A stretch of 25,723 bases of DNA from IMG/VR virus record IMGVR_UViG_3300025687_000287, positions 1 to 25,723 of that record, one strand, 5' to 3'. The stretch comes from a virus. This document shows, one piece after another, positions 1-25,723 of this stretch. The notes under the pieces were generated by a model. The model worked only from the letters and a program-made list of their open reading frames with translations, was not told the origin of the DNA and did no database searches. Within the stretch, counting starts at the first letter, position 1. Every line of letters starts with the position of its first letter. The translations under genes were made by a program, and so were the position numbers.

Positions 1-56
1 TGTTTGTTTTTTTCTTTTTTGTTTAACATTGTGTTTTCCTTTGTTTTTGTTGTCAT
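1..56 (-). CDS. Possible 5' end of a divergent gene (partial)
   Basis: On the minus strand an ATG at 56-54 opens a frame that stays open to the window edge, about 18 codons, very rich in Lys, Asn and Thr. A second in-frame ATG at 29-27 follows an AAAGGA-like ribosome binding site (about 36-41) at good spacing, so the true start may be there. The T-rich plus strand of 1-60 is what an A-rich minus-strand coding start would look like in this genome. It would mark a divergent boundary to the left of the late genes. No product can be named from so few codons, and the stretch could simply be A/T-rich intergenic DNA. Confidence 0.3.
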   Translation of the reverse strand, partial: MTTKTKENTMLNKKEKNK

Positions 57-72
57 TACTCTTATAAGGTAC

Positions 73-80
73 CATAAATA
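73..80 (+). promoter_or_regulatory. Variant late promoter box CATAAATA
   Basis: CATAAATA lies 30 bases before the lipoprotein gene and differs from T4-type TATAAATA only in the first base. It shares the longer string ATAAATAAGTA with the box at 333-340. NATAAATA variants are accepted late boxes in T4-like marine phages, as I remember it. Function is inferred from sequence and position. Confidence 0.45.
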
Positions 81-110
81 AGTACAAAAGTCAAGCAAAA
101 AATTCAAAAA

Positions 111-332
111 ATGATAAAAAAAGCGCTAAAAATCACTATTTTTTTAACAATTGTTCTGGTTTTGTTCTCTTCCTGTGTTAAGAAAATTGAGGATTGTAAA
201 TTTTTGCCAAAAATTGAGATAGAATCACAAAAAAATAGCGAATCAGACGAAAAAAGTGATAGCTCAACGCAAAAATTGAGAAAAATGATAGAAAACGGAA
301 CACCGAGCGCTCACGTAAGTTGTAATTTTTAA
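111..332 (+). CDS. Small predicted lipoprotein
   Basis: A 73-residue protein with a classic lipoprotein signal. A positively charged start (KK at 3-4, K7) leads into a hydrophobic stretch at about residues 8-19, then a lipobox-like FSSC with the acylated Cys at position 22. The mature part is about 52 residues, highly charged and polar, with further Cys at 28 and 71 and no globular motif I recognise. It should be exported and lipid-anchored in the host envelope. Phage lipoproteins of this size include outer-membrane spanins (Rz1 type) and superinfection-exclusion proteins. No inner-membrane spanin partner is visible here and the mature part is not Pro-rich, so the role stays open. The ribosome binding site is weak. 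The gene stands first in the plus-strand block, 25 bases before the Cys-rich gene. Confidence 0.7.
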   Translation: MIKKALKITIFLTIVLVLFSSCVKKIEDCKFLPKIEIESQKNSESDEKSDSSTQKLRKMIENGTPSAHVSCNF

Positions 333-340
333 GATAAATA
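333..340 (+). promoter_or_regulatory. Variant late promoter box GATAAATA
   Basis: GATAAATA lies just after the lipoprotein stop and 17 bases before the ATG at 358, in the same ATAAATAAGTA context as the box at 73-80. A clear AAAAAGGATAAAAA ribosome binding site separates it from the start. It is one base away from the TATAAATA consensus, so the call is tentative. Confidence 0.4.
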
Positions 341-357
341 AGTAAAAAGGATAAAAA

Positions 358-525
358 ATGGAATATTGTAAAAATTGTGGACATAATTGCCATTGTGAAA
401 CTATTTGTAAACAAGAAGTAGTTAGTGAATTTGGTGAAAAATATAAAATTGAGTGTTGTAAACAATGCCGACACGAAAAAAAAGAAAATATTAACGATAT
501 AACAGCATTATTTAACGGAGCATAA
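358..525 (+). CDS. Cys-rich, zinc-ribbon-like small protein
   Basis: A 55-residue protein with eight cysteines (positions 4, 7, 11, 13, 17, 33, 34, 37) and histidines at 9, 12 and 39. The outer pairs CxxC at 4-7 and CxxC at 34-37 make a plausible zinc ribbon or knuckle; the central CHC and C17 could bind more metal. The rest is charged, ending in a helical-looking tail. The start follows a strong AAGGATAAAAAATG site, and the stop is two bases before the next ATG, so it is almost certainly co-translated with the basic 45-residue protein and the PAAR gene. I do not recognise the family. A structural metal-binding role or protein/nucleic-acid contact are both possible. Confidence 0.75.
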   Translation: MEYCKNCGHNCHCETICKQEVVSEFGEKYKIECCKQCRHEKKENINDITALFNGA

Positions 526-527
526 CA

Positions 528-665
528 ATGGCTAAAAAAGCATTAATGGGAGTTTCAAATTTTAGAGGCTCTACTAGAAAAAAAAGAAGAGGTAGACATT
601 CAAAAAGTCCTAATAAATCATTTAAGAGAAGTTTTAAAAAGTACGTAGGTCAAGGACGACCATAA
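528..665 (+). CDS. Very basic 45-residue protein
   Basis: A 45-residue protein with 16 Lys/Arg and no Asp or Glu. It has an RKKRRGR cluster at residues 17-23, several Ser and Gly, and an FKRSFKKY segment at about 32-39. Such composition suggests binding to nucleic acid or to an acidic protein surface, or a disordered linker packed in the virion. It starts two bases after the Cys-rich gene, and its stop overlaps the PAAR ATG (TAATG), so the three are a translationally coupled unit. I believe similar small basic proteins precede baseplate genes in other marine T4-like phages, but this is memory and not something the sequence proves. Function unknown. Confidence 0.75.
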   Translation: MAKKALMGVSNFRGSTRKKRRGRHSKSPNKSFKRSFKKYVGQGRP

Positions 666-934
666 TGCCTGGTATCAGTAGAGATAGTGACAGTGCAGGT
701 GGTGATTTAATACCTAGTCAAAGTACCGTAAGGGTAAATAGTGAAAGTGTTATAGTAAATGGTGATGGTGTTGCAGGACACGGTATCTCTCCACACATAC
801 CACAGACAATAGTTTCCACATTACAATCAACAGTAAAGATTGGTGGTATCAAAGTTATTATAGCAGGCGACCCAGCAAGTATATGTGGTGAATCAGCTAC
901 AGGTTCTTCAAATGTTTCTATAGGATTATCATAA
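665..934 (+). CDS. gp5.4: PAAR-repeat baseplate spike tip protein
   Basis: An 89-residue protein of PAAR type. It is Gly-rich with short beta repeats, and has the diagnostic AGHGISPH segment (residues 37-44) followed by a second half with a Cys near CGES (C74). In the family, His and Cys residues bind one metal ion at the point of a conical protein that caps the gp5 spike and helps pierce the host outer membrane. His39, His44 and Cys74 are the likely ligands here. The length is close to T4 gp5.4 (about 97 residues). It overlaps the previous stop by one base and lies just before gp25, a natural place for a spike component. The family call is solid; exact equivalence to T4 gp5.4 is inferred from context. 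Confidence 0.88.
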   Translation: MPGISRDSDSAGGDLIPSQSTVRVNSESVIVNGDGVAGHGISPHIPQTIVSTLQSTVKIGGIKVIIAGDPASICGESATGSSNVSIGLS

Positions 935-940
935 ATTCTG

Positions 941-948
941 TATAAATA
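941..948 (+). promoter_or_regulatory. Late promoter box TATAAATA before gp25
   Basis: An exact TATAAATA lies in the 22-base gap between the PAAR gene and gp25, followed by TTACTG. In T4 the late transcript starts about six or seven bases after the box, which would be only about three bases before the gp25 ATG at 957. The match is exact; activity is inferred. Confidence 0.7.
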
Positions 949-956
949 TTACTGTT

Positions 957-1382
957 ATGCCAAGTTACGATTCTGCTAATACAAATAAAAGTAAAAGAGC
1001 TCAAGTCAAATATAAAGATATTGACTTAGATTTTGGTCGTAATTCGGTAACCAATGATGTTAATAACTTAACTAATGTTGAGGCAGTAAAAAGAAGTGTT
1101 AGAAACTTAATTAACACCTCACACTTTGATAGACCTTTTCATCCTGAAATTGGTTCTAGTGTTAGAGGTATGTTATTTGAACCAATTACGCCATTAACTG
1201 CTTTAAATCTACAAAGAAAAGTAGAAGAAGTTTTAGTTAATTTTGAACCTAGGATTAAGTTAGTACAAATTACGGCTAATCCTGACATTGATCGTAACGC
1301 ATATGGTTTAAGTATTTACTTTTATGTTGTAGGTACAAACGAGTTAGTACAAGTAGAAACATTTTTAGAAAGATTAAGATAA
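957..1382 (+). CDS. gp25: Baseplate wedge subunit gp25
   Basis: A 141-residue member of the gp25 family of sheath-initiating baseplate proteins (T4 gp25 is 132 residues; the type VI secretion relative is TssE). The family signature is clear: HFDRPFHPEIGSSVRGMLFE at residues 56-75, then FEPRIKLVQI at 96-105 and a beta strand ending in SIYFYV. The protein sits in the inner baseplate, binds gp6/gp53 and starts sheath polymerisation. The first 18 or so residues are a polar lead before the conserved YKDIDLDFG. No Shine-Dalgarno sequence precedes the ATG, and a late promoter box ends eight bases upstream. The stop is one base before the gp6 start, so the two are coupled. Confidence 0.95.
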   Translation: MPSYDSANTNKSKRAQVKYKDIDLDFGRNSVTNDVNNLTNVEAVKRSVRNLINTSHFDRPFHPEIGSSVRGMLFEPITPLTALNLQRKVEEVLVNFEPRIKLVQITANPDIDRNAYGLSIYFYVVGTNELVQVETFLERLR

Positions 1383-1383
1383 A

Positions 1384-3246
1384 ATGGCAAGTAACAAATT
1401 AAACGTATCAGATTTTGACTTTGACGCAGTTAAAGCTAATTTAAAAACCTTTTTACAAAGTCAATCAGAATTTCAGGACTATAACTTTGAAGGATCAGGT
1501 TTTGCTGTTCTTTTAGACACTCTCGCTTATAACACTCACTACTTAGGTTTCAATGCTAATATGTTAGCAAATGAAATGTATTTAGATAGTGCAGACATAA
1601 GAAAAAATATTGTGTCATTAGCAAAGATGTTAGGTTATACACCAACGTCTGTAAGAACATCAACAGCAAATGTTGACATTACGGTAAATGATGGAACAGG
1701 TTCTTCAATTACTATGGCAAAAGGAACAGTTTTCAATACAACAGTTGATGGTGTATCATATCAATTCATTACTAACTCATCTAAAACAACTTCGCCAGTA
1801 GATGGCATTTACAAATTTTCAAATGTAACTTTATTTGAAGGCACAGCAGTTAGTTACAGATACACGGTTGATTTAAATGATGTTGACCAAAAATTTATTA
1901 TACCTACAGATTTTGCTGACACTTCTACTTTAGTTGTTAAAGTTCAAAATAGTGCAGGTGATTCAACAACAAACACTTACACACTTGCAACAGGATTATC
2001 TGAAATACAATCAACAACAAGAGCATATTTTTTACAAGAAGGTGATGAAGGCAGATTTGAAGTTTATTTTGGAGATGGTGTAATTGGCAGAGCGTTAGAA
2101 GATGGCAATATTGTAATTTTAGAATACATAGTTTCAAATGTTGACGCTGCTAACGGTGCAAGTACATTTACAGCACAATCAAATGTCGGTGGCTTTACAG
2201 ATATTACTGTTACAACAAATTCAAATGCTCAAGGTGGAACACCAGCTCAATCAAAAGAGTCTGTTAGAATAAATGCACCTTTAAGTTACTCAGCACAAAA
2301 TAGAGCAGTTACAACAAGTGATTATGAAACACTTGTACAAAATTTATATCCAAATGCCCAATCAGTAAGTGCTTGGGGTGGTGAAGATGATGAAACACCA
2401 GTTTATGGTGTTGTTAAAATTGCTATCAAAGCAGCTTCAGGTTCTACATTAACTGAGGCGACAAAAGCAAGTTTAGTAACACAATTAAAAAAATACAATG
2501 TTGCTTCAGTTAGACCACAAATTGTTGAACCAGAAATAACTAAAGTATTATTAACTTCAAATGTTAAGTATGATGAAAAGTCAACTACAAAAACAGCAGA
2601 TACTTTAAAAGCAAATATTGTAAGTGAATTAACAGATTATAATACAAATACATTACAAAGATTTGATGGTGTATTCAGATATTCAAAAGTTACAGGTTTA
2701 ATTGACGATACAGACACAAGCATTATCTCAAACATTACCACATTAAGAATAAGAAAAACATTTACACCTACTTTAAGTTCATCAACAAGATATGATGTTT
2801 ACTTTAGAAATGGTATATACAATCCTCATACAGGTCACAGATCAGCTGAAGGTGGTGTTTTAGAATCTTCTGGTTTTAAAGTTGATGGTGATGTTACAAA
2901 TGTTTATTACTTAGATGATGACGGATCAGAAAATATTAGAAGATATTATTTAACTGGTTCTGTTAGAAACTATGTAAACAATACACAAGGTACAATTAAT
3001 TATACGACAGGTCAAATTACAATTAATTCTTTAAATGTTTCTTCAGTAGAAAATATTAGAGGCGCAGCTTCTAGTGTTATTGAATTAACTGTACAACCAA
3101 ACTCAAATGATATTATTCCTGTAAGAGATCAAATTATAGAAATTGATATACCAAATTCATCAATCACTGTTGAAGCGGATACTTTTGTAGGTGGTTCTGC
3201 TGACGCAGGTGTAGGTTACACAACATCATCAAGTTATAGTACGTAG
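1384..3246 (+). CDS. gp6: Baseplate wedge subunit gp6
   Basis: A 620-residue counterpart of T4 gp6 (660 residues), the protein that forms the continuous inner ring of the baseplate and holds the wedges together during the dome-to-star change. The N-terminus (NVSDFDFDAVKANLKTFL..., residues 7-24) and the next block with LLDTLAYNTHY and ANEMYLDSA (about 43-70) are typical of marine T4-like gp6. A YFGDGVIG motif near residues 229-236 is the hallmark of the Baseplate_J fold. The C-terminal third is beta-rich and ends in a Ser/Thr-rich tail. It starts one base after gp25 and is followed 11 bases later by the gp7-position gene. Its partners should be gp25, gp53 and the gp7-like protein. Confidence 0.95.
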   Translation: MASNKLNVSDFDFDAVKANLKTFLQSQSEFQDYNFEGSGFAVLLDTLAYNTHYLGFNANMLANEMYLDSADIRKNIVSLAKMLGYTPTSVRTSTANVDITVNDGTGSSITMAKGTVFNTTVDGVSYQFITNSSKTTSPVDGIYKFSNVTLFEGTAVSYRYTVDLNDVDQKFIIPTDFADTSTLVVKVQNSAGDSTTNTYTLATGLSEIQSTTRAYFLQEGDEGRFEVYFGDGVIGRALEDGNIVILEYIVSNVDAANGASTFTAQSNVGGFTDITVTTNSNAQGGTPAQSKESVRINAPLSYSAQNRAVTTSDYETLVQNLYPNAQSVSAWGGEDDETPVYGVVKIAIKAASGSTLTEATKASLVTQLKKYNVASVRPQIVEPEITKVLLTSNVKYDEKSTTKTADTLKANIVSELTDYNTNTLQRFDGVFRYSKVTGLIDDTDTSIISNITTLRIRKTFTPTLSSSTRYDVYFRNGIYNPHTGHRSAEGGVLESSGFKVDGDVTNVYYLDDDGSENIRRYYLTGSVRNYVNNTQGTINYTTGQITINSLNVSSVENIRGAASSVIELTVQPNSNDIIPVRDQIIEIDIPNSSITVEADTFVGGSADAGVGYTTSSSYST

Positions 3247-3257
3247 GATAATATCAG

Positions 3258-5840
3258 ATGGCAAAGTTTACTGATAAAATATCCAATCTCATAAACTCAC
3301 AAGTACCTGACTTTGTAGTTGAAGATCACCCAAAGTTTTTACAATTCTTAAAAACTTATTACACATTTTTAGAAGCTTCTGAATTAACGGTTACGTCTGT
3401 ACAGACAACTGAGGGTATTTTATTAGAAACTGAAACTGCTCAAAATAATGAATTAATTTTAGACGGTTCTCGTATTGATACAGATAGAACACAATTAGAC
3501 GCTGGTGATAAAATATTATTAGAGAGTTCTGCTTTTGGTAAATTTACAAGAGGTGAAACTATTACAGGTCAAACTTCAAATGCAACAGCAACAGTTTTAA
3601 CTGAAGACTTAGATAATAGTCGTTTGTTTATATCAGCACAAGATAAATTTATTATTGGTGAAACTGTTTTAGGTTCATCATCAAATGCTAGTGCTGTTGT
3701 AAATAATTACAAACCTAATCCTGTTCAAACAATACAAGACTTACTAAACTTTAGAGATCCAGATAAAGTTATATCAAATTTTTTATCTAAATTTAGAAAT
3801 GAATTATTAGATACTATTCCTGATACTCTAACTACAGGTTTAAATAAAAGAACATTAATAAAAAATGTAAAATCATTATACAGATTAAAAGGTACAAATG
3901 TAGGTCATCAAATATTTTTTAGATTACTATTTGGTGAAGAATCTCAAACATCATATCCAAGAGAACAAGTTTTAAGAGTATCAGACGGTAAATGGAATAC
4001 TTCAAAAATTTTAAGAGCTGTTGCTACAGTAGGTAATACTTCAAACTTAATTGGTCGTACAATTACAGGACAATCTTCAGGTGCAACTGCTGTTATTGAA
4101 AACGTATTTAAATTTCAAATTGGTGACGCTGAAGTTTCAGAATTTATTTTAAATGAAGATACTTTAAATGGAACATTTACTGTATTAGAAGAAATTAGAG
4201 GAACAGGTAGTGACGAAGATGATACATTTATTAAAGCTACTGTAACAGGAGTTCCTAATGCACCAACAATTACTAATGATGGTGCTTTATACAGTGAGGG
4301 TGATAGTGTAACCATAACCTCTGGAGGACAAGGTGCATTAATTCAGGTTGGAGAAGTTGGACGTGGTGGCATTACAGAAATAATATTAGATGATGTTGGT
4401 TCAGGTTATGAAATTGGTGATGATATTATTTTTGATAATACGAACACAGGTGGTGGTTCTGCTTCAGCAAAAGTTTCAGTTGTAAACGGAGGTTTTACAC
4501 AAGAAGAATCTACTTCAACAGTTGACGATCATATAATTTTAGAAGATGAAACTGTTAGAGGTGACCCTTACACAGGAAATAAAATTGTACAAGAAAGCCT
4601 TACTGGTTCAGGTGACATTACAGATATAAGAATTATTAATAATGGTTCTAACTATAAATCTTTACCAACAGTTACAGTTGATGATACAAACGGATCAGGT
4701 GCAGTTGTAAAAGCATTTGGAACTGAAATAGGAAAAATTGAGTCATTAACAATTGCAGAAACAGGTAGAGCATATGAAAATTCTCCTACACCTCCTACTT
4801 TAACGCTTGAAACAAAAGTTTTATATGTAGATCAATCAGGTAATTTTATTGCTAACGAAACTGTAACAGGTTTATCATCTGACTCTACAGTTGTAACAGC
4901 AACATTCAAATCTACAAATACATCTACAAACGTTTTAACATTAACAGGCGCTAATGGTATATTTGGTGAAGATACTATAATTACAGGTTCTACTTCAGGT
5001 GCATTTGTTACTGTTAAAAAAGTAGATCAAGCTACAGCAACAACAAGTGTTGTAACAATTTTAGATACAGCAGGTTCTTACATTAACCAAGATGGTCACG
5101 TTTCTGAATCAACAATGAGAATACAAGATAGTTTATTGTATCAGGACTTTTCATATATTATTAAAGTTGGTCGTTCTATTAATGACTGGAGAGATTCATT
5201 TAAACAAACAATGCACAGTGCTGGTTTTTACTTTGTAGGACAAGTTAATATTGAATTACAAGCAGACGTGCAATTAAGAAATATTACAACATTAAATTCT
5301 GGTGATGTTGGTACACCGATTGATAGTGTATTAAATACATTATTCTCTACTATCTTTGGTAGAAGATTAGGAACAACTACAGACGGCACTTCATTAAACG
5401 CAAGTCCTCAATTAGGTGTTGACCCATTATTTGATGATAGTACAACTGACTTCTTTACACCAAATACTAGAGATGTAACTTTAAACCAACATATCACTAT
5501 AAAATCTGCTGGTGGTATTATAAAAGAATTAACAGATATTCGAAGTAATACTACTAAGTTTGGCCGAGCTGTTGCTGGACCAAGTATGTTTGGAATCAAT
5601 AAATTAGTTTTAGGTGCTAACTATGCAAATCAAGTACAAATACAAGACTTGGAAAATTTAAGATTAACAGGCACATTAAATAGTAGTATAGATGGTGAAT
5701 TAAACAACTTATCAGATTTTAACTATAAAACTAAAACGGCATTTGCTATACCGAGTGAAATATGGCAAATTTCTAGTGATAGTTTTGATGAAACTTTAGA
5801 TACTTTTGACGAGGACACAATAACTTTTGACGCCGCTTAA
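3258..5840 (+). CDS. Large baseplate wedge/virion structural protein (gp7 position)
   Basis: An 860-residue protein. The N-terminus (NSQVPDFVVEDHPKFLQFLKTYYTFLE, about residues 13-39, with the DHPKF..FL..YY pattern) is shared by baseplate-associated proteins of marine T4-like phages. Next come paired GETITGxTSNATA-type repeats (about 99-113, 134-147, 266-280, 533-547, 572-586). Two beta repeats of the form I-I-x-GSGY/SNY...PTV lie at about 337-410 and 453-520. A conserved-looking block (QDFSYIIKVGRSINDWRDSFK, about 629-649) closes the core. It lies directly after gp6 where T4 has gp7 (1032 residues), so a wedge role is likely, but I cannot show sequence homology to T4 gp7 by eye. The ribosome binding site AGGATA precedes the ATG. 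A 55-residue ORF begins two bases after the stop. Confidence 0.75.
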   Translation: MAKFTDKISNLINSQVPDFVVEDHPKFLQFLKTYYTFLEASELTVTSVQTTEGILLETETAQNNELILDGSRIDTDRTQLDAGDKILLESSAFGKFTRGETITGQTSNATATVLTEDLDNSRLFISAQDKFIIGETVLGSSSNASAVVNNYKPNPVQTIQDLLNFRDPDKVISNFLSKFRNELLDTIPDTLTTGLNKRTLIKNVKSLYRLKGTNVGHQIFFRLLFGEESQTSYPREQVLRVSDGKWNTSKILRAVATVGNTSNLIGRTITGQSSGATAVIENVFKFQIGDAEVSEFILNEDTLNGTFTVLEEIRGTGSDEDDTFIKATVTGVPNAPTITNDGALYSEGDSVTITSGGQGALIQVGEVGRGGITEIILDDVGSGYEIGDDIIFDNTNTGGGSASAKVSVVNGGFTQEESTSTVDDHIILEDETVRGDPYTGNKIVQESLTGSGDITDIRIINNGSNYKSLPTVTVDDTNGSGAVVKAFGTEIGKIESLTIAETGRAYENSPTPPTLTLETKVLYVDQSGNFIANETVTGLSSDSTVVTATFKSTNTSTNVLTLTGANGIFGEDTIITGSTSGAFVTVKKVDQATATTSVVTILDTAGSYINQDGHVSESTMRIQDSLLYQDFSYIIKVGRSINDWRDSFKQTMHSAGFYFVGQVNIELQADVQLRNITTLNSGDVGTPIDSVLNTLFSTIFGRRLGTTTDGTSLNASPQLGVDPLFDDSTTDFFTPNTRDVTLNQHITIKSAGGIIKELTDIRSNTTKFGRAVAGPSMFGINKLVLGANYANQVQIQDLENLRLTGTLNSSIDGELNNLSDFNYKTKTAFAIPSEIWQISSDSFDETLDTFDEDTITFDAA

Positions 5841-5842
5841 TT

Positions 5843-6010
5843 ATGATTATAAATAGTATTAAAAACATTATTGTAACTAAAAATGATAAGATATTAAAGC
5901 TTGAGGAAGACTATACAATTGAAAATAATACTTTATTTTTCAACATTCCTCCTGAAGCTAATGATAAAATATCAATAATAAAGAGAGAAGATGTCGAAAC
6001 AAACAGTTAA
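5843..6010 (+). CDS. 55-residue stand-alone beta-module ORF
   Basis: The ATG is two bases after the gp7-position stop, and the frame runs 55 codons, overlapping the next gene by 20 bases. Residues about 6-49 follow the pattern of the C-terminal module of the next protein: a strand, a short turn, L-x-x-x-x-DYTI-x-x-NTLFFNIPP-x-A-x-DKISII. That matches DYTVSGTNLTFNTAPAASAEIQV in the 318-residue protein and two more copies downstream. It is therefore a single free module, or the remnant of a longer fibre gene. A TATAAATA box sits just inside its 5' end (5848-5855), so a transcript from that box would not carry this start. Translation would need read-through from upstream. No Shine-Dalgarno is evident. 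Confidence 0.5.
   Translation: MIINSIKNIIVTKNDKILKLEEDYTIENNTLFFNIPPEANDKISIIKREDVETNS
5848..5855 (+). promoter_or_regulatory. Late promoter box TATAAATA before the accessory segment
   Basis: An exact TATAAATA lies just after the gp7-position gene, inside the first codons of the 55-residue ORF and 135 bases before the fibre-like gene at 5991. It could drive the fibre/halogenase segment independently of gp25-gp6. The match is exact, but it lies in possible coding sequence in an A/T-rich genome, so confidence is moderate. Confidence 0.5.
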
Positions 6011-6947
6011 CGTAGGAACAATTGCAAATGACGGTACTGGTAGTACAATACGTGCTGGTGGTCAAATCATAAATGCAAACTTTACAGAAATTTATAACGC
6101 TGTAGGTGATGGTACAACAATTGCGTTTGATATTTCAGGTGCTACAGCAGGTCAAACTTTAGTTTACAACGCTTCAACAAATAAATTCGAACCAGGTACA
6201 GCGACTGCTACATCTTCTTTTACAATTGCTGGTGATGGTGGATCAAATCAAGTAATTACTACAAATGATACTTTAACTGTACAAGGTGGTACAGGTATTA
6301 CCACAACAGGTGTTAATACAGATGTTCTTTCAATTGCAATAGATAGTACAGTTGCAACATTAACAGGTTCACAAGTTTTAACAAATAAAACAATTAGTGG
6401 TGCTTCAAACACATTATCAAATATCGGTAATGCAAGTTTAACAAATTCAACAATTGCGATCGGTGGTATTACTTTCAATTTGGGTGATACAGACTCTACC
6501 CCAGCACTTGACTTATCAGACGCAACAAATTATCCTACAAGTTCATTAACAGGTCAAATTACAAATGCTCAGTTAGCAGGTTCAATAGAAAATTCAAAAT
6601 TATCAAATTCAATAATCACAATTGTTGATGATAGTTCAACAGCTGCTACAATAGATTTAGGGTCAACTTTAAAAATTGCTGGCTCAGGTGTAACAACATC
6701 AATTTCAGGTGATACTTTAACAATCACTGGTGCTTCATTATCATATTCAACAGGTACATTTACAGGTGACGCTTCAACAACTATCTTTACGATAAATAGT
6801 GGACATACAGTAAATAGTATTTTAGTTTTTATAAACGGTATTTGTTTAGTGCCTACAGATGACTATACAGTATCAGGAACAAATTTAACTTTCAACACGG
6901 CGCCAGCAGCGTCAGCTGAAATACAAGTAAGGTATTTACCAGTTTAA
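5991..6947 (+). CDS. Fibre-like virion structural protein
   Basis: A 318-residue, Thr/Ser/Gly/Asn-rich beta-repeat protein. The N-terminus (VNVGTIANDGTGSTIR...INANFTEIYNA, about residues 6-38) is the common start of many phage fibre and baseplate-attached proteins. A short GQTLVYNASTNKFEPG motif follows at about 54-69. The middle carries fibre repeats such as LTGSQVLTNKTI and IAIGGITFNLGDTDSTPALD, the second nearly identical to part of the 781-residue fibre. An IVDDSSTAATIDLG...LKIAGSG...TTISGDTLTI-type unit comes next. Residues 257-318 form the DYTV beta module found in three other proteins of the window. It probably trimerises as a short tail or side fibre. It overlaps the 55-residue ORF by 20 bases. 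Which part of the virion it attaches to cannot be read from sequence. Confidence 0.8.
   Translation: MSKQTVNVGTIANDGTGSTIRAGGQIINANFTEIYNAVGDGTTIAFDISGATAGQTLVYNASTNKFEPGTATATSSFTIAGDGGSNQVITTNDTLTVQGGTGITTTGVNTDVLSIAIDSTVATLTGSQVLTNKTISGASNTLSNIGNASLTNSTIAIGGITFNLGDTDSTPALDLSDATNYPTSSLTGQITNAQLAGSIENSKLSNSIITIVDDSSTAATIDLGSTLKIAGSGVTTSISGDTLTITGASLSYSTGTFTGDASTTIFTINSGHTVNSILVFINGICLVPTDDYTVSGTNLTFNTAPAASAEIQVRYLPV
6438..6554 (+). repeat. Fibre block shared with the 781-residue fibre, copy 1
   Basis: A 117-base block encoding 39 residues around AIGGITFNLGDTDSTPALD and DATNYPTSSLTG. It matches 23959-24075 with five amino-acid differences and is about 17.5 kb away from it. Confidence 0.78.
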
Positions 6948-6956
6948 GGATAATAT

Positions 6957-8090
6957 ATGGGAAGTATAACTAGAACATTAGCAAATAATTTAACTTCATC
7001 ACAAGGTGTTGATACTAATAATTTTAGAAATATAATTATCAATGGTGACTGTTCAATAGCTATAAGAGGCACATCTACTTCAGGTATATCTGGCGACGGT
7101 TATTATACTTGCGATAGATGGAATGTGGGTGCAGGTAGTTTTGGAACTTGGACACAAACACAAGAAACAGATGTTCCTTCTGGTCAAGGTTTTACAAATT
7201 CAATTAAAATGGATTGTACAACTGCTCAAGCTTCACCAGCTGGTAGTTCTTTGATTTATTTAGAACACGCTATTGAAGGACAACATTTACAAAGAATACA
7301 ACAAGGTACAGCTAATGCCCAACCTACTACATTATCTTTTTGGCACAAACATACAAAAACAGGAACAAACATTGTTGAGTTATTAGACGCTGATAATTCT
7401 AACGCTGTAAGTGGTTCATATACTCAATCAGTATCAGATACTTGGGAATATTCAACAATAACTTTCCCAGCAGGTACATCAGGTACTTTTGATAATGATA
7501 TTAACCGTTCTTTAAGAATAAGAATTATAATCGGTTCAGGTTCAGATTACACTTCTGGAACACTTGCTACAACTTGGCAAACAACTATTACAAGCGCAGA
7601 CAGATATGTTGGGCAAGTAAATAACGCAGATAGTACATCAAATAATTTTCAGATTACAGGTCTTCAATATGAAGTAGGAAGTACAGCAACAGATTTTGAA
7701 TTTTTACCAAGAGAAATACAAGAAGCTAGATGTGCTAGATACTTTCAAAGAATAGGTGGAAGTATGGGTCAATACAGATTTATGCCTTCTACAGGTATGA
7801 GTTGGTCAGGAGCGGCACATTTAGCAACGCTTTATTTACCGTTTCCAATGAGAACACAAGCAACAACTTCATATTCAGGAACTTGGACATTATCAGGAAC
7901 TTCCGCTGACGAAGCTGGTTCTACACCAGGAGCGACATTACAAACAATGGACGCTGGATTTAGTTCTTCATTTCCTTCCAATTATCCTTACAGATTTTCT
8001 TGGGTTACAACAGGAGGAAGTGCAGGAAAAGGAATATTAATTTATACAGACGCTAACTCACCTACTTTGCAATTTAGTGCGGAGCTATAA
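6957..8090 (+). CDS. Putative receptor/carbohydrate-binding fibre protein
   Basis: A 377-residue protein of a type frequent in marine phages. A short N-terminal lead is followed by FRNIIINGDCSIAIRGTS (residues 23-40), a DRW (about 53-55), and a jelly-roll-like body containing TTLSFWHKH and SDTWEYSTITFPAGTSGTFD. The linker GLQYEVGSTATDFEFLPR (about 238-255) and EARCARYFQRIGG then lead to a separate C-terminal beta domain of about 115 residues. The body resembles carbohydrate-binding jelly rolls fused to fibres, and the C-terminal domain would be the variable tip. The role is probably host-surface recognition, inferred from family resemblance and the neighbouring fibre gene. It follows that gene by nine bases with an AAGGATAA ribosome binding site overlapping the stop, and precedes the 74-residue gene by two bases. 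Confidence 0.75.
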   Translation: MGSITRTLANNLTSSQGVDTNNFRNIIINGDCSIAIRGTSTSGISGDGYYTCDRWNVGAGSFGTWTQTQETDVPSGQGFTNSIKMDCTTAQASPAGSSLIYLEHAIEGQHLQRIQQGTANAQPTTLSFWHKHTKTGTNIVELLDADNSNAVSGSYTQSVSDTWEYSTITFPAGTSGTFDNDINRSLRIRIIIGSGSDYTSGTLATTWQTTITSADRYVGQVNNADSTSNNFQITGLQYEVGSTATDFEFLPREIQEARCARYFQRIGGSMGQYRFMPSTGMSWSGAAHLATLYLPFPMRTQATTSYSGTWTLSGTSADEAGSTPGATLQTMDAGFSSSFPSNYPYRFSWVTTGGSAGKGILIYTDANSPTLQFSAEL

Positions 8091-8092
8091 TT

Positions 8093-8317
8093 ATGAAAAT
8101 AACTAAAGATAATATATCAACAGCAGAATATCTTTACTTGGCAGACCAGCCAGGTGATAGTCCATCATCATATTCAAAATCAGGTATAAAAGTAATTTGT
8201 ACAGGTCATTCTCTCACACACATATTACCATTAACTACAGATAATACAGATTACAATACACTTATGGAATGGGTTGCTGACGGTAATACTATTACAGATA
8301 ACGATCCAAATCCATAA
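8093..8317 (+). CDS. Small phage protein of 74 residues
   Basis: A 74-residue acidic/polar protein. It has no signal peptide or membrane segment. The C-terminal part reads YNTLMEWVADGNTITDNDPNP; endings of the form WVADGNTI-x-D are common in small proteins, or ends of larger proteins, that accompany phage fibres. It begins two bases after the putative receptor-binding protein, so it may be its chaperone or a small accessory subunit. It ends 16 bases before the halogenase. I do not recognise a defined family. The link to the fibre rather than the halogenase is inferred from spacing and the C-terminal motif. Confidence 0.65.
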   Translation: MKITKDNISTAEYLYLADQPGDSPSSYSKSGIKVICTGHSLTHILPLTTDNTDYNTLMEWVADGNTITDNDPNP

Positions 8318-8323
8318 TAAATA
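8316..8323 (+). promoter_or_regulatory. Weak late-box variant AATAAATA before the halogenase
   Basis: AATAAATA overlaps the stop of the 74-residue gene and ends ten bases before the halogenase ATG. Only the first base departs from TATAAATA, but A at that position makes chance matches common in such A/T-rich DNA. If used, the transcript would begin about five bases before the ATG. No Shine-Dalgarno sequence is seen in this gap. Confidence 0.25.
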
Positions 8324-8333
8324 ACATTATATT

Positions 8334-9773
8334 ATGAATATTGTTATTATAGGTGGTGGAACAGCTGGATGGTCAACAGCATTAAATTTTTCTTCAAAGA
8401 CCAAATCAAACATTACAGTTATTTCATCTAAAGAAATACCTATCATTGGTGTAGGTGAAAGTACAACAGGTTTATTTTCAGATTTAATTAAAACTAATTT
8501 AGACGAAATAGATTTTTTCAAACAAACAGGTTCTACATTTAAATTAGGAATTAAACACGTTAATTGGAAAAATGGTAACGACTATTTTAATTCTCCTTTA
8601 GGGTACGATATTGATGATTATGATTACTATAGATTATATCATATTGCTGAAAATAAAAAAATAAATCTAATTCAATCTGCTTTAATGGAAAATAATCAAT
8701 TACCTTTTTGTAATAATATTCCTATTGAAATAGAACACACAGCATATCATTTAGATACATTTAAAGTTGGTCAATATATAAAAGACTTTTTGTTGAAAGA
8801 AAATAAAGTAAATCATATTGAAGAAAAAATATTAAAAGTAAATAGAGATGAAAATGGTTATATAACAAGTTTAATTACAGAAAGTCAAAAAGAAATTAAA
8901 GCAGACTTATTTGTTGATTGTTCAGGTTTTAAAAGAGTGTTAAGTGATGATGTGCCTTTTATTAGCTATGAAGATAACTTATTAGTTAATAGAGCAGTAA
9001 CTTTTCATATACAAAACAAAGAGAATACTATTATAAAAAATTATACACAAGCAACAGCATTAAAACACGGTTGGATTTGGGAGATACCATTACAGCACAG
9101 AATGGGTTGTGGATATGTTTTTTGTGATAAGTTTATAAGTGATGATGAAGCTATACAAGAGATAGAAGAATATATTGGCGAAAAAATAGAAGTACAAAAA
9201 ATCATACCTTTTAATTCTGGTCGTTTAGAAAAGATTTATGATAAAAATGTTTTGACAGTTGGTCTTTCAAGTGCCTTTGTTGAACCGTTAGAGGCAACTT
9301 CTATACATATGTCAATATTTCAAGTAAATTACTTTATACATTGTTTAGAACAATCTGATTTAAAAAACTATAATAAAAACATATGTGATAAGTGGGACAA
9401 CATAAGAGATTTTATATTACTACATTATAGGTCGGAAAGACAAGATACCGAGTTTTGGAAAGAAGCCTCTTCAGACAATAGACTAACTGATAATTTAAAA
9501 TATATGTTAAATTTATGGAAACAAAGACCACCTATTGGTGATGATTACAATGTTTTCTCAAATTTAGCATTAGGTAACACTTTATGGTTACAAATATTAT
9601 TAGGAATGAACATATTAGATAGTTCAATGATAAAAGAGGACTTAATCAAAAGAGGTCTGTATGACAAGGCAGAAAATGAATATATTAAAGTATCTAAAGA
9701 TATGGAATACATTAAAAGAAACGCTATAAATAATAATGACTTTTATAAAAAATTGTTAAAGGAGATTGTATAA
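8334..9773 (+). CDS. Flavin-dependent tryptophan halogenase family protein
   Basis: A 479-residue protein of the tryptophan halogenase family (PrnA/RebH type; PrnA is 538 residues). These enzymes use FADH2 and oxygen to make HOCl or HOBr, which reaches the substrate through a catalytic lysine. Visible here: the FAD-binding GGGTAG (residues 7-12), IGVGEST (38-44), TFKLGIKHVNW (68-78) with Lys70 aligning to PrnA Lys79, VDCSGF (194-199), and the halogenase WxWxIP motif as WIWEIP (247-252). EPLEATS (317-323) has Glu320 at the PrnA Glu346 position and Ala321 where PrnA has Ser347. HYRSERQDTEFW matches the family C-terminal half. Catalytic residues are therefore intact. No flavin reductase gene is in the window, so reduced FAD must come from elsewhere. 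The gene lies between fibre genes and gp8. Free tryptophan, another indole or a peptide could be the substrate; sequence does not decide. Confidence 0.92.
   Translation: MNIVIIGGGTAGWSTALNFSSKTKSNITVISSKEIPIIGVGESTTGLFSDLIKTNLDEIDFFKQTGSTFKLGIKHVNWKNGNDYFNSPLGYDIDDYDYYRLYHIAENKKINLIQSALMENNQLPFCNNIPIEIEHTAYHLDTFKVGQYIKDFLLKENKVNHIEEKILKVNRDENGYITSLITESQKEIKADLFVDCSGFKRVLSDDVPFISYEDNLLVNRAVTFHIQNKENTIIKNYTQATALKHGWIWEIPLQHRMGCGYVFCDKFISDDEAIQEIEEYIGEKIEVQKIIPFNSGRLEKIYDKNVLTVGLSSAFVEPLEATSIHMSIFQVNYFIHCLEQSDLKNYNKNICDKWDNIRDFILLHYRSERQDTEFWKEASSDNRLTDNLKYMLNLWKQRPPIGDDYNVFSNLALGNTLWLQILLGMNILDSSMIKEDLIKRGLYDKAENEYIKVSKDMEYIKRNAINNNDFYKKLLKEIV
9725..9732 (+). promoter_or_regulatory. TATAAATA box inside the halogenase 3' end
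   Basis: An exact TATAAATA lies within the last codons of the halogenase, 72 bases before gp8, and is the first of three exact boxes in 64 bases. Being inside coding sequence it may be coincidental, but the cluster argues that gp8 transcription restarts here. Confidence 0.4.
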
Positions 9774-9776
9774 ATA
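9769..9776 (+). promoter_or_regulatory. Late promoter box TATAAATA before gp8 (upstream copy)
   Basis: An exact TATAAATA overlaps the halogenase stop codon. With a start point about six bases downstream, the transcript would include the AAAGG ribosome binding site at 9789-9793 and the gp8 ATG at 9805. This makes it the best placed of the three boxes for gp8. Confidence 0.65.
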
Positions 9777-9780
9777 TAAG

Positions 9781-9788
9781 TATAAATA
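9781..9788 (+). promoter_or_regulatory. Late promoter box TATAAATA before gp8 (downstream copy)
   Basis: A second exact TATAAATA, 12 bases after the first and directly followed by AAAGG. A T4-like start point would fall near 9794, just past the ribosome binding site, giving a message without it. It may therefore be a weaker or translationally different start. Confidence 0.6.
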
Positions 9789-9804
9789 AAAGGAAAAACT
9801 GACA

Positions 9805-11274
9805 ATGCCAGCAATTATAACAAACAAATTCAGAATCCACAATGCAGAACAATTTGTGGAATCATTCTCAGAAGCCTCACCAAATGTATATTATTTGGGT
9901 ATAGGCCGACCTCAAGCATTTACTACTTCTACAAGAGGTGATAGTAGAACAGTAAACGAGGGATCAGATTCATCACCATTAACACCTGTAGATTCAGTAC
10001 AAGACGAGTTTTATACTTTTGATGATTTACTTTCAGCTAAAAAAGTAACAACTTCAGATGTATCTTATGTAATTCCAAGAAGAAACTGGACAACTGGCAC
10101 AGTTTACGATTATTACAGACACGATTACGGTAACAGAATCACAGGAACAACTACTACTCAAACAGCAAATAGTGGTGCTTCTTCTTTATGGGACGCAACT
10201 TTCTATGTTGTAACAGGTGATTATAATGTTTACAAATGTTTAGATAACAATGGTGGTGCAGCTTCAACAGTAGAGCCATCGGGTACATCAACATCTATTC
10301 TTACAACAGGAGATGGTTATAAGTGGAAATATATGTACTCTTTATCAGCTTCTCAACAAGTAAACTTTTTATCCACAGATTTTATGGCCGTTGCAACAAA
10401 CGGTACAGTAAGTTCAGCAGCTGTTGACGGTGCAGTTAACATTATTAAAATTAAATCTGCTGGCTCAGGTGCTTCAGTTTCAGGTACACATACAAATGTA
10501 CCAATAAGAGGTGACGGTTCAAGTGGTGAGTGTTCAGTAACAACTTCAGGTGGTGTTGTTACAGCAGTAACAGTTACAACTCCAGGAACAGGTTACACAT
10601 ATGCTTATGTTAGAAATGCAGATATAGTAACTGCTGGTGCAACTGATTTAACAGGTGCAGAATTAGATGTAATTATTGAGCCAAAAGGCGGACACGGATT
10701 TAACGCAGTAAAAGAATTAGGTGGTTATTATGTAATGTTAAACACTAACTTTGAGGGTGCAGAAACTTCAAACTCAGGTGACTTTACAACTCAAAACGAC
10801 TTTAGAAGAATTGCATTAATTAGAGATCCAGACTCAGGTGGTTCAGCTGCCTCAGCAACTACACTAAGAGGTGTTAAAGTAGTAAGATTTGAATCCTCAC
10901 CTACTCCAGGTTCTTTCCAAGTAGATGAAGAAATCAATCAAGCAACTACTGGTGCTGTAGGTAAAGTTGTAGAGTGGGATTCAACAAACAGACTTTTATA
11001 CTACGTACAAACAAGATTTAATGATGAAGGTGTTGATAGTAATGGTAACTTAACAGCTTTCTCTGGAGTAAATGTAATAACAGGTCAAACTTCAAGTGCA
11101 ACTGGTACACCAACAAGTACAACTGAAACAGTTGATAGTGTTTCTTTAACTTCAGGTTATGCAGGTGCAGAAATTGACGCTGATACAGGAGATGTTATTT
11201 ACATTGAACAAAGAGCGCCAATTACAAGAGCTTCGGATCAAACTGAAAACGTTAAATTAATAGTTGAATTTTAG
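9805..11274 (+). CDS. gp8: Baseplate wedge subunit gp8
   Basis: A 489-residue counterpart of T4 gp8 (334 residues), the dimeric wedge protein that joins the gp10-gp7 complex during wedge assembly. Motifs shared with T4 gp8 are visible in order: AIITNKFR (residues 3-10; T4 AIVTSKFR), LGIGRPQ (31-37), YVIPRRNW (88-95; T4 AVIPRRDW), EPSG...GDGYKWKYMYSL (157-180; T4 GDGYVWEYLFEI), and a C-terminus YIEQRAPITRASDQTENVKLIVEF that matches T4 YMENRPPIIMAMDQTEEINILFTF almost position by position. The roughly 150 extra residues are beta-rich insertions in the second half. They include a GYTYAYV-type repeat (about 212-270) and a GAVGKVVEWDSTNRLLYY unit like those in the neighbouring large proteins. It is preceded by late promoter boxes and AAAGG. 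Confidence 0.93.
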   Translation: MPAIITNKFRIHNAEQFVESFSEASPNVYYLGIGRPQAFTTSTRGDSRTVNEGSDSSPLTPVDSVQDEFYTFDDLLSAKKVTTSDVSYVIPRRNWTTGTVYDYYRHDYGNRITGTTTTQTANSGASSLWDATFYVVTGDYNVYKCLDNNGGAASTVEPSGTSTSILTTGDGYKWKYMYSLSASQQVNFLSTDFMAVATNGTVSSAAVDGAVNIIKIKSAGSGASVSGTHTNVPIRGDGSSGECSVTTSGGVVTAVTVTTPGTGYTYAYVRNADIVTAGATDLTGAELDVIIEPKGGHGFNAVKELGGYYVMLNTNFEGAETSNSGDFTTQNDFRRIALIRDPDSGGSAASATTLRGVKVVRFESSPTPGSFQVDEEINQATTGAVGKVVEWDSTNRLLYYVQTRFNDEGVDSNGNLTAFSGVNVITGQTSSATGTPTSTTETVDSVSLTSGYAGAEIDADTGDVIYIEQRAPITRASDQTENVKLIVEF

Positions 11275-11284
11275 AGGAAGATAA

Positions 11285-14200
11285 ATGCCAAGTCCAACAG
11301 ACTTTAATCTTTCGCCTTATTATGATGATTATACGGAAAGTAAAAAGTTTCACCGTATATTGTTTAGACCAGCATTTGCTGTACAGGCGAGAGAATTAAC
11401 ACAGTCACAAACAATTTTACAAAACCAGATTGAGAGAATGGGTGACCATTTTTTCAAACAAGGTGCTATGGTCATTCCTGGCCAAGTTTCAATTGACACA
11501 AATTATTATGCTGTAAAATTAACATCAAAGTCTGCTTCAAGTATAAACACTTATAACGGTACAACTGTTACAGGTTCAAGCGGTGTTATTGCTAAAGTTG
11601 TTGGTGTTGCAGCTACAGACGGTACTGATCCTGATACTTTATTTGTTAAGTATAATAAAACAGGAACAAATAATACAGATTTAGTTTTCCAAGATGGTGA
11701 AACAATTACCTCAGACGCAACTGGTACACCAACTGCTGTTGTAAATACTACAGCAACAGGTTCAGCCGCTGGTGTTCAATCAGGTGTATATTATATTAAT
11801 GGATTTTTTGTACAAGTAGATAGTTCAACTTTAGTATTAGACAAATATACAAATACACCATCTTACAGAATTGGTTTTACATCAACTGAGTCATTAATTA
11901 CTTCAAATGATGACGCAAGTTTAAATGACAACGCTGCTGGTTCATCAAACGTAAATGCTCCAGGTGCTCACAGATTAAAAATTACTTTAACACTTGCAAA
12001 GAAAACTTTATCATCAACTGAAGATGAAAACTTTTATGAAATAGCAAGAGTTGAAAATGGAGAAATTAAAACACTTGTAAGAAATACTGAATATGCAGTA
12101 TTAGAAGATACATTAGCAAGAAGAACGTTTGACGAATCAGGTGATTATGTTTTATCAAATCCAGACTTTGATGTAAGAGAACATTTAATTTCAGGTGATA
12201 ATAGAGGTATCTATACTTCAGGTAATGGTGGATTAGAATCTAAATTAGCAATAGGTGTTTCTCCTTTTAAAGCGTATGTAAAAGGTTATGAAAATGAAAG
12301 ATTAGGTACAACTTTTGTTGATGTAGATAAAGCAAGAGATTTTGAAACAGCAAATAATCACAAAACAAGATATAACGTAAAAAATTTTATTAACGTAACA
12401 AATGTTTATGGTACACCAGATGTAACATTCGTATCAGGTTCAGTAGAAGCTTTTAAAACAGTAGGTTTATATGATACACCAACAACAACTCCTGGAACAG
12501 TTGTTACTTCAAATAACACAACTGTACCTCAAATAGGTAGAGCAAAAACAAAAGGTTTTGAAACTGTAACAGCTACAGAAACTTTAGACTTAAATGATAG
12601 TTCATCAATATACAGACATTACTTGTTTGATATTGAAATGTTTACACACTTAAACTTAGAAACTTCAGCAGTGTTTACTGATGGTGAAAGAGTTTCAGGT
12701 GTAACTTCAGGAGCTACAGGTGTTGTACATAGTTCAACATCAAACTATTCAGCAACTATTACTTCTTGTAATGTAACAGGCGCTCCAGATGGTGCAGGTG
12801 TATTTACATTAAACAGTCACGGATTTAAAGATGGTCAAAGAGTTACACTAAGCGGTGGTACTATGCAAGTTAACTCAACAGCATACACTGAGGGTGTTTA
12901 CACAATAAGAAATGCTACAACAAATACTTTTGAGTTGTATGAATCAGATGGTACAACACCAGTTGTTGTAACTTCATTTTCTTCAGGTCCTACTATAGAA
13001 CACACTACAGTAGTTGTATCAAGTGTTGAAGGTACTTTTGTTGCAGGTGAAACAATCTCAGGCCAAGTTTCAAACGCTTCAGGTGTAATTCAAGCAGATG
13101 TATTAGGATTTAATGGCGTAAGAACAAGAGATGTTTCTGCTGTTAAACAAATTTATATGAACAGCGTAACTGAAAACTATACAGCCGATGCTGTTTTAAC
13201 TTCTACTTATGGTGATAATACATCTCTAATAGGAAATATTTCAGTTGCAAATTCAGACGCAACAATTTTAGGTAAAGGTACAAACTTTACAATAGATTTA
13301 AAAATTGGTGATTCAATTTCATTTACAAATGACGCAGGTTCAACTGTAACAGGAACAGTAAAATATATTGTATCAGCAACAGAATTAGAATTAACAACAG
13401 CTGTAGGTGCTTCAGATGTTACAACTGCTGCTGTGATTACAAGACGTAGAGCAAAATTACAAAATCCAGAAAATAATATTTCTGTATTTAAATTACCACA
13501 CGTTACAGTTAAAACTTTAAAAACAACTGCTAACAATGGTGCTACTGATACAAATTACAATATAAGAAAACAATTTATTAGAACATTATCCTCAGATGGA
13601 GATGTTACAATTACTGCTGGTTCAAACGAAACTTTTGCAGCTTATTCAATAGATGATTACGCTGTTTCTATTACAGCAACAGGCGGTGGTTCTTCAACAG
13701 GTGTTGCAGGTGATGTTTTAAATTTAGCAGGAAATAACCACGAGGGTACAGCGATATTTACAAGGTTGTCTGCTAATCAATCTTTAAAATTAGATTTTGG
13801 TGCTAACTTTAGTAACCATACAATTAAAATTACAACAACTATTCAAAAAACAGTTGCTGGTTCAAAACAAAAAACTTTAAACTCAAATGAACAAGTTACA
13901 ATAACTTCTCAATCTATTATTGAAAGTGGAATAATTGGTTTAGCAAAAGCTGACATTTATCAAATTAATGCTATCTATATGGGTAGTTCTTTTGGTGGCG
14001 GTGTAAGCGTTTCTGATACTAACATTACAAGTAGATTTGATTTAGATAACGGTCAAAGAGATAACTATTATGATATTGGTAGAATTAAATTAAAACCAGG
14101 TGCATTAAAACCAACTGGAGATATTTTAATTGACTTTGATTACTTCTCACACGGTACAGGTGATTATTTTGATGTTGATTCTTATACTGGTGCTGTTTCT

Positions 14201-17200
14201 TATGCAAATATTCCATCATATTCGTCTGATACTACAGGTGAAAGATTTGAATTAAGAGATAGTTTAGATTTTAGACCGAGAGTAGATGACGCTTCAACTA
14301 TTCCTGGTGCTACTTCAGGTTCAAACTATGAAAGAAGTTATGACGGTACAGGTTCTTCGGTTGTTGATGTTATTGAATTTAATTCAGATGTTACAACTGA
14401 TTTTGAATATTACTTAAATAGAATTGATAAAATCTTTATTACAAGAGAAGGACAATTAAAAGTTTTAAAAGGAGCTTCTGCTGTAAGTCCATTAGAACCA
14501 GGTAATTTAGACGGACATTTATTATTAGCTACTTTAACTATACCAAGTTATACATTACAAACTTCAGATGTAAGAATTGAAAAAGAAGATAATAGACGTT
14601 ACACAATGAGAGATATTGGTAAGTTAGAAAACAGAATTAAAAATATAGAATACTACACTCAATTATCTCTATTAGAAGCAGACGCACAAAGTTTACAAAT
14701 ACAAGACGCAGATGGTTTTGATAGATTTAAAAATGGATTTGTTGTTGATAACTTCTCTGGCCATAATGTTGGTGATGTAGGAAACAATGATTACAAATTA
14801 TCTATTGATAGAGCAAGAGGTGAGGCAAGAACACCATTTACGGAAGATGTAATTGAATTGGAAGAATCAGATGATGATGGTTCTGTAATTACAGCTTTAG
14901 ATAGAACAACAGCTAATTATGCTAAAACAGGTAATTTAATAACTTTACCTTATACAGAATCAACTTACTTAGAACAACCATATGCTACTAAAACTGAAAA
15001 CTTAAATCCTTTCTTAATATTTGATTGGATAGGTGATATTACTTTAGATCCACCAGTTGATGAATGGAAAGAAACAAGAGTTGCACCTGAAATAGTAGCA
15101 AATGTAAATGGTACTTTTGATAACTTAGCTATAAATGCTGGATTAGATAACACAAGTGTTTCAGAAATACCTGTAGGTACAGAATGGAATGAATGGCAAG
15201 ACCAATGGTCTGGTAATCCAAGAACAGATCAAAGATGGCAAGGAAATAGATTAGTTCAAACAACATCACAAGATGTAGTTCAAACAAGAAGTGGTATTAG
15301 AACAACAATTGTTCCTCAAACTGTAAGACAAAGTTTAGGTAATAGAGTTATATCGGTTGCTTTTGTTCCTTTTATTAGAAGTAGAACAATAACTTTTGAA
15401 GCTTACGGTATGAGACCTAATACACAAGTTTATCCTTTCTTCGACAATATTGATATTAGTTCTTATGTAACTCCAGACGGCGGCGCATTGGGGGGTAATG
15501 TTGTAACAGATTCAAACGGTTTTGTAACAGGTACATTTGCTATTCCTGATCCAAACACTTCTTCAAATCCTAGATGGAGAACAGGAAAAAGAATATTCAG
15601 ATTAACAAGTTCATCTACAAATAGTGAAGATAAAACAGCAGTAGCTACTTCGGCAGAAGCTGATTATGACGCAAAAGGTTTATTAGAAACCACACAAGAA
15701 GCTATAATTTCTACTAGAGAGGCTAGAACAGTAAGACAAACAACAACTGAAAGAAGATCAACTAATAGACAATCAAGTAGAGTAATTGCACAAAGAGATC
15801 CTTTGGCTCAATCATTTACAATAGATGAAACTGATGGTATTTTTATAACAAGTGTTGACGCTTACTTTGCAACAAAATCATCTACTATTCCTGTTAAGGC
15901 AGAAATTAGAAATATGGTAAATGGTTATCCAGGAAATAAAGTTATTCCTTTTTCAACAAAATGGTTAAATCCAAGTTCTGTAAATACGAGTACAGATGGT
16001 TCAACAGCAACTACATTTACTTTTGACTCACCAGTTTATCTACAAGAAGGTGTTGAATATGCTTTAGTATTATATTCAGACTCAACAGATTATACAGCTT
16101 ACGTTGCAAGATTAGGCGATACTGTTATTGGTTCGGATAGAACAGTATCAAATCAACCAGCAGTAGGTGTATTATTTAAATCTGCTAATAATCGTACTTG
16201 GTCAGCAGAACAAATGGAAGATTTAAAATTTAAATTAAAAAGAGCAGAATTTGATACTTCAGCTTCAGGTACTTTAACTTTAACTAACTCAGAATTACCA
16301 GCAAGAACACTTGCTCAAAATCCAATTAGAACATTTAATGGTACAGGTGTTATCAGAATTTTCCATCCAAACCACGGTATGCACAGTACATCAAACAATG
16401 TAACAATTGCTGGTGTAGCGAGTGGTACTTACAATGGTATTACTTCAGCACAAATTAATGGAACATATACAAGTATTTCAAATATAACTTTAGATAGTTA
16501 TGATGTAACAACTGCTGGCACAGCAAACGCAACAGGCGATGTTGGTGGTACAACTGTTACTGCTACTCAAAACAGACCTTTTGATGTTTTACAATTACAA
16601 ATTGGAAATGTTGTACATCCAGGAACATCAATTACATCTACTTTAAGAACAACATCTGGTTCTTCAGTTCACGGAACAGAAACAGCATTTACAAGACAAG
16701 TCGCTTCAGCAGCTGAAACAGTTGTATTAGGTGACAACTTATATTTTGATAATGCTAGAATGGTTGCAAGTGGTATAAATGAGAAAAATGAAATTGGTAG
16801 TGGTGCTTCAACAAGACCTACTTATCAATCAATGTTTGTTAACTTAACAATCAGTTCTACAAATTCTAAATTATCTCCTGTTATTGATTTAAAAAGAGTA
16901 AATGCTTTTGCAATAGGAAATAGATTAAACAATCCTTTAGTATCATCAACTGATAACTTTACAGGCGATGGTTCAACTACAGACTTCACATTATCAGGAA
17001 CGCCTTCAAGTGTACATTTAATGGCAATTAAAAAAGATGGTAAGAAATTACAACCAATTGATGACTTTACAGTTGCAGGCACAACATTAACTTTAAATTC
17101 TGCTCCAGCAAATGGTTCAAAAGTTGTTGCTAAAATAACTAACACAGTTGACTATGAAGACGATACTGCTATTGAGGGTGGTTCAGCTGCAGGTGCTTAT

Positions 17201-17554
17201 ATTACTAAACCAATTAATTTAGCAAATGGATCTACAGCTTTAGATGTTAGATTAGCGGCTAGTGTAAGAGCGTCTTCTTCAATTAAATGTTACTACAGAT
17301 TATCAGGTGGTGAAGAAACAAGAAGAATACAAGATATAGAATTTACACCATTTAACTCAGACGGAACACCAGATGTATCAGTTGATCCTTCAAATGGTGA
17401 TGTTGTTTTAGATTTAGATTTTAAAGATTACAAATTTAGTGCAAGTTCACTTCCTGAGTTTACATCTTTCCAAATTAAAATTGTCTTTACAGGTACTAAC
17501 ACAGCAGTACCAGCTAGACTAAAAGATATGAGGGCTATAGCATTAGCAGTATAA
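11285..17554 (+). CDS. Giant baseplate/virion structural protein, DUF4815-like N-terminus
   Basis: At 2089 residues this is the largest gene of the window. The N-terminus (FNLSPYYDDYTESKKFHRILFRP, residues 7-29, then AVQARELTQSQTILQNQIERMGDHFFK) matches my memory of DUF4815, found in large baseplate-associated proteins of marine T4-like phages. GERVSGVTSGATGVV (about 466-480) and FVAGETISGQVSNASGVI (585-602) are repeats shared with the gp7-position protein. VPFIRSRTITFEAYGMRPNT lies near residue 1362. DPLAQSFTIDETDGIFITSVD starts at residue 1505 and opens a jelly-roll-like domain with YLQEGVEYALVLYSDS. Residues 1892-1952 are a DYTV-type beta module (DFTVAGTTLTLNSAPANGSKV). It begins ten bases after gp8, in the region where T4 has gp9-gp12, so it may take over pin or fibre-attachment roles; this is inference. 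An AGAGGAAG ribosome binding site precedes the ATG. Confidence 0.85.
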   Translation: MPSPTDFNLSPYYDDYTESKKFHRILFRPAFAVQARELTQSQTILQNQIERMGDHFFKQGAMVIPGQVSIDTNYYAVKLTSKSASSINTYNGTTVTGSSGVIAKVVGVAATDGTDPDTLFVKYNKTGTNNTDLVFQDGETITSDATGTPTAVVNTTATGSAAGVQSGVYYINGFFVQVDSSTLVLDKYTNTPSYRIGFTSTESLITSNDDASLNDNAAGSSNVNAPGAHRLKITLTLAKKTLSSTEDENFYEIARVENGEIKTLVRNTEYAVLEDTLARRTFDESGDYVLSNPDFDVREHLISGDNRGIYTSGNGGLESKLAIGVSPFKAYVKGYENERLGTTFVDVDKARDFETANNHKTRYNVKNFINVTNVYGTPDVTFVSGSVEAFKTVGLYDTPTTTPGTVVTSNNTTVPQIGRAKTKGFETVTATETLDLNDSSSIYRHYLFDIEMFTHLNLETSAVFTDGERVSGVTSGATGVVHSSTSNYSATITSCNVTGAPDGAGVFTLNSHGFKDGQRVTLSGGTMQVNSTAYTEGVYTIRNATTNTFELYESDGTTPVVVTSFSSGPTIEHTTVVVSSVEGTFVAGETISGQVSNASGVIQADVLGFNGVRTRDVSAVKQIYMNSVTENYTADAVLTSTYGDNTSLIGNISVANSDATILGKGTNFTIDLKIGDSISFTNDAGSTVTGTVKYIVSATELELTTAVGASDVTTAAVITRRRAKLQNPENNISVFKLPHVTVKTLKTTANNGATDTNYNIRKQFIRTLSSDGDVTITAGSNETFAAYSIDDYAVSITATGGGSSTGVAGDVLNLAGNNHEGTAIFTRLSANQSLKLDFGANFSNHTIKITTTIQKTVAGSKQKTLNSNEQVTITSQSIIESGIIGLAKADIYQINAIYMGSSFGGGVSVSDTNITSRFDLDNGQRDNYYDIGRIKLKPGALKPTGDILIDFDYFSHGTGDYFDVDSYTGAVSYANIPSYSSDTTGERFELRDSLDFRPRVDDASTIPGATSGSNYERSYDGTGSSVVDVIEFNSDVTTDFEYYLNRIDKIFITREGQLKVLKGASAVSPLEPGNLDGHLLLATLTIPSYTLQTSDVRIEKEDNRRYTMRDIGKLENRIKNIEYYTQLSLLEADAQSLQIQDADGFDRFKNGFVVDNFSGHNVGDVGNNDYKLSIDRARGEARTPFTEDVIELEESDDDGSVITALDRTTANYAKTGNLITLPYTESTYLEQPYATKTENLNPFLIFDWIGDITLDPPVDEWKETRVAPEIVANVNGTFDNLAINAGLDNTSVSEIPVGTEWNEWQDQWSGNPRTDQRWQGNRLVQTTSQDVVQTRSGIRTTIVPQTVRQSLGNRVISVAFVPFIRSRTITFEAYGMRPNTQVYPFFDNIDISSYVTPDGGALGGNVVTDSNGFVTGTFAIPDPNTSSNPRWRTGKRIFRLTSSSTNSEDKTAVATSAEADYDAKGLLETTQEAIISTREARTVRQTTTERRSTNRQSSRVIAQRDPLAQSFTIDETDGIFITSVDAYFATKSSTIPVKAEIRNMVNGYPGNKVIPFSTKWLNPSSVNTSTDGSTATTFTFDSPVYLQEGVEYALVLYSDSTDYTAYVARLGDTVIGSDRTVSNQPAVGVLFKSANNRTWSAEQMEDLKFKLKRAEFDTSASGTLTLTNSELPARTLAQNPIRTFNGTGVIRIFHPNHGMHSTSNNVTIAGVASGTYNGITSAQINGTYTSISNITLDSYDVTTAGTANATGDVGGTTVTATQNRPFDVLQLQIGNVVHPGTSITSTLRTTSGSSVHGTETAFTRQVASAAETVVLGDNLYFDNARMVASGINEKNEIGSGASTRPTYQSMFVNLTISSTNSKLSPVIDLKRVNAFAIGNRLNNPLVSSTDNFTGDGSTTDFTLSGTPSSVHLMAIKKDGKKLQPIDDFTVAGTTLTLNSAPANGSKVVAKITNTVDYEDDTAIEGGSAAGAYITKPINLANGSTALDVRLAASVRASSSIKCYYRLSGGEETRRIQDIEFTPFNSDGTPDVSVDPSNGDVVLDLDFKDYKFSASSLPEFTSFQIKIVFTGTNTAVPARLKDMRAIALAV

Positions 17555-17555
17555 T

Positions 17556-17783
17556 ATGGCAAAATTGAAAGTAGATGGTTATGAAAATTTGGTTAGAGAT
17601 ATGAGATCAAATGCTATAGTAAATACAAATGCAACTGAATATCAGTTATATATGAAAAGAATTAAAATTAGAAATGAACAAGGCGATCAAATAAGAAACA
17701 CGGTAAAAGAGATAAATAATTTAAAAAGTGAATTAAGAGAAATAAAAGATTTATTAAAAAAGGTAGTTAACAATGGCAATTAG
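17556..17783 (+). CDS. Small coiled-coil protein
   Basis: A 75-residue protein beginning one base after the giant structural gene stop and overlapping the next gene by 11 bases, so probably translationally coupled at both ends. Residues 1-44 are mixed. Residues about 46-71 (IRNTVKEINNLKSELREIKDLL) have hydrophobic residues spaced as heptads and charged flanks, a likely coiled coil for oligomerisation. Proteins of this size and layout occur at this place in marine T4-like structural operons. It could be a minor baseplate component or a fibre-folding helper, like T4 gp57A in concept but without recognisable similarity. Function unassigned. Confidence 0.75.
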   Translation: MAKLKVDGYENLVRDMRSNAIVNTNATEYQLYMKRIKIRNEQGDQIRNTVKEINNLKSELREIKDLLKKVVNNGN

Positions 17784-18255
17784 ATCAGTAGCAACAACAG
17801 ATACTTTAGGAACGTTTAGAACAACGTTTAATAGCTTGGGTACAGATGTTGGTGATTTAACTAGTTTAGATACGTCAACTAAAAGTTCTATTGTAGCTGC
17901 TTTAAATGAAGTTAGAGCAACTACTAGTTCATTTTATTTGAGAGATTCAACATCTTCTATTCAACAAATTGAAACAGGAGATACTTTGAATGTTGTAGGT
18001 GATAGTAATATAAACACTGTGGTTAGTGCTACAGATACTTTTACGGTTTCTCTAAATACCACTGTAACAGGATTGACTTCAATATCATCAACAACCATTA
18101 CAGACGGTACTTTAAGTATAAATTCAGGTTCTATTACTAGTGCAGTAAATGTAACTGGTTCTGGAACAGCTAATTTTACAACGGATGTACAAGTAAATAG
18201 TGTATCCGTGGCAACTAAACCTTTTGCAATTGCTCAAGCAATAGCATTAGGTTAA
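17773..18255 (+). CDS. Short fibre-type structural protein
   Basis: A 160-residue protein whose N-terminus (STTDTLETF-like, here VATTDTLGTFRTTFNSLGTDVGDL, residues 6-29, then KSSIVAALNEVRA) is a common N-terminal attachment segment of fibre proteins in marine myoviruses. The rest is Thr/Ser-rich beta repeat with GDTLNVVGDSN and DGTLSINSGSIT units and a short C-terminal helix (KPFAIAQAIALG). It is much shorter than usual fibres that share this start, so it may be a head-only adaptor, a truncated fibre or a small trimeric peg. It overlaps the coiled-coil gene by 11 bases. The 136 bases after it hold promoter boxes. Confidence 0.75.
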   Translation: MAIRSVATTDTLGTFRTTFNSLGTDVGDLTSLDTSTKSSIVAALNEVRATTSSFYLRDSTSSIQQIETGDTLNVVGDSNINTVVSATDTFTVSLNTTVTGLTSISSTTITDGTLSINSGSITSAVNVTGSGTANFTTDVQVNSVSVATKPFAIAQAIALG

Positions 18256-18294
18256 AAAATTATATTATTGATGAAAAAACTTTGTTATAACTAG

Positions 18295-18302
18295 TATAAA
18301 TA
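18295..18302 (+). promoter_or_regulatory. Late promoter box TATAAATA (first of two before 18392)
   Basis: An exact TATAAATA in the 136-base non-coding stretch 18256-18391. It lies 89 bases before the 123-residue gene and would give it a leader of about 80 bases that includes the hairpin at 18325-18347. Confidence 0.65.
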
Positions 18303-18324
18303 AATATATTGGTTGATTACTTTT

Positions 18325-18347
18325 AACATTTACAAGATAGTAATGTT
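18325..18347 (+). other. Small inverted repeat between two late promoter boxes
   Basis: AACATTTAC and GTAATGTT can pair as an eight-base-pair stem with one bulged T around a six-base AAGATA loop. The right arm ends on the first base of the second TATAAATA box. There is no U-tract, so it is not a convincing terminator. It would be part of the 5' leader of transcripts from the first box. Confidence 0.35.
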
Positions 18348-18354
18348 ATAAATA
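18347..18354 (+). promoter_or_regulatory. Late promoter box TATAAATA (second, proximal to 18392)
   Basis: A second exact TATAAATA, 37 bases before the ATG at 18392. It leaves a leader of about 30 bases that contains the AAGGATAAAAA ribosome binding site at 18381-18391. Spacing and sequence make it the best placed promoter in the window. Confidence 0.72.
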
Positions 18355-18391
18355 TAGGTAAATTAATTGATATTAATTTTAAGGATAAAAA

Positions 18392-18763
18392 ATGGCTAAC
18401 GATTTTAAAAGAAATACAGTCGCAAGTGTAACAGACTCTACAACAGGCGCTTCAGCAGACGCAATTTACACAACTCCAGCTGGTGCAGGTTCAACAGCAT
18501 TAGAATCAATTGTTATAGGTATCAACCTTTGCAACAAAACAGCTTCAAATATTACAGGTAGTGTATTTTTAGACAACTACGATGGAACAAATGATGTTTA
18601 TATTGCAAAAGATTTAATTATACCAGCAAAAAGTACAGTTGAAATTATGCAAGGTAACAAAATTGTACTACAAAACAATGGTACAGCAGGCGATGTTATT
18701 AGAGCAGAAACAGATACAGCTTCAGCATTAGATGTAACTCTATCTGTACTTGAAGACGTATAA
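18392..18763 (+). CDS. Small virion structural protein with its own late promoters
   Basis: A 123-residue protein of the type MANDFKRNTVASV...YTTPAGAG...ESIVIGINLCNKTASNITGSVFLDN...DVYIAKDLIIPAKSTVEIMQGNKIVL. Similar beta-sandwich proteins are common in marine myovirus virions. It has no signal peptide or membrane segment. Two exact late boxes and a strong AAGGATAAAAAATGG site (the same 15 bases as before the Cys-rich gene at 358) suggest high expression, as expected for a multi-copy component. A fibre-associated or decoration role fits, but no specific location can be read from sequence. The next gene starts 23 bases later. Confidence 0.78.
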   Translation: MANDFKRNTVASVTDSTTGASADAIYTTPAGAGSTALESIVIGINLCNKTASNITGSVFLDNYDGTNDVYIAKDLIIPAKSTVEIMQGNKIVLQNNGTAGDVIRAETDTASALDVTLSVLEDV

Positions 18764-18786
18764 AAGATTTATAAAGGATAAAAACA

Positions 18787-19029
18787 ATGGTAAGATATAT
18801 ACCTGAGGCAAAAAAGGCAACTGGAATTGTTATAAGAAATTATAATGGCGATGGATCAACCTTAACTTTTGCTATAACTCAAGGAATGACCACTAATAAA
18901 ATACAAGTTGCTTTAAATGGTTTATCACAATCACCAGGTAATGATTTTACTATTGTGGGCAGCAATATTGTTTTTACAGGAGCTCCAGCCTTCTCAGATG
19001 TTATAACAGTTACGGAAATGCCGATTTAG
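18787..19029 (+). CDS. Stand-alone DYTV beta-module protein
   Basis: An 80-residue protein. After about 20 residues of lead, residues 21-80 form one complete copy of the beta module seen elsewhere in the window: GDGSTLTFAI, then IQVALNGLSQSPGNDFTIVG, then NIVFTGAPAFSDVITVTEMPI. The equivalents are the C-terminal 62 residues of the 318-residue fibre-like protein, residues 1892-1952 of the giant protein, and the 55-residue ORF at 5843. The pattern (N-G, P-x-x-DYT, L-F/V-x-x-AP, I-x-V) is found at fibre C-termini in marine phages. As a free protein it may be a detachable tip or joint. It has an AAAGGATAAAAAC ribosome binding site and precedes the glycine-rich protein by 14 bases. Confidence 0.75.
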   Translation: MVRYIPEAKKATGIVIRNYNGDGSTLTFAITQGMTTNKIQVALNGLSQSPGNDFTIVGSNIVFTGAPAFSDVITVTEMPI

Positions 19030-19043
19030 GGAGAAATTAGAAA

Positions 19044-20549
19044 ATGGTAAAAAAGGTAAGATCAGAAAATACAACATTTGGCAGCGATACTCATAGCTTT
19101 AAAGTACCAATGGGTACTACAGCACAAAGAGTTAGAGAAGGATCAGCAGAAGCTGGTCAAATGAGATATAATACAAGTTTAGCTGCATTAGAATATTATA
19201 ATGGTTCTTCGTGGGTGGTATTAGATGTGGCACCAGAAATTACAAGTATTTCTCCATCAACTATTGTTGAAGACGGTTCTACTACAACTGAAGTAACAAT
19301 TACAGGTTCAGGTTTTAATGCTGGTACAGCAGTTTCTTTAGTATCTGATGACGCAGCTAGCACAATCACACCATCAACTGTAACTTTTGTAAACTCTACT
19401 ACACTTAGATTTACTTGTAGTGCAGGTCAAATTAGTGCAGTGACAGGACTAGGTGCTGATTTTAATTCTGCTAAATCACCTTTTGATGTAAAAGTAACTT
19501 CAGCGGGTGGTAAAGCAAACACATTAGCAAATGCTCTTAGTATCAACTCACAAATTTATTGGATAACAGCAGGTGGTAACCTAACAAACACATTCTCAGG
19601 AAATAGATCAGTAAGCGCTACTGTAGAAGCTAGAGATCCAGAATCACAAGCAATAACTTACTCAGTTACAACAGGTTCTTTACCAGCTGGTGTTTCACTA
19701 AACGCAAACACAGGTGCTATTACAGGAACAGATTCTAATCCAGGTACAGTAACAACATATAATTTTGAAATTACTGCTACAGACGGAACAAATACAAACA
19801 ATCAATATTTTAATATTGTAAGTTATCCACAAACAACAGAAACATTTACATCCACAGGTACATTTACTGTGCCAGATGGACTAACTTCAGTTGATGTATT
19901 AGTAGTTGCTGGCGGTGGTGGCGGTGGCGGACAATGTAATTTAGGTGGCGGTGGAGGAGGCGGAGGCCTTATCTATAGACCAGGTTTACCTATTACTCCA
20001 GGTTCTCCAATTGCTGTTACTGTAGGTGGTGCTGGTAGCGGAGGTTGGAACGGTACTGACCCCTCTCAAAGAGGCGGAACATCTCAATTTGCTGCTTTAG
20101 CTGCTATTGGTGGCGGTGGCGGTGGTGCCTTTTCAGGTGGTGCTCCAGGAGGTTCAGGCGGTGGTGGAGGAGGTAACTCATTCCAACAACCAACAACTCA
20201 AGGTGGAACAGGAACACAACCTCAACAAGCAGGAGAATCAGGCTCTTATGGATTTGGAAATCCAGGAGGAACAGGTGCTCAAGGTAACTTTGGTCCTGGC
20301 GGTGCTGCTGGTGGCGGAGGTGCTGGCGGAAGAGGAAGTGATTTCCCAAATGGAGCTGGCGGCGCAGGAAGAAATTACAGTATATCAGGCTCACCTGTAG
20401 ATTATGCAGGCGGTGGCGGTGGTAACAATAACGGAGCAGGAAATGGCGGAGGTGGTGCTTGTGGAAATCCAGGTACAGCTAACCGAGGCGGCGGCGGCGG
20501 TGGAGATAGCCAACCAGGCGGATCTGGTATCGTTATCGTACAATACTAA
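19044..20549 (+). CDS. Glycine-rich adhesin-like tail fibre protein
   Basis: A 501-residue multidomain protein. Residues 37-60 (AGQMRYNTSLAALEYYNGSSW) are a short motif frequent in phage fibres. Residues about 63-155 look like an IPT/TIG Ig-like domain (ITSISPSTIVEDG..TEVTITGSGFNAGTAV). Residues about 172-262 resemble a second Ig/cadherin-like domain (LPAGVSLNANTGAITGT...YNFEITATDG). From about 267 (FTSTGTFTVPDGLTSVDVLVVAGGGGGGG) to the end is a glycine-rich domain with runs of five to eight Gly, closing with GGSGIVIVQY. Such domains may pack as polyglycine-II sheets; in T-even phages the glycine-rich gp38 adhesin tip binds outer-membrane receptors. Receptor binding is the likely role, by analogy. 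The GGN codons raise local G+C well above the neighbours. A strong hairpin follows the stop. Confidence 0.82.
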   Translation: MVKKVRSENTTFGSDTHSFKVPMGTTAQRVREGSAEAGQMRYNTSLAALEYYNGSSWVVLDVAPEITSISPSTIVEDGSTTTEVTITGSGFNAGTAVSLVSDDAASTITPSTVTFVNSTTLRFTCSAGQISAVTGLGADFNSAKSPFDVKVTSAGGKANTLANALSINSQIYWITAGGNLTNTFSGNRSVSATVEARDPESQAITYSVTTGSLPAGVSLNANTGAITGTDSNPGTVTTYNFEITATDGTNTNNQYFNIVSYPQTTETFTSTGTFTVPDGLTSVDVLVVAGGGGGGGQCNLGGGGGGGGLIYRPGLPITPGSPIAVTVGGAGSGGWNGTDPSQRGGTSQFAALAAIGGGGGGAFSGGAPGGSGGGGGGNSFQQPTTQGGTGTQPQQAGESGSYGFGNPGGTGAQGNFGPGGAAGGGGAGGRGSDFPNGAGGAGRNYSISGSPVDYAGGGGGNNNGAGNGGGGACGNPGTANRGGGGGGDSQPGGSGIVIVQY

Positions 20550-20562
20550 TTTTAAATAAATC

Positions 20563-20586
20563 TTAGGGGGCTTTTAAGCCCCTTAA
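20563..20586 (+). terminator. Hairpin terminator-like structure after the glycine-rich gene
   Basis: TTAGGGGGCT pairs with AGCCCCTTAA around a UUUA loop, giving a ten-base-pair stem with one G-U pair, 14 bases after the stop at 20549. It is the strongest inverted repeat I found between genes. The downstream side (ACATTAAGG) has no real U-tract, so it may slow or partly stop transcription or protect a 3' end rather than terminate fully. The next gene starts 19 bases later. Confidence 0.6.
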
Positions 20587-20604
20587 ACATTAAGGTGAAT
20601 AATT

Positions 20605-21105
20605 ATGTCAATTAAACTAAAATTGAAAAAACCTGTAGGTTACAATCCAACAGCAAATAGAAATAGTACAGGCGAAATAAATAGTAATGTATCAGGTGAA
20701 GACATTAGTAGAGAATTTAATTATGGTGATTTATATGATAGTGTTAAAAAATCATATATTAGAAAAATTATCGAAGAAGTTATAAAGATAATAAAACAAA
20801 ATTCAAACAAAAATTCTGAACAACTTATTAAAATTTTAAGTAGTAAATTTAATTTAGTAGAAATTCCTGCTGATAGAATTGAAGACTCGTTATGGCATAT
20901 GATTACAGATGGTGAACATTTAGGTCAAGCTGTTCAAGGATATAGAATTGTTAAAGATGATGAAGGTAATGAATTAAGAAGAATACCACACATATCATTT
21001 TCTTCAGATTTAGATTACTTAAATGGATTAATAAATAGGATGGTAAAAAAACTCGAATTAAATGGTATGATTGAATTGAAGAAAGGTAACAATGACAACA
21101 AATAA
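20605..21105 (+). CDS. Unrecognised 166-residue protein
   Basis: A 166-residue protein with no family I recognise. Residues 1-45 are polar, probably flexible, starting with a basic IKLKLKKPVGYNP. Residues about 46-75 look helical (YDSVKKSYIRKIIEEVIKIIKQN), followed by helix/turn segments with EDSLWHMITDG, GYRIVKDDEGNELRRIPHISF and a C-terminal helix DYLNGLINRMVKKLELNGMIELKKG. Its Lys/Glu/Ile-rich, largely helical character differs from the Thr/Ser/Gly beta proteins around it. Its stop overlaps the start of the next gene by 14 bases. Sitting between a glycine-rich adhesin and a fibre cluster, it could be an assembly factor for those fibres. That idea rests only on position and composition. Confidence 0.7.
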   Translation: MSIKLKLKKPVGYNPTANRNSTGEINSNVSGEDISREFNYGDLYDSVKKSYIRKIIEEVIKIIKQNSNKNSEQLIKILSSKFNLVEIPADRIEDSLWHMITDGEHLGQAVQGYRIVKDDEGNELRRIPHISFSSDLDYLNGLINRMVKKLELNGMIELKKGNNDNK

Positions 21106-21304
21106 TGAATCAAGTATAATAATTGATGGTGTTGAGTATAAACAAGAAGATTTAACACCTTATTTAAGAAATATTATTGTAGCTAGGCAAGAAATACAAA
21201 CAAGCAGAGCTAGACATACAATTGAAATTGAAAAAATTGATGTGTTGACAGAATATTACAATAAGAAAATTAAAGAAGAAGTACAAAAAATAGAAAAAAA
21301 ATAA
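21092..21304 (+). CDS. Small helical protein, DUF6447-like start
   Basis: A 70-residue protein. The start (SIIIDGVEYKQEDLTPYLRNII, about residues 8-29) resembles small marine-phage proteins beginning with an IDGKEY-x-x-x-x-L signature (DUF6447 as I remember it). The rest is a single long charged helix, probably a coiled coil (ARQEIQTSRARHTIEIEKID...KKIKEEVQKIEKK). It overlaps the preceding gene by 14 bases and its stop directly abuts the next ATG, so the three genes are coupled. A chaperone or oligomerisation helper for neighbouring fibres is possible but not shown. Confidence 0.65.
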   Translation: MTTNNESSIIIDGVEYKQEDLTPYLRNIIVARQEIQTSRARHTIEIEKIDVLTEYYNKKIKEEVQKIEKK

Positions 21305-21646
21305 ATGGCAGCTAGAGCTAACCTAACTATCACACAAGGTGCAACCTTTTCAACAGATGTTACTGTTACTGATAATGATGGTGGCGTTTTTGATCTTACA
21401 GGTCATACATCTTATGCTGCTCTATCAAAAGGCTTTGCCTCAACAAATACAAGGACTGCTTTCACAACATCAAATAATACTTCAACAGGTGTTATTACAC
21501 TTACCCTAACCTCTCAACAAACTTCTACTTTAGAAGATGGCCGTTATGTTTATGATGTAACTATCGTAAATGATAGTACCAGTACGGTTACAAGAGTTGT
21601 GGAGGGTATTGCGACTATCATTCCTAGAGTTACTTCAAGTTATTAA
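21305..21646 (+). CDS. Small beta-sandwich virion protein
   Basis: A 113-residue protein. NLTITQGATFSTDVTVTDNDGGVFDLTGHTSYAALSK (about residues 6-42), then STGVITLTLTSQQTSTLEDGRYVYDVTIV...VVEGIATIIP give alternating strands with a DLTG turn. This pattern occurs in small phage structural proteins that decorate fibres or baseplates, resembling in outline the N-terminal sandwich of BppU-type proteins. It has no signal peptide. The ATG directly follows the previous stop (TAAATGG). A 60-base gap with a late promoter box separates it from the next gene. Confidence 0.72.
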   Translation: MAARANLTITQGATFSTDVTVTDNDGGVFDLTGHTSYAALSKGFASTNTRTAFTTSNNTSTGVITLTLTSQQTSTLEDGRYVYDVTIVNDSTSTVTRVVEGIATIIPRVTSSY

Positions 21647-21676
21647 AATATTCTTTCCCCTACAGCATACTTTTAT

Positions 21677-21684
21677 TATAAATA
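21677..21684 (+). promoter_or_regulatory. Late promoter box TATAAATA before the fibre cluster
   Basis: An exact TATAAATA 22 bases before the ATG at 21707, in the only real gap of this stretch. A start about six bases downstream leaves a leader of roughly 16 bases containing an AGAGAG ribosome binding site. It should drive the 90-residue gene and the fibre genes after it. Confidence 0.7.
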
Positions 21685-21706
21685 TTACAAAAAGAGAGTG
21701 TAATCT

Positions 21707-21979
21707 ATGGTAAAAGCAGTTATTAATACTACAGGAGGCGTAACAGCTAAAATATCACCTAAAACTGGTGGTCTTCCTCAACAAGTATCTGTTACCTTGC
21801 CCTCTGGAACGAATTTACAAAATAGTGCTTTATCACTGAAACTATTAAATGATGTTGTTATGACAGGAGCTGGTGACGGCGCTTTGTTACAATACAGAGC
21901 TAGTGACCAAAAATTTGTAGCGAGAAATGAATTACAAGAAGCAGGTGGTACGCTAACATTTAACGGCGGAAATTTTTAG
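21707..21979 (+). CDS. Small fibre-cluster structural protein
   Basis: A 90-residue protein, the first gene after a late promoter box. The first half is beta-type with GGVTAKISPKTGGLPQQVSVTLPSGT. The second half contains GAGDGALLQYRASDQKFVARNEL (about 54-76), the same kind of short motif as GQTLVYNASTNKFEPG in the 318-residue fibre-like protein, a unit that often joins domains in phage fibres. It ends with GGTLTFNGGNF. It is probably a virion component or an adaptor for the fibre encoded 11 bases downstream. No specific family is recognised. Confidence 0.7.
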   Translation: MVKAVINTTGGVTAKISPKTGGLPQQVSVTLPSGTNLQNSALSLKLLNDVVMTGAGDGALLQYRASDQKFVARNELQEAGGTLTFNGGNF

Positions 21980-21990
21980 GGAGAAATTAA

Positions 21991-24336
21991 ATGGCAACAA
22001 TTATTCAGATTAAAAGAAGTTCGGGGACTACAGCACCAAGTTCACTGAAACTAGGAGAATTAGCCTACACGTACGGCACAGGTACACAAGGCAATAACGG
22101 TGATAGATTATTTTTAGGTATTGGTGGTGTTGATGGAAATGGTGACGCAAACGAAATCGCAGTCATAGGCGGTCAATACTTTCAGGACAAATTAGATCAC
22201 GTTGACGGTACACTAACTGCTTCATCAGCTATTACAGTTGATTCAAATAAAGCAATAGACGAAATTTTTATAGGTAATAATGCTACTACTGGTGGTACTT
22301 TAAAATTAAACGAAGGTACTAATAACGGTTCAAACTTTATCGCTTTAAAAGCTCCCAATGCAGTAACTACATCAACTACGTTTACGTTGCCAGACGGTGA
22401 TGGTTCTAATGGACAGTTTTTAAAAACAGATGGATCAGGAAACTTATCTTTCGGCACAGTTACACAAACTCTCTCTATAGGTGCTGATAATGGTGCAAAT
22501 GATTCTGTAAGTACAGGTGAAACAATTACTTTCTCTGGCGATACAGGTATTACAACAAGTGTAACTGATAACACAATTACAATTGATTTAGATGACACAG
22601 CAGTAACACCAGGCTCTTATGGTTCTGCTACTCAGATACCTACTTTTACAGTAGATCAACAAGGACGTTTAACTGCTGCTGGTACAGCTTCTGTTGCAAC
22701 AACATTAACAATTGTTGATGAAACTTCTACATCAGCTTCAATTAATTTATTATCAGATACTTTAAAAATTACAGGCGGTGAAGGAATTGATACAACAATT
22801 TCAGGAGATACAATCACAATATCAGGTGAAAACGCTTCTGATACTAATAAAGGTATTGCTTCTTTTGACGCTACAGACTTTACAGTAAGTTCTGGTGATG
22901 TAACATTAAATGCTGAAAGGGTACAAGATATTGCTGGTGCAATGTTCAGTTCAAATACTGAAACATTAATTACAGCAACTTACCAAGACGCAGACGGAAC
23001 AATTGATTTAGTTGTAGATAATGATTTAGCAAATTATGATAATTCAAATTCTGCTTTCATTACTGCTTCAAGCACAGACACATTAACTAACAAAACTATT
23101 AACGCTTCACAATTAGTAGATGGTTCAGTATCAAATGCTAAATTAACAAATAGTTCAGTTACAATTGGTTCTGATAGTGTATCATTAGGTGCTACACAAA
23201 CAGATTTAAATGGTATTACTTCTTTAGATGTAGATAATATTACAATTGATGGTAATACAATTTCTACAACAAACGCAAATGGTGATTTAATTTTAGACCC
23301 TAACGGTTCAGGTGATGTTGATGTTAATAATAGTAAAATTATTAATGTTGCTACACCAGTTGCTGACGGTGACGCTGCTAACAAAGCATATGTTGACGGT
23401 GTTGTAAACGGTTTAGATGTTAAAGAATCTGTTTATTTAGCAACAGCGGCTGCTTTACCAACATCTACATATAACAATGGTGCTGGTACTATTACAGGAG
23501 ATTCAAATGGAGCATTATCAGTAGATGGTGTTGCTGTTACTCTAAATGATAGAATTTTAGTTAAAGATCAAGCAAGTTCAGTACAAAACGGTATCTATAA
23601 AGTAACAGCTACTGGTGCTGCTGACGCTGCTTTCGTATTAACAAGAGCTCCAGACGCTGACACAGCTGCTGAGTTAACAGGTGGTACTTTCTTCTTTGTT
23701 GAAGCAGGTTCTACAAATGCTGATAACGGTTATGTTGCAACACATAACGGTGTACCTACTTTTGGTTCTACAGATATCACATTCTCTCAGTTCTCAGGTG
23801 CTGGTCAAATAAGTGCTGGTGACGCATTAACAAAAACTGGTAATACATTAAACGTTGCTGTTGATGATAGTTCAATTGAAGTATCAAGTGACGCTTTACG
23901 AGTTAAAGCGCTTGGTATTACAAATGATATGTTGGCAGGTTCAATTGCAAATGCGAAGTTAAGTAATTCTTCGATTGCAATTGGTGGTGTTACATTCAAT
24001 TTAGGTGACACTGATTCTACGCCAGCTTTTGATTTATCAGACGCAACAAATTATCCAGCAAGTTCATTGACTGGTACTGTTGCAAATAATCAATTAGCGA
24101 ATAATACTATTTCGTTTTCAGATGATACTTCTACAATAAGTGATATTGATTTAGGTGCTACTTTTTCAATTACAGGTGGTGAAGGTATTGACGCAACTAT
24201 TTCAGGTGATATATTAACAATAGCTGGTGAATTAGCAACAACATCAAATAAAGGTGTTGCTTCTTTTAACTCAGCTAACTTTACAGTATCATCAGGAGAT
24301 GTAACAGTTACTACAGTTGATGGTGGAACATTTTAA
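21991..24336 (+). CDS. Tail fibre protein, modular (781 residues)
   Basis: The N-terminus (MATIIQIKRSSGTTAPSSLK, then LGELAYTYGTGTQGNNGDRLFLG, residues 1-44) is a common attachment start of marine-phage fibres, similar to Mtd-type N-terminal domains. The shaft consists of repeated beta units. A block at about residues 199-260 reappears in the next but one gene, a 46-residue unit occurs twice (about 260-305 and 727-772), and a 39-residue unit at 657-695 matches the 318-residue protein. Residues about 474-610 (KESVYLATAAALP...GVAVTLNDRILVKDQ...NGIYKVT...ELTGGTFFFVEAGSTNADNGYV...FSQFSGAG) are a domain widespread in phage and prophage fibres. It ends abruptly in VSSGDVT, without a distinct tip domain. 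A long or side tail fibre is the likely identity. It has a GGGAGAAATTAAATG start, and the stop is 26 bases before the next start. Confidence 0.88.
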   Translation: MATIIQIKRSSGTTAPSSLKLGELAYTYGTGTQGNNGDRLFLGIGGVDGNGDANEIAVIGGQYFQDKLDHVDGTLTASSAITVDSNKAIDEIFIGNNATTGGTLKLNEGTNNGSNFIALKAPNAVTTSTTFTLPDGDGSNGQFLKTDGSGNLSFGTVTQTLSIGADNGANDSVSTGETITFSGDTGITTSVTDNTITIDLDDTAVTPGSYGSATQIPTFTVDQQGRLTAAGTASVATTLTIVDETSTSASINLLSDTLKITGGEGIDTTISGDTITISGENASDTNKGIASFDATDFTVSSGDVTLNAERVQDIAGAMFSSNTETLITATYQDADGTIDLVVDNDLANYDNSNSAFITASSTDTLTNKTINASQLVDGSVSNAKLTNSSVTIGSDSVSLGATQTDLNGITSLDVDNITIDGNTISTTNANGDLILDPNGSGDVDVNNSKIINVATPVADGDAANKAYVDGVVNGLDVKESVYLATAAALPTSTYNNGAGTITGDSNGALSVDGVAVTLNDRILVKDQASSVQNGIYKVTATGAADAAFVLTRAPDADTAAELTGGTFFFVEAGSTNADNGYVATHNGVPTFGSTDITFSQFSGAGQISAGDALTKTGNTLNVAVDDSSIEVSSDALRVKALGITNDMLAGSIANAKLSNSSIAIGGVTFNLGDTDSTPAFDLSDATNYPASSLTGTVANNQLANNTISFSDDTSTISDIDLGATFSITGGEGIDATISGDILTIAGELATTSNKGVASFNSANFTVSSGDVTVTTVDGGTF
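22585..22770 (+). repeat. Dispersed fibre repeat, copy 1
   Basis: A 186-base in-frame block encoding 62 residues that begin DLDDTAVTPGSYGS and include TFTVDQQGRLTAA and ATTLTIVD. It matches 25139-25324 in the last gene with about ten amino-acid changes and no length change. Confidence 0.8.
22768..22905 (+). repeat. Internal fibre repeat, copy 1
   Basis: A 138-base unit encoding 46 residues, ITGGEGIDTTISGD through VSSGDVT. It recurs at 24169-24306 near the end of the same gene with equal length, so the 781-residue fibre is bracketed by the same unit. Confidence 0.75.
23959..24075 (+). repeat. Fibre block shared with the 318-residue protein, copy 2
   Basis: The second copy of the 39-residue block (AIGGVTFNLGDTDSTPAFD, DATNYPASSLTG), in frame in the 781-residue fibre. 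Confidence 0.78.
24169..24306 (+). repeat. Internal fibre repeat, copy 2
   Basis: The second 46-residue copy, ITGGEGIDATISGD through VSSGDVT, ten codons before the stop of the 781-residue fibre. Confidence 0.75.
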
Positions 24337-24362
24337 TTAATTATTAATTTAGGAGATTAATA

Positions 24363-24818
24363 GTGGCAACAATTATAAAATTAAAAAGAAGTACAGTAGC
24401 TTCTACAGTACCTACTACAAGTGATTTAGCTGACGGCGAAGTTGCAGTAAATACGGCCGATAGAAAAGTTTATGTTCGTAATGGTGCAAGTATAGTTGAG
24501 GTTGCTAATAATACTTCAGCAGGTTCTACAGATTTAACAAGTGTTGGTACAAATATTACACCTGATACAGATAATACTTACGATATAGGTTCTTTATCAG
24601 CAACATTTAGAGATATATTTGTTGGAAGAAGTGTTAAAACAAGAGTTGATGTTTACACAAGATCAGGTGGATTAGTTTCTGCCGCTGGTGAATTTGCTTT
24701 TAAAGTTAATTCAGCAAGAAAATTATTTGATGAAGTTTACACAGCTTCAAGTGGATTAAGCACTAAAGCAATTAGTATAACTAACTTTGATGATAACAAT
24801 CCAGCATATGAGTTTTAA
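24363..24818 (+). CDS. Short fibre protein with Mtd-like N-terminus (GTG start)
   Basis: A 151-residue protein starting with GTG, placed seven bases after AGGAG (24351-24355) and giving MATIIKLKRSTVAST, parallel to the start of the 781-residue fibre. Residues about 1-50 (LKRS...LADGEVAVNTADRKVYVRNG) resemble the N-terminal attachment domain of phage Mtd receptor-binding proteins. A DNTYDIGSLSATFRDIFVG motif at about 71-89 is a frequent fibre connector. The C-terminal 60 residues (TRVDVYTRSGGLVSAAGEFAFKVNS...ISITNFDDNNPAYEF) form a small domain of unknown type. No reverse transcriptase or template repeat is in the window, so there is no sign of retroelement-driven variation. It is followed eight bases later by another fibre gene with a GGAG site. 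Confidence 0.78.
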   Translation: MATIIKLKRSTVASTVPTTSDLADGEVAVNTADRKVYVRNGASIVEVANNTSAGSTDLTSVGTNITPDTDNTYDIGSLSATFRDIFVGRSVKTRVDVYTRSGGLVSAAGEFAFKVNSARKLFDEVYTASSGLSTKAISITNFDDNNPAYEF

Positions 24819-24826
24819 GGAGAATT

Positions 24827-25723
24827 ATGGCAGATAAAACACCTATTAGACTAGTATTAGACGGATCAAATAATCCTACAGGTATTGCTGAGTATCAATC
24901 AGGTGAAACTATACCAGTAGCTTCAGGTGGTACAGGTCTTTCATCTTTAGGAACAGCAGGATATTTTTTAAGAACAAACGAAGCTGGTAGTGCTTTAGAA
25001 TATGCTCAAGTAAATACAACTTTACAAGTTGTTGATGATTCATCAAACATTGCTACAATAGAATTATTAAATGATTCTTTAAGATTAACTGGTCTTTCAG
25101 GCATAACAACAGCGGCTTCTGGAGATTCAATTACAATAGATTTAGATGACACTGCTGTAACACCAGGTTCTTACGGTTCAACAACAACTATTCCAACTTT
25201 TACAGTAGATCAACAAGGTAGATTAACAGCTGCTAGTGAGGTAAATGTTGCTACAACTTTAACAATAGTAGATGATTCATCAACTTCAGCTTCAATCTCT
25301 TTATTAACAGATACTTTAAAAATTGCAGGAACATCAAACGAAATAGAAACTTCAATTACTGGAGATACTCTATCAATAGGGTTACCAAATGATGTTACTG
25401 TAGGTAATGATTTAACAGTTTCAAATGATTTAACAGTAACAGGAAATTTAACTGTAAACGGAACAACAACTACAATTTCATCTACAAATACTGTAGTTGA
25501 AGACAAACTATTTGAATTAGCAAATGGTACAACAGGTACTCCTACAGGTGATGTTGGTTTAATTTTAGAAAGAGGAGATAGTGATAATGTTTTCATTGGT
25601 TGGGACGAATCAACAGATGAAATAACTTTTGGTACAGGTTCATTTACAGGCGCTAGTACAGGAAATTTAACTTTAACAGATTCAAATATTAGAGCTGCAA
25701 ATATTACTGGTACAGGTAATTTA
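24827..25723 (+). CDS. Tail fibre protein, N-terminal part (cut by window edge)
   Basis: The frame opens at ATG 24827 after AAGGAG and stays open for 299 codons to the window end, so the C-terminus is missing. It starts MADKTPIRLVLDGSNNPTGIAEYQSGETIPVASGGTG, a usual fibre lead with the ASGGTG hinge. Two LQVVDDSS / LTIVDDSS beta units follow. Residues about 105-166 match residues 199-260 of the 781-residue fibre almost exactly. Then come GNDLTVSNDLTVTGNLTVNGTTTTISSTNT and VVEDKLFELANGTTGTPTGDVGLILERGDSDNVFIGWDE, a shaft segment frequent in cyanophage fibres. It is probably a long shaft of a tail or side fibre; the tip domain lies beyond the window. Confidence 0.85.
   Translation, partial: MADKTPIRLVLDGSNNPTGIAEYQSGETIPVASGGTGLSSLGTAGYFLRTNEAGSALEYAQVNTTLQVVDDSSNIATIELLNDSLRLTGLSGITTAASGDSITIDLDDTAVTPGSYGSTTTIPTFTVDQQGRLTAASEVNVATTLTIVDDSSTSASISLLTDTLKIAGTSNEIETSITGDTLSIGLPNDVTVGNDLTVSNDLTVTGNLTVNGTTTTISSTNTVVEDKLFELANGTTGTPTGDVGLILERGDSDNVFIGWDESTDEITFGTGSFTGASTGNLTLTDSNIRAANITGTGNL
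25139..25324 (+). repeat. Dispersed fibre repeat, copy 2
   Basis: The second copy of the 62-residue block, in frame in the truncated last gene, with the same start DLDDTAVTPGSYGS and end DTLKI. It is ungapped against 22585-22770. Confidence 0.8.

Follow-up and report, generated by a model that had tools for sequence, protein, structure and literature searches.

The locus and its module copies

The window, i.e. the whole 25.7-kb IMG/VR record that we analysed, is DNA of a marine T4-like phage; among cultured phages, Pelagibacter phage Mosig is its closest relative at the DNA level. Its genes follow the order gp25, gp6-like, baseplate wedge (860 residues), a 55-codon ORF, a connector fibre (318 residues), a 377-residue protein, gp8-like, a DUF4815 giant and a second fibre group that includes an 80-residue protein; the names gp25, gp6 and gp8 were taken from the gene order and annotation of Mosig. 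The original prediction held that one beta module is used four times here, at the end of the 318-residue protein, inside the giant and as the free 80- and 55-residue proteins, and all four ORFs are located where it placed them. The relevant features are:

3258-5840, + strand: baseplate wedge protein, 860 residues (PF23786, E 3.6e-14), with its stop 2 nt before the ATG of the 55-codon ORF
5763-5837, + strand: C-terminal 'FD' tail of the wedge, about residues 836-860, occurring when a connector gene comes next
5843-6010, + strand: gene for a free, strand-stripped module of 55 residues, recognised by HMM, hhalign, model, openness of the frame and slot
5848-5855, + strand: T4-type late-promoter octamer TATAAATA, within codons 2-5 (Ile-Ile-Asn-Ser) of the 55-codon ORF
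5991-6947, + strand: connector fibre, 318 residues, with a T4 gp9/10-like N-terminus (PF07880, E 3.1e-7; PHROG 677, E 5e-23), sharing 20 nt with the 55-codon ORF
6750-6944, + strand: full module at the extreme C-terminus of the connector, residues 254-318, found with the HMM of full modules
6957-8090, + strand: 377-residue protein (MGSITR...), presumed from gene adjacency to be a fibre tip that docks on the module of the connector
16949-17143, + strand: full module (HMM) in the 2089-residue DUF4815/VrlC-type giant (PF16075), residues 1889-1953
18787-19029, + strand: free full module of 80 residues, nearest to the C-terminal modules of cyanophage fibres
18832-19026, + strand: module part of the 80-residue protein, residues 16-80, found with the HMM of full modules

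One domain in full and shortened form

The module had been described as a literal residue pattern. This matches the connector copy letter by letter; by eye, the other copies deviate, with DFTV or DFTI in the giant and the 80-residue protein, and with ND, DYTI, a missing G and PP in the 55-residue protein. The common origin of the four copies is supported by tblastn, HMM and hhalign. Within the window, tblastn with the 80-residue protein found the connector copy (41%, E 1.6e-12) and the giant's copy (29%, E 2.3e-6), and did not reach the 55-residue one. We built an HMM on six full modules, three from the window and three from cyanophages, with no member of the 55-residue family among them, and searched it against 4564 ORFs. 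This search recovered the 55-codon ORF of the window (i-E 1.2e-4) and at least 16 other matches of 50-62 residues; it found no fifth copy in the window. The 55-residue family aligned with the full modules in hhalign at 96.7% probability (E 4e-10, 42 columns).

We also scanned IMG/VR twice by DNA pattern alone (ATG plus octamer), leaving the protein out of the search. The 55-residue protein was encoded at no fewer than 9 among 118 and 13 among 120 of the places listed, and divergent versions retrieved in this way (L120, L254, L317) matched the full-module HMM with E-values from 7e-8 to 7e-10. Judged by sequence comparison, the four copies are one domain, of which the 55-residue ORF is a shortened form. 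The claim that this ORF is a single whole module did not hold, since its match starts only after some 12-20 profile positions and the first two strands are missing from its model.

Among cultured phages, the 55-residue protein hit only a module within a 225-residue protein of Sf-FS3, and that weakly (E 4e-3). It matched PHROG 10330, a virion structural protein family, with E 3.5e-5, pairing residues 7-46 with positions 72-111 of 239 only, and Pfam searches with the family gave scattered weak matches and no common family. No whole relative of the 80-residue protein was found in IMG/VR by tblastn. The cyanophages of the Kyanoviridae (S-CAM22, P-SSM7, S-H38) carry its closest counterparts, with 43-48% identity over the match; there the module closes the C-terminus of fibres 1229-1320 residues long, whereas in the window the 80-residue copy is free. 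Tandem arrangements exist as well: the connectors of L028, L037 and L042 end in a pair of modules, and in another phage a wedge-like giant (L007, L008; open frame of 2437 residues) has about ten tandem copies at about 1151-2121.

Predicted fold

The AlphaFold2 model of the 80-residue protein (pLDDT 90.1) has strands at residues 15-20, 27-29, 39-43, 54-57, 60-63 and 72-77. Its structural matches include the N-terminal domain of T7 gp17 (7ey9_a, Z 9.7, rmsd 3.1 over 70 residues; 7boz_b, Z 9.1, rmsd 2.6 over 68), the portal-tail complex of LME-1 (Z 9.5), CBA120 TSP4 (7rfv residues 172-250, Z 9.6, but with an rmsd of 7.2 over 73), 7rej_A (Z 8.8) and 5iv5_AC 150-249 (Z 7.0), which we read as T4 gp10 from its length and from the accessible text of PMC8825819. 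Foldseek returned no PDB match below 1e-3 for this model and 185 predicted viral proteins below that value. The full module is thus predicted to fold like the T7 tail-fibre attachment domain and like the XD2 docking domain of T4 gp10 and CBA120 TSP4. The model of the 55-residue protein (pLDDT 78.6, pTM 0.56) contains only the later four strands. Taken alone it is a poor query, with a best Z of 5.3 and Foldseek E-values of 0.5 or worse. Its matches to solved gp17 N-terminal domains (Z 5.3 and 4.9) are weak, yet they go to the same proteins as those of the 80-residue model.

Both comparisons come with differences. The T7 domain (PF03906) is likewise a fibre attachment domain with the predicted fold of the 80-residue copy, but it is N-terminal on its fibre, whereas the window's modules are C-terminal, internal or free, the 55-residue form lacking two strands besides; an N-terminal module occurs only in the MSYIG proteins of relatives. 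Sub-threshold PF03906 matches were obtained for 10 of 16 modules (best E 0.0013), the giant's module scoring 19.2 bits, under the gathering cut-off of 25.2. With the XD2/XD3 docking modules the window module has the jelly-roll fold in common, on the accessible text of PMC8825819, and both stand behind a T4 gp9/10-like baseplate-binding N-terminus (in the connector, PF07880 above cut-off). T4 gp10 and TSP4 have a chain XD1-XD2-XD3, whereas connectors here have a single C-terminal module, or two in the three tandem cases. In the accessible part of the same paper the jelly-roll acts as a trimer docking motif in which the first strand neighbours the last, and TSP4 and T4 gp10 dock other fibres; here docking by the module is deduced from gene adjacency.

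Other assignments were tried and dropped: CBM_X2 (PF03442) at 24.9 bits against a gathering cut-off of 28.9, DUF4183, with matches sub-threshold or confined to few members, and 8i4m (gp28 587-653, E 2.5e-7) as a solved structure of the module, the distal fibre being unresolved there according to the accessible text of PMC10575957.

The connector's module as a joint

We compared 35 relatives, the window included, that have a complete connector and enough DNA downstream; connectors running off the contig and the A-type loci L069 and L079, whose start was missed by the motif, are left out. Here, as in the octamer, wedge-tail, connector-type and wedge-tree counts below, near-copies and loci with identical wedges had been removed. 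When the connector ends in the module, a tip-type gene follows within 1-9 nt (11 of 11 loci). Behind connectors lacking it comes gp8 (19 of 24 loci) or a 106-residue MANN protein (the other five), which opens a MANN/MSYIG chain; in L011, L024, L025 and L026 the protein after the MANN protein bears the module at its N-terminus. The subtype of the module also goes with the type of the next protein, the ends YLPI, YLG and RLN pairing with MGxITR proteins (8/8) and the ends IKEF and IREF with MANxIKESNI or MVNKVKESNI type proteins (3/3). Ignoring ancestry, the association between module and tip gene is strong (Fisher p 1e-5); with the wedge tree taken into account, about 4.9 of 6 independent pairs fit the rule and none contradicts it, giving a p of 0.0625 to 0.125 that just misses 0.05.

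There is thus good support for the full module being a dock-and-plug joint. The exchangeable joint of the original prediction fares well for the C-terminal copy, where presence and subtype of the module predict the next gene and the fold is that of fibre-docking domains. That the gene after a module-bearing connector encodes a tip is suggested by its place. The role of a tip, also raised there, finds no support for the 55-codon ORF, as it also occurs in L004, L070 and L023, where no tip gene follows the connector. For marine T4-like phages these associations amount to a sequence rule telling which connectors bear a tip, and which tip.

The wedge shows a similar association on its side of the junction. 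All 48 loci with a connector have its FD tail, and 13 of the 14 in which gp8 comes directly next lack it (L001, L002, L106 and L067 left out); 6 of 7 independent pairs on the wedge tree agree (p 0.031). This co-occurrence makes the tail a candidate dock for the connector.

A small gene built over a late-promoter octamer

We collected 27 distinct versions of the 55-residue protein, 26 of them from one slot between baseplate wedge and connector. In 23 versions the octamer, a long upstream gene ending 2-3 nt before and the connector start are all present, in three only the octamer and the connector start, and in one (L108) none of these. Only 2-3 nt separate the wedge stop from the ORF, whose end usually shares 20 nt with the start of the connector gene.

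The gene is patchily distributed. Among 80 loci retrieved by the wedge alone, 18 have it and about 12 are cut off before it could be seen; in sets retrieved with the 55-residue family itself, frequencies are inflated. On the wedge tree we count from at least six (64 rows) to at least eight (68 rows) gains or losses. Many relatives lack it, including L011 and L012, adjacent to the window on that tree, and the gene is therefore not essential. It occurs in 12 of 15 loci with a B-type connector and 3 of 15 with an A-type one, but a tie to type B found no support from independent pairs once ancestry was allowed for.

The octamer TATAAATA follows the wedge stop in 74 of 75 loci, regardless of whether they have the ORF. 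This is the late-promoter octamer of T4, with NATAAATA as the form in cyanophage S-PM2, on the accessible text of PMC2984593, and as in these systems it stands in exact form ahead of baseplate genes in the window. The window has eight octamers, all on the + strand and mostly close ahead of gene starts; by chance 4.7 would be expected on average over both strands, and eight were reached in 7 of 100 shuffles. The difference from T4-type late promoters is that, in phages with the free ORF, the octamer doubles as coding sequence of an ORF whose ATG lies upstream. The ORF starts MIIN or MSIN (ATG-ATT-ATA-AAT-A or ATG-AGT-ATA-AAT-A), with the octamer inside codons 2-5, and it is because the octamer forms part of these codons that Met1, Ile3 and Asn4 are invariant in the alignment. 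A promoter can thus become the start of a gene, and conserved N-terminal residues should be taken with caution as a sign of constraint on the protein. The displaced copy of L108/L109 retains the protein, with an altered octamer.

What the small gene may be

The original prediction considered that the free copies might be gene remnants left by fibre swapping. Such remnants do exist elsewhere: L011 has, by eye, a collapsed form of 21 codons, and L108/L109 have a displaced copy behind a truncated gene. One could hold that the 55-codon ORF likewise descends from the end of a module or connector and is open by chance, and its product does lack two strands. This we find improbable for the window's ORF. 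In 19 sequences its frame is free of stops, while the other two forward frames contain 124 and 173, and shuffled bodies stay open with a probability of only about 0.009 each. The constancy of the slot in all versions but one is also at odds with a remnant, as are the amino-acid changes, fewer than under neutrality in six close pairs (35 observed, 48.3 expected). That last signal is carried by two pairs, the other four not being significant singly, and among distant pairs, whose synonymous sites are near saturation, many dN/dS values are near or above 1. As far as sequence can tell, the 55-codon ORF is a genuine small gene and not a remnant.

A genuine ORF might still matter as a regulatory leader, its translation setting the amount of connector while the protein counts for little. 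It lies between the promoter and the connector start, usually with the 20-nt overlap, and in its presence that start is about 150-166 nt past the wedge stop instead of 25-48 nt. Yet residues of the module are kept centrally across divergent lineages (L317/L254, E 7e-10 to 2e-9) and the codon pattern is protein-like, when a mere leader needs no fold. Moreover, in 5 of the 27 versions the ORF stops 1-2 nt before the connector start, and no RNA element of Rfam matches positions 5500-6300. We regard the leader as unlikely, if less so than the remnant. The start just past the wedge stop could also suggest that the wedge is extended at its C-terminus through a frameshift or read-through of its stop, but the gap varies, most relatives having 2 nt and others 3 nt, so that the relation between the frames changes; in the window a stop lies 13-15 nt before the ATG in the ORF's own frame and no slippery run is seen, and all 27 versions keep the start codon. 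This makes an extension very improbable.

We favour, with a probability of about 0.55, a joint domain that plugs fibre proteins together and from which the 55-codon gene provides a strand-stripped accessory of the wedge-connector junction, made from read-through messages. The repeated element would be a beta-sandwich joint of the T7 gp17-N / T4 gp10-XD2 kind, plugging one tail-fibre protein into another, and the connector's C-terminal copy would dock the tip protein that the following gene encodes. The 55-codon gene would lie in the leader between wedge and connector, its first codons being the connector's late promoter and its last codons usually overlapping the connector start. The spacing of T4 late promoters places the RNA start downstream of the octamer, here past the ATG of the ORF, so that only read-through RNA should yield the protein. 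Its translation is then probably coupled to the wedge, by reinitiation 2-3 nt past the wedge stop, which would give wedge-like amounts. Modest support exists for the product being an accessory piece of the wedge-connector joint. The edge left open by the missing N-terminal strand might be covered by a strand of a partner, the connector or the wedge tail. This completion and the place in the virion are conjectural, the former suggested solely by the missing strands and by the first and last strands being known neighbours. One might speculate further that the protein lacks its edge strands on purpose and is an exchangeable, partner-completed shim between baseplate and fibre, a fragment slipped behind a late promoter with its dose tied to the wedge, but we hold this to be doubtful.

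The fold and its use as a joint are already known; what is new here is the strand-stripped gene embedded in a promoter. We met no report of it in the accessible parts of the literature on pelagimyophage fibres, small proteins and late promoters (including PMC7029224). It would be a small conserved structural gene that annotation from proteins only would probably overlook.

Neighbouring genes

The displaced copy (L108 3880-4280, L109 230-500) lies among oxygenase and transferase-like genes, directly behind a truncated start of 21 codons resembling the window's 113-residue gene at 21305. Between the tip gene and gp8 the window encodes a 479-residue protein (8334-9773), where the matching DNA of S-PM2 is annotated as tryptophan halogenase. 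The free 80-residue module precedes a glycine-rich protein of 501 residues (region 18787-20549). In S-CAM22 and P-SSM7, sericin-like proteins, which we take to be glycine-rich, are encoded a few genes behind the fibre ending in the module, and docking of an adhesin is possible.

Follow-up and report, generated by a model that had tools for sequence, protein, structure and literature searches.

A flavin-dependent halogenase gene in a putative receptor-binding cassette of marine phages

The halogenase gene and its tail operon

We analyzed a single contig of 25,723 bases (hereafter, the window), which makes up the whole of its virus record. Pfam and phrog matches gave the gene order gp25, gp6, wedge, gp9/gp10-N-like connector, fibre, small ORF, halogenase, gp8, and VrlC-like gene. 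The features discussed below are as follows:

5991..6947, + strand: gp9/gp10-N-like fibre connector (PF07880, E = 3e-7; phrog_677)
6957..8090, + strand: fibre, 377 aa (phrog_4492, E = 1.6e-51)
7740..8087, + strand: fibre tip, approximately residues 262-377, with three invariant tryptophans (tip HMM, IMG/VR scan, and tryptophan count)
8093..8317, + strand: small protein of the cassette, 74 aa, encoded between the fibre and halogenase genes; all five cassette loci have it, with 65-82% identity
8135..8179, + strand: insert YLADQPGDSPSSYSK, residues 15-29 of the small protein, confined to loci with this halogenase
8334..9773, + strand: flavin-dependent (tryptophan-type) halogenase, 479 aa (PF04820, phrog_2928, AlphaFold2 model, dN/dS)
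8352..8372, + strand: FAD-binding motif GGGTAGW, residues 7-13, of the GxGxxG type
8541..8543, + strand: Lys70, the catalytic lysine position, invariant in 32 phage homologues
9072..9089, + strand: WIWEIP, residues 247-252, an instance of the WxWxIP motif (defined in PMC8407142)
9291..9293, + strand: Glu320, the catalytic glutamate position (EPLEATSIH), invariant in the 32-homologue alignment
9805..11274, + strand: baseplate wedge gp8, the downstream boundary of the cassette (PF09215; phrog_438, E = 2.7e-143)

The order gp25, gp6, wedge, fibre slot, gp8, and VrlC-like gene is that of T4-like Pelagibacter myophages and is the same in Mosig and HTVC008M. By gp8, the closest isolates are Pelagibacter phage Mosig (72% identical) and then HTVC008M (54%). 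The phage is marine and resembles known SAR11 (Pelagibacter) phages; as the record is a single contig, the host is deduced from these relatives. Elsewhere in the window, the product of 19044-20549 combines Ig-like domains (TIG and He_PIG) with a C-terminal domain rich in glycine (PF21722) and is probably another fibre or adhesin. That of 24363-24818 weakly matched PF18454, the N-terminal domain of the major tropism determinant, with a score below the cut-off (E = 0.0024).

The ORF at 8334-9773 (+ strand, 479 aa) is exactly as described in an initial annotation of this DNA, which had assigned it to the tryptophan halogenase family. Its product matched PF04820 (E = 2.1e-102; 343.8 bits against a cut-off of 21) over positions 1-446 of the 458 in the profile, and phrog_2928, "tryptophan halogenase" (E = 2e-110). 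The FAD motif, WIWEIP, Lys70, and Glu320 cited in that annotation were all present, together with GVGEST at residues 39-44. Alignments with three solved halogenases (9luq, 9lu2, and LooH) paired Lys70 and Glu320 with the catalytic Lys and Glu of these enzymes, and both were invariant among the 32 phage relatives. The register of the phmmer match, which sets residue 304 on PrnA residue 330, brings Glu320 onto Glu346 of PrnA in a gapless reading; Lys79 and Glu346 are the catalytic lysine and glutamate of PrnA. Ala321 had been read as a hint of a substrate other than that of PrnA, an argument that we dropped because alanine is the rule here: at least 90% of the 32 phage homologues have it, as does 9lu2.

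Structure prediction, which had been suggested as a check, yielded the expected fold. An AlphaFold2 model built from the 32-relative alignment had a mean pLDDT of 90.6 and a pTM of 0.89, and its nearest solved structures were all flavin halogenases (VIA Z of 43.4 for 9ltb, 42.8 for PyrH, and 40.9 for PrnA), with further matches to BrvH (40.6), MibH (39.4), and VirX1 (37.3). The match to PrnA (2ard) aligned 468 residues with an rmsd of 2.6. Simple Nei-Gojobori counts between distinct relatives gave dN/dS values of ~0.14-0.26 for the halogenase gene and 0.15 for the gp8 gene. The halogenase gene is under purifying selection, similar to gp8. Judged by its sequence, it encodes a full-length, well-preserved member of the PF04820 flavin-dependent halogenases.

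We consider it very improbable that this is a flavin enzyme that no longer halogenates, such as a hydroxylase or a binding protein. The catalytic glutamate has been lost in some phage relatives, with glutamine at this position in the S-RIM44 and S-PM2 homologues, and Glu to Gln inactivates a flavin halogenase (PMC8407142). An NCBIfam scan of the window enzyme returned weak superfamily matches only, to flavoprotein monooxygenases and to the maturases LodB, GoxB, and QhpG. However, the enzyme retains the catalytic Lys and Glu as well as the FAD and WxWxIP motifs, all of them conserved within its clade, and the model matches active halogenases with Z ~40. Since the catalytic residues are intact, loss of halogenase chemistry is unlikely. 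The genes of S-RIM44 (L004, 6001-7437) and S-PM2 (L005, 6001-7476) are annotated as tryptophan halogenases, yet read EPLQATSIH.

The GC3 of the halogenase gene (0.167) is close to the 0.11-0.16 of its neighbours and gives no sign of a recent outside origin. A GTDB scan recovered only three bacterial relatives, 36-38% identical and all gammaproteobacterial. In agreement with the initial annotation, no flavin reductase was found among 20 window proteins scanned with Pfam. ATAAATA motifs did not support a late promoter of the halogenase's own: the 16 found, although all on the + strand, compare with 15.7 expected by chance.

Linkage of halogenase, fibre tip, and small protein

The halogenase had been placed between a fibre gene and gp8. 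The fibre (6957-8090) does lie upstream and gp8 (9805-11274) downstream, but this placement omitted the 74-aa ORF at 8093-8317, which separates the fibre gene from the halogenase gene and proved central to the linkage described below. Between their wedge and gp8 genes, Mosig has genes for a fibre, a 161-aa protein, and a tail chaperone, and Melnitz has a connector gene, a fibre gene, and a small gene; wedge and gp8 directly adjoin each other in HTVC008M. Across the 80 IMG/VR loci with the nearest gp8, the content of this slot was highly variable, and one of the 80 (L096, the same contig as L010) contained a halogenase. The slot is therefore a site at which receptor-binding genes are exchanged, with the halogenase as a rare tenant.

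The N-terminal part of the fibre models as a CBM4-like carbohydrate-binding fold (Foldseek match to CBM4-2, TMt ~0.6; model pLDDT 77, with low confidence in the tip part). For the C-terminal tip, an HMM built from the four distinct cassette tips found those tips only, the next matches having E ~1e-3, and isolated phages gave no match. The tips of all four distinct cassettes have three tryptophans each, whereas 84 unrelated tips average 1.0, six of them having at least three. Because of their homology, the four cassette tips amount to about one observation, and the count is suggestive only.

The small protein belongs to a family whose members come after fibres of this type in many phages, podoviruses included. 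Matches in isolated phages were weak and partial, and a plasmid search gave none. The insert was absent from 143 of 149 family members examined. We dropped the tryptophan of the EWVADG motif as a cassette-specific target, because the motif is present in 145 of the 149, nearly all without a halogenase.

Two IMG/VR scans, one using a degenerate DNA pattern of the insert and one using the fibre tip, each yielded exactly four contigs, and these were the same in both; since the insert pattern and the tip HMM were built from the cassettes themselves, this exclusiveness is partly by design. What is informative is that no copy of insert or tip without the halogenase turned up, in scans that rest on short conserved patterns and can miss relatives. 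A scan for the halogenase subclade gave the same four contigs and then nothing above ~51% identity. The contigs are L001, L002 (identical in sequence to L001), L010, and L176, so that with the window there are four distinct cassettes (window, L001/L002, L010, and L176) on two backbones. In all of these, the adjacent small protein and the tip co-occur with the halogenase, and gene order was kept while the fibres diverged to ~50% identity. As a control, no halogenase was found near any of 117 insert-less, fibre-adjacent small proteins (for 88 of them, representing 71 distinct sequences, the downstream sequence covered was 1.5 kb or longer).

Three of the four contigs have the T4-like order of fibre, small protein, halogenase, and gp8. 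These T4-like cassettes share descent, so their placements are not many independent events; the tree was a quick FastTree whose support values are not displayed. The fourth contig, L176, lacks gp8 and the wedge protein. Its fibre, small protein, and halogenase are 50%, 68%, and 72% identical to those of the window, with a 3-bp gap between small protein and halogenase. A 112-aa virion protein of L176 is 56-57% identical in the Pelagibacter podoviruses HTVC203P, HTVC100P, and Lederberg, and the gene after its halogenase is 51% identical in HTVC203P and HTVC115P. The cassette thus occurs in two tail backbones, one T4-like and one resembling Pelagibacter podoviruses, the virion type of the 7.7-kb L176 contig being deduced from its tail genes only.

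Both backbones also provide empty sites. HTVC115P has the fibre gp63, the small protein gp62, and gp61, which matches the gene after the L176 halogenase, without a halogenase in between. HTVC115P gp63-gp62 and HTVC100P gp38-gp37 share the fibre family, small-protein family, and order of the cassette but, unlike it, have no insert, a different tip, and no halogenase. On the T4-like side, L254 uses the same slot, and its fibre N terminus is 66% identical to that of the window, closer than that of L010. However, its tip is different, its small protein lacks the insert, and gp8 follows directly with no halogenase. DNA homology between L254 and the window breaks at window position 7708 and resumes at 9780, just before gp8. 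Given this break and the differences in tip, insert, and halogenase, it appears that a single block comprising tip, small protein, and halogenase was exchanged.

Such a block could move merely through frequent recombination at the fibre slot, the three genes having no functional link. The high variability of the slot among the 80 nearest gp8 loci is compatible with this idea, as is the fact that only two backbones are known. Yet the order has been kept and the halogenase has remained under purifying selection despite fibre divergence to ~50% identity, and the insert was found nowhere else in the IMG/VR pattern scan, and we regard transfer without function as unlikely. As the three scans converge and insert-less controls lack a halogenase, we conclude that the halogenase belongs to a transferable receptor-binding cassette. 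The cassette was not described in the literature that we searched, and a search on halogenase together with bacteriophage virion returned nothing. The enzyme family and phage halogenases are already known; to our knowledge, the cassette context is the new part.

Fibre genes are also abutted by a second, separate halogenase lineage (L034, 5672-7180; L040, 1866-3380; L052, 4906-6423; L053, 6001-7518). There, the halogenase gene begins 0-2 bp after that of a fibre or small fibre-like protein, which ends in the module NTYDLGT..LRWRNIYT..GDYTIVEGEE, and is followed by genes that match fibres weakly.

Candidate substrates of the halogenase

Marine phages carry an abundance of halogenase genes, whose proposed biological roles one review calls speculative (PMC2984593); a further review says only that host metabolites could be altered by phage halogenases (PMC10452541). 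Because the cassette links its halogenase to a single tip and a single small protein, it offers two concrete candidate substrates and makes the question of the substrate testable. The initial annotation had suggested a virion or cell-surface function from the position of the gene. Location alone is weak evidence, because homologues in other phages sit elsewhere, but the suggestion is strengthened by co-transfer with the tip and small protein into an unrelated phage tail.

We tentatively favor a model in which the halogenase has become a fixed component of a transferable cassette and halogenates its cassette partners. The cassette consists, in this order, of a fibre distinguished by its C-terminal tip, a 72-74-aa partner distinguished by its insert, and the enzyme. 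Modification of a partner is the simplest model that explains the three-way linkage. It is possible, though we hold this more loosely, that the enzyme halogenates a product of its own swappable cassette, either the receptor-binding tip of the fibre or the small partner of the tip, and that such halogenation of a virion protein constitutes a host-recognition trait.

We infer the activity, halide, substrate, timing, and benefit of the enzyme as follows. Late in infection, during assembly, the halogenase would use FADH2, O2, and seawater halide to form HOX, which Lys70 would hold and Glu320 would help to direct. Host flavin reductases would supply the FADH2, given that the scanned window proteins included no reductase. 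A cassette partner would then be halogenated on an aromatic side chain, probably a tryptophan and less likely a tyrosine. The likeliest target would be one of the three invariant tryptophans of the tip. Alternatively, the small protein could be modified, at Trp60 or at the tyrosine of the insert, or could itself guide or present the target. Once modified, the tip would gain in receptor binding or in resistance to the environment.

A link specifically to the tip would also be explained if the enzyme modified the host surface component that the tip recognizes, resulting in superinfection exclusion or in release of progeny from debris. The CBM4-like fold of the N-terminal part of the fibre fits such a role. 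However, flavin halogenases are cytosolic enzymes that depend on FADH2, remote from the cell surface. In the model, the N terminus of the halogenase is the FAD-binding strand, so no export signal is expected. We think alteration of the receptor quite unlikely.

Somewhat unlikely, in our judgment, is that the gene is an auxiliary metabolic gene whose product acts on a free aromatic small molecule from the host, be it tryptophan, indole, or another metabolite, its linkage to the fibre reflecting suitability for the same host. PF04820 enzymes mostly use free Trp, indoles, and phenols as substrates (PMC8407142). The closest homologues, with 44-51% identity, have no link to fibres and occur mostly in the gp55-gp47 interval of marine T4-like phages, together with replication and 2OG-oxygenase-like genes. 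The ancestral substrate was therefore probably a different one. In jumbo cyanophages, halogenases belong to a predicted secondary-metabolite cluster (PMC7824862), and the halogenase of phage Mic1 is described as a middle-phase gene (PMC11237433). Because the nearest homologues are mostly in the gp55-gp47 gap and other phage halogenases are metabolite-clustered or middle-phase, a host small molecule is likely enough as a substrate. By itself, however, a metabolic role leaves unexplained why halogenase, tip, and insert are found only together and why the insert exists at all.

The gp55-gp47 gap holds a halogenase in many marine T4-like contigs (L011, L339, L341-L349, L354, L358, and L361-L366), sometimes two in tandem and often with 2OG-oxygenase-like genes. 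Other contigs (L032, L033, L037, L038, L072, and L087) carry several halogenases among many 2OG-oxygenase-like genes, which points to multi-step modification clusters.

If modification of a cassette partner is correct, halogenation would join the ways in which phages diversify their receptor-binding proteins, and halogenases acting on folded proteins would be gained. If it is refuted, the cassette still shows metabolic genes riding with host-range modules between unrelated phages.

Comparison with known halogenases

PrnA, RebH, PyrH, and Thal, the free-tryptophan halogenases of antibiotic biosynthesis, share the fold, FAD motif, WxWxIP motif, and catalytic Lys and Glu with the window enzyme. 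In contrast to them, the window enzyme is shorter (479 aa versus ~500-550) and is encoded in a tail operon. VirX1 of cyanophage Syn10 (PDB 6QGM) is likewise a phage-encoded PF04820 protein with the same fold (Z 37.3) and a catalytic Lys and Glu, although it is only ~26% identical to the window halogenase; it prefers iodide and acts on free aromatics in vitro (PMC8407142). In the Syn10 genome (L009, 5989-7512 and 7502-9094), VirX1 is CPUG_00131, annotated as hypothetical, and the adjoining gene annotated as tryptophan halogenase is a second, different one.

The halogenases of S-PM2, S-RIM44, P-SSM2, and HTVC008M belong to the same family and are 28-42% identical over the matched part, but they occupy other genome places and are not between fibre and gp8. 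Homologues in other phages lie in the gp55-gp47 gap, beside terminase genes, or among tRNA and hli genes.

The closest parallels to the proposed partner modification are MibH, SrpI, and ChlH, flavin halogenases that act on peptide-bound Trp, SrpI being guided by a leader peptide (PMC12615548, PMC10858898). Each is paired with a genetically linked peptide substrate, for which the tip and the small protein would be the candidates in the cassette, and MibH matches our model with Z 39.4. Their substrates are RiPP precursors, whereas the candidate substrate of the cassette enzyme is a virion protein.
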